This document shows, one piece after another, positions 1 to 48,893 of a stretch of DNA of 48,893 bases. The position numbers were made by a program, and so were the translations under genes. Where the stretch lies: positions 1 through 48,893 of the forward strand of contig JAJVHW010000066.1 in assembly GCA_022072415.1 (NCBI GenBank). The letters run 5' to 3'. Within the stretch, counting starts at the first letter, position 1; each line of letters starts with the position of its first letter. This DNA is from Planctomycetota bacterium (GTDB lineage Bacteria; Planctomycetota; JAJSAM01; JAJVHW01). The notes below the pieces were generated by a model. The model saw nothing but the letters and a program-made list of their open reading frames with translations, was not told the DNA's origin and did not search any database.

Positions 1-92
1 TCGATCTGCTTCTGGTAGGCGCGCAGCGACGGATCCGGTTGCTCCGGACCCGCCGGGTTTTCGCCTGACTGCGCGCCGCCCCCGTAGGCCAT
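1..92 (-). CDS. Portal protein, N-terminus only (copy A)
   Basis: The start codon is at 92-90, and 30 codons are present before the window edge cuts the gene. The encoded start (MAYGGGAQSG...) is identical to that of the complete portal gene at 42147-44108, because this stretch lies in the 127-base exact repeat. Portal proteins form the dodecameric ring at the phage head vertex through which DNA is packaged and ejected. The gene lies just after the head protein gene (stop at 96-98), the same order as in copy B. Confidence 0.85.
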   Translation of the reverse strand, partial: MAYGGGAQSGENPAGPEQPDPSLRAYQKQI

Positions 93-127
93 TCGTTACG
101 CCACGAGGTAGGCCGATGCGCCGCCGG
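1..127. repeat. 127-base exact direct repeat (copy 1; copy 2 at 44017-44143)
   Basis: Bases 1-127 are identical to 44017-44143; base 128 is c where 44144 is a. The repeat covers the 5' end of the portal gene and the 3' end of the head protein gene. After it the two copies are homologous but diverged. Because it starts at the first base of the window, its true left limit is unseen. The length equals a common assembler k-mer size, which suggests a graph junction rather than a biological repeat. Confidence 0.9.
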
Positions 128-659
128 CGGTGTACGCCGAGCAGCGGAATCGCATGTAGCGGTACATGACGACCTCGCGGATCTCCGTCAGGCCGTCGTT
201 GGTGCCGCCGGTGGCGCCGATCGCCTCGTAGCCGTTGGCCGAGATGGCATCGGAGTACGACGGCGAGGACTGCCAATCGCTGTCGGACTGGTTGGAGCCC
301 TCGATCAACGCGGTGCCGTCGAAGGCCGCCGCCGCCGGGGTGTCGAGGATGACGGCCGCGGCGCTGTGCCCCTTCATGAACGGGGTGCGATCGCAGACCA
401 CGGCGCAGGTCGGGGTGCCGCCGAATGTGCCGTTGCCCACCGAGCCCAACAGCTTGAACGTGGTCGCCGTCACCTTCTCCAGCGTCCAGATCCCGTTGAT
501 GGCCGTCAGCCCGGTCGTGGCCTGAATAGCCAGCCGGTCCCCGGTACGCAGTCGATTACCCGCGTTCAGGGTCGCCACGCTGGGGGTCGCATTCGTTGCC
601 GTGGATACCACGAGACCGGCCGCCGCCGACGACACAACGCCAAGTGCTTGAACCTTCAT
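96..659 (-). CDS. Probable head decoration/accessory virion protein (copy A)
   Basis: This is a 187-residue protein with an excellent ribosome binding site (GAGGG, seven bases before the ATG). It is closely related along its whole length to the protein at 44112-44675. The N-terminal third is rich in Ala, Thr and Val. Around residues 38-75 it has the pattern TGDRLAIQATTGLTAINGIW then FKLLG, which resembles small beta-rich domains recurring in phage virion proteins. It ends in Ala-Tyr-Leu-Val-Ala. Its place next to the portal gene, behind a long conserved leader, suggests an abundant structural protein such as a decoration protein. That role is inferred from position and composition, not from a recognised family. 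Confidence 0.6.
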   Translation of the reverse strand: MKVQALGVVSSAAAGLVVSTATNATPSVATLNAGNRLRTGDRLAIQATTGLTAINGIWTLEKVTATTFKLLGSVGNGTFGGTPTCAVVCDRTPFMKGHSAAAVILDTPAAAAFDGTALIEGSNQSDSDWQSSPSYSDAISANGYEAIGATGGTNDGLTEIREVVMYRYMRFRCSAYTAGGASAYLVA

Positions 660-774
660 GTTGTTGCCCTCACTGTTCCGGCGCAGAACGCCCGCGCCAT
701 GCGGATCGGTGCTGGGGGCCCCCGATCAACCCTGCGCACCAGTATGCGAAGGGAAAGAGGGGGCGGCGCGACAC
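660..774 (-). promoter_or_regulatory. Conserved 5' leader of the head protein gene (copy A)
   Basis: This 115-base non-coding stretch precedes the head protein gene. About 50 bases nearest the gene (the GGGGGCCCCC-type palindrome, then CAGCACCGATCCGCATGGCG and GCGGGCGTTCTGCGCC) are almost unchanged in the leader at 44676-44792, while the distal halves differ. Conservation of non-coding DNA alongside diverged coding DNA suggests a late promoter or a structured mRNA leader. I could not assign clear -35 and -10 boxes. Confidence 0.5.
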
Positions 775-1266
775 TCAATGCACGGGCTCGCTCACCACCG
801 TCGCCCCGTTGGCCGGGTCCATCGGGTTGTCGAGTTCGATGCCCATCTGTGCGGCGAAGGCATACGCCTGGATGTGCCGGATGGTGTCCTGCAGGGCCTC
901 CTGCGCCCGGGCGGCGGCCTCGGCAGGCCCAGCGGCGGAGACCACCATCAGCGAGCCCCCGAGCAGCGCCCCCTCGACCTTCCGAAGCCCCACCTGGCCG
1001 GAGACGGTGAAGGCGAACAGGCCGCGCTCCGGGATGCCGCCCTCGTAGGTCGGCCGCGCCCCGATCATGTCCTTCAGCTGCGCCAGCGTGATCCAGTGCC
1101 GGGACTTTTGCAGGCGCTTGGTCACCCGTTCGAACTGCTGCTGGATGCGGCTCTGCTCGTAGGCTTCCTGCTCCGTGCGGGGCGAGGTGTCCCACGGGTT
1201 CTCGTAGATCGGCTTGTCCTCGGGCGCCACACGGGGAATGCGGGCGGGCTGCTTCGGCTCTGTCAT
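775..1266 (-). CDS. Conserved phage protein of unknown function in packaging module (copy A)
   Basis: This is a 163-residue protein whose ATG overlaps the TerL stop (ATGA), so it should be translationally coupled to terminase. The N-terminal 30 residues are charged and proline-rich (RIPRVAPEDKPIY...). A helical middle follows (residues 35-70), then a beta-rich part with GGIPERGLFAFTVSGQVGL, then alanine-rich helices. The protein at 44793-45335 shares the same plan and many identical stretches, including RVAPEDKPIY and YEGGI..RGLF. I do not recognise the family. Position suggests a terminase accessory or head assembly role, but nothing in the sequence shows this. Confidence 0.75.
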   Translation of the reverse strand: MTEPKQPARIPRVAPEDKPIYENPWDTSPRTEQEAYEQSRIQQQFERVTKRLQKSRHWITLAQLKDMIGARPTYEGGIPERGLFAFTVSGQVGLRKVEGALLGGSLMVVSAAGPAEAAARAQEALQDTIRHIQAYAFAAQMGIELDNPMDPANGATVVSEPVH

Positions 1267-2735
1267 CGTCGGTACCTCGATCTCGGCTTCTCGTCGCTCG
1301 TCAGTTTCAGGAATTGGTCGAAGGTCATGGCGCTCGGCCCCTCCGGCTTCGGCTTCGGCGCGTTGCGCATGTAGGGCCGCGACATGCAGGCGTACCGCGT
1401 TTCATCCGGCGCGTGGTCCTCGCTGCTGGTGTCCACGTCCTCTGCCCTGGCCGGGTCGTGCTGCAGGGCGGGCAGTGTACGGATGGTGTCCGTGCAGGTA
1501 GCGAAGAACACGATCATGGGGCGGCCCTCCTCGTCGCCTTTCAGGCGCGCGCGCAGCTGGTCCCAGCCGCCCATGGCGCCCTTCTGCGCCACCCGGGTAT
1601 TATCCGCCGGGCGCCAGGAGGCGGCGCGACCGCTGCCGAGATACATGCGCTCTGCAATCGAGGGGCCGCCGTCCTCGCGGAACGTGGAGGGGTCGATCAC
1701 GCCGTACTCGATCACCTCACCGCGCTCCCGCTGGGCGACGCCGGCGCCAACCTCCTCGGCGGTAAGCTTCAGCCCGACGTTGGGCTGCCCGGGCTGCATG
1801 CCGTACCACTCCCGGTACTTCACCAGGCACCCGCGGGCGAATTGCGGCAGGCACCCGTCGCTGACCGCGTACCAGCCCACGGAGAACGGCTTGGCCGAGC
1901 CCCAGTCGCAGGCGCGGAACCGCGCCCAATGGTCGGGCAGCGCCACGGGCTGCACGACGTGCCGCGCGTCGCTGAACTCAGGGAAGAATGAGCCGGCCAC
2001 AACGCTCCAGTCCCCCTCCAGCCAAGCGCGCACGAGTTCCTGGCTGCCGGACATCTGCAGGTTCGCGACGTAATCGGCGCCCAGGTAACGGTTGTCCTGC
2101 AGCCGGGAGGGGATGTAGATCCGATCGCGGCGCACCGTCTCTCCCGTCCATGGGTTCCGGAACTCCGAAGCCAGCATCGTCCACCCCTTGGGCGCCGGGT
2201 CGATGTAGCGGGCCTTTACCCAGTGGTGTCCGGGCCCGCCGGGGTTGCCTGTAGCGCGGAACCCGACCGGCACGCCGGCGCCGCTGCGCAGGGTGGCCAT
2301 GAGCTTCATGATCGGATTCGGCGAGGGGAAGTTGCCGATCTCCTCGATGTAGATCCGCGTGTAGCTGTGCCCCTGATAGGCGTCCGCGTCGGCATCGCGC
2401 TCGAGATAGGCGAAGCGCAGGCGGGCCCCGTTCGGGAACCGCCAGAGCTTGTCCTGCTCGTGGTACTGCGCGCCGATGAGGGGGTAGATGGACTTGCTGC
2501 GCTCGATGGTCTCGATGAGCTGCGTGCGTTCGCGGCGGATCATCAGGCCGATGGCGTTGGCGCCGTGTAGATCGGCATGGGAGAGCCACTCCCCCAGCAT
2601 GCCGTCCGTCTTCCCCCCGCCCCGCGCCCCTCCGTAGAAGACCTCGAAGACCGGGCAGGTGATGAGCGCCGTCTGCGGACCGGGCAGCGGCTCCCAGGCT
2701 ATTGCAGGCTCGGCGGCTGATGCTGTTCCCGCCAT
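1263..2735 (-). CDS. terL: Terminase large subunit, intein-free (copy A)
   Basis: This 490-residue packaging ATPase and nuclease translocates DNA through the portal and cuts concatemers. Walker A is GGARGGGKTD (residues 35-44, Lys42); Walker B is RIYIEEIG (127-134) with Glu131/132; the coupling motif GNPGGPG is at 163-169. The C-terminal RNase H-type nuclease shows Asp277 in CDWGSAKPFSVGW, Asp348 in GVIDPS, and Asp444 in SEDHAPDETRY. The homologous TerL at 45540-47864 carries an intein exactly between the residues equivalent to His441 and Ala442, so this copy is the uninterrupted form. The first ATG overlaps the TerS gene by 37 bases; homology with copy B begins at residue 14 (WEPLPGPQ), so a later start is possible. 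Confidence 0.95.
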   Translation of the reverse strand: MAGTASAAEPAIAWEPLPGPQTALITCPVFEVFYGGARGGGKTDGMLGEWLSHADLHGANAIGLMIRRERTQLIETIERSKSIYPLIGAQYHEQDKLWRFPNGARLRFAYLERDADADAYQGHSYTRIYIEEIGNFPSPNPIMKLMATLRSGAGVPVGFRATGNPGGPGHHWVKARYIDPAPKGWTMLASEFRNPWTGETVRRDRIYIPSRLQDNRYLGADYVANLQMSGSQELVRAWLEGDWSVVAGSFFPEFSDARHVVQPVALPDHWARFRACDWGSAKPFSVGWYAVSDGCLPQFARGCLVKYREWYGMQPGQPNVGLKLTAEEVGAGVAQRERGEVIEYGVIDPSTFREDGGPSIAERMYLGSGRAASWRPADNTRVAQKGAMGGWDQLRARLKGDEEGRPMIVFFATCTDTIRTLPALQHDPARAEDVDTSSEDHAPDETRYACMSRPYMRNAPKPKPEGPSAMTFDQFLKLTSDEKPRSRYRR

Positions 2736-2995
2736 TCGTCGACCGTGGCGGCCGGTTGCGGCAGCCGCACCACCCAGTTCGTTACGTTGACCCCGCCGGC
2801 AATCGTGAGCGGCAGGACCTTACCCAGCAGCGCCATGAAGGGCGCGGGGTTTTTCTTATTGGCCTGCCGCACCAGGTAGTCGACCCCGCCGGCCTTATCC
2901 AGCGCCTGCAGGACCATCTCCTTGAGCTGGGCGGATACCTTATTTGGGGAGCCCTTGGGCCGCCCTTTGCCTTTTCGTGTCAGTTGTCCGGCCAT
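2699..2995 (-). CDS. terS: Terminase small subunit (copy A)
   Basis: This is a 98-residue protein directly upstream of and overlapping TerL. The N-terminus is strongly basic (KGKGRPKGSPNKVS), a pattern typical of a family of phage small terminase proteins that recognise DNA. A helix-rich middle follows, with a short hydrophobic stretch near residues 53-62. Small terminases bind the packaging start site and load the large subunit. The assignment rests on the basic N-terminal signature and the position before TerL. It is shorter than, and clearly diverged from, the copy B protein at 47818-48225, although both start with a GRxKGSxNK-type motif. Confidence 0.75.
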   Translation of the reverse strand: MAGQLTRKGKGRPKGSPNKVSAQLKEMVLQALDKAGGVDYLVRQANKKNPAPFMALLGKVLPLTIAGGVNVTNWVVRLPQPAATVDEWREQHQPPSLQ

Positions 2996-3004
2996 TGTGT
3001 TGCA

Positions 3005-3262
3005 CTATTGCGACAGTATAGAACGATCCGCCGCCCCATTCGTGAACAACCCCGAGCCGGGCGTCGAGTTGTACGACTGCGAGGTCTCCCACGCCGGGCG
3101 AAAGACGGCGTTCTCGACGCGCTCCACCCGCTTGTCCAGGCCGTCGACCTGCGCCCCGAGCTTGGCCTGCGCCACGTAGGAGCTACCCGCCGCACAGAGC
3201 ACGCCGATGAGTGCCGCCTCGAGCACGCGGGCGCCGATCCCTTTGAGCGCCTCTCCGGCCAT
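3005..3262 (-). CDS. Small single-span membrane protein
   Basis: This 85-residue protein has one predicted membrane helix near residues 13-32 (VLEAALIGVLCAAGSSYVAQ). A charged heptad-like helix (VDGLDKRVERVENAVFR) and a Ser/Gly-rich tail follow. It sits where copy B has the longer membrane/coiled-coil protein at 48261-48776, which has the same order of hydrophobic segment then coiled coil, so the two may be distant or analogous. The function is unknown; a role in lysis or membrane anchoring is only suggested by the neighbourhood. Confidence 0.65.
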   Translation of the reverse strand: MAGEALKGIGARVLEAALIGVLCAAGSSYVAQAKLGAQVDGLDKRVERVENAVFRPAWETSQSYNSTPGSGLFTNGAADRSILSQ

Positions 3263-3265
3263 GGG

Positions 3266-3412
3266 TCACAGGATCCAGTCCACGAGCGCGGCGAGGTATC
3301 CACCGGCCCAGTAGGAAAGCGCGACGGAGACGGTGCAGATCACCAGCGTCTCCACGGTCCGGATGGTGAACACCGGGTGACGTCGCACGAAGTCCCCGGT
3401 GCGCCCCTTCAT
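3266..3412 (-). CDS. 48-residue membrane protein
   Basis: A short gene with a strong ribosome binding site (GAGGGAGAG, about six bases before the ATG). The first 19 residues are basic (MKGRTGDFVRRHPVFTIR). One membrane helix (about 20-45, ETLVICTVSVALSYWAGGYL) follows, and the stop comes three residues after Asp-Trp. It lies between the 30-residue peptide gene and the 85-residue protein in a tightly packed lysis region, so a small holin-like or holin-partner role is possible but unproven. Confidence 0.55.
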   Translation of the reverse strand: MKGRTGDFVRRHPVFTIRTVETLVICTVSVALSYWAGGYLAALVDWIL

Positions 3413-3444
3413 CGGGCTCTCCCTCAGTGTCTTGATGCACATGC

Positions 3445-3537
3445 CTATTCTCCCCTCCGTTGCTTGAAGACCTGCCGCAGCCTCGCCAGCAGCTCGAGCA
3501 GCGCCATCAGCCAGCCCGGCAGCGGCGAACCGCTCAT
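3445..3537 (-). CDS. MSG-family microprotein, copy 1 (30 residues)
   Basis: The peptide begins Met-Ser-Gly, has a Pro and a Trp within residues 4-9, a hydrophobic centre (LMALLELLARL) and a basic tail (KQRRGE). The same plan recurs at 4740-4838 and 48780-48872. Its ATG overlaps the stop of the upstream lipoprotein gene (ATGA), as does the copy at 48872. A size of about 30 residues with a membrane-seeking middle and basic end fits a small membrane-active peptide. The function is unknown. Confidence 0.6.
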   Translation of the reverse strand: MSGSPLPGWLMALLELLARLRQVFKQRRGE

Positions 3538-3719
3538 TGCCCGCACAACCATTTGTGCTGCGCAGCCGTGGCCGGGTGCGTGCACGTCTGCTGCGTCACC
3601 AGCACGCCCAGCCCCGCTCCGACGGCGACCGCGCAGCCCTGCAGGGGCGTCGCGAGCAGAACGGCGACAAGGAGCAAGCAGAGCGCGCGCATATTGGCCT
3701 GATGATGCCTGCGCGTCAT
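3534..3719 (-). CDS. Small lipoprotein, possible outer-membrane spanin
   Basis: This is a 61-residue protein with a basic start, a hydrophobic signal (ALCLLLVAVLLATPLQGC) and a lipobox LQGC, giving a mature lipoprotein of about 32 residues. Its tail reads HKWLCGQ; the partial gene at 48869-48893 ends in the comparable KIRACTQ. A short lipoprotein in a lysis cassette is the usual form of an o-spanin, but mature o-spanins normally have a proline-rich stretch that is not obvious here. The start ATG overlaps the stop of the upstream HNH fragment; an internal Met at residue 10 is an alternative start. Confidence 0.6.
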   Translation of the reverse strand: MTRRHHQANMRALCLLLVAVLLATPLQGCAVAVGAGLGVLVTQQTCTHPATAAQHKWLCGQ

Positions 3720-3799
3720 GCCGGCAGCGGGCCGCGCCAAGGCCAGCATTCGTTATCTCCGCCCACCGCGACACGCGACCAGAACCGATCGGGCTTCAT
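3716..3799 (-). pseudogene. Remnant of an HNH endonuclease gene (N-terminal 27 codons)
   Basis: A 27-codon frame starting at the ATGA overlap with the protease stop. The product contains RFWSRVAVGGDNECWPWRG, which matches the usual N-terminal opening of stand-alone phage HNH endonucleases (RFWxKV ... CWxWxG). The frame then stops, and I find no HNH catalytic core in any frame downstream. It is therefore probably the left end of a decayed or deleted HNH gene, still embedded in the chain of overlapping genes. A short functional peptide cannot be excluded. Confidence 0.5.
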
Positions 3800-4740
3800 C
3801 GTGCGCACGCCTCTATCCAGTCGGCATAGGATGAAACGCGGGTGTAAACTCCCGGCCATTCCGCGCGCGCGCAGCCAACCCCGAAGCTGGTGATCCCCGC
3901 CTGCCGGCCCCCAGCAATCAACGGGCCGCCGCTGTCCCCTTGGCAACTGCCACGGCCCTCCCCGTCAGCGCACACCATCTTGGCGGTGATCCCGCCGTTG
4001 TATGCTGCGGCGCACACTTCATTGCCCGTGATCGGGACGTCCACGTGCTGGAGCGCGTCCGGGGTCTGTGCATCGCCCTCGTTCAGGACCCCCCAGCCGA
4101 TCGCCGTAGCGGCGCCCGTCTGCGGCGCCTCACCGAGCGTCACGGGCAGCGCGGACACCGGCGCGTCCAGCGTGAGCAGACTGATATCATCGGTCATGGT
4201 GCTTGGGTTGTAATCAGCGTGCCGTATGGCGCGCGCCACCGTGCGGACCTCGCCACCGCCCGCGGAAAGATCCACTCGGCCGACGACCACTCGATCCCCG
4301 GGCAGCACTTCGCAGTGCGCGGCTGTCAGGATGTGCAGGGGGTCGATCACCGTCCCGCCGCAGTAGTGCGCGCCCCACGGGGCTTGGATGCTCGCCATCC
4401 ATGGGTACTGGTTCAGCGAAGCCGGCGTGCCGCCGACGATACGCGGCGTGGCGCGACCGAGGAGCCCGAGCACCGGAGTGCGGCGATTCTCCACAGCACG
4501 GCAGGCCGTCGGTTCCGGCTTGGGGGCATCCGGGGGAACCGGAGCGGTAGGCGGCACAGGCGGCGGGGACTCCTCGACCGGCGCCGGCGGCTGTTGCGCG
4601 CAACCCACGAACAGGGAGCCGATGAATAAGGCCGCCCCTAGCACCAAGATGATCTTGAACAGCATCAGCATGTCGTCGCAGAAGTCCTTGATCCGCTCCC
4701 ACGGTTCCCGCACCGGGCCATTGTTCCAGCCGCCGCCCAT
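3796..4740 (-). CDS. Membrane-anchored chymotrypsin-fold (S1A) serine protease
   Basis: A 314-residue protein that starts after a good ribosome binding site (AGGAG, eight bases). It has a cytoplasmic N-terminus, a hydrophobic segment (about 27-46) ending in lipobox-like FVGC (Cys47), and a proline-rich linker (51-77). A complete S1A domain follows from a zymogen-style activation point PR/IVGG (100-104). The triad is His142 in LTAAHC, Asp185 in DDISLL and Ser270 in CQGDSGGP; the C-terminal PGVYTRVSSYADWI is classic. The residue six before the serine (trypsin position 189) is Gly264, so trypsin-like Arg/Lys specificity is not expected. It lies in the lysis cassette and is coupled on both sides to tiny genes. 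Such proteases are rare in phages. An envelope-degrading or exclusion role is inference. Confidence 0.93.
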   Translation of the reverse strand: MGGGWNNGPVREPWERIKDFCDDMLMLFKIILVLGAALFIGSLFVGCAQQPPAPVEESPPPVPPTAPVPPDAPKPEPTACRAVENRRTPVLGLLGRATPRIVGGTPASLNQYPWMASIQAPWGAHYCGGTVIDPLHILTAAHCEVLPGDRVVVGRVDLSAGGGEVRTVARAIRHADYNPSTMTDDISLLTLDAPVSALPVTLGEAPQTGAATAIGWGVLNEGDAQTPDALQHVDVPITGNEVCAAAYNGGITAKMVCADGEGRGSCQGDSGGPLIAGGRQAGITSFGVGCARAEWPGVYTRVSSYADWIEACAR

Positions 4741-4838
4741 TACTGCTTCTCCTGTTCGCGCCTGCGCCGCCACGGCCAGCGGATGGTGAACAGCCAGAGG
4801 ACCGGCCGAGCCCACCAAGGCACGTAGAAGCCGCTCAC
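4740..4838 (-). CDS. MSG-family microprotein, copy 2 (32 residues)
   Basis: It starts at GTG overlapping the TGA of the upstream lipoprotein gene (GTGA), and its TAA overlaps the protease ATG. The product opens Met-Ser-Gly-Phe-Tyr-Val-Pro-Trp-Trp, continues with a hydrophobic, Trp-rich centre (VLWLFTIRWPW) and ends with a run of Arg, Glu, Lys and Gln. It closely resembles the peptides at 3445-3537 and 48780-48872 in length, opening and charge plan. It may be a duplicated small membrane peptide of the lysis cassette. Confidence 0.55.
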   Translation of the reverse strand: MSGFYVPWWARPVLWLFTIRWPWRRRREQEKQ

Positions 4839-5044
4839 GGCGTCACCCGCTCGATCGCCTTGCCGGCCGCCTCAATGGCCTCCTTGCCCGGGGGCGTGCG
4901 GCATTCATCGTCCCAGTGCCGGGCGGTGTCCGCCGCCGTGGCCACGCCGCCTAAGACGGCGAAGGCGCCGCCCAAGGCCTGCCAACAGCCCGTGAGGGCG
5001 CTGCAGAGCACCCCCACGAGCAGGATTTTCCCTACTTGGCCCAC
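4835..5044 (-). CDS. Small lipoprotein
   Basis: A 69-residue protein starting at GTG. The signal segment KILLVGVLCSALTGC ends in lipobox LTGC. The mature part has a hydrophobic, Gly/Ala-rich helix (ALGGAFAVLGGVATAADTA), then a charged region with one further Cys and a closing amphipathic helix (KEAIEAAGKAIERV). It overlaps the preceding gene by 13 bases and the following microprotein by four. A second candidate o-spanin or other envelope lipoprotein; I cannot assign a family. Confidence 0.6.
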   Translation of the reverse strand: MGQVGKILLVGVLCSALTGCWQALGGAFAVLGGVATAADTARHWDDECRTPPGKEAIEAAGKAIERVTP

Positions 5045-5526
5045 GGCGAGAAGCCGGTCACCACCACCTTCTTGCCCGTGACCGCAACCGCCGTGCCGCT
5101 GCCGGTCGCCTGCGTGTCCTTCGGGACGTAGACCTTCACGTCGCCGGCCATCGGCAGCGGGGCGCCGTTGGCCCAGGCGAGCAGCATGGCCTTGATGTCG
5201 CCGATGAACTTCAGGAACCCGCGCATCGCCACGGCCACCATGATGCCGACCACGGCCGGCCAGCCCTTGTTCGGCAGGTCATCGGCCACCGCGGCGAGCG
5301 CGGCGATGAGGGCACCCAGGGCGCCGTCGAGCGGCACGATGAGGGCGCGGGGCACGAGCTTCCAGATCGCGAGCGCGACCGTTACGACCAGGGGGCCCAG
5401 CACCGACCAGATCGCCGAGTCGAGCACGCCGGAGAGCCCCGGCAGGTTGGCCGCCACATCGCCTGCGTTGCAGCCGGCGAACAGGGCGAGGAAAGGCAGC
5501 AGATACAGCGTCTTGGCACACTTCAT
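5032..5526 (-). CDS. Lipoprotein-signal membrane protein, candidate holin
   Basis: This 164-residue protein has an AGGAGG ribosome binding site seven bases before the ATG. The signal (TLYLLPFLALFAGC) carries lipobox FAGC. Two or three hydrophobic segments follow (about 37-60, 67-84 and 90-105). The last third is soluble and beta-rich (VKVYVPKDTQ ... KVVVTGFSPWAK). A phage lysis cassette needs a holin, and this is the most hydrophobic protein in the group. A lipid-modified N-terminus would be unusual for a holin, so this role is a guess. Confidence 0.6.
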   Translation of the reverse strand: MKCAKTLYLLPFLALFAGCNAGDVAANLPGLSGVLDSAIWSVLGPLVVTVALAIWKLVPRALIVPLDGALGALIAALAAVADDLPNKGWPAVVGIMVAVAMRGFLKFIGDIKAMLLAWANGAPLPMAGDVKVYVPKDTQATGSGTAVAVTGKKVVVTGFSPWAK

Positions 5527-5537
5527 AGTGAGGCCTC

Positions 5538-5912
5538 CTATTCAGGGTTGACTGCAAACTTGTGCGCGCCGCGGGCACAGTTGTTCACCTCCCGCCCGAG
5601 CAGCACCGCCGGCCCGAGGTTCGCCTCGGAGTCATCCGGCTGCATGGCGATGATGGTGCAGGCCTGCGCATCGCCCCGGAAACACGAGGGCGGAACGCCG
5701 TGCCCCATCGGGGGGGGGCTGCCATTGCGTGCCATGCACTCCCGCACCACCTGCACCGCGCTCGGGTAGAGCACCAGCTCCGCCTTGACGATGACCGGCT
5801 CGGCCGGCTCGGCGCGCACTTCACTCGTCGCGAGCAGGATAGAGGCCGCGGCGAGGGCCAGCGCGACAACGCCGGCGGCGAGCTCGTCTACGAGGATGCG
5901 GGGGCTCAGCAT
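5538..5912 (-). CDS. Membrane-anchored cysteine-containing lysis-region protein
   Basis: A 124-residue protein directly after lysozyme, overlapping it by seven bases. A membrane helix lies at residues 8-32 (ELAAGVVALALAAASILLAT). The outside part has four Cys residues (CMARNG, SCFRG, AC, NNCARG), likely forming disulfides in the periplasm. The position after endolysin is typical for a spanin component, and the N-terminal anchor fits an i-spanin-like topology. The expected long coiled coil is missing, so the identification is weak. Confidence 0.6.
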   Translation of the reverse strand: MLSPRILVDELAAGVVALALAAASILLATSEVRAEPAEPVIVKAELVLYPSAVQVVRECMARNGSPPPMGHGVPPSCFRGDAQACTIIAMQPDDSEANLGPAVLLGREVNNCARGAHKFAVNPE

Positions 5913-6388
5913 GGCCGGATGTCCGTCGGTGGCTCGCCGGTGCGCATCATGCTCGCCAGGCGGTGCGCACGCTGGCCGGGGCGCAGGCCCACCTGGCGCG
6001 CCCACTTGCTTTGCAGCATGGCCGTGGCCGCGTCCTCGTAATTGCCGGCCTTGATGAGCGACAGCGTGGTCTTGAAGGTGAGCAGCTTTGCGATCCCGAG
6101 GTTGAACGCCATGTCGAGCAGGGCGCGCTGCCGCACGCCGTCGAGCTTGCGCCACCAGGGGAGGTGGTAGTCCAGATCTTCGACCTTCTCCTCGATATCG
6201 TTGCGCAGCAGGTACAGCGCCTCCTCCCGCGTGATGCCGCCTCCCTTGCGCTTGTCGATGAGCCGGCCGATCCCGATCGTCCACCAGCCGAGCGAGTCCT
6301 GATAGGCGTGCGGGACAAAGCCCTCGTGCTGGATGAGCTGGCAGCCCATCGCGTGGTAGTCGAGGATCGAGTCCGGTAGATCGCTCAT
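5906..6388 (-). CDS. Endolysin, T4-type lysozyme (GH24)
   Basis: A 160-residue muramidase that cleaves the MurNAc-GlcNAc bond of peptidoglycan. The catalytic pattern HEGFVPHAYQDSLGWWTIG gives Glu22, Asp31 and Thr37, with exactly the spacing of T4 lysozyme Glu11, Asp20 and Thr26. The family C-terminal helices include ALLDMAFNLG (89-98) and WARQVGLRPG. There is no signal peptide or signal-anchor, so it should accumulate in the cytoplasm and need a holin. It is preceded by the GGAGCGACACT element at 6419-6431 (as read on the plus strand). Confidence 0.93.
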   Translation of the reverse strand: MSDLPDSILDYHAMGCQLIQHEGFVPHAYQDSLGWWTIGIGRLIDKRKGGGITREEALYLLRNDIEEKVEDLDYHLPWWRKLDGVRQRALLDMAFNLGIAKLLTFKTTLSLIKAGNYEDAATAMLQSKWARQVGLRPGQRAHRLASMMRTGEPPTDIRPC

Positions 6389-6418
6389 GACCCCATCATG
6401 CGCCGGTCGTCAGGGCGG

Positions 6419-6431
6419 GGAGCGACACTCA
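6419..6431 (-). promoter_or_regulatory. Copy of the TGAGTGTCGCTCC element before lysozyme
   Basis: On the minus strand the sequence tgagtgtcgctcc begins with the stop codon of the gene at 6429-6635 and ends 31 bases before the lysozyme ATG. The same 13-mer, with the TGA again serving as a stop codon, is at 44783-44795; a one-base variant is at 765-777, and the last 11 bases recur at 33242-33252. Confidence 0.45.
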
Positions 6432-6635
6432 TTCCCCGCGGACCTCCTCCACGCCGGCCTCGGCCATCAGCCGGGACAGGGACAGCGCCGAGATCCCCTG
6501 CCTCGGCGCGCCCTGGGGGCCTGCGGTTGCGGCAGCAGGTTCCCCTTCTTCTTCTCCCCCCTCCTGCGCGAGCAGGGCCTTCAACTCCTCCAGCAGCTCG
6601 CCGATCTGCGCGATGATCTCGTCCGCCCGGCTCAC
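6429..6635 (-). CDS. Small acidic coiled-coil protein
   Basis: A 68-residue protein starting at GTG, coupled by GTGA to the upstream gene. Residues 3-25 form a regular Leu/Ile heptad helix (IIAQIGELLEELKALLAQ). A Glu/Gly and Pro/Ala-rich linker and a second short helix follow (SLSRLMAEAGVEEV). No family recognised. Its stop lies inside the repeated TGAGTGTCGCTCC element that precedes lysozyme. Confidence 0.6.
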   Translation of the reverse strand: MSRADEIIAQIGELLEELKALLAQEGGEEEGEPAAATAGPQGAPRQGISALSLSRLMAEAGVEEVRGE

Positions 6636-6961
6636 AGCAGCTTCTCCCCGTTCTGCAGCTTCTCGGCCACGATCTTCGCCATGCTGCGGAACTGGATGCG
6701 GCCGGAGGCCAGGATCTTCGTCGCCGTCTCCGCCACCCTCGCGATCGCGTTCATGTCCCGCTGCGGCAGGGCCTGCCGGTGCCGGGCGTAGATCGCCAGC
6801 GCCACGCCGAAGGCGGCCTCGGCCTCGCTGTCCGTCAGCCCCTCCATCGTCATCAGCCCGTCGATGATCGCCTGGCCGATGTGCGCCTCCTTGTCCGTGA
6901 GCGGCCGTACCAGCAGCGATTCAACGGGCGCTATGCCCTCAGTGCCGTCGAGTAGTCCCAT
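6632..6961 (-). CDS. Phage protein of unknown function
   Basis: A 109-residue, mainly helical protein (for example AHIGQAIIDGLMTMEGL and AEAAFGVALAIYARHRQAL). Basic residues are concentrated near the C-terminus. It overlaps the upstream Cys-rich gene by 31 bases and the downstream coiled-coil gene by four. The final gene of the left early/middle block before lysis. I do not recognise it. Confidence 0.65.
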   Translation of the reverse strand: MGLLDGTEGIAPVESLLVRPLTDKEAHIGQAIIDGLMTMEGLTDSEAEAAFGVALAIYARHRQALPQRDMNAIARVAETATKILASGRIQFRSMAKIVAEKLQNGEKLL

Positions 6962-7212
6962 GGTGTGTCCTTCAGTTGGCTCAGGATGTCCGAGCGGATG
7001 GAGTAGATGCGCTCGTAGCGATGGCGCGTGGGGTGCCGATCGCGGCGGCGCTCGTGGTTGGCGCTGTTGACGTAGAGGTGATAATCCGTGCAGGCGAGCT
7101 CCTTCTCGGCGCAGTAGGCGCGGTGCGGGCAGCCCGCGCAGGGGCAGGCGCCGTCATCCAGCACCATCTTGACGAACTCCACCAGCCTGACCTCGTTGTC
7201 ATCCAGCAGCAT
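6931..7212 (-). CDS. Cysteine-rich putative zinc-binding protein
   Basis: A 93-residue protein with a Cys cluster at residues 23-41 (CPCAGCPHRAYCAEKELAC), probably binding a metal. A basic, Tyr-rich region with RRDRHPTRHRYERIY follows. It overlaps neighbours on both sides, as usual in this operon. A DNA- or RNA-binding accessory role is possible but not demonstrated. Confidence 0.6.
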   Translation of the reverse strand: MLLDDNEVRLVEFVKMVLDDGACPCAGCPHRAYCAEKELACTDYHLYVNSANHERRRDRHPTRHRYERIYSIRSDILSQLKDTPWDYSTALRA

Positions 7213-7396
7213 GCGGTACCCGCTTCTTCGTCAGATGCCAGAACCCGCAGTGCGGGCAGCGGTAGTGATACAGCGGCAGGCCCCGGGCCTCGGCACGCTT
7301 GCGGGCGATCCGCGCGCTCTCGTAGCGGACCTTCGAGAGGCAGCGGGCCTGCCGCTCCGGGTCGAACTCACGCCGTTGCTTCTCGTTGCGCGCCAT
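7199..7396 (-). CDS. Small zinc-ribbon phage protein
   Basis: A 65-residue basic protein. It has a conserved helix (CLSKVRYESARIARKRAEARG) then YRCPHCGFWHLTKK, a pattern common in short phage proteins where the CPxCxxWH half carries the zinc ligands. The exact function of this group is not established; regulation or nucleic-acid binding is usual speculation. Overlaps the next gene by 14 bases. Confidence 0.7.
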   Translation of the reverse strand: MARNEKQRREFDPERQARCLSKVRYESARIARKRAEARGLPLYHYRCPHCGFWHLTKKRVPHAAG

Positions 7397-7547
7397 GCTC
7401 GCGTCCCGTCCGTTTCAGCCAGTCCTCAAAACTCTCCCCGCGCTGCGGGCTGTCCTCCAGCTCGAAGTCGAAGGACAGCCCCTCGCCCATGGCGGCCAGC
7501 TCCGCGTCCGTGTACGGGTATCCCAGGCGTGTGGTGCGCTCGTCCAT
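7368..7547 (-). CDS. Small acidic protein
   Basis: A 59-residue protein whose ATG overlaps the upstream stop (TGATG). It contains GYPYTDAELAAMGEG and EDWLKRTGREHG, giving a short helical, acidic protein with a basic end. No family recognised. Confidence 0.55.
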   Translation of the reverse strand: MDERTTRLGYPYTDAELAAMGEGLSFDFELEDSPQRGESFEDWLKRTGREHGAQREATA

Positions 7548-7726
7548 CAGTACACCGCCTGCGGTTTCAATTCGATGCCGAGATCGTGCACGAGGCGGAT
7601 CTGATCGGAGACCTGCCGCACGAAGCTGCCCATGCCCTTGGCCTTGCCCACCCCCATCAAGACCGCCACACTCGCCTCTCGCTGCTCGGCGGCCTTGGTG
7701 GCGGGTGGGATCGGATAGATGTCCAT
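7547..7726 (-). CDS. Small protein of unknown function
   Basis: A 59-residue reading frame (MDIYPIPPATKAAEQ...ELKPQAVY) lying between well-supported genes. Its TGA shares bases with the next ATG. A central segment VAVLMGVGKAKGMGSF is followed by a helix (RQVSDQIRLVHDLGI). Reading frame, spacing and coupling make it a real gene; its function is unknown. Confidence 0.55.
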   Translation of the reverse strand: MDIYPIPPATKAAEQREASVAVLMGVGKAKGMGSFVRQVSDQIRLVHDLGIELKPQAVY

Positions 7727-7732
7727 GCCGGC

Positions 7733-8119
7733 TTACTGCACCGTGGCGAACAGATCCGCCTGCGGCGAGCAGTCCAGCACCTTGCGGATGTAGACGATCT
7801 CCTGATCGTCCTCGTCGCGCACGTCGGGCGGCAGTTTCGAGCACGCCCTGGCGGCGTCGAAGTTCTTGGCCTTCATGCCAACCGTCTTGAGCCGTCCCTT
7901 CGCCTTCTTCCGCCGCTTGGCAATCGCCTTCATCTGCGTCTTGACCCGCTCGGCCTCCGTGTCGCAGGCGTCCAGCTCGTCGTTGACCTCGCGGATCACC
8001 TGCTCGCGATCGGCGAGATTCGTGACCGTGGTCTTGCCGTCGCTCGGATCGTTCTCCCGCGTAACCGGCGGCTCGGTGTTGTAGATCGGGCTGACCAGCC
8101 CGGCGGATTCTGCTCTCAT
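7733..8119 (-). CDS. Basic coiled-coil protein of unknown function
   Basis: A 128-residue protein. Residues 40-80 form a long helix ending in a lysine/arginine cluster (KAIAKRRKKAKGRLK), which suggests nucleic-acid contact. The C-terminus includes DEDDQEIVYIRKVLDCSPQADLF. A ribosome binding site GCGAGG lies about eight bases before the ATG. Not recognised. Confidence 0.65.
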   Translation of the reverse strand: MRAESAGLVSPIYNTEPPVTRENDPSDGKTTVTNLADREQVIREVNDELDACDTEAERVKTQMKAIAKRRKKAKGRLKTVGMKAKNFDAARACSKLPPDVRDEDDQEIVYIRKVLDCSPQADLFATVQ

Positions 8120-8147
8120 GTTCGATTCCTCGCTGTGTGTGGGCCGA

Positions 8148-8453
8148 TTACAGTTCGATGCGCGTGGCGAGCAGGCGCAGCCCCGTCGCCATGCTGCTCA
8201 CCGTCTCCGCGCGGGCATGAAGGAACTGCGCCAGTTCGCAGCGCGCTTCGACGGTAACTGGCTTCATATTCGACGCCGCGTCGGGAGGCTGCGGCGTCGG
8301 GACCACGACCATCTGCACGCGCTCGTTGATCAGGCCGATCGCCTTATCCATCTCGTCCAGCGCCTTGATTAACTCGTCCGCCGCCTCGCGCACCTGCGCG
8401 CGCCGCGTCGCGCCCTCACCTCCAACGATCTGTCCGCCAATCATTGCTGCCAT
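8148..8453 (-). CDS. Helical protein of unknown function
   Basis: A 101-residue protein with GAGG eight bases before its ATG. The first part is glycine-rich (MIGGQIVGGEG). A helix (REAADELIKALDEMDKAIGLI), a proline break (PTPQPPDAA) and a second helix follow. Upstream DNA is open in the same frame, but the ribosome binding site and following overlap-free spacing support the 8453 start. Confidence 0.6.
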   Translation of the reverse strand: MAAMIGGQIVGGEGATRRAQVREAADELIKALDEMDKAIGLINERVQMVVVPTPQPPDAASNMKPVTVEARCELAQFLHARAETVSSMATGLRLLATRIEL

Positions 8454-8479
8454 GTCGATTACCTCGCTGTATGTGTGAA

Positions 8480-8947
8480 TTACGCGGCCTTCGCCGCACC
8501 GTGAATGCCGTCCCATACCGTGACCGCGACGGCCAGAGCGGCCCATGCGTGAGATCGCACGCCGTAGAGCGGGCCGGGCGCCGCCTTTTTCCCGATCGCA
8601 TCGGGACCGAAGCGATCGAGCAATGCCTGCCGAATGTGCGGATCCTTGGCGCGCGCGCTCCCGCACAGGTGCAACTTCACATCGCGCCGATAGACGAGCA
8701 TCGCGGCATCGGGCGCGCGCCACGCCTGGACATACCGCCCGATCCACATGCAGGTCTCGAAGACTTCCCTGCCGACCGGCATGCCGTAACTGGCGATCAT
8801 CTCCAGCGCCAGCAGATCGGCCGGGTGCGCCGCCGCCATCTGCAAGATCTCCGGGTTATCGAACACGCCCGAGTCGCGCACCCCCCGGCCGTCGAACCAG
8901 CACCAGCCCGATTGCGTCGTGCCCGGATCAATCGCGAGGATGCTCAT
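8480..8947 (-). CDS. RuvC-like Holliday junction resolvase/endonuclease
   Basis: A 155-residue protein that begins with the RNase H-fold signature LAIDPGTTQSGWCW (Asp7). An acidic residue in the next conserved block follows (LLALEMIASYG, Glu49), then a C-terminal helix with RSHAWAALAVAV in the place of the late catalytic motif. These are the elements of phage RuvC-type resolvases that cut branched DNA before or during packaging. It is coupled by ATGA to the NinB-like gene, a frequent phage pairing. Confidence 0.8.
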   Translation of the reverse strand: MSILAIDPGTTQSGWCWFDGRGVRDSGVFDNPEILQMAAAHPADLLALEMIASYGMPVGREVFETCMWIGRYVQAWRAPDAAMLVYRRDVKLHLCGSARAKDPHIRQALLDRFGPDAIGKKAAPGPLYGVRSHAWAALAVAVTVWDGIHGAAKAA

Positions 8948-9363
8948 GCCCGCCTCCTTGTGGCCCGCCAATTTTTGTCTGCACACGGGATGATGCAACC
9001 GATGCCGGCGGCCTCCCGGATGCAGCGGTCGATAAAGGCGCTCATCTGAGCCGAGGTCATCTCGGAGACGCGCACGATGTGATACCACTCGTGGCCGTCC
9101 TTGGCGTGGTAGACACGCGGCGCGTACATGCCGAGCAGCAGTTCGTAGAACTCCTCCTCGTCCTCTCCGGAGGCGCGCGCGAACAGCGGCAGGACCGTGC
9201 TGAAGAAATACCCGCGCTGCTCTTCGGTTTTCTCCGGCATCTTCTGGCTGATGCGGATGACGTAGGGCTTCTCGCCGTCCACCGGCAGGCTCTCGCACAC
9301 CGCGAGCAGGTGCGCCTTCTGGCTCTCGCCGTAGAGGATGATCGTGTGCGTGCGCTCGGTCAT
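8944..9363 (-). CDS. NinB-like recombination protein
   Basis: A 139-residue protein. It carries KPYVIRISQKMPEKTEEQRGYFFSTVLPLF and, near the end, MTSAQMSAFIDRCIREAAGIGCIIP, resembling the NinB/YbcN group that acts in phage recombination with single-stranded DNA and resolvases. The order NinB then RuvC/RusA-type nuclease is common in lambdoid phages. The match is from remembered pattern, so the family name is moderately secure. Confidence 0.65.
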   Translation of the reverse strand: MTERTHTIILYGESQKAHLLAVCESLPVDGEKPYVIRISQKMPEKTEEQRGYFFSTVLPLFARASGEDEEEFYELLLGMYAPRVYHAKDGHEWYHIVRVSEMTSAQMSAFIDRCIREAAGIGCIIPCADKNWRATRRRA

Positions 9364-10220
9364 GCGTGCTTGCCCATAGCCTCCACGGCGACCGCGGCCG
9401 CATCGCGCACGGCGATCAGCGCCTTCAACTGCGGGTCGGACTGCTGTAGTGCAGCGAGGTATGCGCGCACGGCTTCCTCGGCCTCGGTGTGGACGCGGCG
9501 TAGGAAATCCGTAGTTTTCCCTACGTCCGCGGCCTCCTGCTCGTCGTGCACCTTGGCGATAACGGCGCGGTCGATCTCGACACGGCCCATTGATTCTTCG
9601 AGTTCCCGGCCAAAGATCTGCTTCATGCCCTCGCGCGCCTCAGGGATAACGGCACGATCCGTGACGGCGTGGCGCTTGGCCTCCGCGTTGGCGAGATAGC
9701 AGTCACGGCAGAGGCTGCCGGAGTTCGGTGAGCATTCCTTGCCGCATTGCGTGCATTTCTGGTTGCGTACCGGCTTCAGCGTTCTGACGCCCCCGAGACG
9801 CCAGATGGGCTCGCCGCCCCGCTCGCCCTCCGTGTGCGCGTGACCGCGCCCGCGCAGGCTGGAGAGATTGCTGGTCACCTGCACCTTCGTCAGTCCCGTG
9901 ATCGTCATCAGCTCGGTGGCCGTATGGCCGTCGGTGCTGATGGCCTCCAACAGACGGGCGGCAATCGTGCCGGCCGCGGGCGTCTGGACTGGCGATGGAT
10001 CCGACACAGAGGCGGCGGAGCCATTGGCCATCCGCCCCTTATCCGTGATCCGCCAGCGGTGCAGGCCATCCTCGCGAGCGTGCCCAAGGCCGCGCAGCTC
10101 GTCGAGTGCATTGCCGACGACCAGCGGCGAGGCGCCGATCACCTGCGCGATGACGGCGGCCGTCGGCGCCTCCTGTGCCTTGCAGAGATGCGTGCGTACC
10201 TGATCGGTGAGAGTGCTCAT
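9360..10220 (-). CDS. Winged-helix and zinc-ribbon DNA-binding protein
   Basis: A 286-residue protein. Two winged-helix-like units are visible: residues 5-62 (AAVIAQVIGASPLVVGNALDELRGLGHA) and about 85-142 (TELMTITGLTKVQVTSNLSSLRGRGHA ... PIWRL). A four-Cys zinc ribbon follows (CTQCGKEC...CRDC, about 156-174). The C-terminal half is a helical, charged domain. Role unknown; location between the 22-residue microgene and NinB suggests replication or recombination. Confidence 0.7.
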   Translation of the reverse strand: MSTLTDQVRTHLCKAQEAPTAAVIAQVIGASPLVVGNALDELRGLGHAREDGLHRWRITDKGRMANGSAASVSDPSPVQTPAAGTIAARLLEAISTDGHTATELMTITGLTKVQVTSNLSSLRGRGHAHTEGERGGEPIWRLGGVRTLKPVRNQKCTQCGKECSPNSGSLCRDCYLANAEAKRHAVTDRAVIPEAREGMKQIFGRELEESMGRVEIDRAVIAKVHDEQEAADVGKTTDFLRRVHTEAEEAVRAYLAALQQSDPQLKALIAVRDAAAVAVEAMGKHA

Positions 10221-10285
10221 GCCGCCTCCCGCATTTCCTGCTGCAGCACGTCAGCGGCTTGCAGTAGCATCGCTTTCAGAGTCAT
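10217..10285 (-). CDS. 22-residue microprotein with coupled start and stop
   Basis: A very short frame, MTLKAMLLQAADVLQQEMREAA. Its ATG overlaps the stop of the upstream gene (ATGA) and its own stop overlaps the ATG of the downstream gene (ATGA). Such double coupling is unlikely by chance and at least shows that ribosomes can pass through. It is a single amphipathic helix by composition. Confidence 0.4.
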   Translation of the reverse strand: MTLKAMLLQAADVLQQEMREAA

Positions 10286-10467
10286 CGCTTCGCGTCCTCC
10301 TCGCACGCCTGCGCCGCCTCGGCAAAACTCGCGTACTCACCGATGCGGACCTGCGCGCCTCGGTAGACCTCGCACGGACGGTGCGCGCTGTAGCGGCCGT
10401 TGTTCCGGTACACGCGATAGCCAGAATCGGATTGCATGATGTTCGCGGTCATGCGGGTCCAGTGCAT
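10282..10467 (-). CDS. Small protein of unknown function
   Basis: A 61-residue frame after the helicase gene. It contains GYRVYRNNGRYSAHRPCEVYRGAQ and EYASFAEAAQACEEDAKR, like short phage proteins with a single beta-sheet unit and a terminal helix. An alternative Met at residue 6 (10452) is equally possible; neither has a clear ribosome binding site. Confidence 0.5.
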   Translation of the reverse strand: MHWTRMTANIMQSDSGYRVYRNNGRYSAHRPCEVYRGAQVRIGEYASFAEAAQACEEDAKR

Positions 10468-10477
10468 GGGTTGCGGG

Positions 10478-11422
10478 TCATGGAATGCGTGCCTCCCGGT
10501 CGCTGAAAAGCAGCGAGGTCTTGTCGAACCACAGCCCTAACTTTCCCTCCCATTCGCCGTTGCGCTGCTTCTCGCAGATGAACAGCGCGTCCGACTCGCG
10601 ATCGTGGGCGTGATCGAGATCCTGCTGCGCCTTGGCTTTCTTCTTGTTGTGCCAGATGACGAACACGTTATCGGGCATATTCGTCAGGTCTGCGTGACCG
10701 GATACGTCCATCTTCCCGGGCACACCTTCATCGGCGACTTTCTTGGAGTGCGCGACCAGATGCACGTGCAGGCCGGAATCCTTGGCATAGGTGCAGAGTT
10801 TGTCGATGAACCGCTTCTGCGTGGTGTAGTCATCCGCGTCCATACCGCACTTCATCAACGAGTCGATGATGATGTGCTGGCAGCCTATTTCCTCGCGCAC
10901 GTACCGGCTCAACGCGAGCACGCGGGTGGTGTTCACCGTGCCAACTTGGTCGTAGATCCAGATCCCACCCTGGATGCCGGCGAAGAATTCGCGAACCTCT
11001 GAGGGAGACAGGGATTCGGCGCGGATGAACTGCCGCGCCATGCGCTTGAGGGTCTTGATCGGGTGCATCTCGAAAGAGGCGATGCAGGATCGCTCGCCTT
11101 GCGCCGTGAAGCCCAGCGCGATCTGGTTCAGCGCCATCGACTTCAAATGGCCGTTGATCCCGGTCCATAGCGAGAGCTCGCCGGGCCGGAACCGTACCTT
11201 GTCGCGCACACCCTCCCAGGGCAGCGTTGCGCCGATGATCTCCTCGTGCATGCAGAAGGCGTCGATGAGATCCGATTCCCATGCCTCGGCCTTGCGCACC
11301 CGGGCCTGATCCTCCTCCGAGAGTTCGTATCGCGACCAGTCGATCGCCGCGTCGTGCACGACGTTGGCGCCATAGTCCTTGGCCTGCTGAAATCTCCGCT
11401 CCGCCCGCTCAACCAGTCCCAT
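10478..11422 (-). CDS. Replicative DNA helicase (DnaB/RecA-fold)
   Basis: A 314-residue protein consisting mainly of one RecA-like motor domain. The P-loop reads TGINGHLKSM: the usual second glycine before Lys-Ser is replaced by leucine. Walker B is HIIIDSLMKCG; an arginine/lysine-rich region and SGHADLTNMPDNVFVIWHNKK follow, as in phage DnaB-like helicases. Start 11422 is chosen because GAGG lies six bases upstream and the overlap with the primase gene is short; an in-frame ATG at 11461 would add 13 residues. It should unwind DNA at the fork together with the zinc-domain protein upstream. Confidence 0.8.
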   Translation of the reverse strand: MGLVERAERRFQQAKDYGANVVHDAAIDWSRYELSEEDQARVRKAEAWESDLIDAFCMHEEIIGATLPWEGVRDKVRFRPGELSLWTGINGHLKSMALNQIALGFTAQGERSCIASFEMHPIKTLKRMARQFIRAESLSPSEVREFFAGIQGGIWIYDQVGTVNTTRVLALSRYVREEIGCQHIIIDSLMKCGMDADDYTTQKRFIDKLCTYAKDSGLHVHLVAHSKKVADEGVPGKMDVSGHADLTNMPDNVFVIWHNKKKAKAQQDLDHAHDRESDALFICEKQRNGEWEGKLGLWFDKTSLLFSDREARIP

Positions 11423-11834
11423 ACGCCGCCTCGTCGATGGCTCGTAGTTTGCGAACCGCATCACGCAGCCGCTTCATGTCGTCTTCGGAAAGCGCTTTGC
11501 CTTTCGCGATGTCCTCCGCGGCGATCAGCACAACGCCGATCTCGAACTGCGCGCAGTGCCACGCATCGGGCAGCGGCATGCGCTTGGCCTTCGGGGTGTG
11601 GTGTGCGATCTCGACGCGCGGCGGGAACAGGTCGGTTATCTCAAGCCCCACTGCGGCCACGATGTCGTAGACGCTGCAGCCGGCGAAGCATGTCACCAGC
11701 ACCTTGCCGTCCTCGGACTCGCGCACCGAGAGCGACGGGGAGCGGTCTTCGTGCGCTGGGCATTTCGCCGTCCACTGGCCGGGCTGGGATTCGCGAACGC
11801 CCTCCAGGCGCGATAGCAGGGCCTCGGCATTCAT
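11409..11834 (-). CDS. Primase-type zinc-binding domain protein
   Basis: A 141-residue protein. The motif CPAHEDRSPSLSV...VLVTCFAGC (residues 25-52) is the Cys-x2-His ... Cys-x2-Cys zinc module of DnaG/T7-gp4-type primases, followed by VYDIVAAVGLEITDLFPP. A catalytic TOPRIM domain is not present; the C-terminal part is a helical extension. The protein may recognise template DNA and work with the helicase or host DnaG. Start overlaps the initiator stop (ATGA). Confidence 0.75.
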   Translation of the reverse strand: MNAEALLSRLEGVRESQPGQWTAKCPAHEDRSPSLSVRESEDGKVLVTCFAGCSVYDIVAAVGLEITDLFPPRVEIAHHTPKAKRMPLPDAWHCAQFEIGVVLIAAEDIAKGKALSEDDMKRLRDAVRKLRAIDEAAYGTG

Positions 11835-12634
11835 GCGCCGCTCCTCGGCATGTTGATGATGCCTCGCATCCACTCCGGCAGATCGTCTCCCCCGGCTGGG
11901 GGGGCGGCCCACTCCTCGAGGAACCGGTCCGAGGGGCCGAAGAACGTCGACGCCTGCTGGACGTACTCGGTTCCGAGTTTCTTGGTCGCGGTCAGGAAAG
12001 CGATGTAGCGGTCCAGGCCATCCGCGATGACCTGCTGGGGGTGTCGTCGCCGTGCTGCTCGCCATGCAGCCAGCGCCGCCTTCTTCGGGTTGCCGCCGAC
12101 ACGCTTGGGGTAGCGTCGCCAGAGCACCTCGAATTCCTCGGGGTAGGTCGCCGTCGAACCATCCGGCTGTTTGGGATGGTTCAAGGTAGTTTCTTTTTTC
12201 GACTCCGACTCCGACTCCGACTCCGACTCCGTGCGCGCGTGACCGTCACTTGTCAGGCATTTGTCAGCCGCATGCCTGACAATTTCATTGTTAAACTCTT
12301 GATTGTTATCGGTGGTAGGTGCTGGGAACTTGCTTTTCTTGGCGCGACTGCGCTGGTTGAAGTTCGGGATGAGGATGTAGGGCTTCCCGTCAACGACGTA
12401 CCCTTTTATGAGCCCTGCGCGCAGTAATTCGTCCAGCATTCCGGCACACATCGACTCGTCAATTGACCGTCGGTTGACGAACGCGCGCCGGCAGATGACC
12501 GACACGCGACCGTCATACCGGCCGAAGTCATCGGCGAGCAGGATCAGGCGAACGAACAGCGCCTCGGCCTCCAGGCTGACCGAGCCGACCGGATCGCTGT
12601 CGAGAAGCCCTTCGCGCACGATCCGGCTAGGCAT
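11831..12634 (-). CDS. Replication initiator-like protein (O-type)
   Basis: A 267-residue protein. The N-terminal 100 residues form a winged-helix-like domain (SLEAEALFVRLILLADDFGRYDG ... YILIPNFNQRS). A low-complexity linker with an alternating Glu-Ser run follows. The C-terminal part, YPEEFEVLWRRYPKRVGGNPKKAA, resembles the helicase-loading region of phage replication proteins. Gene order initiator, primase module, helicase is coherent. The linker is encoded by tandem hexamers next to AT-rich DNA, a possible origin. Confidence 0.7.
   Translation of the reverse strand: MPSRIVREGLLDSDPVGSVSLEAEALFVRLILLADDFGRYDGRVSVICRRAFVNRRSIDESMCAGMLDELLRAGLIKGYVVDGKPYILIPNFNQRSRAKKSKFPAPTTDNNQEFNNEIVRHAADKCLTSDGHARTESESESESESKKETTLNHPKQPDGSTATYPEEFEVLWRRYPKRVGGNPKKAALAAWRAARRRHPQQVIADGLDRYIAFLTATKKLGTEYVQQASTFFGPSDRFLEEWAAPPAGGDDLPEWMRGIINMPRSGA
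12201..12310. other. Candidate replication origin: hexamer repeats plus AT-rich DNA inside the initiator gene
   Basis: Five exact tandem copies of gactcc occupy 12201-12230. On one side (12181-12200) is a T-rich run, and 12270-12310 on the other is clearly AT-rich for this genome (tgacaatttcattgttaaac...). In lambda the origin likewise lies within gene O as repeats beside an AT-rich stretch. The parallel is architectural only; no initiator-binding site is proven. Confidence 0.35.
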
Positions 12635-12827
12635 GAGACAACCCCAGCCATTGCTCCATCGCCTCGACCTGGCGCGCGCTGCGGCAACTGATCGCAACCT
12701 GCAGCTCGCGGTAGATGCGCATGCGCTCGCTCCGCGGGCACGCTTCCAGCTCCTCCCGCAGCTCGCGGATCCGCCGCTCCCGGCGGGCGTCGAAGAACAA
12801 CCCGGAGGCGTCGACGACCTCACTCAC
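12627..12827 (-). CDS. Small helical protein of unknown function
   Basis: A 66-residue protein starting at GTG that overlaps the upstream stop (GTGA). It contains a strongly charged helix (DARRERRIRELREELEAC) and MRIYRELQVAISCRSARQVEAMEQWLG. It overlaps the initiator start by eight bases. Not recognised. Confidence 0.6.
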   Translation of the reverse strand: MSEVVDASGLFFDARRERRIRELREELEACPRSERMRIYRELQVAISCRSARQVEAMEQWLGLSHA

Positions 12828-13063
12828 CGTTCGAATTCCCCGGTCAGATCGCCGTCGTCGGAATTTTTTCCGAAACCTTCCTTTGCCTGATCGGCATCGA
12901 GCAGGCGAGACTCTCCCCATACGCCGCGGCGCACGAGAGATTTGGCGAAACCATTGACGGAGCGATCGGTCCTATGAGCGAGCATCGACAAGGCTTTAAA
13001 CGTCGCCTCATCGACGTAGAACCGCAATTCGAATTCGTCCTTGCTGGACTTGCGTGCAGCCAT
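12824..13063 (-). CDS. Ribbon-helix-helix-like protein
   Basis: A 79-residue protein with GAGGAG about ten bases before the ATG. Residues 10-48 (FELRFYVDEATFKALSMLAH then GFAKSLVRRGVWG) fit a beta strand followed by two helices, as in Arc/MetJ-type DNA-binding proteins. The tail is acidic. It would bind DNA as a dimer; location after cro suggests early regulation. Confidence 0.55.
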   Translation of the reverse strand: MAARKSSKDEFELRFYVDEATFKALSMLAHRTDRSVNGFAKSLVRRGVWGESRLLDADQAKEGFGKNSDDGDLTGEFER

Positions 13064-13151
13064 TCTGTGTTCTCCTCGCCCGGCCTGCTGGCCTTGGAAA
13101 CGAGCGGCCGGGTTCCTATGTCTGTGTTACATCGTGCTCACCTGCGCGCGT

Positions 13152-13268
13152 TTACCTTCCCGCAGCAAAGAGAGCGGCGCCCCGAGAAGGCGGCGCCGAA
13201 AGACAGTGGGGAGGATCGCGATTTGCCGGATGCGCTCCGGTGGGCGTAAAGGCATTCTGCGGGCTCAC
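13152..13268 (-). CDS. Doubtful 38-residue frame
   Basis: A GTG start overlapping the stop of the upstream 59-residue gene (GTGA). The product is Pro/Ala-rich (MSPQNAFTPTGAHPANRD...) without clear structure. The coupling is the only support. The stretch 13064-13151 beyond it holds only the ribosome binding site of the next gene. Confidence 0.25.
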   Translation of the reverse strand: MSPQNAFTPTGAHPANRDPPHCLSAPPSRGAALFAAGR

Positions 13269-13444
13269 CATGCGCACGCCCTCCGTGCCCAGGTGATGAC
13301 GTACATCGCCGCATACGAGGCGATGACGACGGCCACCGTGCATTTCAACGCGAAGATGCCGAGCTCGTGCGCGTACGTCCGCCACAGGTTCACCGGGCGC
13401 TCGTGGCGCCAGCGGTATTCGGCCCGGGCGGCGGCGGAGATCAT
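13265..13444 (-). CDS. 59-residue membrane protein
   Basis: Its ATG overlaps the cro stop (ATGA). The N-terminus is basic with several Trp (RAEYRWRHERPVNLWRTY). One membrane helix covers about residues 30-51 (IFALKCTVAVVIASYAAMYVI). First gene after cro on the leftward early transcript; function unknown. Confidence 0.5.
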   Translation of the reverse strand: MISAAARAEYRWRHERPVNLWRTYAHELGIFALKCTVAVVIASYAAMYVITWARRACAW

Positions 13445-13662
13445 GCGGCGTCTTTCGGGGCGAATATCTCAGCGAGGTCCGGGCGGAGATCGCGCGCCAT
13501 CACTTCGCCAGCCGTAGCTTTTTCAATCGCTGCGCACTGTTCGGGTGGCACTGGGCGCTCCCCGCGTACCCACTGGTTCACGGCCTGTGGGGAGACTTTG
13601 AGAATTTTCGCCAACGCGGCCTGTCCCCCGACGACCTGCGCTGCGCGTTGCATGGCGCTCAT
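13441..13662 (-). CDS. YdaS/Cro-type repressor
   Basis: A 73-residue helix-turn-helix protein: MSAMQRAAQVVGGQAALAKIL then VSPQAVNQWVRGERPVPPEQC is the pattern of YdaS-type Cro-like regulators. It faces the CI-type gene across a shared operator region. The start at 13662 is preferred over the in-frame ATG at 13680 because the promoter -10 box lies at 13669-13674; transcription would begin at about the ATG, giving a leaderless message. It would bind the AAGCAnnTGCTT-like operators and favour lytic growth. Confidence 0.75.
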   Translation of the reverse strand: MSAMQRAAQVVGGQAALAKILKVSPQAVNQWVRGERPVPPEQCAAIEKATAGEVMARDLRPDLAEIFAPKDAA

Positions 13663-13668
13663 GTCGCC

Positions 13669-13697
13669 ATTAAAGCACATGCTTTAGCATTACTCAA
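13669..13697 (-). promoter_or_regulatory. Leftward early promoter of the cro-type gene
   Basis: On the minus strand TTGAGT (13697-13692) and TTTAAT (13674-13669) are separated by exactly 17 bases. The start would be about 13662, the A of the cro ATG, so the mRNA is predicted to be leaderless. The operator palindrome at 13671-13686 covers the -10 box and the second operator touches the -35 box. Confidence 0.7.
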
Positions 13698-13752
13698 GTA
13701 AGTGCTTCATACGCACCAGCCTCGGCCGGGTGGCATAATCAAGCGCATGCTT
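13671..13752. promoter_or_regulatory. Left operator cluster (three sites)
   Basis: Three related 12-base sites: aagcacatgctt (13673-13684, inside the near-perfect palindrome 13671-13686), aagtaagtgctt (13696-13707, three mismatches), and aagcgcatgctt (13741-13752). The third overlaps the CI start codon. The same site appears twice more at 14531 and 14554, so this is the recognition sequence of the phage repressor(s). Confidence 0.75.
13734..13739 (+). promoter_or_regulatory. Probable -10 box of the repressor-maintenance promoter
   Basis: CATAAT lies eight bases before the CI ATG at 13747. The -35 region is poor, as in promoters that need activation. The spacing puts the transcript start at the ATG itself, so the repressor mRNA is probably leaderless, as from lambda PRM. 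Confidence 0.5.
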
Positions 13753-14238
13753 TACACCGACAACAAAAAGGCCATCGGGGCGCGGATCAAGAGCGAAATG
13801 GACCGGCTCCACATCCCGGCCGCGCAACTGGCGAAGCTCTGCGAGGTCGAGATTCAGGCCGTCACTGGATGGATAAAAACCGGGCGCATCCTCAAGAAAA
13901 ACCTGCAAAAACTGGCCGATCACTTCGGTAGATCGATGCGCTGGATGGTCACTGGCGAGGAAGACGGACTACCGACCGAGATGATTGGCGTGCGGGTAAG
14001 TCCAATCGAGCGGCTATGGTCGATGATCGACGAGCGCCTCAAGCCTCACTACTTCGAGATCCTGAAGCTCGGTGTGCGCCGGCCGGAGGATCAGCCGCCG
14101 ATGCCGGCTGATTTCGAAGACGATTTCCCGGTGCAGTACGACCTCCTCCTCGGGTCCTCCTACCACGACTGGGAGCGGCGCCAGGGCGAGTTCAACAAGA
14201 AGCGCGACGGGAAACGGCAGCGCGCCAGGGCCAAGTAA
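13747..14238 (+). CDS. CI-type repressor without a peptidase domain
   Basis: A 163-residue protein. The helix-turn-helix region is near the N-terminus: GARIKSEMDRLHIPAAQLAKLCEVEIQAVTGWIKTGRI and LQKLADHFGRSMRWMVTGE, the classic XRE repressor layout. The C-terminal 100 residues carry no S24/LexA-type autoprotease signature and end in a basic tail. An upstream in-frame ATG at 13702 would lie within the operators and is not used here. It should repress both early promoters through the five operators. Without self-cleavage, induction may depend on an anti-repressor or on competition by the Cro-type protein. Confidence 0.75.
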   Translation: MLYTDNKKAIGARIKSEMDRLHIPAAQLAKLCEVEIQAVTGWIKTGRILKKNLQKLADHFGRSMRWMVTGEEDGLPTEMIGVRVSPIERLWSMIDERLKPHYFEILKLGVRRPEDQPPMPADFEDDFPVQYDLLLGSSYHDWERRQGEFNKKRDGKRQRARAK

Positions 14239-14468
14239 TGGCGCTCTCTGGCTGGGCAAGGCTGAAAATCGCGCTCGCCGCGGGTTACGGAGTTCTGATC
14301 CTTGCGGCCGCCATGACTTCGCGGCCTCCCTTGACGGCTACTCATCAGCCCGACTATGCCCGCCATGCAATATGGTGGTTTCTCGTTTGGTTCGTCCCGG
14401 TCGCCGCCTTCTACGCCCTCTGCTCCGCTATCGCCTGGGTCACCCGCGGCTTCCGTCAGCAGCAATAG
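14238..14468 (+). CDS. Two-span membrane protein, possible lysogenic exclusion gene
   Basis: A 76-residue protein whose ATG shares a base with the repressor TAA, so it is expressed with the repressor in lysogens. Two membrane helices are visible (about 8-27 and 44-68, AIWWFLVWFVPVAAFYALCSAIAW). Small membrane proteins co-expressed with a prophage repressor often block superinfection; this is inference from position only. Confidence 0.55.
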   Translation: MALSGWARLKIALAAGYGVLILAAAMTSRPPLTATHQPDYARHAIWWFLVWFVPVAAFYALCSAIAWVTRGFRQQQ

Positions 14469-14530
14469 TTCCGTTACGTAATCACCGCCAGTAGCGCGCG
14501 GCCCGCGCCCGTGATCTGCGTCACACGTTA

Positions 14531-14569
14531 AAGCACATGCTTGACTATTGGTGAAGCATCTGCTTTAAT
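14531..14569 (+). promoter_or_regulatory. Rightward early promoter with two operators
   Basis: TTGACT (14541-14546) and TTTAAT (14564-14569) are separated by 17 bases, a strong sigma70 promoter. Operator aagcacatgctt (14531-14542) touches the -35 box and aagcatctgctt (14554-14565) overlaps the -10 box. The predicted start is near 14576, leaving a short leader before the gene at 14611. The repressor should shut off the whole recombination operon here. Confidence 0.8.
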
Positions 14570-14610
14570 GCTTCTACCGCTGCACAACACGCAGCGACGA
14601 GGAGCACCCC

Positions 14611-15003
14611 ATGAACGCATATACCCCCGGCCCCGGCGACTCGGCAACCTGGCCGCCGTACGCAGGCCACCCGACCGACCCCCGCGGCCCGACCGGCTGG
14701 GACGCCGACGCCGCGCTCGAGCACTACCGCCAGGAGTTCATGGCGCTGGCGAGCGACCCCAAGACGGGCGCGCGCTTCCTCTCCGACGAGCTTGAGGAAG
14801 TGAACATGGACGAGCTGGTGACGCGCCTGTTTCGCGATGCGGCCCATGAGCTGCAGCGCCCGGTCAGCCTGACGGAGCGCGCCGCCACGATCGGGGCGCA
14901 GGTATTCGGCCTGCTGCGCTGGTACGCGGACAACTACGCGCGCCGGCGGGTGGCGGACGAGCACGAGAAAATCGAATGCGGACGGGAGGGCCCCGATGAC
15001 TGA
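14611..15003 (+). CDS. First gene of the rightward early operon, unknown
   Basis: A 130-residue protein with ribosome binding site GAGGAG. The N-terminus is rich in Gly and Pro. The middle has a helix LDELVTRLFRDAAHELQR-like pattern, and the C-terminus is charged (ARRRVADEHEKIECGREG). It is the first product made when the repressor is lost, so a takeover or regulatory role is possible. Not recognised. Confidence 0.65.
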   Translation: MNAYTPGPGDSATWPPYAGHPTDPRGPTGWDADAALEHYRQEFMALASDPKTGARFLSDELEEVNMDELVTRLFRDAAHELQRPVSLTERAATIGAQVFGLLRWYADNYARRRVADEHEKIECGREGPDD

Positions 15004-15097
15004 CCGCATCGCCCTCAAAGGCGCCGTCCTCATCGCCATGCTGCTCCTGGCCGCCTCCAACCTGCCTGATGTGATCTGCGTGGCGCTGGGGATATGA
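14996..15097 (+). CDS. 33-residue membrane peptide
   Basis: Begins in an ATGA-type overlap with the upstream gene and ends in an ATGA overlap with the methylase. The product (MTDRIALKGAVLIAMLLLAAS...) is a single hydrophobic helix. The double coupling supports translation; its role is unknown. Confidence 0.5.
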   Translation: MTDRIALKGAVLIAMLLLAASNLPDVICVALGI

Positions 15098-16140
15098 ATT
15101 ATCTGAGCGTCTGCTCTGGCATCGAAGCAGCGACCGTCGCCTGGCATCCGCTCGGCTGGCAGCCGGTGGCGTTTTCCGAGATCGACAAGTTCCCGTCCGC
15201 CGTGCTCGCGCATCACTATCCGGGCGTTCCGAATTGGGGCGACATGACAAAATTCGAGGAGTGGCCTGATGCAGATGTCGATGTTCTCGTCGGAGGAACT
15301 CCCTGCCAGTCCTTCAGCGTCGCTGGACTCAGAGCGGGACTGGCAGATCCGCGTGGCAACCTCATGCTCACCTTTGGCGCAATTGCTCGCCGATATCGGC
15401 CCACTTTTGTGGTATGGGAGAACGTGCCCGGCGTCCTGTCGAGTCACGGAGGACGGGATTTTGGCACCTTCCTCGGACTCTTGGGCGAACTCGGGTATGG
15501 GTTCGCCTACCGAGTTTTGGACGCTCAGTACTTCGGAGTTCCACAGCGCCGCCGTCGCGTGTTCGTTATCGGCCATCTTGGAGACTGGCGGCGTGCCGCG
15601 GCGGTTCTATTTGAGCGCCACAGCCTGTCGGGGCATCCTGCGCCGCGCCGGGAAGCGGGGGAAGGCGTTGCCCGTCCCATTGCTGCAGGCTCTCCAGGCA
15701 GTAGCGGGTATCGAAACGACGCCGATACGGCCGACAACCTGATCGCATCCCATGATCCGGCCTGCACCCTGACCGCGCGCGATTATAAAGGCCCGCTCCC
15801 CGAGGCGGACCTTTCAACGGTGATTGCTCATTCACTCCGCGCCGAGCTCCGACTGCAAGGTGGTGATGGTCAGATTGCGCCACAACTCACCACGGGAGGC
15901 GGCAAGCCGGGGCAGGGGATGCCTGCCGTCATGCAGTCCATGCAGGTCCGCAGATTGACGCCAAGGGAATGTGAGCGACTCCAGGGATTTCCCGACGACT
16001 ACACGCTGATCACCTATCGCGGCAAGCCCGCAGCCGATGGCCCGCGCTACAAGGCGTTGGGGAATTCAATGGCGGTGCCGGTCATGCGGTGGATCGGCGA
16101 GCGCATCCAGCAAGTCGCCGCGATTAGGGTAGCCGCATGA
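15094..16140 (+). CDS. C5-cytosine DNA methyltransferase
   Basis: A 348-residue enzyme that transfers a methyl group from S-adenosylmethionine to C5 of cytosine. Motif I is LSVCSGIEAA (residues 4-13); motif IV is GGTPCQSF with catalytic Cys71; motif VI is ENVPG (109-113); motif VIII is VPQRRRRVF (148-155). The target-recognition part covers about 160-285, and motif IX/X is RRLTPRECERLQGFPDDY then YKALGNSMAVPV. No restriction gene is nearby, so it is an orphan, probably protecting phage DNA. A second gene is nested within it at 15269-15742. Confidence 0.93.
   Translation: MNYLSVCSGIEAATVAWHPLGWQPVAFSEIDKFPSAVLAHHYPGVPNWGDMTKFEEWPDADVDVLVGGTPCQSFSVAGLRAGLADPRGNLMLTFGAIARRYRPTFVVWENVPGVLSSHGGRDFGTFLGLLGELGYGFAYRVLDAQYFGVPQRRRRVFVIGHLGDWRRAAAVLFERHSLSGHPAPRREAGEGVARPIAAGSPGSSGYRNDADTADNLIASHDPACTLTARDYKGPLPEADLSTVIAHSLRAELRLQGGDGQIAPQLTTGGGKPGQGMPAVMQSMQVRRLTPRECERLQGFPDDYTLITYRGKPAADGPRYKALGNSMAVPVMRWIGERIQQVAAIRVAA
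15269..15742 (+). CDS. Gene nested in the methylase gene in the +1 frame
   Basis: A 157-residue frame wholly inside the methylase gene. Its ATG is preceded by GAGGAG (15256-15261) with a seven-base spacer, stronger than most starts nearby. The product begins MQMSMFSSEELPASPSASLD, has WYGRTCPASCRVTEDG in the middle, and ends with VPRRFYLSATACRGILRRAGKRGKALP. I recall similar proteins coded beside or inside phage C5 methylases, but cannot verify that. The composition is more protein-like than an ordinary shadow frame. Function unknown. Confidence 0.6.
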   Translation: MQMSMFSSEELPASPSASLDSERDWQIRVATSCSPLAQLLADIGPLLWYGRTCPASCRVTEDGILAPSSDSWANSGMGSPTEFWTLSTSEFHSAAVACSLSAILETGGVPRRFYLSATACRGILRRAGKRGKALPVPLLQALQAVAGIETTPIRPTT

Positions 16141-16358
16141 CCGCCCGCATCCTGCTGTTCCCGCTCTCCGGCGACGCGATCACGCGGCTGGCCGCGGCGC
16201 GGGTGTCCATGCGGCTGGCGGGCTCGCCGCTGTCGACGTACCTGCAGCAGTACAACCTCGGCTACACGGAGCAGCAGACGAGGGCCGAATTGACCCGCAT
16301 CCGCGCCGACATGCAGCGCGGTGCATTTGACGACGAGCCGCCGAAGCCGGCGGCGTAA
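16137..16358 (+). CDS. Small protein of unknown function
   Basis: A 73-residue protein starting in an ATGA overlap with the methylase stop. It contains RILLFPLSGDAITRLAAARV and a helical region NLGYTEQQTRAELTRIRADMQRG, ending in an acidic Pro/Ala tail. No family recognised. Confidence 0.6.
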   Translation: MTARILLFPLSGDAITRLAAARVSMRLAGSPLSTYLQQYNLGYTEQQTRAELTRIRADMQRGAFDDEPPKPAA

Positions 16359-16373
16359 CTGGAGAACCGCAAC

Positions 16374-16607
16374 ATGAGTGACGACACGATTTACCGGGTC
16401 GACGTCGGCCGCGACAACACCGCCGAGATCACCCTGCTGGTGCAGGCCAAAAACATGGGCGCCGCCCGCCGGCACGCCCGCAGCCTGATCTCGGTGCGCA
16501 AGGCCACGCAGCACGACTTGATCAACCTGCTCGGCCATGGCGTGACGGTCGAGACGGCGGGCAACGAGGAGACCGAGGAACCGGCGGATCTGGAGATCGG
16601 CGAGTGA
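16374..16607 (+). CDS. Small protein of unknown function
   Basis: A 77-residue protein with GGAG before the start. It has a beta-rich first half (IYRVDVGRDNTAEITLLVQAK), a basic helix (AARRHARSLISVRKA) and an acidic tail. It is coupled to the exonuclease gene and could be an accessory protein of the recombination system. Confidence 0.6.
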   Translation: MSDDTIYRVDVGRDNTAEITLLVQAKNMGAARRHARSLISVRKATQHDLINLLGHGVTVETAGNEETEEPADLEIGE

Positions 16608-17542
16608 GCGCACAGGCCATCGACGTGCGTCCTGACCGCCGCAAGTTCATCGGCGGCAGCGACGTGGCGGCCATCCTCGGCGTGAGCCCGTGGAAGACGC
16701 TGGTGCAGTTGTGGGCCGACAAGACGAAGCCGCCGTCGGAGGAGCCCGAGCGGCCCCGCAAGCAGTTGCTGCGCGGCAAGCGGTGGGAGGGTGTCGTCGC
16801 GGAAATGCTGACCGAGAGCCTGAGGCAGGAAGGCATGGACGTGGAGGTCGTCGCGGCCAACCGCCGGTATCCCGACGCGCAGCACCCGATGTTCGCCTGC
16901 GAGATCGATTTCGAGCTGCGGCTGAACGGCGCGGAGGAGATCACGAACTGCGAGCTGAAGACCGTGCACCCGTTCAAGGCCAAGGAGTGGGGCGACCAGG
17001 GCACGGATGACGTGCCGGTCTGGTACACCGCGCAGGCCATGTGGGGGCTCGGGATCACCGGACGGAAGTCCTGCATCGTGGCCGCCCTATTCGGCGCCGA
17101 CGAGCTGAAGCCGTACCTGATCGAGCGCGACGACGCGCTGATCGCAGCCATGCGCGAGAAGGCGCTGGCATTCTGGAACAACCACGTGTTGACTGGTATC
17201 GCGCCGGACCCGCTGACACTCACGGACGTGAACATGCTGTTCGCCAAGGACGGAGAGGCGCCCGCGCTGATCGCGGACGAGGACCTGACGGAGAAGTATC
17301 TACGCCTGCGCGCTATCGAGCACGAGATCAAAGCCCGACAGGCGGAGTACGCACTCCTAGAGTTCGACGTGAAGCGGATCATGCGCGACTGCACCGAGGT
17401 TGTCGTCGGTGACAAGGTGGGGTTCGTCTGGAAGAACCGGGCTACGTCCTGGCTCGATCAATCGGCCCTGAAAGAGCACGACCCGAAGCTGGTGAAAGCC
17501 TTCACCCGCAAGGGCACGGCCCGCGTTTTCACAGTCAAGTAA
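16604..17542 (+). CDS. YqaJ-family recombination exonuclease
   Basis: A 312-residue nuclease starting at GTG in the overlap with the preceding stop (GTGA). RRKFIGGSDVAAILGVSPW (12-30) is the family opening. The metal-binding core comprises Glu62 in GKRWEGVVAE, Asp102 in CEIDFEL, and Glu117/Lys119 in CELKTVHP. The C-terminal part is helical. The enzyme resects double-stranded ends and hands single strands to RecT, encoded just downstream. Confidence 0.9.
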   Translation: MSAQAIDVRPDRRKFIGGSDVAAILGVSPWKTLVQLWADKTKPPSEEPERPRKQLLRGKRWEGVVAEMLTESLRQEGMDVEVVAANRRYPDAQHPMFACEIDFELRLNGAEEITNCELKTVHPFKAKEWGDQGTDDVPVWYTAQAMWGLGITGRKSCIVAALFGADELKPYLIERDDALIAAMREKALAFWNNHVLTGIAPDPLTLTDVNMLFAKDGEAPALIADEDLTEKYLRLRAIEHEIKARQAEYALLEFDVKRIMRDCTEVVVGDKVGFVWKNRATSWLDQSALKEHDPKLVKAFTRKGTARVFTVK

Positions 17543-17552
17543 CAGTCAAGTA
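17531..17552. repeat. Tandem 11-base repeat between exonuclease and RecT genes
   Basis: acagtcaagta occurs twice in direct tandem and is followed by the partial copy acagtta. The first copy includes the last codons of the exonuclease. It may be a slippage duplication. Confidence 0.7.
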
Positions 17553-17568
17553 ACAGTTAGGAGAGCGT

Positions 17569-18585
17569 ATGTCCACACAAGCATTGAAGGCCGCCATTGC
17601 CGGCGAGCCTGCTGAATCCGCCGATCCTGTCCGCCGCCTGTTCGCCACGCTGGACGGCAAGCGCAACGAGATCGCGTCCCTGTTGCCGCGCACGATCGAC
17701 GTGCAGCAATTCGTCGGCGTCTGCAAGACCGCCGTGCTGAACGATCCGATGATCGCCCAGGCTGACCCGCGGACCTTCTTCATCGCCTGCATGCTGGCCG
17801 CCAAGGACGGCCTGCTGCCCGACGGCAAGGAGGCCGTGCTGAACGTCTACAACACGAAGGTGAAGGACTCCGAGGGCCGCGACAGGTGGATCAAGAAGGT
17901 CCAGTACCTGCCGATGGCCGGCGGCATGATCAAGAAGCTCTACGGCTGCGGGGAGGTGACGTATGTCGACGCCGCGGCGGTCTACGAGCGCGATCACTTC
18001 GAGTACGAGCGCGGAGATCAGACCCGCCTCGTGCACCGGCCGTTCCTGGGCGATGACCCTGGCCCGGTGGTGGCGGCCTACGCCGTGGTGAAACTCGCCA
18101 ACGGCGAGATCAAGCGCGAGGTCATGCCGCGGCGCGATATCGAGAAGGTGCGCGCCGCCTCCAAGGCGGCCGAGGGACCCGGCTGGACGACTTGGTACGA
18201 CCAATTCGCCATCAAGAGCGTGGTCAAGCGCGCCTACAAGCAGCTCCCGCACACGAAGGAGCTGGACCAGATTATCGAGCACGACAATCAGGCGCTCGGG
18301 TTCACCGCGCAGAGTGACAGCGTGACGGCGGCACTCACAGGACAGGCCGCGCCGGCGATCGAGGACAAGACCGAGGAGGCGCAGGAGACGGGCAAGGACC
18401 TGCTGGGCGACGAGACCGGCCCCGTGACCGTCACGTCGCTACTCGCCCAGGTGGAGGCGGCGCAGGACACCGACTCCCTGAACCTCTGCCGCGACCTGCT
18501 GCGCGAGTTGAAGAACAAGACCGAGAAGCAGCGCGTGATCGAGGCGCTGGCGGCCAAGACCGAGGCGCTGCAAGCCACGGCATGA
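17569..18585 (+). CDS. recT: RecT-family single-strand annealing protein
   Basis: A 338-residue annealing protein. FFIACMLAAKDGLLPDGKEAVLNVYNTK (about 66-93) and YLPMAGGMIKKLYGCGEV are hallmark RecT regions, with GWTTWYDQFAIKSVVKRAYKQLP further on. The last 100 residues are an acidic, low-complexity region and a helix. It pairs with the YqaJ exonuclease as a phage homologous-recombination system. Confidence 0.92.
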   Translation: MSTQALKAAIAGEPAESADPVRRLFATLDGKRNEIASLLPRTIDVQQFVGVCKTAVLNDPMIAQADPRTFFIACMLAAKDGLLPDGKEAVLNVYNTKVKDSEGRDRWIKKVQYLPMAGGMIKKLYGCGEVTYVDAAAVYERDHFEYERGDQTRLVHRPFLGDDPGPVVAAYAVVKLANGEIKREVMPRRDIEKVRAASKAAEGPGWTTWYDQFAIKSVVKRAYKQLPHTKELDQIIEHDNQALGFTAQSDSVTAALTGQAAPAIEDKTEEAQETGKDLLGDETGPVTVTSLLAQVEAAQDTDSLNLCRDLLRELKNKTEKQRVIEALAAKTEALQATA

Positions 18586-18785
18586 GGCACCTCTGCCCCC
18601 ACTGCCGCCGGCTCGGCACTCCAACGCAGGTCGCGCAGCATCGCTATCTGCTGACGCTGGTATGCCGGTACTGCGGCAGGTTGTTCCACCGCACGGCGAG
18701 GACTGTGCCGTTGGCGCAGCGATGCGACCCTGGCGCGCTCAAGGAGCGGCAGATGCGGCAATGGGCGGCGGTGCTGAATATCTGA
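18582..18785 (+). CDS. Small zinc-finger protein
   Basis: A 67-residue basic protein coupled to RecT (ATGA). Two Cys pairs (LCPHCRR and VCRYCGRLFH) make a four-Cys zinc ribbon. The tail is helical and basic. It could bind DNA in the recombination pathway. Confidence 0.65.
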   Translation: MRHLCPHCRRLGTPTQVAQHRYLLTLVCRYCGRLFHRTARTVPLAQRCDPGALKERQMRQWAAVLNI

Positions 18786-18797
18786 GAAGGAGGACGC

Positions 18798-19235
18798 ATG
18801 GCAATCACTGTACCCACCACCGAGAACTATCGTTTCAACACTTCCGTCGAGCTGACGGTCATAAACTGCGGCCGCTGCGGCGGCACCTACGCGATCAACG
18901 AGCGCCGACGCGCGCAGTGCCAAGAGGAGGGCAACGGCTGGGCATGCCCGTACTGTGAATGTAAGTGGGGATACTACGGCACCAACGAGAACGCCCGGTT
19001 GAAAAAGGAACTGGAGCGGGAACGCAAGCGCAAGGAGTGGGCAGAGCAGGAGGCGCTTCGCCAGCGCGAACAGCGGATCGCCGCCGAGCACCGGGAGCGC
19101 GCGCAGAAGGCCGCCAAGACGCGCATCAAGAATCGCGTCGGCCACGGCGTATGCCCGTGCTGCACGCGGACATTCGACAACCTCGCACGCCACATGGCCA
19201 GCAAGCACCCGGACTATGCGGTTGCCACCGACTGA
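18798..19235 (+). CDS. Zinc-ribbon, coiled-coil and C2H2-type finger protein
   Basis: A 145-residue protein with three parts. An N-terminal four-Cys ribbon (CGRCGG ... CPYCEC, about 24-54) comes first. A very charged helix (about 63-112, rich in Lys, Glu and Arg) follows. The end is CPCCTRTFDNLARHMASKH, a C2H2-style zinc finger. Bacterial-type phage proteins rarely carry a C2H2-like finger. Probably nucleic-acid-binding; function unknown. Confidence 0.7.
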   Translation: MAITVPTTENYRFNTSVELTVINCGRCGGTYAINERRRAQCQEEGNGWACPYCECKWGYYGTNENARLKKELERERKRKEWAEQEALRQREQRIAAEHRERAQKAAKTRIKNRVGHGVCPCCTRTFDNLARHMASKHPDYAVATD

Positions 19236-19374
19236 GCCGAGGCCCACTGCGACCGAGGACGCGAGCAGCCTAGCATGGCACCGCGCCGCCCAAGCCTGGG
19301 CTGAGTATCTGTTATGGGCAGACTGGCGCAGACGTGTAATCGCGTCCCTGGAGACCAAGAAAGCGAGTGATTGA
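19216..19374 (+). CDS. 52-residue protein
   Basis: Overlaps the end of the zinc-finger gene. The product has an acidic/proline start (PPTEPRPTATEDA) and then a Trp-rich helix (AWHRAAQAWAEYLLWADWRRRVIASLE). The amphipathic helix is convincing as a real protein. No family recognised. Confidence 0.5.
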   Translation: MRLPPTEPRPTATEDASSLAWHRAAQAWAEYLLWADWRRRVIASLETKKASD

Positions 19375-19375
19375 G

Positions 19376-19579
19376 ATGAGCGAATGGCAACCGATTGAGA
19401 CTGCACCGAGAGACGGGAGGCCCATTTTCTGCTGGTCCCATGATGCGGCTTTTTGCGGGATGTGGGTGGGCTATTGGAATGCGTTAGACGATAGATGGAG
19501 AGATCTTTGGGTTGACGATGAGGCTGAGGACGATGTACAGCCTACCCACTGGATGCCACTACCGGAGCCGCCGAAATGA
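19376..19579 (+). CDS. DUF551-like phage protein
   Basis: A 67-residue protein. The opening EWQPIETAPRDGRPIFCW and the end THWMPLPEPP are the signature of a common small phage protein family (DUF551) whose function is unknown. Aromatic residues are frequent between (CGMWVGYWNALDDRW). Confidence 0.75.
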   Translation: MSEWQPIETAPRDGRPIFCWSHDAAFCGMWVGYWNALDDRWRDLWVDDEAEDDVQPTHWMPLPEPPK

Positions 19580-19803
19580 CCGACGCCGAAGCCGATTTAA
19601 TCGCCTACCAGTTGTTTGCGAGCGCACATCCTGCGGCTGCTTACGCAGACGATGCCGAGCGGTTCATTGCGTTCGCGATGGAATGGTTTCCTGGCGCTAC
19701 TCGTGACAACGTTATTCAGGCGCTACGAGATATATGCGCCGACTACCCAGACGACCCCGAGGCGCAGATGTGCATGGAAGAACTGGATTCGGAGGACGCA
19801 TGA
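19576..19803 (+). CDS. Small acidic protein
   Basis: A 75-residue protein in ATGA overlaps on both ends. It is Asp/Ala-rich with DDAERFIAFAMEWFPGATRDNVIQALRDI. Not recognised; part of the small-protein array between RecT and excisionase. Confidence 0.6.
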   Translation: MTDAEADLIAYQLFASAHPAAAYADDAERFIAFAMEWFPGATRDNVIQALRDICADYPDDPEAQMCMEELDSEDA

Positions 19804-19994
19804 CCGACGAACAGAAGAAAGAACTCCCCTATATATGCCCTGACCATCCATCGGCACAAATCAGACACGAATGGAACAGAACGCGGGCTACTGCACAACT
19901 GACAGGCGCATCATGGGAATACGACGAGCCCGGCAGTCATCAGTATTTCTGTAACGAATGCGGGCGTGAGCTTGCGCCTGAGAATTTGACATGA
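19800..19994 (+). CDS. Small protein with paired cysteines
   Basis: A 64-residue protein. YICPDHPS near the start and YFCNECGREL near the end supply the ligands of a likely zinc site. It is coupled at both ends. Function unknown. Confidence 0.6.
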   Translation: MTDEQKKELPYICPDHPSAQIRHEWNRTRATAQLTGASWEYDEPGSHQYFCNECGRELAPENLT

Positions 19995-20170
19995 CCAACG
20001 ACAAGCTGATACGCGAGAAGCCGTGGAATCGCTGCGATTTTTGCGGTCGATTCATAAGCTATCACGACCTTGAAAGCGGGAAGGCATATCGGGCGCTGCT
20101 AACACCAGACTCCGCAATTACCGTTGAAGAATTTATTACGCAATGTGCCCCATGTAGGAAGATCCGATGA
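19991..20170 (+). CDS. Small zinc-binding protein
   Basis: A 59-residue protein coupled to both neighbours by ATGA. CDFCGRFISYHDL and QCAPCRKIR form a four-Cys site. The opening MTNDKLIRE resembles that of the next gene (MTDDKLMRE), so the two starts may derive from a duplication. Confidence 0.6.
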   Translation: MTNDKLIREKPWNRCDFCGRFISYHDLESGKAYRALLTPDSAITVEEFITQCAPCRKIR

Positions 20171-20394
20171 CCGACGACAAACTGATGCGCGAGGAGTTTA
20201 TAGAGCAGACCGTCGCGATTGCTACCGTACCGCGAGAACTCAAGTGGTTCATCTGGCAGATTGCCGTCCGCGCCTGCGCGGCTGAGTGCGCGAGGATGTG
20301 CGAACAGTTTGCGGCCGACTTGCAGCTTGGCACAAGCGCGTCATGCTTCGTGGTTGCCAAGCAAATCCGCGAACGGTTTGGGGTGGAGGGATAG
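20167..20394 (+). CDS. Small protein of unknown function
   Basis: A 75-residue protein. It has ELKWFIWQIAVRACAAECARMCEQFAADL in the middle and a closing helix KQIRERFG. Its start closely resembles that of the preceding gene. Function unknown. Confidence 0.6.
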   Translation: MTDDKLMREEFIEQTVAIATVPRELKWFIWQIAVRACAAECARMCEQFAADLQLGTSASCFVVAKQIRERFGVEG

Positions 20395-20396
20395 AT

Positions 20397-20639
20397 ATGA
20401 AAATCACCAATAACACAGTTATGAACGTTGCCTCAAAGTACCGAGTCAAGTATTACGTCGGGACTTTGTTCTCTATTCTCACTCGGGCAGACCATTACTC
20501 GGAGTGTGATTTCGTTTCCGAAAAGGACTTGCCGCAATTTGCATCCCAGATAAGCAAGACAGGATTCCAACACCCCAATGACCCAGGCTTATGGATAATG
20601 CCTGGAGCAATCCTGGAAATCAGGGAGATCACAAAATGA
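20397..20639 (+). CDS. Small protein of unknown function
   Basis: An 80-residue protein with a beta-rich pattern (KYRVKYYVGTLFSIL) and a helical middle, then WIMPGAILEIREI. Base composition is closer to even than in the structural genes. Not recognised. Confidence 0.6.
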   Translation: MKITNNTVMNVASKYRVKYYVGTLFSILTRADHYSECDFVSEKDLPQFASQISKTGFQHPNDPGLWIMPGAILEIREITK

Positions 20640-21103
20640 CCGACGACATTGAACGGCTGGCGCGGGGGTGTGGCGCAATCGTTGAGGTTTATGACGACGA
20701 CCCTGAGATCGGCTGCGCTGGATACACAGAAATCACAATCCCCGACGACATCACAGCATTCCTCGAACGCTTCTACCGCGCCGCATATCGGGCGGGGATG
20801 GAGAGCCGGCCCATCGTTCGACCGAAGCCAATCGAGTGGACTCATGAATGTGGCCGAGGCGCGCCTGGCTTTCAAGAATGGATCGATAACCGCTACGGAT
20901 TCCACATCCGACTGGCAACCGAGATCAGCGCAACGCCATACATCGCGGTCTGGGGCGAGGGTGACAGCGAGGAGTTCGCCACCTTGGAGGGCGCGCAGGA
21001 ATGGTGCCGGCAACAGATTGAGGCGTGGGTGCGTGAGAATACCGAACTCGTTGAGCCGAGCGCCGAAGCGGCGAGGGAGAACGATGAACCCGAACAACTG
21101 TGA
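20636..21103 (+). CDS. Phage protein of unknown function
   Basis: A 155-residue protein starting in ATGA. It is acidic, with a region FLERFYRAAYRAGMESR and a later EWCRQQIEAWVRE helix. Upstream in-frame codons to 20591 exist but the coupled start is preferred. Confidence 0.6.
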   Translation: MTDDIERLARGCGAIVEVYDDDPEIGCAGYTEITIPDDITAFLERFYRAAYRAGMESRPIVRPKPIEWTHECGRGAPGFQEWIDNRYGFHIRLATEISATPYIAVWGEGDSEEFATLEGAQEWCRQQIEAWVRENTELVEPSAEAARENDEPEQL

Positions 21104-21272
21104 TACCTGCGACTTGAAATCACACGCAGACGGCGGCTGGTGTCACATGTGGAGACATGAGCCGAACAACATCTGCATGTACCACACGGGCAGGAGGGGT
21201 TTCATGAAAGCGGTACGCGCCATGCTCAGCGAGAACCGCCCGCAACCAAGCTCGCGCGAGAAGGAGGAGTGA
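21084..21272 (+). CDS. Small Cys-rich protein
   Basis: A 62-residue protein overlapping the previous gene by 20 bases. CDTCDLKSHADGGWCHMW then ICMYHTGRRG places Cys and His residues for metal binding. The tail is basic. Function unknown. Confidence 0.55.
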   Translation: MNPNNCDTCDLKSHADGGWCHMWRHEPNNICMYHTGRRGFMKAVRAMLSENRPQPSSREKEE

Positions 21273-21415
21273 TGGACATTCATATTCCAACGTGGCTGCT
21301 CTATGCCCTATACACGTTGGGAGGTGTGCTCGCTGTTGCGGTCCTCTTCGTCGTGTGCGCCTTCGCCTTCGTTGGCTGGGTGTTTATAAAGACGTGGCGT
21401 CCACCTAACTGGTAG
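21272..21415 (+). CDS. 47-residue membrane protein
   Basis: Starts in a TGATG overlap. A single long hydrophobic segment (about 8-40) includes LGGVLAVAVLFVVCAFAFVGW. It ends in WRPPNW. One of several tiny membrane proteins in this early operon. Confidence 0.55.
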   Translation: MDIHIPTWLLYALYTLGGVLAVAVLFVVCAFAFVGWVFIKTWRPPNW

Positions 21416-21423
21416 GAGGGATG

Positions 21424-21723
21424 ATGAGCACAGACACGCCGAGCGATTGCAAGGTCAGCCAGTTCTCCAGTCGGGGATGCGAACGCGGCACGCTGGGTTG
21501 CGATGTGGTACATGGCCCACAAGTCATGATCGAAAGTCTCCGGCGCGAACTCGCCGCCGTGAAGGCCGAGCGCGACAAGTTCAAGGCGCTGGTAGAAGAA
21601 GCCGCCGACGATGTACTGGATTGGGGGAGTTATGCCAGTGACTATTTCCGCGAAAAACATGACTTGATGGGGTGCGTGAACAAATACCGTGCCGCCGCCG
21701 CGATGCGGGAGGGCAAGGAATGA
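21424..21723 (+). CDS. Coiled-coil protein of unknown function
   Basis: A 99-residue protein. The second of two adjacent ATGs is used because AGGAGG then lies four bases upstream rather than one. The centre is a charged helix (ESLRRELAAVKAERDKFKALVEEAADDV) followed by a Tyr-rich part. Such short coiled-coil proteins are common in phage early regions. Confidence 0.6.
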   Translation: MSTDTPSDCKVSQFSSRGCERGTLGCDVVHGPQVMIESLRRELAAVKAERDKFKALVEEAADDVLDWGSYASDYFREKHDLMGCVNKYRAAAAMREGKE

Positions 21724-21956
21724 ACACGAAACTTTGCGTTGCAACCTGGACCGTGATCTTCACGGCAGGGATTCTGCTCGCGCTTGTTGTGGTAGGCATG
21801 GCCGGGCTCTATGTGATGCACTTCATTGATGAGGCTTTTGGCGTGCCGGCGGCGCTGGTTCTTTTGATAACGGGAGCAATCATCTGGTTCTTTGGGCTGA
21901 TGGGCCACTGTCTAGCTGTGGACCATTGCAAAGGCAGAAGGAGCGACGACACATGA
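21720..21956 (+). CDS. Two-span membrane protein
   Basis: A 78-residue protein in an ATGA overlap. Two helices are visible: about 8-34 (TVIFTAGILLALVVVGMAGLY) and 41-64 (VPAALVLLITGAIIWFFGLM). The end is basic and hydrophilic. Function unknown. Confidence 0.6.
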   Translation: MNTKLCVATWTVIFTAGILLALVVVGMAGLYVMHFIDEAFGVPAALVLLITGAIIWFFGLMGHCLAVDHCKGRRSDDT

Positions 21957-22009
21957 TCTCCTATCTCTGGTTCCTGCTACTTATGTGGATTACTACGTGG
22001 GGGTGGTGA
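21953..22009 (+). CDS. 18-residue membrane micropeptide
   Basis: The frame MISYLWFLLLMWITTWGW starts in an ATGA overlap and its TGA is one base before the next ATG. It is almost wholly hydrophobic, with four Trp. Too short for usual gene callers; the coupling and composition are the only support. Confidence 0.4.
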   Translation: MISYLWFLLLMWITTWGW

Positions 22010-22010
22010 T

Positions 22011-22406
22011 ATGAGTAGAAGCGGGTATTCATCCGATCTGGATAATTGGGATTTGATTAGGTGGCGCGGCCGAGTTGCTTCCGCTATGCGCGGTAAACGC
22101 GGGCAAAGATTGTTGCTGGATATGCTTGCGGCACTGGACGCATTGCCTAACAAGCGACTGATAGCTGGGGATTTTGAACGCGACGGCGAGTATTGCGCTC
22201 TCGGTGCGCTTGGGCATATGAAGCACATGGACCTTTCAACTGTTGATCCAGAGGAGCCAGAGGAAGTCGCCGCCGCTTTCGATATTGCTACACCATTAGC
22301 GCAAGAAGTCGTTTTTATGAATGACGAGGCGGGCTTCTACAACGAGACGCCAGAACAACGGTATTCGCGTATGAGAGAGTGGCTAGTGAAGCACATTAAG
22401 CCATGA
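22011..22406 (+). CDS. Phage protein of unknown function
   Basis: A 131-residue protein with GGTGGTGAT before its ATG. It contains QRLLLDMLAALDALPNKRLIAGDFERDGEYCALGALGH, a pattern I have seen in phage accessory proteins of unknown role. The C-terminus ends in EWLVKHIKP. Coupled to the downstream lipoprotein gene. Confidence 0.6.
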   Translation: MSRSGYSSDLDNWDLIRWRGRVASAMRGKRGQRLLLDMLAALDALPNKRLIAGDFERDGEYCALGALGHMKHMDLSTVDPEEPEEVAAAFDIATPLAQEVVFMNDEAGFYNETPEQRYSRMREWLVKHIKP

Positions 22407-22684
22407 CCCGCCTCATCCTCGCGCTGGCGGTAGTGTTGGGTGGGTGTTCGGATGAGCCCGAACCAAACGCGATCCGATACTCAGAGGCTAGTGGGGATTG
22501 GGTACTCGAAAGTGCGGCCGGGACTGTAATTGAACAGCCGAATGTCGATGGAAGCGTCCAACGATGGGATGCCTCCGCACAGTCAGTAAACAAGTCGTGC
22601 ACTGTAGAAGATTTGTCCGCGATGGCGCAGGAGCATGGTTACTACATTTTCCTTCTGCCGGCGCCAGTATCAAACAGTATGTAA
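22403..22684 (+). CDS. Small lipoprotein
   Basis: A 93-residue protein beginning MTRLILALAVVLGGC; LGGC is a lipobox. The mature part is acidic and beta-rich. Placed immediately before excisionase, far from the lysis genes; may be a lysogenic or early envelope protein. Confidence 0.6.
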   Translation: MTRLILALAVVLGGCSDEPEPNAIRYSEASGDWVLESAAGTVIEQPNVDGSVQRWDASAQSVNKSCTVEDLSAMAQEHGYYIFLLPAPVSNSM

Positions 22685-22687
22685 CAC

Positions 22688-23080
22688 ATGCTCCTGACCA
22701 CCGCCGAAGTCGCTGAACGCCTGCGGATCTCCCCGCGCTCCGTGCGCCGGCTGGTGGACGCCGGGCTGCTCAAGACGGTACGATGCGGCGCCTCAGCGCG
22801 CTCAGATCGGGTGCACCCCGACGACCTGCAGGACTACATCAACAACGCGCGCGGACTACGGGGGTCCGTATGCCAGTCAGACGCAGAGGCGACGTCTGGT
22901 GGGTCGACATCCAGATCGGCGGTCAACGCATTAGACAATCTGCTGGCCCGGGAGCTACCAGGGAAGAAGCCAAGAAACTCGAAGCGCAGATCCGCGCCAA
23001 GCACCGGCGGGTCCAACGTGGTGCCCATACACTCGACGACGCCCTCGCCCGCTGGCTCGACGGTGAAGCCCGTAGCCTGA
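22688..23080 (+). CDS. Excisionase/AlpA-type HTH protein with C-terminal overlap into int
   Basis: A 130-residue protein. The first 55 residues (LLTTAEVAERLRISPRSVRRLVDAGLLK...) form a MerR/AlpA-like winged helix as in phage excisionases, directing the direction of integrase. The C-terminal 70 residues continue for 211 bases inside the integrase gene in another frame, ending in a Ser/Pro-rich tail. The overlap is unusually long, so the tail may be functional or merely an untrimmed extension. Confidence 0.65.
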   Translation: MLLTTAEVAERLRISPRSVRRLVDAGLLKTVRCGASARSDRVHPDDLQDYINNARGLRGSVCQSDAEATSGGSTSRSAVNALDNLLARELPGKKPRNSKRRSAPSTGGSNVVPIHSTTPSPAGSTVKPVA

Positions 23081-23796
23081 AGTCCCGCAAGCAGCTGCTT
23101 TACCACGTCGCGGTGATCCGGCCGTTCTGCGCCGGCAAGCTCTTGGTCGAGGCCCCGGATGTCGCGGAGACCTTCACGAAGAAGTACCGCGACAAGGTGA
23201 CGAACTCCACCATCAACCGCAAGCTCGCCATCCTGCGCCGGATCTGCCGGCTGGCCTACCGGGTCTGGCACTGGCTGCCGGAGCCCATCGATCAGAGGAT
23301 CATCATGCTCTCGGAGATCAACAAGCGCGGGACCTTCCTGCGCGCCGCCCAGGTGGAAGAACTCGCCAGGGCGTGCGCCGAGCCGGCGGCGGCCGACATG
23401 ATCCGGCTGGCCGCGTTCACGGGGCTGCGGCGCTCCGAGCTGTTCCGCGCCGAGTACCACGACGGCCTGCTCTACCTGGCGGAGACCAAGAGCGGGAAGC
23501 CGCGGGCCATCCCGGTGCCGGAGCGTGTGCGCGCGATCGCCGCCCGGCTGCCGCTGCCGATCACGCCGACACACCTCCGGAAGCACTTCGAAGCCGCCCG
23601 TAAGGCCGCAGGGCTGGCGGTCCGGTTCCACGACCTGCGGCATACCTTCGCCTCGCTCCTCATCCAAGCGGGCGGCTCGCTCGCCACGGTGCAGGAATTG
23701 ATGGGGCATTCGACCATCGCGATCACGAAAGACCTGTACGGGCACCTCGAGACCGACCACCTTGCAAAAACCGTGCGGCTGCTCGACAAACTGTGA
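22870..23796 (+). CDS. int: Tyrosine-recombinase integrase
   Basis: A 308-residue integrase. A short arm-binding N-terminus (RRGDVWWVDIQIGGQRIRQS), a core-binding domain (about 54-140) and the catalytic domain are present. Catalytic residues are Arg187 in FTGLRRSE, His254 and Arg257 in HDLRHTF, His280 in LMGHST and nucleophile Tyr290 in KDLYGHL. It lies next to the tRNA-Ser-type attachment core at 23865. The start at the internal ATG 22870 gives the normal family N-terminus. Confidence 0.93.
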   Translation: MPVRRRGDVWWVDIQIGGQRIRQSAGPGATREEAKKLEAQIRAKHRRVQRGAHTLDDALARWLDGEARSLKSRKQLLYHVAVIRPFCAGKLLVEAPDVAETFTKKYRDKVTNSTINRKLAILRRICRLAYRVWHWLPEPIDQRIIMLSEINKRGTFLRAAQVEELARACAEPAAADMIRLAAFTGLRRSELFRAEYHDGLLYLAETKSGKPRAIPVPERVRAIAARLPLPITPTHLRKHFEAARKAAGLAVRFHDLRHTFASLLIQAGGSLATVQELMGHSTIAITKDLYGHLETDHLAKTVRLLDKL

Positions 23797-23821
23797 TCTG
23801 GAGGGCCCGGCGGCACGTTTG

Positions 23822-24022
23822 GCGTCACACTTCCTGTGCGTACGATGAGGTTTCGAGCGTAAGGTGGCGGAGAGGAAGGGATTCGAACCCTTGAGGCCGC
23901 GAGGCCCGCCGGTTTTCAAGAGCGGCGTGTCAGCAAACAGCGCCCCTGTCCCGCCGTCCTGGCGTGCTTTTGCGGCCCCTCACGGCGTTTCCGGACTGTG
24001 ACGCGTCACAATTTGCGTCACA
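23822..24022. promoter_or_regulatory. Putative integrase arm sites and palindrome flanking the core
   Basis: gcgtcaca is found at 23822-23829 on one side and at 24003-24010 and 24015-24022 on the other. The middle one is within the perfect 14-base palindrome tgtgacgcgtcaca (23997-24010). Repeats bracketing the crossover core are what phage attP sites have for integrase, IHF or excisionase. No protein binding is shown. Confidence 0.45.
23865..23921 (-). other. attP core: 3' half of a tRNA-Ser gene
   Basis: On the minus strand the sequence is the 3' half of tRNA-Ser (TGA anticodon): CTTGAAAACCGGC (anticodon loop and stem), a long variable arm, AAGGGTTCGAATCCCTT (T arm) and CCTCTCCGCCA. The 5' half is absent: the base pairing of the anticodon stem fails on the phage side. 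Phages often carry this half so that integration restores the host tRNA. Both flanks are phage genes (integrase and tail fibre), as in a circular phage genome or between tandem prophages. Confidence 0.8.
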
Positions 24023-24024
24023 CC

Positions 24025-25533
24025 CTACCGCCGCGCCCACTCCCACCCAAGCGTCGCCACCCGGTAGTTGTCCGCCGTCGCGATGTTCGCCCGGCCCCGG
24101 ATCTGCGCGGAGGTATTCGTCAGGATGGTCAGCGGCATGAATACCACGTCCCCGGCGGCGGCGTTGAGCGTGGCGAGCGGCGAGGCGGTCTGCGAGGGGG
24201 CCTGATCGCTCGCGTTCGGCGAGGAAATGTAAGCCTGTACGGAGCTGCTGGCGTCGAAGGCGAAAACATTGATCCGCGCCTCCACGACGTAGCCGGTCGG
24301 CACCGTCAGCGTGTCGGTGCGCGCCGCCGTCGTCAGCGTGTTCGTCAGATTCACATCCAGAGGCGGCGTGGTCCAGAGCACCTTGATGCCCCCGCCGGCG
24401 GTCTCCGTGGCGTAGAAGGCCTTCAGGTTGCTCGAGCCGTCGTTGTACACGCTCCCGATGAGGCGGTAAGCCGTGTACCCGGCCGGCTTGTTCGCGCAGG
24501 TCGTCGAGGTATCGAATCCCGCGTCGATCGAGCCGTCGGCATCGGCGCGGATGAGGCAGACGTGATACCAGGTCGAGGAGGCCTCCGCGCCCGTGAACAT
24601 CCCGCCCTGATTCGTCCCGACCGCCCAGGCGGCGTCCATACGCTTGGTCATCGTCGCGGATAGCCGCAGCATATAGGTGTTGGTGCTGTCCGCGGCCACC
24701 CCGGTGGCGATGTCGATATCGTTGTTGGCGTCGGTGCCGTTGTTGGCGAGCACCAGCCCTGAGATCTGGCTGGCCAGATCCCGCATCGGCACCGCGTGCA
24801 GCGCATTGGAGGGCTCCCCGGAGAGCACCAGCCCGCCGGTCATCGTCCCGCCCGCCAGCGGGAGCAGGAGCGCATCGGCGGTGTCGACATAGGTCTTCGT
24901 CGCCGCGTGATTGGCCGAGGACGGCGCCCCGGAGAGCGTCAGCAGCCCCGTCATCGTGCCGCCCGCCTTCGGGAGCTTCTCGCTGTCGAGCTCGGCGAGC
25001 GCGGCCTGTACGTTGGTGGAGGCGATGTCTCCGGTGGCGCTGGAGGTCACTGAGGAGGCGGTGATTGCACTTGCGGCCTCGGCGATCAGGATCCACTTGC
25101 CGGCCGCGAGATCCGTGGCGAAGGTCCCGGAGGTGTGCGCCACCGCGCAAATGTAGGTATCCCCGCTCTCCGTCACGACGTCGCGGACGGCATAAACCGT
25201 CGTCGTCAGCCAGGCGCCGCGCAGCTCCCAATCCGTGGAGCCGATGAGCTCCAGCGTGTCCGTGCTCAGGGTGTGCGGCTCTACGATGCCATCCTTCAGC
25301 GCATTGTCGGACCGCTGGATCGCCTGCAGGTTGTCGTTGAGCGCGCCGATCGAGGTCTGGATGGCCGCCAGCTCGGTGTCGAGCGCCGCCGTGCGGATCG
25401 TGGAGCGCCCGGAGACCGCGCTGGCCTCCTCCGAGGCGAAGTTGATGGTCGGCGTGTAGTCCGGCGCAAAGGCGGCGTAGGCGCCCACAGTCGCCAGGGC
25501 AATGATCAGGGATGGTAGAAGTCGGACTCTCAT
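24025..25533 (-). CDS. Tail fibre-like protein with signal-like N-terminus
   Basis: A 502-residue protein with AGGAGG upstream. It starts with a hydrophobic segment (LLPSLIIALATVGAYAAFA) like a signal peptide or anchor. Next is a coiled stretch, then GTFATDLAAGKWILIA, a motif repeatedly seen in phage tail fibres. It has repeats of the kind LPKAGGTMTGLLTLSGAPSSANHAATKTYVD and a nearby degenerate copy with GGTMTGGLVLSGEPSNALHAV. The C-terminal half is beta-rich. Last gene on the structural block, next to attP. Confidence 0.75.
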   Translation of the reverse strand: MRVRLLPSLIIALATVGAYAAFAPDYTPTINFASEEASAVSGRSTIRTAALDTELAAIQTSIGALNDNLQAIQRSDNALKDGIVEPHTLSTDTLELIGSTDWELRGAWLTTTVYAVRDVVTESGDTYICAVAHTSGTFATDLAAGKWILIAEAASAITASSVTSSATGDIASTNVQAALAELDSEKLPKAGGTMTGLLTLSGAPSSANHAATKTYVDTADALLLPLAGGTMTGGLVLSGEPSNALHAVPMRDLASQISGLVLANNGTDANNDIDIATGVAADSTNTYMLRLSATMTKRMDAAWAVGTNQGGMFTGAEASSTWYHVCLIRADADGSIDAGFDTSTTCANKPAGYTAYRLIGSVYNDGSSNLKAFYATETAGGGIKVLWTTPPLDVNLTNTLTTAARTDTLTVPTGYVVEARINVFAFDASSSVQAYISSPNASDQAPSQTASPLATLNAAAGDVVFMPLTILTNTSAQIRGRANIATADNYRVATLGWEWARR

Positions 25534-25601
25534 GCGGGGGATCCTCCTGCGCCTGAGTATATGGAGGCTGGATCCGCGTAGCGCGACTGAGCGGCGCTGG
25601 C

Positions 25602-25607
25602 TATAAT
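25602..25607 (+). promoter_or_regulatory. -10 box (TATAAT) for the 48-residue plus-strand gene
   Basis: A perfect TATAAT lies seven bases before an ATG on the plus strand, against the direction of the surrounding late genes. No good -35 is seen. The distance means the message would have almost no leader. Confidence 0.4.
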
Positions 25608-25613
25608 CCGGCC

Positions 25614-25760
25614 ATGAGCGCGTTCAATGCCGGCCTGCAGGCCGCCGTGAATATCTCCCTGGGGATCATCGTATTCGGCATCACCGGCCGATTTGTTGCA
25701 TTCCTGCAACGCAGGATGAAGGACGGCAGGTTGAAGCGCATCCTGCTGCGCCGCCTCTAA
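25614..25760 (+). CDS. Opposite-strand 48-residue membrane protein (moron candidate)
   Basis: A small protein (MSAFNAGLQAAVNISLGIIVFG...) with one membrane helix at about 9-30 and a strongly basic tail (RRMKDGRLKRILLRRL). It is oriented opposite to its minus-strand neighbours, has TATAAT seven bases upstream, and its stop overlaps the convergent stop of the gene at 25757. A separately transcribed gene among late genes is the pattern of lysogenic-conversion morons. No homologue recognised. Confidence 0.5.
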   Translation: MSAFNAGLQAAVNISLGIIVFGITGRFVAFLQRRMKDGRLKRILLRRL

Positions 25761-28189
25761 CCCCCCTCCATCGCTTCCATAATCGCCCTGGAACCGGCGG
25801 TGCTCGCCGGGACGGTCAGGCGCGGCAGTAGTTTCCTCGCGGCCTGCTCGGCGATCTCCGGGCGGACAGTCAACAAGGCTTCGATGACGCGGTTCCCCAC
25901 CTTCGTATAGGGCAGCGAGGCGCCCGCAATCGTGGCCGCGGTCCCGGTCGGCTCCAGCATCATGGCGCCTATGGCGGCGAGATTCGCGCCGCGCCCGGCC
26001 GTGCCCGAGTCCGGGATCCGGTTCGGCAAGATCGCCTTTGCCGACTCGGCGAACCGCTGCAGCATCATCTCGCCGGCGGCGAATTTCCGATCGCGCACCG
26101 ACTTGTCGGCGTTCTTGATGGCGCTCACCAGCATCGCCGGAGTGAAAATGCCGTCCTTCGCCGCCTCGGAGGATGCCGCCCTCTCCACGAGACCGAGCGT
26201 GGCATACGATTGATCAATCTTGCGCAGCACCGGCTCCAGCACCGGGTTGGTGCGCTTGATCGCATCGCGCATCGCCGTGCGCACCTCCTCCAGCGCCGTG
26301 CCGAGCAGGCGTTCGTCCGCGCTCGAGGAATGCAGGTAGCTTTGCCCGATCCGCCTCATCTCGGATTCCGCCGCCTTGAGCGACACGCCATCCATACTGC
26401 CGGCGGGCGAGAAGCGGCTGAGGAACGCGCCCTTGACGATGCTGTTGAACTGCTTCCACCGCTCCCCGGGGAGGCTCTTGGCCAGGCCGGCGATCTTGCC
26501 GAGATCCTGCGCCAACTGACGATCCGCTTTCAGGCTCATCTGCGAGAGCACGTCGTCATACTTCTGCCCGACGATCTCCTGCAGTTTGCCGATCGCCTCC
26601 CGGCTGATCGGCGTATTCGGATCCAGCGACCGCACGCTGTCATCGATGGCCTGCAGGGGCTCAAGGACCTTGTTCATCGCGGCGCGCGCGAAGTCCTCGA
26701 CGGCATCGTGTTGCCGATCAGCAACGAAATCGCCCACCACCGGGGCAGACGTGGCCTTGTCTTCCGCGGCCTTGACCAATCCGCCCAGCATCTGCCCCGG
26801 GGTCATGCGTATGCCAGCCCCGCGCAGCTCGTTGACCTCGCGGATACGATCGACGAGTTTCTTACTGGGGCCGAGCACGGCATCGTCAGGGCTCACGGTG
26901 CTGCGCGACAGCAGCGGGGACAGCACGCGCCCGATCGCATTCGTCAGGGCCTTGCCCGCCATCCCTCCGGCGGCGCCGGCGGCGATATTGGTCACGGTTT
27001 CCTTGGTGCTTTCCGACGGCAGCAGCGCATTGGCCGCGGCACCGGCTGTTGCGGCCCCTGCATAGGATGCCCCGGCCGGGCCGGCAAGGAGCGCGGGGAC
27101 GGCCACCCCGACCATTTCCCCGGCCTTCCCCGCGGGGGTGTCGGTCAACGGCTTGTCGAGCGCGCGCTTCTCCGCCGCCTCTCGCTGCAGGGACGCGACG
27201 GCATTCTCCGGCAATACCTTCCCGGTCGCCTCAAGAATGGGGCCCGCGAAGGGGATCAGTTTCGCGGCATCGCTCGTGACGAGTTCCGCTGCGCGCTGCT
27301 TGGCGCCGAGCGCGACATCCGTCATGCCCTTGCCGACACCCTCCAAGAGTCGCTGCCACGCGGGGATGCCCTCCGTCGGCGAGTATTCCGGCGCGTCACC
27401 GCTCAACCTGGCCAGGATCGCCGGATCGGTGACGGGGGCGGGCCGCGCGTTTTGCGCATCCAGTCTCTGGACCAACGCCGGATCGGTGATTGCCCCCGGC
27501 GTTGCCGCACCCTCGGTCGCGGCCGGCGATGGCGCGGCGTTCAATCTGGCCAGCAACGCGGGATCCGTGACCGGCTGCGGCGCCGGGGGCGATCCTTCGG
27601 CAGCCGCCGCCGGCGGCACGAGGAAGTTCAGGGCCGCGTCCGCCGCGCGCGCCAGCATGCCGGGCTGCTCGGCGCCCGTGTCGGGCGCTCCGCCGTCGGC
27701 GATCCGCTGGTAGACGCTGCGGAATTTCTGCCCGTACTCCGGATCCGTGGCGTAGCCGAGCGCGGCCATGTTGGCGCCGTGGGAGGCCGGGTCCGTCGCC
27801 GTGCCGGCCAGTCCGGGCAGGTAGCGGCCGCCGCTGATCAGATCCGCGTAGTCGAGAAAGGACTGCTCGGGGCTCTCGTAGGCGCGGAAGGAGTCCGTCA
27901 CGCGCTGCATCTGGCCGTCCATGAACTCGGAGGTGGGGAGGCTCTGGCCCTGGCCCTTGATGCCGAAGAAGTTGTTGCCCGGGGCGCTCTTGCCCCAGCC
28001 GGTTTCGAGCGCGGCCTGCGCCAGGATGGCATTCGGATCGATGCGCTGACCGGTGCGCTGGAAGATCCGATCGCTCGCGGCCTGCGCGAAGGGCCGGAAC
28101 TGCGCAGCGAACTCGCCGCTGCCGCCGCCGGGCTGCATGGGGGCGCCCTCCAGGCGCGCAATCAGTGCCGGGTCGGTGACGGGCGTCAT
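25757..28189 (-). CDS. Large ejection/internal virion protein with glucosaminidase domain
   Basis: An 810-residue protein. Residues 25-170 form an FlgJ-type N-acetylglucosaminidase domain, with ILAQAALETGWGKSAPGNNFFGIKG (catalytic Glu62) and later GYATDPEYGQKFRSVYQRI. A motif TDPAL[IVL]xRL is repeated four times (about residues 5-13, 210-218, 233-241 and 251-259). A hydrophobic Ala/Gly segment (about 350-400) and a long helical C-terminus follow. It is coupled to the upstream gene (ATGA). In short-tailed phages such proteins leave the capsid during infection and open the peptidoglycan. Confidence 0.85.
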   Translation of the reverse strand: MTPVTDPALIARLEGAPMQPGGGSGEFAAQFRPFAQAASDRIFQRTGQRIDPNAILAQAALETGWGKSAPGNNFFGIKGQGQSLPTSEFMDGQMQRVTDSFRAYESPEQSFLDYADLISGGRYLPGLAGTATDPASHGANMAALGYATDPEYGQKFRSVYQRIADGGAPDTGAEQPGMLARAADAALNFLVPPAAAAEGSPPAPQPVTDPALLARLNAAPSPAATEGAATPGAITDPALVQRLDAQNARPAPVTDPAILARLSGDAPEYSPTEGIPAWQRLLEGVGKGMTDVALGAKQRAAELVTSDAAKLIPFAGPILEATGKVLPENAVASLQREAAEKRALDKPLTDTPAGKAGEMVGVAVPALLAGPAGASYAGAATAGAAANALLPSESTKETVTNIAAGAAGGMAGKALTNAIGRVLSPLLSRSTVSPDDAVLGPSKKLVDRIREVNELRGAGIRMTPGQMLGGLVKAAEDKATSAPVVGDFVADRQHDAVEDFARAAMNKVLEPLQAIDDSVRSLDPNTPISREAIGKLQEIVGQKYDDVLSQMSLKADRQLAQDLGKIAGLAKSLPGERWKQFNSIVKGAFLSRFSPAGSMDGVSLKAAESEMRRIGQSYLHSSSADERLLGTALEEVRTAMRDAIKRTNPVLEPVLRKIDQSYATLGLVERAASSEAAKDGIFTPAMLVSAIKNADKSVRDRKFAAGEMMLQRFAESAKAILPNRIPDSGTAGRGANLAAIGAMMLEPTGTAATIAGASLPYTKVGNRVIEALLTVRPEIAEQAARKLLPRLTVPASTAGSRAIMEAMEGG

Positions 28190-29397
28190 AGGCGATACCA
28201 CGTTCCGCCGATCTTCTGATAGGTCACTCCATCCAGCACCTTGGTCTGTTCGACCTGCTGCCCCGGCGCCGCGTAATCCACAAGCACATTCTGCGGGCTG
28301 AGGCCGTACTGATTCGCGAGCTGCGTGTAAACGCCGGTCAAGCGATCAAAGCCCTGTTTCTGCGCCGTGTAGATGCTGCTGGCCTCGCTGAGGAACTGTT
28401 GCCGGAGATCGGGCGGCAGGCGCTGGCCGGTGAGGATGCGCTGCACGGCGCCCTGAATGCGATCGCCGAAAGACCCGGAGGCGGCCGCGGTGGCGAACTC
28501 GCTCTCGCGCACCACCGAGCCCGGGTCCAGCAGCTTCACGTAGGCATACAACAGCGACATATCCCCGGCGCCGGTATCGCTGGTCGCCTGGATCTTCGAG
28601 TAGGCGTCCTGCACTGTGCGGAAGTCCTGCGTCAGCTTCGTGTACTCATCCCGCAGCTTGTTTTCCTGTTCGAAGGCCTTCGGCGCGTTCTGCGAGGCGC
28701 GCGCCTCCGGCGGGAGGGGCTGCACATCGCCGGCGCGCTCGTTGAGCAGCACCCCGTTGGCGGCGCTGTACTTCGGCGCGGTGTACACCGGCTTGGTCGG
28801 ATTGCTGAGGTCGAGCAGATTGCCGTCGACTGTTTCAAAGCCGGCCTTGCGGGTCTCCGCGCCGAGCTTCGCCTGCTGCGCCTGCTCAGTGCCGACCTTG
28901 GCCGCTCCCAGCGGCGTCATGCCGGCGCCACCGCTCGCGGTGTTCAGCAACATGTCGCCCTGCACGGCAAACGGCGTGTACGGCTCCTCGCTCAGCACGG
29001 ACAGCACCCGATTCAGTTGATCGTTGCCGGCGCCGCCGGTAGCCATGTCGGTCGCCTGGCGCTTCAGGCCGATGTTCTGCAGATCCTTCAGGTTCGTCGT
29101 GTAGTCCGCCGGGTCGATGTTCTCGGTGGCCTGATACAGGGCGGCCAGAGCCGGGGAGTGCGCGCCGAGATCCGGAACGCCCGAGAACTCCTGCGGGATG
29201 CGCTCCCGGGCTTGATTCATGAGTTGCTGGCCGCGGGTCTTCTCCCGGTTCAGCATGGCCCCGCTGCCCTGGTAGTCGACCGAAGCGAGCGCGCGCAGCG
29301 TATCGTTGTAACTGTCGTCATACCCTCCCCCGCCGCCGAAGGACTCCAGGGCGGCCACGATCCCGGGCCGGGCGGCCGAATAGGCGCGCGTTCTCAT
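28186..29397 (-). CDS. Putative internal virion/ejection protein
   Basis: A 403-residue protein starting MRTRAYSAARPG at an ATGA overlap. It is helix-rich and Gln/Ala-rich (for example REKTRGQQLMNQARERIPQEF and QQAKLGAETRKAGF). A glycine run lies near residue 22. The end is DGVTYQKIGGTWYRL. It sits between two other ejection-type proteins in an uninterrupted coupled series, so a virion role is likely; family not recognised. Confidence 0.65.
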   Translation of the reverse strand: MRTRAYSAARPGIVAALESFGGGGGYDDSYNDTLRALASVDYQGSGAMLNREKTRGQQLMNQARERIPQEFSGVPDLGAHSPALAALYQATENIDPADYTTNLKDLQNIGLKRQATDMATGGAGNDQLNRVLSVLSEEPYTPFAVQGDMLLNTASGGAGMTPLGAAKVGTEQAQQAKLGAETRKAGFETVDGNLLDLSNPTKPVYTAPKYSAANGVLLNERAGDVQPLPPEARASQNAPKAFEQENKLRDEYTKLTQDFRTVQDAYSKIQATSDTGAGDMSLLYAYVKLLDPGSVVRESEFATAAASGSFGDRIQGAVQRILTGQRLPPDLRQQFLSEASSIYTAQKQGFDRLTGVYTQLANQYGLSPQNVLVDYAAPGQQVEQTKVLDGVTYQKIGGTWYRL

Positions 29398-30143
29398 GTC
29401 GTCAGCCTCCATCCGGTCGGCAGGGCTCCGGCGTCCGCCTGTCGTACGATGTTGCTCTGGAAGGGCCGGGGCGCACTCCCGCGGCGGGCCAGCAATCCGG
29501 CCGCCCACGTTCCGAGATCGCCCACCATCGTGCCCGTGGCGTCCGGATCGATCCCGGCCAGGCGGATCTGCGACACGCCGAGTTCGCTGCCGCGATCGCC
29601 GCCGAGCGCGGCCAGATCCCCGGAGGTCCGGGCGTTGGCCGCTGCCTCGTCGGTCGTCAGCTCCGAGTACCCCATCAGCTTGCCGAGCCGCCGGGCGAAG
29701 TCATGCGCGCGCGTGAGGTTGTCCGCCTCGCTCTTGGCCTCCGCGGCCAGGAAGGCGTCGCTTACCTTGCCCTCCACCTTCGGGCCGACGTCGGAGGGCC
29801 GGTACTCCTGCAGCACCGACTCCACGGACTGCGTGGCGCGCTGCTCGCCGGCGTTGAGATTCTGCGTGCGCTCGGCAGGCGCGTACTGCTCTGCGGTGTC
29901 CAGGATCTTCCGGCGGCTCTGCTCGCCGTATTTGTCGTTGATGGCGTAGGCCCGGCGGATCTCCTCCTGGCGCTTGCGCTCGGCCTCCTCGTTGGCCTGC
30001 CGCTGCATGAAAAACCCCGCCAGCGTGGTGGCCGCCGAGATGATCGGGCCGAGGGCCCCGATCGCCGGGGCGGCGCCAACGAAGTGCGCCCGCTCGAGCA
30101 TGCCGCGGCGCAGAGGACGTTTCAGGATCGAGGTGTGTTCCAT
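29394..30143 (-). CDS. Putative internal virion protein (gp14-like position)
   Basis: A 249-residue protein. After a basic start a hydrophobic stretch (about 22-45, APAIGALGPIISAATTLAGFF) leads to a long charged helix (RQANEEAERKRQEEIRRAY). The position and plan (short membrane-active segment then helices) resemble the small internal core protein of T7-like phages. The C-terminal half is helix-rich and ends in WRLTT. Confidence 0.6.
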   Translation of the reverse strand: MEHTSILKRPLRRGMLERAHFVGAAPAIGALGPIISAATTLAGFFMQRQANEEAERKRQEEIRRAYAINDKYGEQSRRKILDTAEQYAPAERTQNLNAGEQRATQSVESVLQEYRPSDVGPKVEGKVSDAFLAAEAKSEADNLTRAHDFARRLGKLMGYSELTTDEAAANARTSGDLAALGGDRGSELGVSQIRLAGIDPDATGTMVGDLGTWAAGLLARRGSAPRPFQSNIVRQADAGALPTGWRLTT

Positions 30144-30148
30144 GTCGG

Positions 30149-31168
30149 TCAGTACCTCACGATGTTGCCGCTGTAGGAGCTGCCCGTGCCCACGCTGGAG
30201 GCCCCGAAGCGTTGCCCGTACTGCTGCTCGGCCGCACGCCGGCCCGCGCCCTGCTGCTGCAGCCCGTAGAGGTAGGACAGCCGCGCGAACACGTCGCCCA
30301 GGTTCTGGCCCTTGGCGGTCTCCTCGGCCTGCTGGGCAGCCAGATTGGTCTGCGAGAGGGCCTGGTTGATCGCCGTGGAGGCGTCGACGTCGGCATTGAT
30401 CTGCGCCACGGCGTTGCTGAGCGCCCGGGACTTGTCGTTGCGGAAGTTCAGCCGCGCCTGGTTGGCCTGGTTGGCGATATCGAGCAGGGCGTCGTCGTTC
30501 AGACGCCGCAGCTCGGCCTCCTGGTCGACCTGCTGAGATCCGCCGATGTGGCCGCGGCGGGCGAGCTCGTCTTTCAGCCGGATCGCGGTCTGGTCGAGCT
30601 GTTCGTCGAGCTCGCGGGTCTGGAAGTTCGTGACGTTCCGGGCGATCCGGTCCTCCAGGGCCTTGTAGCGGGCGGCGTTGCCTCCGGCGGCGCGCTGATC
30701 GGTCAGGGCGGCATTGTAGGCCGCCAGCTCCTCCTGGAACTTCCGCAGGGCGGCGTCGTAGCCGGCCAGCGGCGGGGCGCCCGCCTGCCCCCGCTGCCCC
30801 GACCAAATCTGCGACGGGGTAGGCTGCGAGGTCCCGGCGCTGCTCAGCCGGTATTCGTTGCCCACCCGGGCATAGCCGCCGCGGGCCGGGGCCGGCAGCT
30901 GCGCGAACTCCGCCGGGGTCAGGATGGCCTTCCGGCCGCCGACCACCGGGATCGCCGGGGCCACCGGCTTCTCCAGCGCCGTCGCCTCCCCGCCGGCCTC
31001 GCCGAAATACTGCATCAGCTTGCGCACGGCCGCGGCGCGGCGCTCCCGGTCCCGCTTGGCGGCCGCCTCCGCCTCCGCCGCCGCGTTCCCGCCGTCACCG
31101 CCGCCACCGCCCATGAAGCGCGCGCGTTTCAGGAGGCCCATGCCGGGTAGTTCGATCTGACGGTTCAT
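30149..31168 (-). CDS. Putative internal virion protein
   Basis: A 339-residue protein starting at an ATGA overlap with the acetyltransferase-like gene. The N-terminus has a glycine run and an Ala/Glu/Arg helix. A middle part with PTPSQIWSGQRGQAGAPPLAGYDAALRKFQEELAAYNAAL precedes a long helical region. Near the end it is Gln/Ala-rich. Virion role inferred from the operon. Confidence 0.65.
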   Translation of the reverse strand: MNRQIELPGMGLLKRARFMGGGGGDGGNAAAEAEAAAKRDRERRAAAVRKLMQYFGEAGGEATALEKPVAPAIPVVGGRKAILTPAEFAQLPAPARGGYARVGNEYRLSSAGTSQPTPSQIWSGQRGQAGAPPLAGYDAALRKFQEELAAYNAALTDQRAAGGNAARYKALEDRIARNVTNFQTRELDEQLDQTAIRLKDELARRGHIGGSQQVDQEAELRRLNDDALLDIANQANQARLNFRNDKSRALSNAVAQINADVDASTAINQALSQTNLAAQQAEETAKGQNLGDVFARLSYLYGLQQQGAGRRAAEQQYGQRFGASSVGTGSSYSGNIVRY

Positions 31169-31629
31169 CTCGTCGTCACCTTCGCGTATTGGTAGAAGCT
31201 CTCGCCGTGTTTGCCGAGCGCCCGCAGGGTCCCCTCGCGGGCAAGCCCCAGGAACTCCACGAATCGCTGCGCGGCATCGTTCTCGGTGGACACCAGCGCC
31301 TGTATGCGGTGCAGGCCGGCCTGAGCGGCCGTCGGGAGCACAAATCTGACGATGTGCTTGGTGGCCTCCAGAATCGCACGCCGGGAGTCCTCCGTAGCGA
31401 CAAGCCAGATCGTGCCCGTCGTGGGGGTCTCCACGTTGATCCCGCCGATCACCAGCGGGATCCCGTCGCGCCAGACCGCCCACTTCGGCCCCGAGGACTG
31501 CCAGCGGGAGAGCGCGAAGGCGTCCACGTCCTCCTCGAAGCGCAGGCAGAAGATCTCCCGCCGGTCGACCTCGCGCATCCGCCGGCAGACGTACAGGCAG
31601 GCATCCAGCGTCAGATCGCGCCAGTGCAT
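31165..31629 (-). CDS. GNAT acetyltransferase-like virion-region protein
   Basis: A 154-residue protein. Its layout of a beta-alpha core with WLVATEDSRRAILEATKHIVRFVL and a final FVEFLGLAREGTLRALG...YQYAKV resembles GNAT acetyltransferases. Related proteins sit at this position in T7-like gene maps. The start is the ATG at 31629; the longer frame begins with a poorly supported TTG. Substrate unknown. Confidence 0.65.
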   Translation of the reverse strand: MHWRDLTLDACLYVCRRMREVDRREIFCLRFEEDVDAFALSRWQSSGPKWAVWRDGIPLVIGGINVETPTTGTIWLVATEDSRRAILEATKHIVRFVLPTAAQAGLHRIQALVSTENDAAQRFVEFLGLAREGTLRALGKHGESFYQYAKVTTR

Positions 31630-31639
31630 CACGCGGGCA

Positions 31640-33211
31640 TCACACGGGGCCAAGATTCTCGTAATACAGCACCAAGGAGTGCAGCTCCCACTCCTCGTTG
31701 GCCGCGTGTTCGATGACCGGCGCCACGTGCGTGCTGCAGAACTCCATGCCGTTGAGCACCCCGGGCTGCGTGTTGCCGGAGACCGCGATCGCCTGGGTCT
31801 GGAACGAGGGGGTGCGCGGATCGAAGCGGAAGGAGATGCTGGCCGATCCGATCATCGCCACGTCGAAGCCGAAGAACTGTTTGAGGATCCCCGGGGTCTT
31901 GTTCGACAGGAACGGCATTTCCACGAGGACGCTGATCGCCGTGCCGTCGTCGGTGTAGTAGTCCTCGTCGACCCGGTACACGCTGTCGCCGGAGCGCAGG
32001 TACAGCTCGCCGTTCAGGCTGGCCGCGGCCTCGATCTGGAAAGGGAACGTGTACTTGCTCCACGCGGCGATCTTGGAGGCGCGCGAGAAGGTGTACACCC
32101 ATGCGTAATTGCCGATGATGCACCAGAACTGCCCGCCGCCCGGGTAGAACACCGACATCGGGTTGATGCCGTCCACGAGCCCCGGCTTCACGAGCTTGTC
32201 GATGGGAGAGCCGACATCGCTGTCCTGGATGTTGTCGGTCTGCTGGCTCACCAGCACCGAGCGGAAGCCGACGTCGGAGAGGAAGAACACGTCGCCGTTG
32301 AAAGGCAGCGGCGAGCGCGGGTAGCGCGTGCCTACGTTGGCAATGCGCTGGCGGATCGTCATCAGCGCCGGATCCGGGTCGATGTCCCAAATCTGCAAGC
32401 CGTCGATGAAGAACACCGAGAGCTGCTTCTGAAACTCCGCCAATGCCAGCGCATCCGTGGCGCCGGTCTGCTGCCGCCCCGTGGCGAGGAAACCGGCGTC
32501 GCTCGCCGTGGTCCAGTCCCGCGGGGCGTCCGTGGCCGAGAACCGCACGACCTCCCCGTCGACGGCGAAGATGGACTGTGCCTGCTTCGTGACGGCATTG
32601 GACTGCGGGCAGTTGCTGTCCGTGACCGCGAAGCTGCGGCAGGTCCATTCGACCTGGTTGGCGCCGGGGTTGTCGATGACCGTGGAGCCCTCGGTCGTCG
32701 GCCAGGACGGCTCCGTGCCGGCGGAGGTGCCAGTACCGGCAATCGCCGTCACCTCGTAGCGGAACCCGTTGGCGATGGTCGGCCGGCGGAAGTTGCCGAC
32801 GGTGTAGGCCGTGGCCGCCGCCCACGCGCCGGGGTCGTCGAGGTAGTGATGCTTGATCGTGCCGCCCTGGTACTCCACGGCCGCGTACAGGTAGCCGGCG
32901 AACACGTCCCCGTAATGCACGCGGGAGACGGCCAGCCCGCCGTTGGGCACGAAGTTGTGCCGGAACAGGGTATCGGCGTGCGCGATGGAGGCGTCGGCGG
33001 AGAAGGTGTTCAGCACGCCGCCGCCGGCGATGAGGCCAATGGTGCCGGCCTCGAGCGTGGCAATCTTGCGCAGGCCGGGACGCTTGCGCAGCTGCTTGCC
33101 CGTCGTCACGTAGGCATTGGTCAGCTCCCACAGGCGATTCGCGTCCGACACGTCGCGCGCCTTGCGTCGGTCAAGGCCGGTGGAGAAATCCGAAAATTCG
33201 ATAGCGGGCAT
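31640..33211 (-). CDS. Tail nozzle/DNA stabilisation-like protein
   Basis: A 523-residue, beta-rich protein opening with FSDFSTGLDRRKARDVSDANRLWELTNAYVT. This 'list of rows' type opening, followed by repeated short strands, resembles P22 gp10 or T7 gp12 nozzle proteins. Repeated GTxSAGTEPSWP-type beta elements and FNGDVFFLSDVGFRSV support a propeller fold. It lies between tailspike and ejection proteins, the expected place of a short-tail nozzle. Confidence 0.75.
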   Translation of the reverse strand: MPAIEFSDFSTGLDRRKARDVSDANRLWELTNAYVTTGKQLRKRPGLRKIATLEAGTIGLIAGGGVLNTFSADASIAHADTLFRHNFVPNGGLAVSRVHYGDVFAGYLYAAVEYQGGTIKHHYLDDPGAWAAATAYTVGNFRRPTIANGFRYEVTAIAGTGTSAGTEPSWPTTEGSTVIDNPGANQVEWTCRSFAVTDSNCPQSNAVTKQAQSIFAVDGEVVRFSATDAPRDWTTASDAGFLATGRQQTGATDALALAEFQKQLSVFFIDGLQIWDIDPDPALMTIRQRIANVGTRYPRSPLPFNGDVFFLSDVGFRSVLVSQQTDNIQDSDVGSPIDKLVKPGLVDGINPMSVFYPGGGQFWCIIGNYAWVYTFSRASKIAAWSKYTFPFQIEAAASLNGELYLRSGDSVYRVDEDYYTDDGTAISVLVEMPFLSNKTPGILKQFFGFDVAMIGSASISFRFDPRTPSFQTQAIAVSGNTQPGVLNGMEFCSTHVAPVIEHAANEEWELHSLVLYYENLGPV

Positions 33212-33241
33212 GCCACCAACATACCGAACGGGAGGCCGTCA

Positions 33242-33252
33242 GGAGCGACACT
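33242..33252 (-). promoter_or_regulatory. Copy of the AGTGTCGCTCC element upstream of the nozzle gene
   Basis: On the minus strand agtgtcgctcc lies about 30 bases before the nozzle ATG. The same 11-mer is found at 6419-6429 before lysozyme and 44783-44793 before the head protein, and a one-base variant (agtgtcgcgcc) at 766-776. In the three other places it continues a TGA stop. The repeat suggests a late regulatory signal. Confidence 0.45.
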
Positions 33253-33336
33253 GGGCGTCTCGCCGGGCCCCTCGCGGGGTTCTGCCTGCGGACCTCTCCG
33301 GTCCCTAGCCCTATTTAGCGCAAGCCTTGAGGGGAG

Positions 33337-33423
33337 TCAGTTACAAATACAGTACATCCTGACATCCGAGGCGCTGCAATGCACGAAGACCCGGCCGATG
33401 GGCCGCTTCGGTTTCGTGAACAT
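33337..33423 (-). pseudogene. Remnant of a T7-lysozyme-like amidase gene (N-terminus)
   Basis: A 28-codon frame behind an ideal ribosome binding site (GGAGG, five bases). The product reads MFTKPKRPIGRVFVHCSASD before degenerating; RVFVHCSAS is the opening of T7-type N-acetylmuramoyl-L-alanine amidases (FVHCSAT). The remaining amidase sequence is absent in all frames I examined up to the nozzle start. It is thus probably a truncated endolysin gene. Confidence 0.5.
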
Positions 33424-33438
33424 GCAGACCTCCGAATC

Positions 33439-33519
33439 CTAGACCCGCGACTGCGTGAACTTTCCGCCGAACAGCCACCGCCGCGCGCACTCGAAGAAGA
33501 AACGGCGGTTGATGCCCAT
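33439..33519 (-). pseudogene. Remnant of a second lysis-type gene (N-terminal 26 codons)
   Basis: A 26-codon frame: MGINRRFFFECARRWLFGGK then FTQSRV and TAG. FFF...R..LFGG...QSQV is a typical N-terminal opening of phage lysozyme/endopeptidase proteins. It is in the same frame as the amidase remnant below it, separated by the stop. The stretch 33212-33600 otherwise holds only the element at 33242 and the terminator. Confidence 0.45.
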
Positions 33520-33547
33520 GGTCTTCGTGATCACTGTTTAACGCGCA

Positions 33548-33575
33548 ATAAAAACCCGCCGGGGGGGCGGGTTCC
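33548..33575 (-). terminator. Rho-independent terminator after the tailspike gene
   Basis: On the minus strand aacccgcc (33573-33566) and ggcgggtt (33560-33553) form a perfect 8-bp stem around a five-base loop; five T residues counting the end of the stem follow. It lies 30 bases after the tailspike stop and should end the capsid-to-tailspike transcript. Confidence 0.85.
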
Positions 33576-33603
33576 GCATCAATCGTAAGCGTTAGGTAAA
33601 TGC

Positions 33604-35712
33604 TTATGATGCCAAATTAGGCATGGCCTTAAAGACCGGAGTCGGATACGTGATCGCTGTTCCGGTCAAATCCGCTGTGATCGCGCTGTCGACTTCCACT
33701 GTATTGCCAGCAACATCGATAGTTGTCACTACCAATGTTTGTCCATTGACGCTGATTATTACGCCTTCTCCAAGCCCCGCCAGCGTACTAAGATTGGTCA
33801 GTGTCCTGGAACCGTTAGTGGCGTTACATGTCGCAGAAATAGATCCATATTTCCCAGCAGTAACGCAAATGCTGCCAGGGGCCGCTCCGGCCGATGGAGA
33901 AGTATCGCGATAGACATCGCCCACGTGCCACGAGCGCACGTACTGATTTGTATTTGGCACACCATCCGCATCGCCAAATAGCTGTTCTTTCCCATTAACG
34001 TAGTTACCATGGAATTGCTGGCATCGCAGTTGCGGATCGTTGTCGTTAGTGTTCGTTTCGGAATGCGTGATACCTGTACCACAGCGAGTGATCCGATTAT
34101 TGAGGCACCGCAACGATGCACCAGTACGATCGCCAGGAGAAGATAGATTTAGAGCTTCACTGGTCGTGCAACCAGATGCGAACTCGATGCCAATATCGAG
34201 GCGGTCGATTTCGTTGGATTCAATGGTCGTAAAGGGCGCCCCCCTAATCCAGATCCCTCGCTTCCCGGCAGCAATGGTTGGCTTGCCGCGTATGTAGTTG
34301 CCCGCAATGCGCCCGCCGCGACGCGCCCAAGGGGCTACTTCGATGCCCGCATTACAGTCGGTGATCACGTTGTCGATAATCTCGCCCCACCTGCGGTCAT
34401 AAAATGGTGTACCAACTGAGGGATTACCGCATATAAGTGCAATCGCGGTGCCTACATTGACCATCCTATTCCCCACAATCAGTGCATCTTTCCACTGAAC
34501 GCTGCATACGATCCCTGGCGTTTCATGGTTCCAGCCATACTCGGCGGGATTTACCATTTGGTTGCCGATAACCTGCACGCCGGACTGATTCATACGAATG
34601 AACCCGCTGTTATTACTTCCTCCCAGCGCTCCTATGTTCTCCAAGTAATTCCCAGCGCAGACGTGTCCCTGCTCACCAGAGACATCGGATATGACGCCGC
34701 CGACCGTGAGCATTTCATCATATCCGACACGATAGCAAATACCACAATCGACCGGCCCAGACCCCGCGTCATAGCCGCGAAACCCGCAAAAGGTGATGAC
34801 GTTATTGACGACGACTGTGCCGAGGGTGCTGCGAATATAGATCCCGCTCTGGTTGCAATATTTAATATTGTTCTCTGAGAAAACTACTCGCCGCGCCCAT
34901 GATGGGGAATCGCCAGGATCGATCGCGGCTCCTTGATAGCAAATAATGCCGTGGCCTTTGCCTTGGATCGTATTGCGAGTGACGATGCCTGGAGATGGAT
35001 AAAAGGAATTGACAGCAACCGCGATACCCTGGTCGACGCCCCAGCTACGGCATTCATTGCCTGATATCTCGAACTCTTCGGTGACATTCGCGGGATTATC
35101 ATAATCATATGTCCCGTTCGCGCCAGTCCCGAATATGAAAGTATTGACGATATCCCCGCCGCCCCACGTCTCGGTAGGGTGCGCAAGCAGATAAGCCCTG
35201 TCATATCCCGCGCGTTGCGCATCAAGGATATTGTTGAGAATCTTGAATCGTTTGCCATGCCCGAAAATGACGATCCCATTTGTGTATTGGAACAATCTGC
35301 AGTTTCGCACCTGCCAGTCAGCACAATTGCCGACAGCGATCACCGAGTTGGTCTTTGTAATATCCGAGCTTACATATCCTGTCGTGCCGCCGGGATCCCC
35401 GGTGAAGACACCGCAGACGAGCGTGAGTCCATCAATCGACCACTGGTCCTGGGCCTGCGCCAGGATGAGTGGGCGCGCTTGGGTATCTGCCTCCCCACGA
35501 AATATTTTTGCGCTGCCGCGCCAATGTACGTTGCCTTTCTTGTGGATCGGGGCGGTCGTTTTGAACGTCCCGTGAAAGTACAGCGCGACTGGATACCCAA
35601 GCGCTGCTAGAGAGTCTTCCATCGCCTGGATGGCTGCAGTAGCGTCGTTTGAGCCATCGCTCGTGATGGAGTAACCGTCTTGTTTTTGTCCAAATGATGC
35701 GAGGATGGTCAT
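33604..35712 (-). CDS. Tailspike with right-handed beta-helix (pectate-lyase-like)
   Basis: A 702-residue receptor-binding protein. The N-terminus SYxxSDGSNDATAAIQAMEDSLAALG is the usual 'DGxTDxTxAIQxA' head of phage beta-helix spikes (here GSNDATAAIQ). The body has many short repeats with Asn/Gly turns such as NNILDAQRAG, GNECRSWG, NNIKYCNQSGIYI and GNRMVNVGTAIAL, the coil pattern of a parallel beta-helix. The end is a short beta-rich domain. Such spikes often bind or cut capsule or O-antigen. The DNA is noticeably AT-richer than the surrounding phage genes, suggesting recent exchange. Confidence 0.85.
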   Translation of the reverse strand: MTILASFGQKQDGYSITSDGSNDATAAIQAMEDSLAALGYPVALYFHGTFKTTAPIHKKGNVHWRGSAKIFRGEADTQARPLILAQAQDQWSIDGLTLVCGVFTGDPGGTTGYVSSDITKTNSVIAVGNCADWQVRNCRLFQYTNGIVIFGHGKRFKILNNILDAQRAGYDRAYLLAHPTETWGGGDIVNTFIFGTGANGTYDYDNPANVTEEFEISGNECRSWGVDQGIAVAVNSFYPSPGIVTRNTIQGKGHGIICYQGAAIDPGDSPSWARRVVFSENNIKYCNQSGIYIRSTLGTVVVNNVITFCGFRGYDAGSGPVDCGICYRVGYDEMLTVGGVISDVSGEQGHVCAGNYLENIGALGGSNNSGFIRMNQSGVQVIGNQMVNPAEYGWNHETPGIVCSVQWKDALIVGNRMVNVGTAIALICGNPSVGTPFYDRRWGEIIDNVITDCNAGIEVAPWARRGGRIAGNYIRGKPTIAAGKRGIWIRGAPFTTIESNEIDRLDIGIEFASGCTTSEALNLSSPGDRTGASLRCLNNRITRCGTGITHSETNTNDNDPQLRCQQFHGNYVNGKEQLFGDADGVPNTNQYVRSWHVGDVYRDTSPSAGAAPGSICVTAGKYGSISATCNATNGSRTLTNLSTLAGLGEGVIISVNGQTLVVTTIDVAGNTVEVDSAITADLTGTAITYPTPVFKAMPNLAS

Positions 35713-35722
35713 TGTGAGCCGC

Positions 35723-37615
35723 CTATTGTGCTACCTGTTGCAGCAATTGTCCGGTAGCCCACTCGCCGGCATGCATTGCGAAATTCTTTATAGCAGACAT
35801 GGAGCCCGCACCACTCCCCGCTCCTATATGTAAAGTGCTCAGAGTATTCAAGACAGGAGAACCGGCGCTGCGCACCGTGCTGATCCCAGCAAGCCCGCCC
35901 CCCTTCAGAACGGCATTCACACCGTTATTGCCAATGGCCCCGGCGAATTTATAGTCTGTATTGTAATTGGAAGTTCCTAAAGTCGCCCCCGCGGTTGCTG
36001 TGCCAATTCCAAAAGTGAACGCGGTACCGAAGTCGCCTATCCCATTTTCGTTAATCTTGAACCAGTACCTGTCATTGCCGGCATCATTTCCCCATGCCCA
36101 GATCAACGAGCGGCCATTGCCTTGGAAAAACGTGTGGACATCGACCGTGTAGGTCGCCGGCAGGGGCCTGAAACCGACGACACCACGAATGATGTATTGC
36201 AGTGTGTCGACATTTCTACTATTCGTAGTCCCTGCGTTGACTATGGGAGTCGATGCTCCCCTGGCTTGTTCGAGCTGCATCTGCCAAATATATATGCCAT
36301 CGGTGACCGACCCAGCATAGGATTCGCTTCCGCCGGAATTGAGGATGGCCACGCGGCTGCGCAGAGTGGTCGCCGTATTGGTCGTAAACCCGAGCTGCGC
36401 CTTGCAGAACCCGTGAGATGAGGCAACTACACCCACCTGCGACAAAGTAAATGGGGTCCCATCGTTCGCCGCGCTCCCAGCTGTGCACGCGGCGATATCG
36501 ATATCGACATGCATTCCATTGCCGGCGCCATCATCCACGAACAGCCTGGCTTTAGTTTTTTCCGCATCCTTCAGATATACACTAAATACATAGGACAGAG
36601 CGCTTGCTGCCTTGGTGATGCTCTGCTGAACATTGTGACTGGCCGTCGTTGCAGCCTCCACGAGCTTATCTGCGTGGTCGAAGCCATTGGGAGCCGTTGC
36701 ATCATTCGCCGCAATGGTGGCGTCGTTCTTTGTCCAATTGGTCGCATCATCGAGTGCGTCCGAATATAGCAGAAGGTTGGTGCGTGTTGACTCCGATAGG
36801 AACCCTTTGAGCGTGCCTGCACTGATTGCTGCTCCCGTCGCCTCGGTCACAACATTAGACGCCACAGTATTCCCATTCAGCGTGTCAAAATACCGCACAC
36901 CGTCCACATAAGCCCCATGATATGGGGCCGCCGATTGCACGCCGACCGATACATATTCGCTTGGATTGGTGTTGGCCTGCCCAGTGAGTATCTGTTCAAG
37001 CTGAATCTTTGAAGCATTGACCGCGTCTCCACTGGTAACGATCCGAATACCGAATTGGGGATTGGTCACGCCATTCTGCGCGATGCTAAAGATCTGCGGA
37101 GACCCTGTGAGCGTAACGGAGGTCCAGGTGCTCCCACCGTCGATCGTAAGATCGACATTCCCGGTCCCGGTAATTCTCGACATCTCCACGCGCAGTACGA
37201 AGTTGCCGCTTCCGGTATATGTTTGCAGCGTCGTTCCATTTGCAGCAGTCGATGTCAGGGTCGTCGCAGTCGCATTTATATTGGATTTTGTCCAGGCGCC
37301 ATTAGTGAAATCCTCGGACTTGGTAGACACCAAATTTTCTACGCGCCGCGCTCCCCAGAATCTCGCCTCCCCAGGTTTCGCAAGACGCAACAGGCCCTCG
37401 TGATCCGCAACATATCCCGTTGTCGCACGAGTAAAGGAAATGGTGTACGCGGAAGGCGATGTGGCTATGGCTGGAACGAGATCGACTGTCAGCGGGATGC
37501 TGAGAAGCGGCCCGACTCTCTTATCTATCGCTAAAACCGTCTGCGGTTGCCATGCGTGAGCGTTGCTGACCAGCAACAGCCCCAATGTGATTCCGCGAAT
37601 TCGAACCATTGTCAT
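35723..37615 (-). CDS. Tail-region beta-rich protein with signal peptide
   Basis: A 630-residue protein. Starting at the ATG in the TGATG overlap, the N-terminus VRIRGITLGLLLVSNAHA looks like a Sec signal peptide with cleavage after AHA. Then a segment with SYTISFTRATTGYVADHEGLLRLAKPGEARFWGARRVENLV is found, a pattern common in phage structural proteins that wrap the genome-end or fibre; concanavalin-like beta strands follow. Between the tailspike and a second signal-bearing protein, it may be a tail accessory or a baseplate-type protein. The AT-rich composition matches the tailspike. Confidence 0.65.
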   Translation of the reverse strand: MTMVRIRGITLGLLLVSNAHAWQPQTVLAIDKRVGPLLSIPLTVDLVPAIATSPSAYTISFTRATTGYVADHEGLLRLAKPGEARFWGARRVENLVSTKSEDFTNGAWTKSNINATATTLTSTAANGTTLQTYTGSGNFVLRVEMSRITGTGNVDLTIDGGSTWTSVTLTGSPQIFSIAQNGVTNPQFGIRIVTSGDAVNASKIQLEQILTGQANTNPSEYVSVGVQSAAPYHGAYVDGVRYFDTLNGNTVASNVVTEATGAAISAGTLKGFLSESTRTNLLLYSDALDDATNWTKNDATIAANDATAPNGFDHADKLVEAATTASHNVQQSITKAASALSYVFSVYLKDAEKTKARLFVDDGAGNGMHVDIDIAACTAGSAANDGTPFTLSQVGVVASSHGFCKAQLGFTTNTATTLRSRVAILNSGGSESYAGSVTDGIYIWQMQLEQARGASTPIVNAGTTNSRNVDTLQYIIRGVVGFRPLPATYTVDVHTFFQGNGRSLIWAWGNDAGNDRYWFKINENGIGDFGTAFTFGIGTATAGATLGTSNYNTDYKFAGAIGNNGVNAVLKGGGLAGISTVRSAGSPVLNTLSTLHIGAGSGAGSMSAIKNFAMHAGEWATGQLLQQVAQ

Positions 37616-38631
37616 CAATCCTGCAGGATATGCAGCCTGATGTTGAATACTTCCGCGTTTCCTGGGATGTACGCGTTCCGTGCAACCAAAACGCCATAAA
37701 TATCCGTGCCGCTGCCTGCTGGATGAAATCCGATATTCAGGTTTTTGACATGATAGACATAGTTGCTACCACCCACCGCCCCATAAGAGCTTGAGAACGG
37801 TATGACAGCAATCACGTCGTCTGCTTCGGCATCCGAAGGATTGAATGCGCTGTTATCGGCAACATCAGTGGGAGCGGTATGAAATAGCCACAGCTCCGCC
37901 TCTAGCTTTAAGGATGCCGCAGTGCTCATGCTCATCACTGCATCTGTGATGATTCCACCGCGACCCGCAACGGCCACTCCGTCGAAAACAATCTCAGCAC
38001 CCGGAGATGTTCCGACAACATCACCGGGGGCATACGTTGTAGTGTCCCCTGGACGCGTGAATGTTTCCTCAAACGATAATGTTTTCCCAATTAGCTCGAT
38101 GGCCCCGGATATGACCATGTTTCCAGAATTGATATCGACCGAAGGCCTGCCCTCGGTACTGACTAAGATGTCCTGTAAGTTGCCAGATCCGTCCTTGCCG
38201 GCGATACGTAGCGGATTGCCTGATACCGCCGTCCCATCTGCATCGCCACCGCCGGCTACTACAGGGAGCGGCTTGCTCGCGCTGACCGGACGCAGCGTGT
38301 CATCGGCGTCCTCCCACATCAGGGCCGTGCCGTCGATCGTGGCGTCGGTGTCGCCTTCGGTGTACTGCACTCCGCCGCTGCTTCCACCCCCCTGGTACGC
38401 CACCCATGCCGAGCCGTTCCATATCTCATCGCGCCCGGCCGTCAGGTCGTAGCACAGCATCGTCAGCCCGGACTGGAATCCCGCTTCATCGGCGTCGTTA
38501 CAGTCCGTGAGGGTCAGCCGCGTGGAGTAGTTGAACTGCAGCGCGTGGGCCGGCAGGGCAAGCGCGCCGGCAAGCATCGCCACGGCGAGAAGGAGCAAGG
38601 GTCGGAAGCGTGTCAACATGGCGTGCCTCAC
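37615..38631 (-). CDS. Tail-region protein with signal peptide
   Basis: A 338-residue protein in an ATGA overlap with the adaptor gene. The N-terminus has MLTRFRPLLLLAVAMLAGAL and cleavage-like PAHA (residue 28-31). The mature part begins with a small Cys-containing beta domain (TDCNDADEAGFQSGLTMLCYD), then EIWNGSAWVAYQGG, a typical phage fibre attachment repeat. The last 200 residues are beta-rich. The first third is GC-rich and the rest AT-rich, so there may be a recombination joint near 38270. Confidence 0.65.
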   Translation of the reverse strand: MRHAMLTRFRPLLLLAVAMLAGALALPAHALQFNYSTRLTLTDCNDADEAGFQSGLTMLCYDLTAGRDEIWNGSAWVAYQGGGSSGGVQYTEGDTDATIDGTALMWEDADDTLRPVSASKPLPVVAGGGDADGTAVSGNPLRIAGKDGSGNLQDILVSTEGRPSVDINSGNMVISGAIELIGKTLSFEETFTRPGDTTTYAPGDVVGTSPGAEIVFDGVAVAGRGGIITDAVMSMSTAASLKLEAELWLFHTAPTDVADNSAFNPSDAEADDVIAVIPFSSSYGAVGGSNYVYHVKNLNIGFHPAGSGTDIYGVLVARNAYIPGNAEVFNIRLHILQD

Positions 38632-39299
38632 ACTCGTTGGGGTTTCAGGTCATAGTGCGGATCTGGCAGGCGGTCCCACGGCGAGCGGCCGGGCGTGAAG
38701 ATGCGATTGCCCCACGAGCCGCCCTTGATGCGCGCGAGCAGCTCCTGGGCGCCCTCCACGTAGATCTGCGCGTCGGGCTGCCGGTAGTGCGCCTTGGCGC
38801 GCCCGAGCGCCACCTTGAACACCATGTCGCTGTCGATGGTGCTGGCGTGGTTGTTCTGGCTGAAGGTGTTCGTGAGGTTCTTCACGCCCCAGCAGCGCAC
38901 CGTGTAGGCTTGGTCAGAGCGCGGCCAGAAGGTCAGTTGCGAATACAGCTCGTAGCGCGACGGAACGCCCTGCGTGGCAAGCGTGGCGAGCATCGCGGCG
39001 TTGATGCCCTGCTTGGGCTCGCTGACGAGGTTGTCGCCGGAGTCGTATAGGGCGATGCGCTTGATGCGCTCCGGATTGAGATCGCCGGGATAGCTCACCT
39101 GGTACTGGTTCACGCCGATCGACACGTCGAACCAGCCGGAGAGCTTCACCCAGTCCTGCGCCCAGTACAGATCGAGCTGCGCCTCCTGCAGGAAGGAGTC
39201 GATGACCGTCTGATTGACACCCGCGGCCGCGCCCGTCGCTGCGAACCCGAGGCGGGCCTGCAGGCGCGAACGGAGCGTGGCCAGGGTGTCGTTGGACAC
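38628..39299 (-). CDS. Head-tail adaptor (P22 gp4/T7 gp11-like)
   Basis: A 223-residue protein beginning at GTG three bases after the previous stop. A helical start (LRSRLQARLGFAATGAAAGV) followed by IDSFLQEAQLDLYWAQDWVKL fits the adaptor proteins of short-tailed phages, which dock below the portal. A beta region and Tyr/Trp-rich middle follow (YELYSQLTFWPRSDQAYTV). Confidence 0.7.
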   Translation of the reverse strand: MSNDTLATLRSRLQARLGFAATGAAAGVNQTVIDSFLQEAQLDLYWAQDWVKLSGWFDVSIGVNQYQVSYPGDLNPERIKRIALYDSGDNLVSEPKQGINAAMLATLATQGVPSRYELYSQLTFWPRSDQAYTVRCWGVKNLTNTFSQNNHASTIDSDMVFKVALGRAKAHYRQPDAQIYVEGAQELLARIKGGSWGNRIFTPGRSPWDRLPDPHYDLKPQRV

Positions 39300-39302
39300 G
39301 GC

Positions 39303-39713
39303 CTAGGCCGCCGCCTTCCCGGCTGCCCGCCGTGCGTCGGCTTCGGCCTTGCGGGCCGCAGCGGCGGGGCGCAGCGGGGGCTGATCCGGCTCGGCCTTCG
39401 GTGCCTCCACCGCGCCGCCGGCCGCCTTCACGAACTTGCCGTCTTCGAAATCCCCGTAGCAGTGATGCACGACGGAATCCTTGATCTCCGGGTGCATGCC
39501 GTAGACGGCCTCGCAGCGCATGTACTCCTCCATCGCGTCGATGGGGCGCTCGAGCTGCGTGATCAGGTGCTCCTGCGTGGTGTCGCGTGAGACCTTGCCG
39601 TCGCCGTGGATGGTCGCGAGCAGCTTCAACTCGTGCTCGTAGACCGGCTTGGCGTGGATCTCCACGGCATCGCGTTGGATTTTGGCGCAGACAATTTGCG
39701 GCTGGATGTACAT
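39303..39713 (-). CDS. Phage head-region protein of unknown function
   Basis: A 136-residue protein with AGGAG upstream. It has an aromatic/His-containing middle and an Ala/Lys/Arg-rich tail (RKAEADARRAAGKAAA) typical of low-complexity DNA-contacting extensions. It lies between capsid and adaptor, where completion or decoration proteins are often coded. Confidence 0.6.
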   Translation of the reverse strand: MYIQPQIVCAKIQRDAVEIHAKPVYEHELKLLATIHGDGKVSRDTTQEHLITQLERPIDAMEEYMRCEAVYGMHPEIKDSVVHHCYGDFEDGKFVKAAGGAVEAPKAEPDQPPLRPAAAARKAEADARRAAGKAAA

Positions 39714-39740
39714 CGTGTGTTCTCCTTCTGGTCTCTCGGC

Positions 39741-39769
39741 AGAAAGCCCGGGAGCGATATGCTCCCGGG
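39741..39769 (-). terminator. Stem-loop after the capsid gene
   Basis: cccgggagc (39747-39755) and gctcccggg (39761-39769) form a perfect 9-bp stem with a 5-base loop. In transcript orientation the following bases are ctttct, a weak U-run, so it may act as a leaky terminator or stabilise the capsid mRNA end. It would let capsid be made in excess over downstream genes. Confidence 0.65.
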
Positions 39770-39789
39770 AACCTGCTGCCGCAATGCGG

Positions 39790-40851
39790 TTAACTGATGC
39801 TGACGGCCGCGTGCGCGTTCCGACGGTCGCACGTCATCGCTCCGCGCCAGACGATGGCGAGGTAATGAGCGTAGCGGTCGTAGGGACGCGGAGGCTTGCG
39901 AGTCACCATGTTGTGGCCCTTCATCGGCCGCAACTTCAGGTGATTCATGTTCAGCATGTAGCAGCGCTTGCTGAACGTCGGGTTGCTGCCGTAGAGGCCC
40001 GCGGAGTCGAAGTCGTCGAACTCCGGCGCCCAGGTGAGCGGCACGCCGTGGAACGTCAGCGCCTTGGTGCCGCCTTCGATGGTCCGCTCGCTGACCGCAT
40101 CGAAATCGATCCGGCCATACGTGGTCATCATGAAGTCGCGGAATCCGTCGTAGAAGTCATCGCCGACGAGGATGAGATTCGGCCGCCCGCCGTTGCGCAC
40201 GCACGCGCGCCAGGCGATCTCCATCTTCGTCAGGATGGTCCCTGTCGTGGTGGTCGTGGTCAGCCCCGTGGCCTGATGGTTGCGCCACCATGTGTTCGCC
40301 GCGAGGCTCGCGTCGATGCCGCCCGTGGTGCCCCACGTCGAGCTGATCTGCACGATGGCGTCCAGCCCGGCGATCGCGTCGGTGGACTGCGTGCCGTCGC
40401 GGTGGCACTCCTTGCTGAAGTTCTGCTCGAAGCCCAGGCGCAACGCCTCGCTCTGCTCCTCGAGCAGGTTGGCGAGCATCGTCATCTCCTCGTTGCTCGC
40501 CTGCCGGCCGGGCCCCTCGTCGGTAACCGTGATGCCGTGCTGCGTCAGACGGTCCTCGTCGAGCTCCAGGCCGTCATGCGCAGAGCGCCACGCCCAGTTG
40601 GTTTGCTCGTTGACGTGCCGGCGGTTGTAGGTGACGACCTGCGCCCCGTTGAACCACTGGAAGTTCGAGTCGTACTTGTAGCGGAGCTGATCGACGATGT
40701 ACTGCTTCGCGCCGACGACCTCCTTGGGGTTCTTCATCAGCGTCGCGAGGAACGGGCGTTCCACGGCGACCTGATCGATCGGCTTGTTGCGCAGATAGTG
40801 ATCGAGAACGAGCTTGCCCGCTTCCGCGATCTCGGCTGCTGTGAATGGCAT
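39790..40851 (-). CDS. Major capsid protein
   Basis: A 353-residue protein with GGAGGG seven bases before the ATG. It sits after scaffold and before adaptor, has a mixed alpha/beta composition and the length typical for HK97-fold capsids. Recognisable regions are an N-terminal helix LVLDHYLRNKPIDQVAVERPFLATL and NGAQVVTYNRRHVNEQTNWAW. In the last third, FDAVSERTIEGGTKALTFHGVPLTWAPEFDD is typical. A hairpin after its stop may help high expression. Assignment is by context and general pattern. Confidence 0.8.
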   Translation of the reverse strand: MPFTAAEIAEAGKLVLDHYLRNKPIDQVAVERPFLATLMKNPKEVVGAKQYIVDQLRYKYDSNFQWFNGAQVVTYNRRHVNEQTNWAWRSAHDGLELDEDRLTQHGITVTDEGPGRQASNEEMTMLANLLEEQSEALRLGFEQNFSKECHRDGTQSTDAIAGLDAIVQISSTWGTTGGIDASLAANTWWRNHQATGLTTTTTTGTILTKMEIAWRACVRNGGRPNLILVGDDFYDGFRDFMMTTYGRIDFDAVSERTIEGGTKALTFHGVPLTWAPEFDDFDSAGLYGSNPTFSKRCYMLNMNHLKLRPMKGHNMVTRKPPRPYDRYAHYLAIVWRGAMTCDRRNAHAAVSIS

Positions 40852-41029
40852 GGTGAAGCCCTCCGTAAGTCAATGAACTGGTCATTGCTCGCGGAGGTGA
40901 CCCGCCGTGCACCTATCGACACCCGGGCGCCCGACCTGTCTAGGCGCTGCGTGCCGGCGCTGGTGAGGCGCCCTGCAACCCTCGCGGGGTGGCGAGGCCC
41001 GCTTTATCGCCGCGCGGAGACGATCCCGC

Positions 41030-42133
41030 TTACGTCATCGGATACCCGAGCCCCTGCCGCAATGCCTCCTCGGCGCTCTTGGGCGTCGGAGCCCCGCCGG
41101 CGCCCGTTCGGGCGCGCAACGGCTGCTGCTCCTTGGCCGGCGCCGCCGCAGGCAGCACCAGCCCCTCGTAAAATAGCGCGATCTTCTCGGCCCAGCGCGA
41201 CGGCGGGACACCGGCGATGATCTCGCGCACCTTGGCGGCCACGATCTGCTCTTTTTTCTGGTGATCGATGTCGGTTTTCGCCTTCTCCGACAGGTACTTG
41301 TTCACCGCGGCCATCGCCTCGCGCTTCTCCCGCTCCCATTGCTGGGCGGTCTCGGCCTGGGTGCGCGATTCGGCCGCCTGGCGCTGCTGCTCGGCCTGCA
41401 TCCGCCGCCCCTTGGCGAGCTCCAGCGCGTGCTCCTGCGTGATCTGCGCGTTGGCGACCGCCTCGGCCAGATCCGGGAACTCGCGCAGCTGGTCTTTCCA
41501 GTCGATCCCGGGCAGCGGCTTGCCCGCCATGCGCGCCAGCTCGGTCAACTGGCCCTGCAGGGCGCCGATCGCCCGGTCCAGATCCCCGGCGTTGATGGCC
41601 TTGATCACGTCGAAGGCCATGGCCATCTGATCCGGGGTGGCCTTGGCATCGGCGATCACCTCGTTGAAGGTCGACAGCACGCCCTTGGCCTGCTCGAGCT
41701 CGCGCCCGGCGCTCTCCGCGGTCGTCGCCTTGGCATCCAGCGCCTTGGCGTGCTCCACCAGCGCCACATAGGCCTTCCGGTGCTCCCCGCGCAGGCCCGA
41801 GGGGATGCGATAGAGGGGGTTGTCGGCGCCGGCCGGCTTCGCGGGGGGCGGCTGCTCGCCCTGCGCGCCCGCCTCCGCCCCCTTCGCGGCAGCGGCATTC
41901 GGGTCGGCGCCCTGTTGGCCGGCCGCCTGGGCATTCGGATCGGCGCCCTCGCCCTCCTTGCCCTCCGGCTCGGGCCCGAACTGCTCCTGCATCAGCTCGG
42001 CGATCGACTTCGGCGTGTCGCTGCCGGCATCGTCGCCCGCGGCCTCGCTGCCGGGCTGGCCGGCGTTCGGATCGGCGCCGGCGGTGTTGAGAGCTGGGTC
42101 TTGCGTCAGGGTCGGATCAGTCTCTTGCGGCAT
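41030..42133 (-). CDS. Scaffolding protein
   Basis: A 367-residue protein. It begins with an acidic, low-complexity region with repeated GADPNA units (about residues 19-24, 63-68 and 75-80). A long Ala/Glu/Lys/Gln helix-rich centre follows (about 130-320). Its end is KSAEEALRQGLGYPMT. The acid N-terminus, coiled centre and position between portal and capsid are diagnostic for phage scaffolding. The 178 bases to the capsid ATG are non-coding leader with several GC-rich inverted repeats. Confidence 0.8.
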   Translation of the reverse strand: MPQETDPTLTQDPALNTAGADPNAGQPGSEAAGDDAGSDTPKSIAELMQEQFGPEPEGKEGEGADPNAQAAGQQGADPNAAAAKGAEAGAQGEQPPPAKPAGADNPLYRIPSGLRGEHRKAYVALVEHAKALDAKATTAESAGRELEQAKGVLSTFNEVIADAKATPDQMAMAFDVIKAINAGDLDRAIGALQGQLTELARMAGKPLPGIDWKDQLREFPDLAEAVANAQITQEHALELAKGRRMQAEQQRQAAESRTQAETAQQWEREKREAMAAVNKYLSEKAKTDIDHQKKEQIVAAKVREIIAGVPPSRWAEKIALFYEGLVLPAAAPAKEQQPLRARTGAGGAPTPKSAEEALRQGLGYPMT

Positions 42134-42146
42134 GGTCTACCTCGTT

Positions 42147-44108
42147 TTATTGGTTCACAGCGGGTTGCGGAAACGGCACGACATTCCCGGCAGGCTGCGC
42201 CGGCAGATATTCCTGCCCGGGCGGCATGCCGACCTCAGATCCCAGGGCCTGCATGACGGGAGAGCCCGCGAGCATCGGCTGCTGCGGCATCGGCGGGATC
42301 AGCGCGTCGAGATCGATGCGCTCGTCGAAGCGGCGCAGGGTCTCTTTCAGCAGTGAGACCATCGCATCAGCGACCGCCGTCTGCCCCTGCGCGCGCAACT
42401 GCGTGACGGCCATGATGGTGCGCTCGATCTCCGGCTTCAGCTTCAGCCACTGCTCGCGCTCCTGGTTCTTGTTCGGCTTGCCCGAGCTGCCGGCGCGGAT
42501 TTCGATGGTGACGAGATCGAAGACCTCCTCCTTGCTGAGCTCGGGCCAGACCGCCGTCGGGCCGGCAATGCGCTGCACCTGCTGCAGGGAGAGCTGCTGG
42601 AGTGCGATCTCCGCGGCGTACTGCGCCATCTCGGTGATCAGGTCTTCGTTGCTGTCCTGGCGCTCCTCCGAGCGCGTCATCAGGCCCTGGGCGAGGATTT
42701 CCGCCTCGGTGGCGGTCTTGGCCTCGGCGATGGAGCCCGCATCGGCATCGCCGCGGCCGGCGACGAGCTCCATGTCGGCACGGATCTGGCTGGTGTCGTA
42801 CAGCGTCGGGTCCAGGCTGGCGCCCTTCAGCTCGGCGACGTCATCCGAGAGCGGCCTGCCGCCCTGCCCCTCCACCGGTACCCAGGAGTTACGCGGCGCC
42901 TTCTGGATGCGCTCGACATCCTCGGGCGTAAGCTGCCCGCCCTTGCGGATGATCTTCAGCGGCTTGGTATCCTCGCGGTCCTGCGCGTAGTGCGTGCGCG
43001 TGCGGTTGTATTCGTCCTGCAGCTCGATCTGCAGGGCGCAGTCCGACAGCGGCTCTACCGTGCCATCCAGCAGATTCCACCCGTGCCGGAAGAACGGATA
43101 CCACCGCTCGCCCAGCTTGTTGGGGCTGTAGGGCTCCCGGCAGTATTCCCGGCAGCCGTCGGCGAAGGTGTAGACGGTGAGCTGTGCCTTGTCCCACACC
43201 TCGCGCACCCGGATGAAGTTGCGCTGCGGGTTCTTGCCGCTCACGCTCTTGACCGAGCCGCCCTGCTGGCCGGGCTCCATCGTCCCGAACAGGGTAGGCT
43301 GGTTGCCCTTCGTGCCGGCGGTGATGCTGCCGAACTCCTCCTCGTACTCCTCCGGGGTGAACCAGAAGGACTGGCACAGCCGCCGGGCCTCTACGTAGTA
43401 GTCGAAGTTCACGATCGTCGGATCGAGGATCAGCATGTCCTCGGTCGGCACGTTGTCCAGCGCGAAGCCCTCCGCGGCGATGACCTCCACGTTCTGCTGC
43501 AGCGCGGCCATCTGCTGCTGGAGTTGGCTGCGGGTCAGCTCGTTCTCCTCGATACTCTGCGGATCGGTCAGCTTCTCCGCGAGCATCTTCAGGCGCGCGA
43601 TGTTGTCCTGCGTATCCTGCAGGCGCGCGAGCACGACCGGATCGGCGGTGAAATCCCGCGTGTAGAGCAGCTTCAGCCACATCTCCCCGGTGGTCATGAT
43701 GCTGCGCAGGCCGGCCTTCATCCGCTTCTTCAGCCGCGCGTCCCGGATGAACATGCGATCCAACACCATACGCAGGGACTCGGCGAACCCCTTCACCGCC
43801 TGGTAGCGGGCCGGATCGACGGACTGCGACGGCGCGATGGCGAGCTCGGGATTCTTCGCGTAGGTGCGGGGGAGAATGGTGGCCTGGTTGACGAAGATGA
43901 TGTTGGTCCGGACCAATCCCGGCAGGCCGTCTTCGTGCTGCGCCCCGGAGACGTATTCCCGCCACCGCTTGATGTTGGTGAGCCGGTTGCGAAACTCGGT
44001 GGACTTCTCCAGTTCCTCGATCTGCTTCTGGTAGGCGCGCAGCGACGGATCCGGTTGCTCCGGACCCGCCGGGTTTTCGCCTGACTGCGCGCCGCCCCCG
44101 TAGGCCAT
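42147..44108 (-). CDS. Portal protein
   Basis: A 653-residue portal. The N-terminal region has a Gly/Ser-rich start and then helices. It includes TNIIFVNQATILPRTYAKNPELAIAPSQ and, later, RLKKRMKAGLRSIMTTGEMWLKLLY, both typical of long portal proteins of podoviruses. A long Gln-rich helix (LTRSQLQQQMAALQQNVEV) is followed by a wing region, and the C-terminus is Pro/Gln-rich. Genes for head protein and terminase lie upstream, scaffold and capsid downstream. The first 127 bases of overlap region are repeated exactly at 1-127. Confidence 0.88.
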   Translation of the reverse strand: MAYGGGAQSGENPAGPEQPDPSLRAYQKQIEELEKSTEFRNRLTNIKRWREYVSGAQHEDGLPGLVRTNIIFVNQATILPRTYAKNPELAIAPSQSVDPARYQAVKGFAESLRMVLDRMFIRDARLKKRMKAGLRSIMTTGEMWLKLLYTRDFTADPVVLARLQDTQDNIARLKMLAEKLTDPQSIEENELTRSQLQQQMAALQQNVEVIAAEGFALDNVPTEDMLILDPTIVNFDYYVEARRLCQSFWFTPEEYEEEFGSITAGTKGNQPTLFGTMEPGQQGGSVKSVSGKNPQRNFIRVREVWDKAQLTVYTFADGCREYCREPYSPNKLGERWYPFFRHGWNLLDGTVEPLSDCALQIELQDEYNRTRTHYAQDREDTKPLKIIRKGGQLTPEDVERIQKAPRNSWVPVEGQGGRPLSDDVAELKGASLDPTLYDTSQIRADMELVAGRGDADAGSIAEAKTATEAEILAQGLMTRSEERQDSNEDLITEMAQYAAEIALQQLSLQQVQRIAGPTAVWPELSKEEVFDLVTIEIRAGSSGKPNKNQEREQWLKLKPEIERTIMAVTQLRAQGQTAVADAMVSLLKETLRRFDERIDLDALIPPMPQQPMLAGSPVMQALGSEVGMPPGQEYLPAQPAGNVVPFPQPAVNQ

Positions 44109-44143
44109 TCGTTACGCCACGAGGTAGGCCGATGCGCCGCCGG
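44017..44143. repeat. 127-base exact direct repeat (copy 2)
   Basis: Identical to 1-127; see that entry. If the repeat is a closure point, the unit from 1 to 44016 is a complete circle of 44,016 bases and the part after 44143 is a second allele of the packaging module. Confidence 0.9.
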
Positions 44144-44675
44144 AGGTATACGCCGAGCAGCGGAAGCGCATGTAACGGTACATCGTGACCTCGCGGACCT
44201 CGGTAATGTTGTCGTTGGTGCCGCCGGTGGCGCCGATCGCCTCGTAGCCCGCCGCGGTGATCGCATCGGAATACGACGGCGAGGACTGCCAGCCCGCATC
44301 CGTCTGGTTGCTGCCCTCCACCAGCAGGGTGCCATCGAATAGCGCCGCGGCCGGGGTGTTGAGGATGACGACGGCGGCGGAGTGCCCGCGCATGAACGGC
44401 GTACGGTCGCACACCACGGCACAGGTCGGCGTGCCGCCGAAGGCGCCGTTGCCCTGCGAGCCCAGCAGCTTGAACGTGGTCGCTGTGACCTTCTCCAGCG
44501 TCCAGATCCCGTTGATGGCCGTCAGGGTGGTCGTCGCCTGGATGGCCAGGCGGTCGCCGGTGCGCAGCCGGTTGCCCGCGTTCAGCGTGGCCACGCTGGG
44601 GGTCGCATTGGTCGAGTTCGACACCACAAGGCCGGCCGCCGCGGAGGACACAACGCCAAGAGCTTGAACCTTCAT
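44112..44675 (-). CDS. Probable head decoration/accessory protein (copy B)
   Basis: A 187-residue homologue of the product at 96-659: same length, same start (MKVQALGVVSSAAAGLVVS) and end, with scattered substitutions. The nucleotide sequences are identical at the 3' end (the 127-base repeat) and diverge upstream. It shares a conserved leader with copy A. Structural role inferred. Confidence 0.6.
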   Translation of the reverse strand: MKVQALGVVSSAAAGLVVSNSTNATPSVATLNAGNRLRTGDRLAIQATTTLTAINGIWTLEKVTATTFKLLGSQGNGAFGGTPTCAVVCDRTPFMRGHSAAVVILNTPAAALFDGTLLVEGSNQTDAGWQSSPSYSDAITAAGYEAIGATGGTNDNITEVREVTMYRYMRFRCSAYTSGGASAYLVA

Positions 44676-44792
44676 GTGAATACCCTCTCTGTCTCGGCGC
44701 AGAACGCCCGCGCCATGCGGATCGGTGCTGGGGGCCTCCGATCAGCCCGTACGCATCCAGCCTACCGAGGCAAAAGGGGGTGGGAGCGACAC
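44676..44792 (-). promoter_or_regulatory. Conserved 5' leader of the head protein gene (copy B)
   Basis: Counterpart of 660-774. The 50 bases nearest the ATG hardly change from copy A, including GGCCCCCAGCACCGATCC and ATGGCGCGGGCGTTCTGCGCC. The distal end bears the TGAGTGTCGCTCC element (44795-44783). The conservation suggests a late promoter, a protein-binding or an RNA-structure function. Confidence 0.5.
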
Positions 44793-45335
44793 TCAGTGCG
44801 GCCGGCGCAGCTCCTCCTCCACGCTGAGCCCGCTGGCCGGGCGCATGGGGTTGTCGGTCTCGTTCAAGTCCACGCCCATGGCGGCGGCGAAGGCGTAGGC
44901 ATCCACCAGCCGGCGGGTGTCCATCAGCGCCTCGGCGGCGATCCGCGTGGCCTCCCACACGCCGGCGGCGGAGATCACCATGACGTGCCCGCCTAAGAGC
45001 GCCCCGTGCACCTTCTGCAGGCCCACCTGGCCGTCGATCGTGAACAGGAACAGCCCGCGGTTCTCGATCCCACCCTCGTAGCAGGGCTTCGCGGACACCA
45101 TCTCCGTCAGCTGCTTCAGCGTCAGCCACGGCCGGCTGCGCTGCAGACTACGGGTCACCTGGTCGATCTTGGTCTGGATGCGCTGCTGCTCGTAGGCTTC
45201 CTTCTCCGTGCGCGGGGAGAGATCGAACGGGTTGTCATAGATGGGTTTGTCCTCCGGCGCCACGCGGGGGATGCGCACGGGCTCGGGGGTGGACTCCGGC
45301 GCAGCCGGTTCGTCATGCAGGGGCTTGTCGGTCAT
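44793..45335 (-). CDS. Conserved phage protein of unknown function (copy B)
   Basis: A 180-residue homologue of the product at 775-1266. Shared parts are RIPRVAPEDKPIY, SPRTEKEAYEQ, YEGGIENRGLF and FTIDGQVGLQKV. The start MTDKPLHDEPAAPEST is preferred; the open frame continues to 45497 but crosses the stop of another gene. Function unknown. Confidence 0.75.
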   Translation of the reverse strand: MTDKPLHDEPAAPESTPEPVRIPRVAPEDKPIYDNPFDLSPRTEKEAYEQQRIQTKIDQVTRSLQRSRPWLTLKQLTEMVSAKPCYEGGIENRGLFLFTIDGQVGLQKVHGALLGGHVMVISAAGVWEATRIAAEALMDTRRLVDAYAFAAAMGVDLNETDNPMRPASGLSVEEELRRPH

Positions 45336-45339
45336 CGTT

Positions 45340-45543
45340 TCAGGCTCCGTAGTACCAGGCCATTTCATATTCGTCTTGGAATCCGCGAGTCGCTTCCACG
45401 AACTGCGGGCCGAACAGCGCCGCGCATGCACGGAGAAGCCCCGGCGACATCGGACGAAGGGGCAACAGATATACTTTCGGCGGCCGATCCTCCTCATCGA
45501 AGGCGACCGGCGCGCCGTTGAACATCAATTGGCTATCACTCAT
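45340..45543 (-). CDS. Small protein found only in copy B
   Basis: A 67-residue protein between TerL and the conserved unknown; its ATG overlaps the TerL stop (ATGA). Copy A has no counterpart. It contains RPPKVYLLPLRPMSPGLLRACAALFGPQF and ends in a Tyr/Trp-rich tail. Not recognised. Confidence 0.6.
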   Translation of the reverse strand: MSDSQLMFNGAPVAFDEEDRPPKVYLLPLRPMSPGLLRACAALFGPQFVEATRGFQDEYEMAWYYGA

Positions 45544-47864
45544 CGTCGATACCTCGATTTCGGCTGGTCATCGCCGGTCAGTTTCAGCAGTTGGTCGAAG
45601 GTCAGGGCGCCGACCGGCTTCTGCACGACCTTCTGTGTCGCCCGGATGAAGGGCCGGGAGGCGCAGGCATACCGCCAATCGTCGGCGCAGTTATGGACCA
45701 CGATTCCCCCTTCAACCGTGAATGCCCGCGTACTCGGCACCGTTAGGCAATACACGTCCCGCCTCTCTGGCAGCACGTCGACGTTTACGCAGCGCGCGCG
45801 CTTTACAGGCTCCGCCGCAGAATCGTGCTTGCGAGATGCGCGCAGCACAGACCAAATAACTTTCGCCGCACTCATCGCAAGTCGCCGCAACGCGCCTTTC
45901 CAAAATGGGGCGGATACTCCGCTCGAAGTGCTCGGAATGCCACCGACGGCCCTGCTCGCTGCCGTGCCATCGCCTTGCTGCATCAATGGCCTGGCTGATG
46001 GCCAGGCGGCCGCGCGCGCCGGATTCAGCCCCGTGCCGCGCTGATTTGTGCTCAAATCCTGTGATGCATTCGAGATTGGAAATTGAATTGTCGGCGCGGT
46101 CACCGTTGATGTGGTGGACGTGATGACCGGCAGGAATAGGCCCGCGATTGCTCTCCCAGACCTCCCGATGAAGGCGGCGGCCCTTACGCTGAAAGTACGC
46201 ACCGCAGAGGTAATACCGCTTGCCGGCGAATTCCTGAACAGTTTCGCTGATGATGTTTGGATCCATATTACGTCCTCGCCTTTCAATTGTGAGGCACACC
46301 GCCATGCGTCGCCCGACACCTTGAATCTATGATCCGGGGTGCACACCACTGAGCGCCCGTCTTCGAACGTAACCCGTACCACCGCCGCTGCTCGGCGTGT
46401 CAGGCGCGCGCCGCGATAGGCCCGGAAAGTGGCATCGTCAGACAGCACAAACCCGTTTTCCGGTAGCAGTTCGATCGGCACAGCCCCCGCTACCGTATCC
46501 ACCAGCGTCCCAGCGGCAAAACAGTGATCCTCGCTGTTCGTGTTCAGGTCCTCGAGCCGGTCCGGGTCGTGCTGCAGCATCGGGATGGTGTTGCGCGAGG
46601 CTTCGCACGTCGTGAAACACACCACCATGGGGTGGCCGTCCTCGTCGCCCTCCAGGCGGGAGCGCACGAGATCCCAGCCGCCGATCGCGCCTTTCTGCGC
46701 GACACGGGTATTATCCGCCGGCCGCCATGGGTACTTGCGACCGCTGCCCAGGTAGAGGTTCTCGGCAATCGACGGCCCGCCGTCTTCCTTGAAGGCGGAG
46801 GGGTCCAGCACCCCGTAGGCGTGCTCCGGGTCCTCCCGGCTGCGCTCGGCAATCCCGGCACCGACCGCATCGGCGGTCATCTTCAGGCCGACGTTATCGT
46901 GCACCTGGCCGTCGACCACCTTTACCCCGTACCACTCCCGGTACCGGACAAGACAACCACGGGGGATCTTCACGCGGTCGCCATGGATATTGCGCGCGTC
47001 GACCGCCTCGCTGGCCACCGCCCACCAGCCGACGCTGAACGGGCGCGCGCTGCCCCAGTCCATCGACCGGAAGCGCGCCCAGTCCTTGGGGATCTCGAAG
47101 GGCCGCACGACGTGCCGGGACTCCTCCCAGCAGTCGAAGAACGCGCCCGCCACGACGTTCCAGTCTCCGCGCGTCCAGGCCCGCCGCAGCGTCTCGTTGC
47201 CGTAGGTGGCCGCGATGATGCGGCGCAGGTAATGCGGGTCCTTCTCCTGCAGCTTCCGGTTGTCCCGCAGCCGAGAAGGGATGAACATGCGCGTCAATCC
47301 GGATTCCGGATCCACCCACGGCGTGAACGGCGTGGCGATCATGATGTAGCGGCGCTTCACCCATGCGTGCCCGACGCCGCCCGGGTTGCCGGTCAGGCGC
47401 ATGCTGCAATGCACGCCGTGCGGGCTGCGCAATGTCGAGATCATCAGGAGAACGCCCGCCGGGGTGGGATACTCGGTCACCTCGTCGAAGCTGATCCGCG
47501 TGTACTGGTGGCCGTGGTAATGCGTGTAATCGCGCTCATGCTCGATATAGCGCATCTTGACGGTCGCCCCGTTCGGCCAGTACCAGCAATTCGAGAACGG
47601 ATACCGGGGGCTCGGCTGCGTCTTGTAGATGGCGCCGGTCTTCGGGAAGATCTCGGCGGCGCGCACCTGCAGCTCCTCGAGATCGTTGTAGGTCTTGCGG
47701 AATACGATCCCGCGGTGCGCGGGACCGTCCAGCATGGCGCCGTCCTCCTGGTAACCGAGCTGGAAATCCGATTTCCCGCCGCCCCGCTCGCCCCCGAAGA
47801 AGAGTTCATCGACCCAATCAGCCAGGATCGCGCTGGTCTGCGGGCCGGGCTGCGGCTGCCACAT
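45540..47864 (-). CDS. terL: Terminase large subunit with in-frame intein (copy B)
   Basis: A 774-codon gene. Residues 1-447 and 726-774 are TerL; 448-725 are an intein. The ATPase has GGERGGGKSD (Walker A, Lys31) and RISFDEVTE (Walker B, Asp127/Glu128), then GNPGGVG. The nuclease has Asp269 in MDWGSARPFSVGW and Asp354 in GVLDPS; the third motif SEDH|C..DDWRY is interrupted by the intein, whose removal joins His447 to Cys726, three residues before Asp729. Without splicing the nuclease could not form. Homology to copy A TerL runs the full length. Confidence 0.93.
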   Translation of the reverse strand: MWQPQPGPQTSAILADWVDELFFGGERGGGKSDFQLGYQEDGAMLDGPAHRGIVFRKTYNDLEELQVRAAEIFPKTGAIYKTQPSPRYPFSNCWYWPNGATVKMRYIEHERDYTHYHGHQYTRISFDEVTEYPTPAGVLLMISTLRSPHGVHCSMRLTGNPGGVGHAWVKRRYIMIATPFTPWVDPESGLTRMFIPSRLRDNRKLQEKDPHYLRRIIAATYGNETLRRAWTRGDWNVVAGAFFDCWEESRHVVRPFEIPKDWARFRSMDWGSARPFSVGWWAVASEAVDARNIHGDRVKIPRGCLVRYREWYGVKVVDGQVHDNVGLKMTADAVGAGIAERSREDPEHAYGVLDPSAFKEDGGPSIAENLYLGSGRKYPWRPADNTRVAQKGAIGGWDLVRSRLEGDEDGHPMVVCFTTCEASRNTIPMLQHDPDRLEDLNTNSEDHCFAAGTLVDTVAGAVPIELLPENGFVLSDDATFRAYRGARLTRRAAAVVRVTFEDGRSVVCTPDHRFKVSGDAWRCASQLKGEDVIWIQTSSAKLFRNSPASGITSAVRTFSVRAAAFIGRSGRAIAGLFLPVITSTTSTVTAPTIQFPISNASQDLSTNQRGTGLNPARAAAWPSARPLMQQGDGTAASRAVGGIPSTSSGVSAPFWKGALRRLAMSAAKVIWSVLRASRKHDSAAEPVKRARCVNVDVLPERRDVYCLTVPSTRAFTVEGGIVVHNCADDWRYACASRPFIRATQKVVQKPVGALTFDQLLKLTGDDQPKSRYRR
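45690..46523 (-). other. Intein in TerL (278 residues)
   Basis: The splice junctions are Asp-His/Cys-Phe-Ala-Ala-Gly-Thr at the start (Cys1) and Val-Val-His-Asn/Cys at the end. Block A is CFAAGTLVDT; block B has VVCTPDHRFKV with the Thr-x-x-His motif; block F/G is VYCLTVPSTRAFTVEGGIVVHN. The terminal His-Asn and the following Cys are the canonical residues for class 1 splicing. The part between blocks B and F (about 160 residues) is Ser/Thr/Ala-rich without a homing endonuclease motif in this frame, because an HNH gene uses another frame here. The F-block histidine often present is Arg in STRAF. Confidence 0.9.
45712..46266 (-). CDS. HNH homing endonuclease nested in the intein in a different frame
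   Basis: A 184-residue protein with its own ribosome binding site: GAGG seven bases before ATG in ggcgaggacgtaatATG. The HNH core is LHREVWESNRGPIPAGHHVHHINGDRADNSISNL (33-66), with His51/His52 and Asn60. A C-terminal four-Cys zinc finger (CDECGESYLVC ... FCGGACK, 130-154) and a basic helix follow. The whole gene lies within the intein, offset by one base from the terL frame; the last 30 or so codons overlap the intein's splicing blocks F. It would cut intein-free terL alleles, such as copy A, and promote spread. In the usual arrangement the endonuclease is fused in-frame. Confidence 0.85.
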   Translation of the reverse strand: MDPNIISETVQEFAGKRYYLCGAYFQRKGRRLHREVWESNRGPIPAGHHVHHINGDRADNSISNLECITGFEHKSARHGAESGARGRLAISQAIDAARRWHGSEQGRRWHSEHFERSIRPILERRVAATCDECGESYLVCAARISQARFCGGACKARALRKRRRAAREAGRVLPNGAEYAGIHG

Positions 47865-48225
47865 CGTTGCTCTGCCCTGCGACCGGGTGCAGCTTCAGCC
47901 ATTCCTCCTTGGTCAGCTGCGGCCGCACGGTCACGTTATGGTTGTGTTCGACGGGTTTGTCCGGATCACCGGAATGCTCCATGGCGATCTGCGCGAGCTT
48001 CGGGTGCACGTACGGGGCGGCGGACTTCGCGGCCTCCAGGCGCATTTCCTTCGGCGCCTTCTGATCGCGCATCACCCTCAGCATGTACTGCAGGGGCGTA
48101 AGCCCGCTCTTGGCGATCTCCGCCTCGCGCGCGGCGGTGGCCTTGTTACGGCTGCCCTTCTTACGCCCCCCGTACTTCCGGCGCTTCGGGAGCTGTGCGG
48201 TGGTCGGTGTGTCTGCGGCGGTCAT
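47818..48225 (-). CDS. terS: Terminase small subunit (copy B)
   Basis: A 135-residue protein overlapping TerL by 47 bases. The basic start KRRKYGGRKKGSRNKATAARE is followed by a helix (LTPLQYMLRVMRD) and KEMRLEAAKSAAPYVHPKLAQIAMEHSG, typical of a widespread phage small-terminase group. Start at the ATG 48225; seven extra codons upstream are less likely. Quite different from the shorter copy A. Confidence 0.8.
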   Translation of the reverse strand: MTAADTPTTAQLPKRRKYGGRKKGSRNKATAAREAEIAKSGLTPLQYMLRVMRDQKAPKEMRLEAAKSAAPYVHPKLAQIAMEHSGDPDKPVEHNHNVTVRPQLTKEEWLKLHPVAGQSNDVAAAARPADQRDPG

Positions 48226-48260
48226 GCATGTGTGTCTATTTCGCAACTATTTTATAGTCC

Positions 48261-48776
48261 TCACGAATCCGGCCTCTGCGCCGGGATCCGGACTCCGCTG
48301 GCGGTCTGCGCCGGCACTGTCGGGTCCGTCGTCATGGAGTTCCCGTAACGGTTCGGACGCCACTGCCGCAGCTCGCGGATGTCCTGCTGCATGGTGTTGA
48401 TCGTCGCCTCCATGCCGTTCAGCCGCGTGCTCATCGTGGCCTCCAGTCCGGAGATCCGTGTTTCGATGACCTCGAAGCGCGCCTGACCGGCTTCGGTCTC
48501 CTGCTTGCCCTGCTGGACGGTGACATAGCCGCCGGCAGAGAGCCCCCCGGCGCTCAGCACGACGGCCAGGGCCTTGCCCAACCGCTTGAGGTTGACCGGC
48601 TGGGTGGCCTCGCCGCGGATCTGATCGCGGATCGCCTCGGCCTCGTCCTCGAGGGCCTGCAGCTGGGGCTGGAGCGCATCCAGGGCCGCGGAGCCGCCCT
48701 GCAGCACGGCCTCGTTGATGAGGCGGACGCGCCGGGCGTCGATGCGGGCCAGGGCGCGGTGCAAGTCCACGGCCAT
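48261..48776 (-). CDS. Membrane protein with coiled-coil regions
   Basis: A 171-residue protein. A cytoplasmic helical region (1-62), a membrane segment (about 68-88, LGKALAVVLSAGGLSAGGYV) and a long coiled coil (about 92-140, RFEVIETRISGLEATMSTRL...) then a Pro/Thr-rich tail. It lies in the place of the shorter membrane protein of copy A. This layout resembles an i-spanin or holin accessory protein, but no family is recognised. Confidence 0.6.
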   Translation of the reverse strand: MAVDLHRALARIDARRVRLINEAVLQGGSAALDALQPQLQALEDEAEAIRDQIRGEATQPVNLKRLGKALAVVLSAGGLSAGGYVTVQQGKQETEAGQARFEVIETRISGLEATMSTRLNGMEATINTMQQDIRELRQWRPNRYGNSMTTDPTVPAQTASGVRIPAQRPDS

Positions 48777-48779
48777 CGC

Positions 48780-48872
48780 TCACCCCCGCCCCTTGCGGCG
48801 CCGCAGCTTGCCGGGCAGGGAAAGCAGCCAGAGCACGACGCGAAACCAGCGCGGGAGGTACATGCCGCTCAT
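48780..48872 (-). CDS. MSG-family microprotein, copy 3 (30 residues)
   Basis: MSGMYLPRWFRVVLWLLSLP then GKLRRRKGRG. It shares the Met-Ser-Gly start, early Pro and Trp, hydrophobic centre and basic tail with 3445-3537 and 4740-4838. The ATG overlaps the stop of the upstream gene (ATGA), the same arrangement as copy 1. Confidence 0.55.
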   Translation of the reverse strand: MSGMYLPRWFRVVLWLLSLPGKLRRRKGRG

Positions 48873-48893
48873 TGCGTGCACGCCCTGATCTTC
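48869..48893 (-). CDS. C-terminal end of a small lipoprotein (partial)
   Basis: Only the last seven codons (KIRACTQ) and the stop lie within the window. The position before an MSG peptide and similarity to the tail of the lipoprotein at 3534-3719 (HKWLCGQ) identify it as the copy B counterpart. Its start is beyond the window. Confidence 0.45.

Follow-up and report, generated by a model that had tools for sequence, protein, structure and literature searches.

An HNH endonuclease gene nested out of frame within a terminase intein

The phage gene for the large terminase subunit (TerL) in a contig of a Planctomycetota bacterium contains an intein, and the DNA of that intein also encodes, on the same strand but in another frame, an HNH endonuclease. 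Judging from the sequences, we have good confidence in the following reading: the TerL intein is mobile, and its homing endonuclease would not be a domain of the intein protein but the product of a gene of its own that overprints the intein loop in the -1 frame. That this architecture exists, that it recurs among relatives, and that selection maintains it are as good as certain.

The terL intein and the gene in its second frame

The window, by which we mean the whole stretch of DNA analyzed (48,893 nucleotides), carries terL on the minus strand (45540-47864) as an ORF of 774 amino acids with the intein in frame, and this ORF matches the PHROG terminase large subunit at 5.4e-24. The intein (45690-46523, minus strand) spans 278 amino acids from Cys1 to Asn278 at the TerL motif EDH^CADDWRY, as supported by Pfam, NCBIfam, AlphaFold and Foldseek. 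The original prediction that the terL frame holds a complete set of splicing blocks was borne out: the Cys1 codon (46523-46521), the TxxH block B in the form TPDH (46340-46329), block F/G VPSTRAFTVEGGIVVHN (45740-45690), the codon for the terminal Asn278 of the C-terminal HN (45692-45690) and the Cys+1 codon after it (45689-45687) all lie on the minus strand in one frame with the host protein. In this TerL frame, Pfam matched Intein_splicing (PF14890) at 6.5e-11 and NCBIfam matched its C-terminal splicing model at 2.8e-5, above the cut-off; the match to its N-terminal splicing model falls below the cut-off of that model.

The AlphaFold model of the TerL-frame intein has a Hint fold made of an N-terminal half (residues 1-90; 46254-46523, minus strand), which contains TPDH, and a C-terminal half (residues 241-278; 45690-45803, minus strand), which ends in HN followed by Cys, both with pLDDT of 92-98. 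When this model was compared to the PDB using Foldseek, 28 chains matched at E<=0.001, the best ones being inteins, and the TM score with the gp41-1 intein (6qaz) is 0.85 by target. Between the two halves, pLDDT is mostly below 50 for residues 95-167 and below 60 on to approximately residue 200, and a helix at residues 205-229 has intermediate values. Pfam, NCBIfam and PHROGs find no endonuclease family in the TerL frame, in agreement with the claim that the middle of this frame is devoid of endonuclease motifs. The intein of the window is therefore not a large intein with an endonuclease domain in its own frame, and it is not a fractured gene with IntN and IntC on separate ORFs, since a single ORF holds both.

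The nested HNH gene (45712-46266, minus strand, 184 amino acids) lies in the -1 frame relative to terL and is identified by Pfam, PHROG and AlphaFold. An HNH and zinc-finger gene with its own GAGG and ATG had been predicted, and its coordinates proved exact; the prediction left unmentioned that this gene and terL are on the minus strand. HNH_3 (PF13392) was matched in this second frame by Pfam at 3.4e-16, the best PHROG of the protein is an HNH family (1.4e-31), and the mean pLDDT of its AlphaFold model is 93.0. As would be expected for HNH_3, the protein has both an HNH motif, in the region RLHREVW ... HHINGD (46099-46176, minus strand; Pfam), and zinc-finger-like Cys pairs, in the C-terminal region CDEC ... 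CGGAC (45805-45879, minus strand), and these four Cys are invariant in 47 aligned nested HNHs. The ATG at 46266 is preceded by AAAGGCGAGGACGTAAT, with a Shine-Dalgarno-like AAAGGCGAGG at 46274-46283 (minus strand) whose GAGG (46277-46274) is spaced 7 nt from the ATG. A TAG stop in the HNH frame (46327-46329, minus strand) lies upstream of the HNH start. At its other end, the gene shares its final 29 nt (45740-45712) with block F of the intein, an overlap that had also been noted beforehand.

At E<=0.01, the only solved sequence relative of this HNH family is the HNH homing endonuclease I-HmuI (1u3e, 5e-4), which is also the top PDB fold match of the HNH model, a weak one in Foldseek (E 0.095, above the E of 0.001 used, with a probability of 0.77). 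I-HmuI is borne by a group I intron. Around the HNH gene of the window, in 45400-46700, Rfam gave no match of any kind to an E of 1, and a group I or group II intron was set aside as an explanation.

The original prediction also relied on both frames remaining open over the HNH gene. The openness is real, but it is not remarkable in the window alone: 71% of synonymous reshufflings of the window's HNH gene keep the TerL frame open (P=0.71). We therefore discarded the double open frame of the window as evidence, and the case for nesting rests on its relatives.

Recurrence among relatives

Scans of IMG/VR, each of which contributed its best 80 loci at most, gave together with other loci 395 fetched loci (the window copy, L004, left out; some contigs fetched repeatedly) plus the window. 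Among the matches listed, an HNH was found by profile in 375 of these 396 loci and was absent in 21, and the 375 loci form 194 clusters at 80% HNH identity. Among these matches, the HNH is nested out of frame in an intein in 157 of the 194 clusters (130 in the -1 frame and 27 in the +1 frame), so the architecture first read from the window recurs in both alternative frames; 19 clusters have a fractured terL with a split intein around the HNH, and 15 have no intein found, with the HNH free after an intein-less TerL in 9 and free elsewhere in 6, three of which are near a contig end (L271, L301 and L306). For the remaining 3 clusters, the contig is too short upstream for a call. An HNH fused in frame with the TerL intein was seen in none of the 194 clusters among the matches listed, where the longest HNH stop-to-stop ORF is 313 amino acids; in-frame relatives could exist beyond these best-ranked loci. 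Given that the endonuclease is never in frame among them, intein and endonuclease amount to two genes that share the same DNA. This suggests a simple way of acquiring a homing enzyme, in which the loop would take up a whole gene with its own start while the host frame stays open.

A second census used the N-terminal Hint half as the sole query. The best 80 of its relatives, which number at least 491, were not deduplicated and comprise 63 nested cases (54 in the -1 frame and 9 in the +1 frame), 15 mini-inteins without an HNH (one of which, L225, was assigned by eye), 1 fractured case (L213) and 1 cut by a contig end (L144), and none of these 80 has an in-frame endonuclease. As for the identity of the enclosing frames, Pfam matched Intein_splicing (E<=0.01) in 70 of the 76 that were scanned, a set that includes two chance overlaps (L010 and L013), and a TerL profile matched 93 of the 98 ORFs that enclose an HNH. 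The remaining 5 ORFs start at the edge of a contig or locus, and their N-terminal parts are short.

One relative, L001, has a TerL that is 46% identical to that of the window, the same intein site, and a nested HNH that is 59% identical. The nested form also occurs in the records of Tetrasphaera phage TJE1, Acinetobacter phage Highwayman and Rhodobacteraceae phage LS06-2018-MD07 and in gut phage contig MT838676, a record without annotation. In all three of the annotated phage records, the HNH is unannotated inside terL, which indicates that nested HNH genes have been overlooked by annotation. Among 59 genomes, including the source genome, the window HNH is present in the source genome only. 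Used as a query in a scan of genome contigs, the window HNH sequence gave no match, and the HNH alignment gave two loci, nested in a Prevotella MAG and free in Gemella.

These relatives bear on whether the window might hold a frameshift artefact or a decaying gene, that is, an in-frame HNH displaced by indels at the joints or by assembly errors. The composition of the window, from which a double open frame is expected by chance (P=0.71), would suit such a history. Against it, in-frame homologues with indels at the joints, which the original prediction had named as the telling sign, number 0 of 194 clusters, compared to 157 out of frame, and 0 of 80 N-Hint loci among the matches listed, and the nested form appears in IMG/VR contigs, phage records and the Prevotella MAG alike. 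Together, this recurrence and the purifying selection on the HNH frame described below make an artefact or decay extremely improbable.

Synonymous shuffling across 98 clusters led to an expectation of 452 stops in the TerL frame, and 0 were observed, compared to 1331 in the third frame; since the label 'nested' required an open TerL frame, the absence of stops is partly a matter of definition, open cases having been picked. A fairer figure is the 157 nested versus 19 fractured clusters among the matches listed. Fractured and free HNHs provide a natural control: all 34 such clusters (including BL3, a remnant, and leaving out 3 undecidable clusters) have stops in both of the other forward frames, with means of 6.1 and 16.5. 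The commoner nesting in the -1 frame may follow from this difference in mean stops.

Selection on the two frames and the starts of the HNH genes

The ratio pN/pS was measured in 71 independent pairs, 57 in the -1 set and 14 in the +1 set, with pS near saturation in distant pairs. In the HNH frame, the ratio is 0.42 for the -1 set and 0.33 for the +1 set, and in the TerL frame over the same HNH DNA it is 1.11 and 1.32, respectively. For the N-Hint flank, again in the TerL frame, the ratios are 0.46 (-1 set) and 0.47 (+1 set). The HNH-frame value lies below the TerL-frame value for identical DNA in 71/71 pairs, and a comparison of codon-wise substitution in the two frames, which had been proposed as a check, comes out in favor of the HNH gene. 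The direction is the same in 8/8 close pairs (at least 75% identical), for which the ratios are 0.17-0.27 in the HNH frame and 0.69-2.94 in the TerL frame. The HNH frame is under purifying selection. From this constraint and the TerL-frame ratios, it follows that selection maintains an HNH gene in this DNA and mainly requires the TerL frame to stay open.

To score starts, we took the first ATG of each HNH frame, or else GTG or TTG, and counted as a Shine-Dalgarno core any GGAG, GAGG or AGGA lying 4-18 nt upstream. Cores are present at 67 of 129 HNH starts in the -1 set, in which one further cluster is unscorable, versus 147 of 1525 control ATGs; the other 62 of the 129 have no core at the scored start, and cores precede only 2 of the 27 starts in the +1 set. 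By this rule, the start in the window is the upstream in-frame ATG at 46305, which has no core, and the core-bearing ATG at 46266 lies after it. The nearest upstream stop in the HNH frame is a median of 15 nt before the first start.

These measurements also speak to programmed -1 frameshifting, by which ribosomes translating terL would slip into the HNH frame and make a fusion of N-extein, intein and HNH. The -1 frame is indeed the majority frame (130 of 157 nested clusters among the matches listed), and an in-frame slippery heptamer X_XXY_YYZ (Y = A or T) occurs in the allowed stretch of 2 of 83 -1 clusters, but the other 81 lack one, the nesting is +1 in 27 clusters, the -1 set is enriched for Shine-Dalgarno cores, and a stop so close upstream leaves little room for slipping. 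The close stop and the scarcity of heptamers make frameshifting unlikely as a general means, and we regard it as very improbable. Separate translation of the nested HNH, with the product driving homing, is probably the better description of these genes.

The following course of events, from translation through splicing, cutting and homing to the changes between forms and their direction, is an inference. Ribosomes on the terL message would make one long precursor, in which the two Hint halves would fold with a mostly disordered stretch between them, and splicing would regenerate TerL. At the internal Shine-Dalgarno sequence and ATG, ribosomes would make a free HNH enzyme, which would cut intein-less terL at the conserved E-D-H-x-x-D-x-x-R-Y codons, and repair of the cut terL would copy the intein and the HNH together. 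Selection preserves the protein encoded in the HNH frame, and in the TerL frame it demands no more than the absence of stops. If stops did arise there, along with a start of its own for the C-terminal half, the result could be a fractured terL with a split intein, and loss of the HNH could yield a mini-intein.

Insertion site, related forms and known systems

In 80 of 98 clusters, the intein interrupts the TerL motif D-H-x-x-D-A-x-R-Y at one of four points: directly after H in 47 clusters, one residue on in 22, three on in 6 and four on in 5. The rule left the other 18 unplaced. We take the D-H-x-x-D-x-x-R-Y motif to belong to the nuclease domain of TerL. The insertion is precise, in that the motif is unbroken in 3/3 intein-less relatives examined (EDHSYDETRY, EDHIADEARY and EDHIADETRY, compared to EDH|CADDWRY in the window). 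In two of these relatives the portal gene directly follows terL and in the third another gene does, with no HNH annotated between terL and the next gene in any of the three. At loci with a free HNH after TerL, the motif was matched unbroken approximately 80-160 nt before the HNH profile match in 6/9, and the unbroken motif pattern had no match in the other 3/9. For the 15 mini-intein loci of the N-Hint census, a search of the same strand in the fetched DNA found no HNH of this family.

The HNH could instead be a packaging partner of the terminase without a role in homing, the overlap serving to keep the two genes together. Its position inside, within the split of, or just after terL or the TerL intein in 185/194 clusters, among the matches listed, is compatible with this, and PMC10448857 recounts that, in vitro, the HNH nuclease of HK97 cooperates with terminase to cleave cos. 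However, no HNH of this family was found on that strand in the DNA fetched for the mini-intein loci, nor do the three intein-less relatives have one annotated between terL and the next gene; moreover, HNH-bearing inteins sit at several adjacent positions of one motif, as expected for a homing element. We therefore judge a packaging role improbable.

In the fractured layout, exemplified by 17 loci, TerL-N with IntN is followed by the HNH and then by IntC with TerL-C. The C-terminal part in Vibrio phages 1.245.O and 1.238.A lies beyond 14 stops and starts anew in the original TerL frame; this part is marginal in NCBIfam and without a match in Pfam. In Brochothrix phage BL3, only the zinc-finger end of the HNH remains, in the -1 frame. 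The split pieces were confirmed separately for BL3 and for Lactobacillus phage CL2. IntN and IntC are in the same frame in 12/19 fractured clusters and in different frames in 7/19, CL2 among the latter, and many of these clusters are kin. The C-terminal part of terL in CL2 is unannotated.

By annotation, the HNH of CL2 had been taken as free, and the profile search showed a fractured terL with a split intein, as it did for the supposedly free-standing HNHs of the IMG/VR loci L022, L035, L045, L055, L061, L064, L079, L080 and L091. On a quick tree of 191 HNHs, parsimony gives at least 7 changes of frame among nested HNHs and 9 changes between nested and fractured forms; well-supported branches force 2 changes for the +1 frame and 3 for fractured forms. 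We consider it an even bet that mobile members of this class of phage TerL inteins normally have an endonuclease that is overprinted and translated independently, and that fractured terL genes with natural split inteins arise from this form through stops in the TerL frame. If so, split inteins, which are tools in wide use, would stem in part from nested endonuclease genes. Their origin can be tested on the series of nested, fractured, mini and free forms found at this one motif.

Mobile inteins are usually described as having the endonuclease domain fused in frame, as in classical large inteins. Dassa et al. (2009) reportedly described fractured genes in which the two halves of a split intein flank an endonuclease, the endonuclease family reportedly being Vsr-like. 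That layout resembles the 19/194 fractured clusters seen here among the matches listed, but the window and the nested clusters have one continuous host frame, and the endonuclease is HNH_3 rather than Vsr-like.

Out-of-frame HNH insertions without an intein are already known. In the ShiLan domain and the Pacc40 insertion, a phage gene for a DNA methylase carries an open insert, and an HNH endonuclease is encoded in a different frame of that insert (PMC11855218); PMC12613952 reports another methylase case. The authors of PMC11855218 found neither a splicing domain, be it of an intein or an intron, nor a ribosome binding site, and they expect the insert to stay in the protein. From the GTG at nt 18 of the insertion, we calculate that the relative frame is also -1, and a similar HNH gene beside uninvaded methylases is reminiscent of the free HNHs beside TerL. 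In contrast, a complete intein with its splicing domain surrounds the HNH here, many starts in the -1 set have a Shine-Dalgarno core, and the gene invaded is that of the terminase. An HNH of this kind inside an intein is apparently new, as the original prediction had suggested: no intein with an out-of-frame endonuclease was found in the open-licence literature searched, a body of work mostly outside which lie subscription papers and preprints, so that prior notice is possible.

Mycobacteriophage TerL inteins, for which PMC5050341 reports splicing and endonuclease activity and sites in the ATPase domain, likewise place a Hint splicing domain in the terminase at a functional motif. In the inteins described here, unlike classical ones, the endonuclease is out of frame, and the site is the D-H-x-x-D-x-x-R-Y motif. 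TerL inteins are also reported for crAss-like phages (PMC7886860), and cyanophage Mic1 has two TerL inteins, one of which is in the nuclease domain (PMC7156551).

Reading-frame overlap in the intein loop and starts of nested HNH genes

When the loop, the stretch between the two halves of the Hint splicing fold, is read in the TerL frame, the glycine at intein position 186 is invariant in alignments A13 and A15. This invariant glycine may be a shadow of a Trp-His pair (TGG CAY) encoded in the HNH frame. Among clusters in which the HNH gene is nested in the +1 frame (e.g. loci L039, L081 and L158), a Shine-Dalgarno core is present in only 2 of 27, and several have a GATACG-rich stretch 5' of the HNH start that is alike among them.

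Candidate inteins at other positions and split terL genes in named phages

In loci L126 and L128, an intein with a nested HNH gene lies near the start of the open frame, at about residue 123 of 781 (...FLCH|CFTG), and this insertion site is apparently not in the usual TerL motif, D-H-x-x-D-A-x-R-Y. In locus L213 (17-3139), the ORF that carries part of the fractured intein also has another match to an intein-like N-terminus (4.5e-9), at the P-loop (GNRGGGK).

The protein annotated as large terminase in Lactobacillus phage CL2 (KR905067) has an intein N-half at its C-terminal end, and an ORF without annotation at 2467-2751, 3' of the HNH gene, encodes the intein C-half and the TerL C-terminus. 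In Brochothrix phage BL3 (HM144386), gp2 and gp3 look like two terL halves split by an intein; between them lies an HNH remnant of which only the zinc-finger end is left.

Other genes of the window

Upstream of terL, 47818-48246 on the minus strand probably encodes the small terminase subunit (PHROG terminase small subunit, 1.2e-8), with a stronger match to a family of unknown function (2.7e-18). The sole tRNA detected in the window is a tRNA-Ser (TGA) at 23865-23951 on the minus strand.
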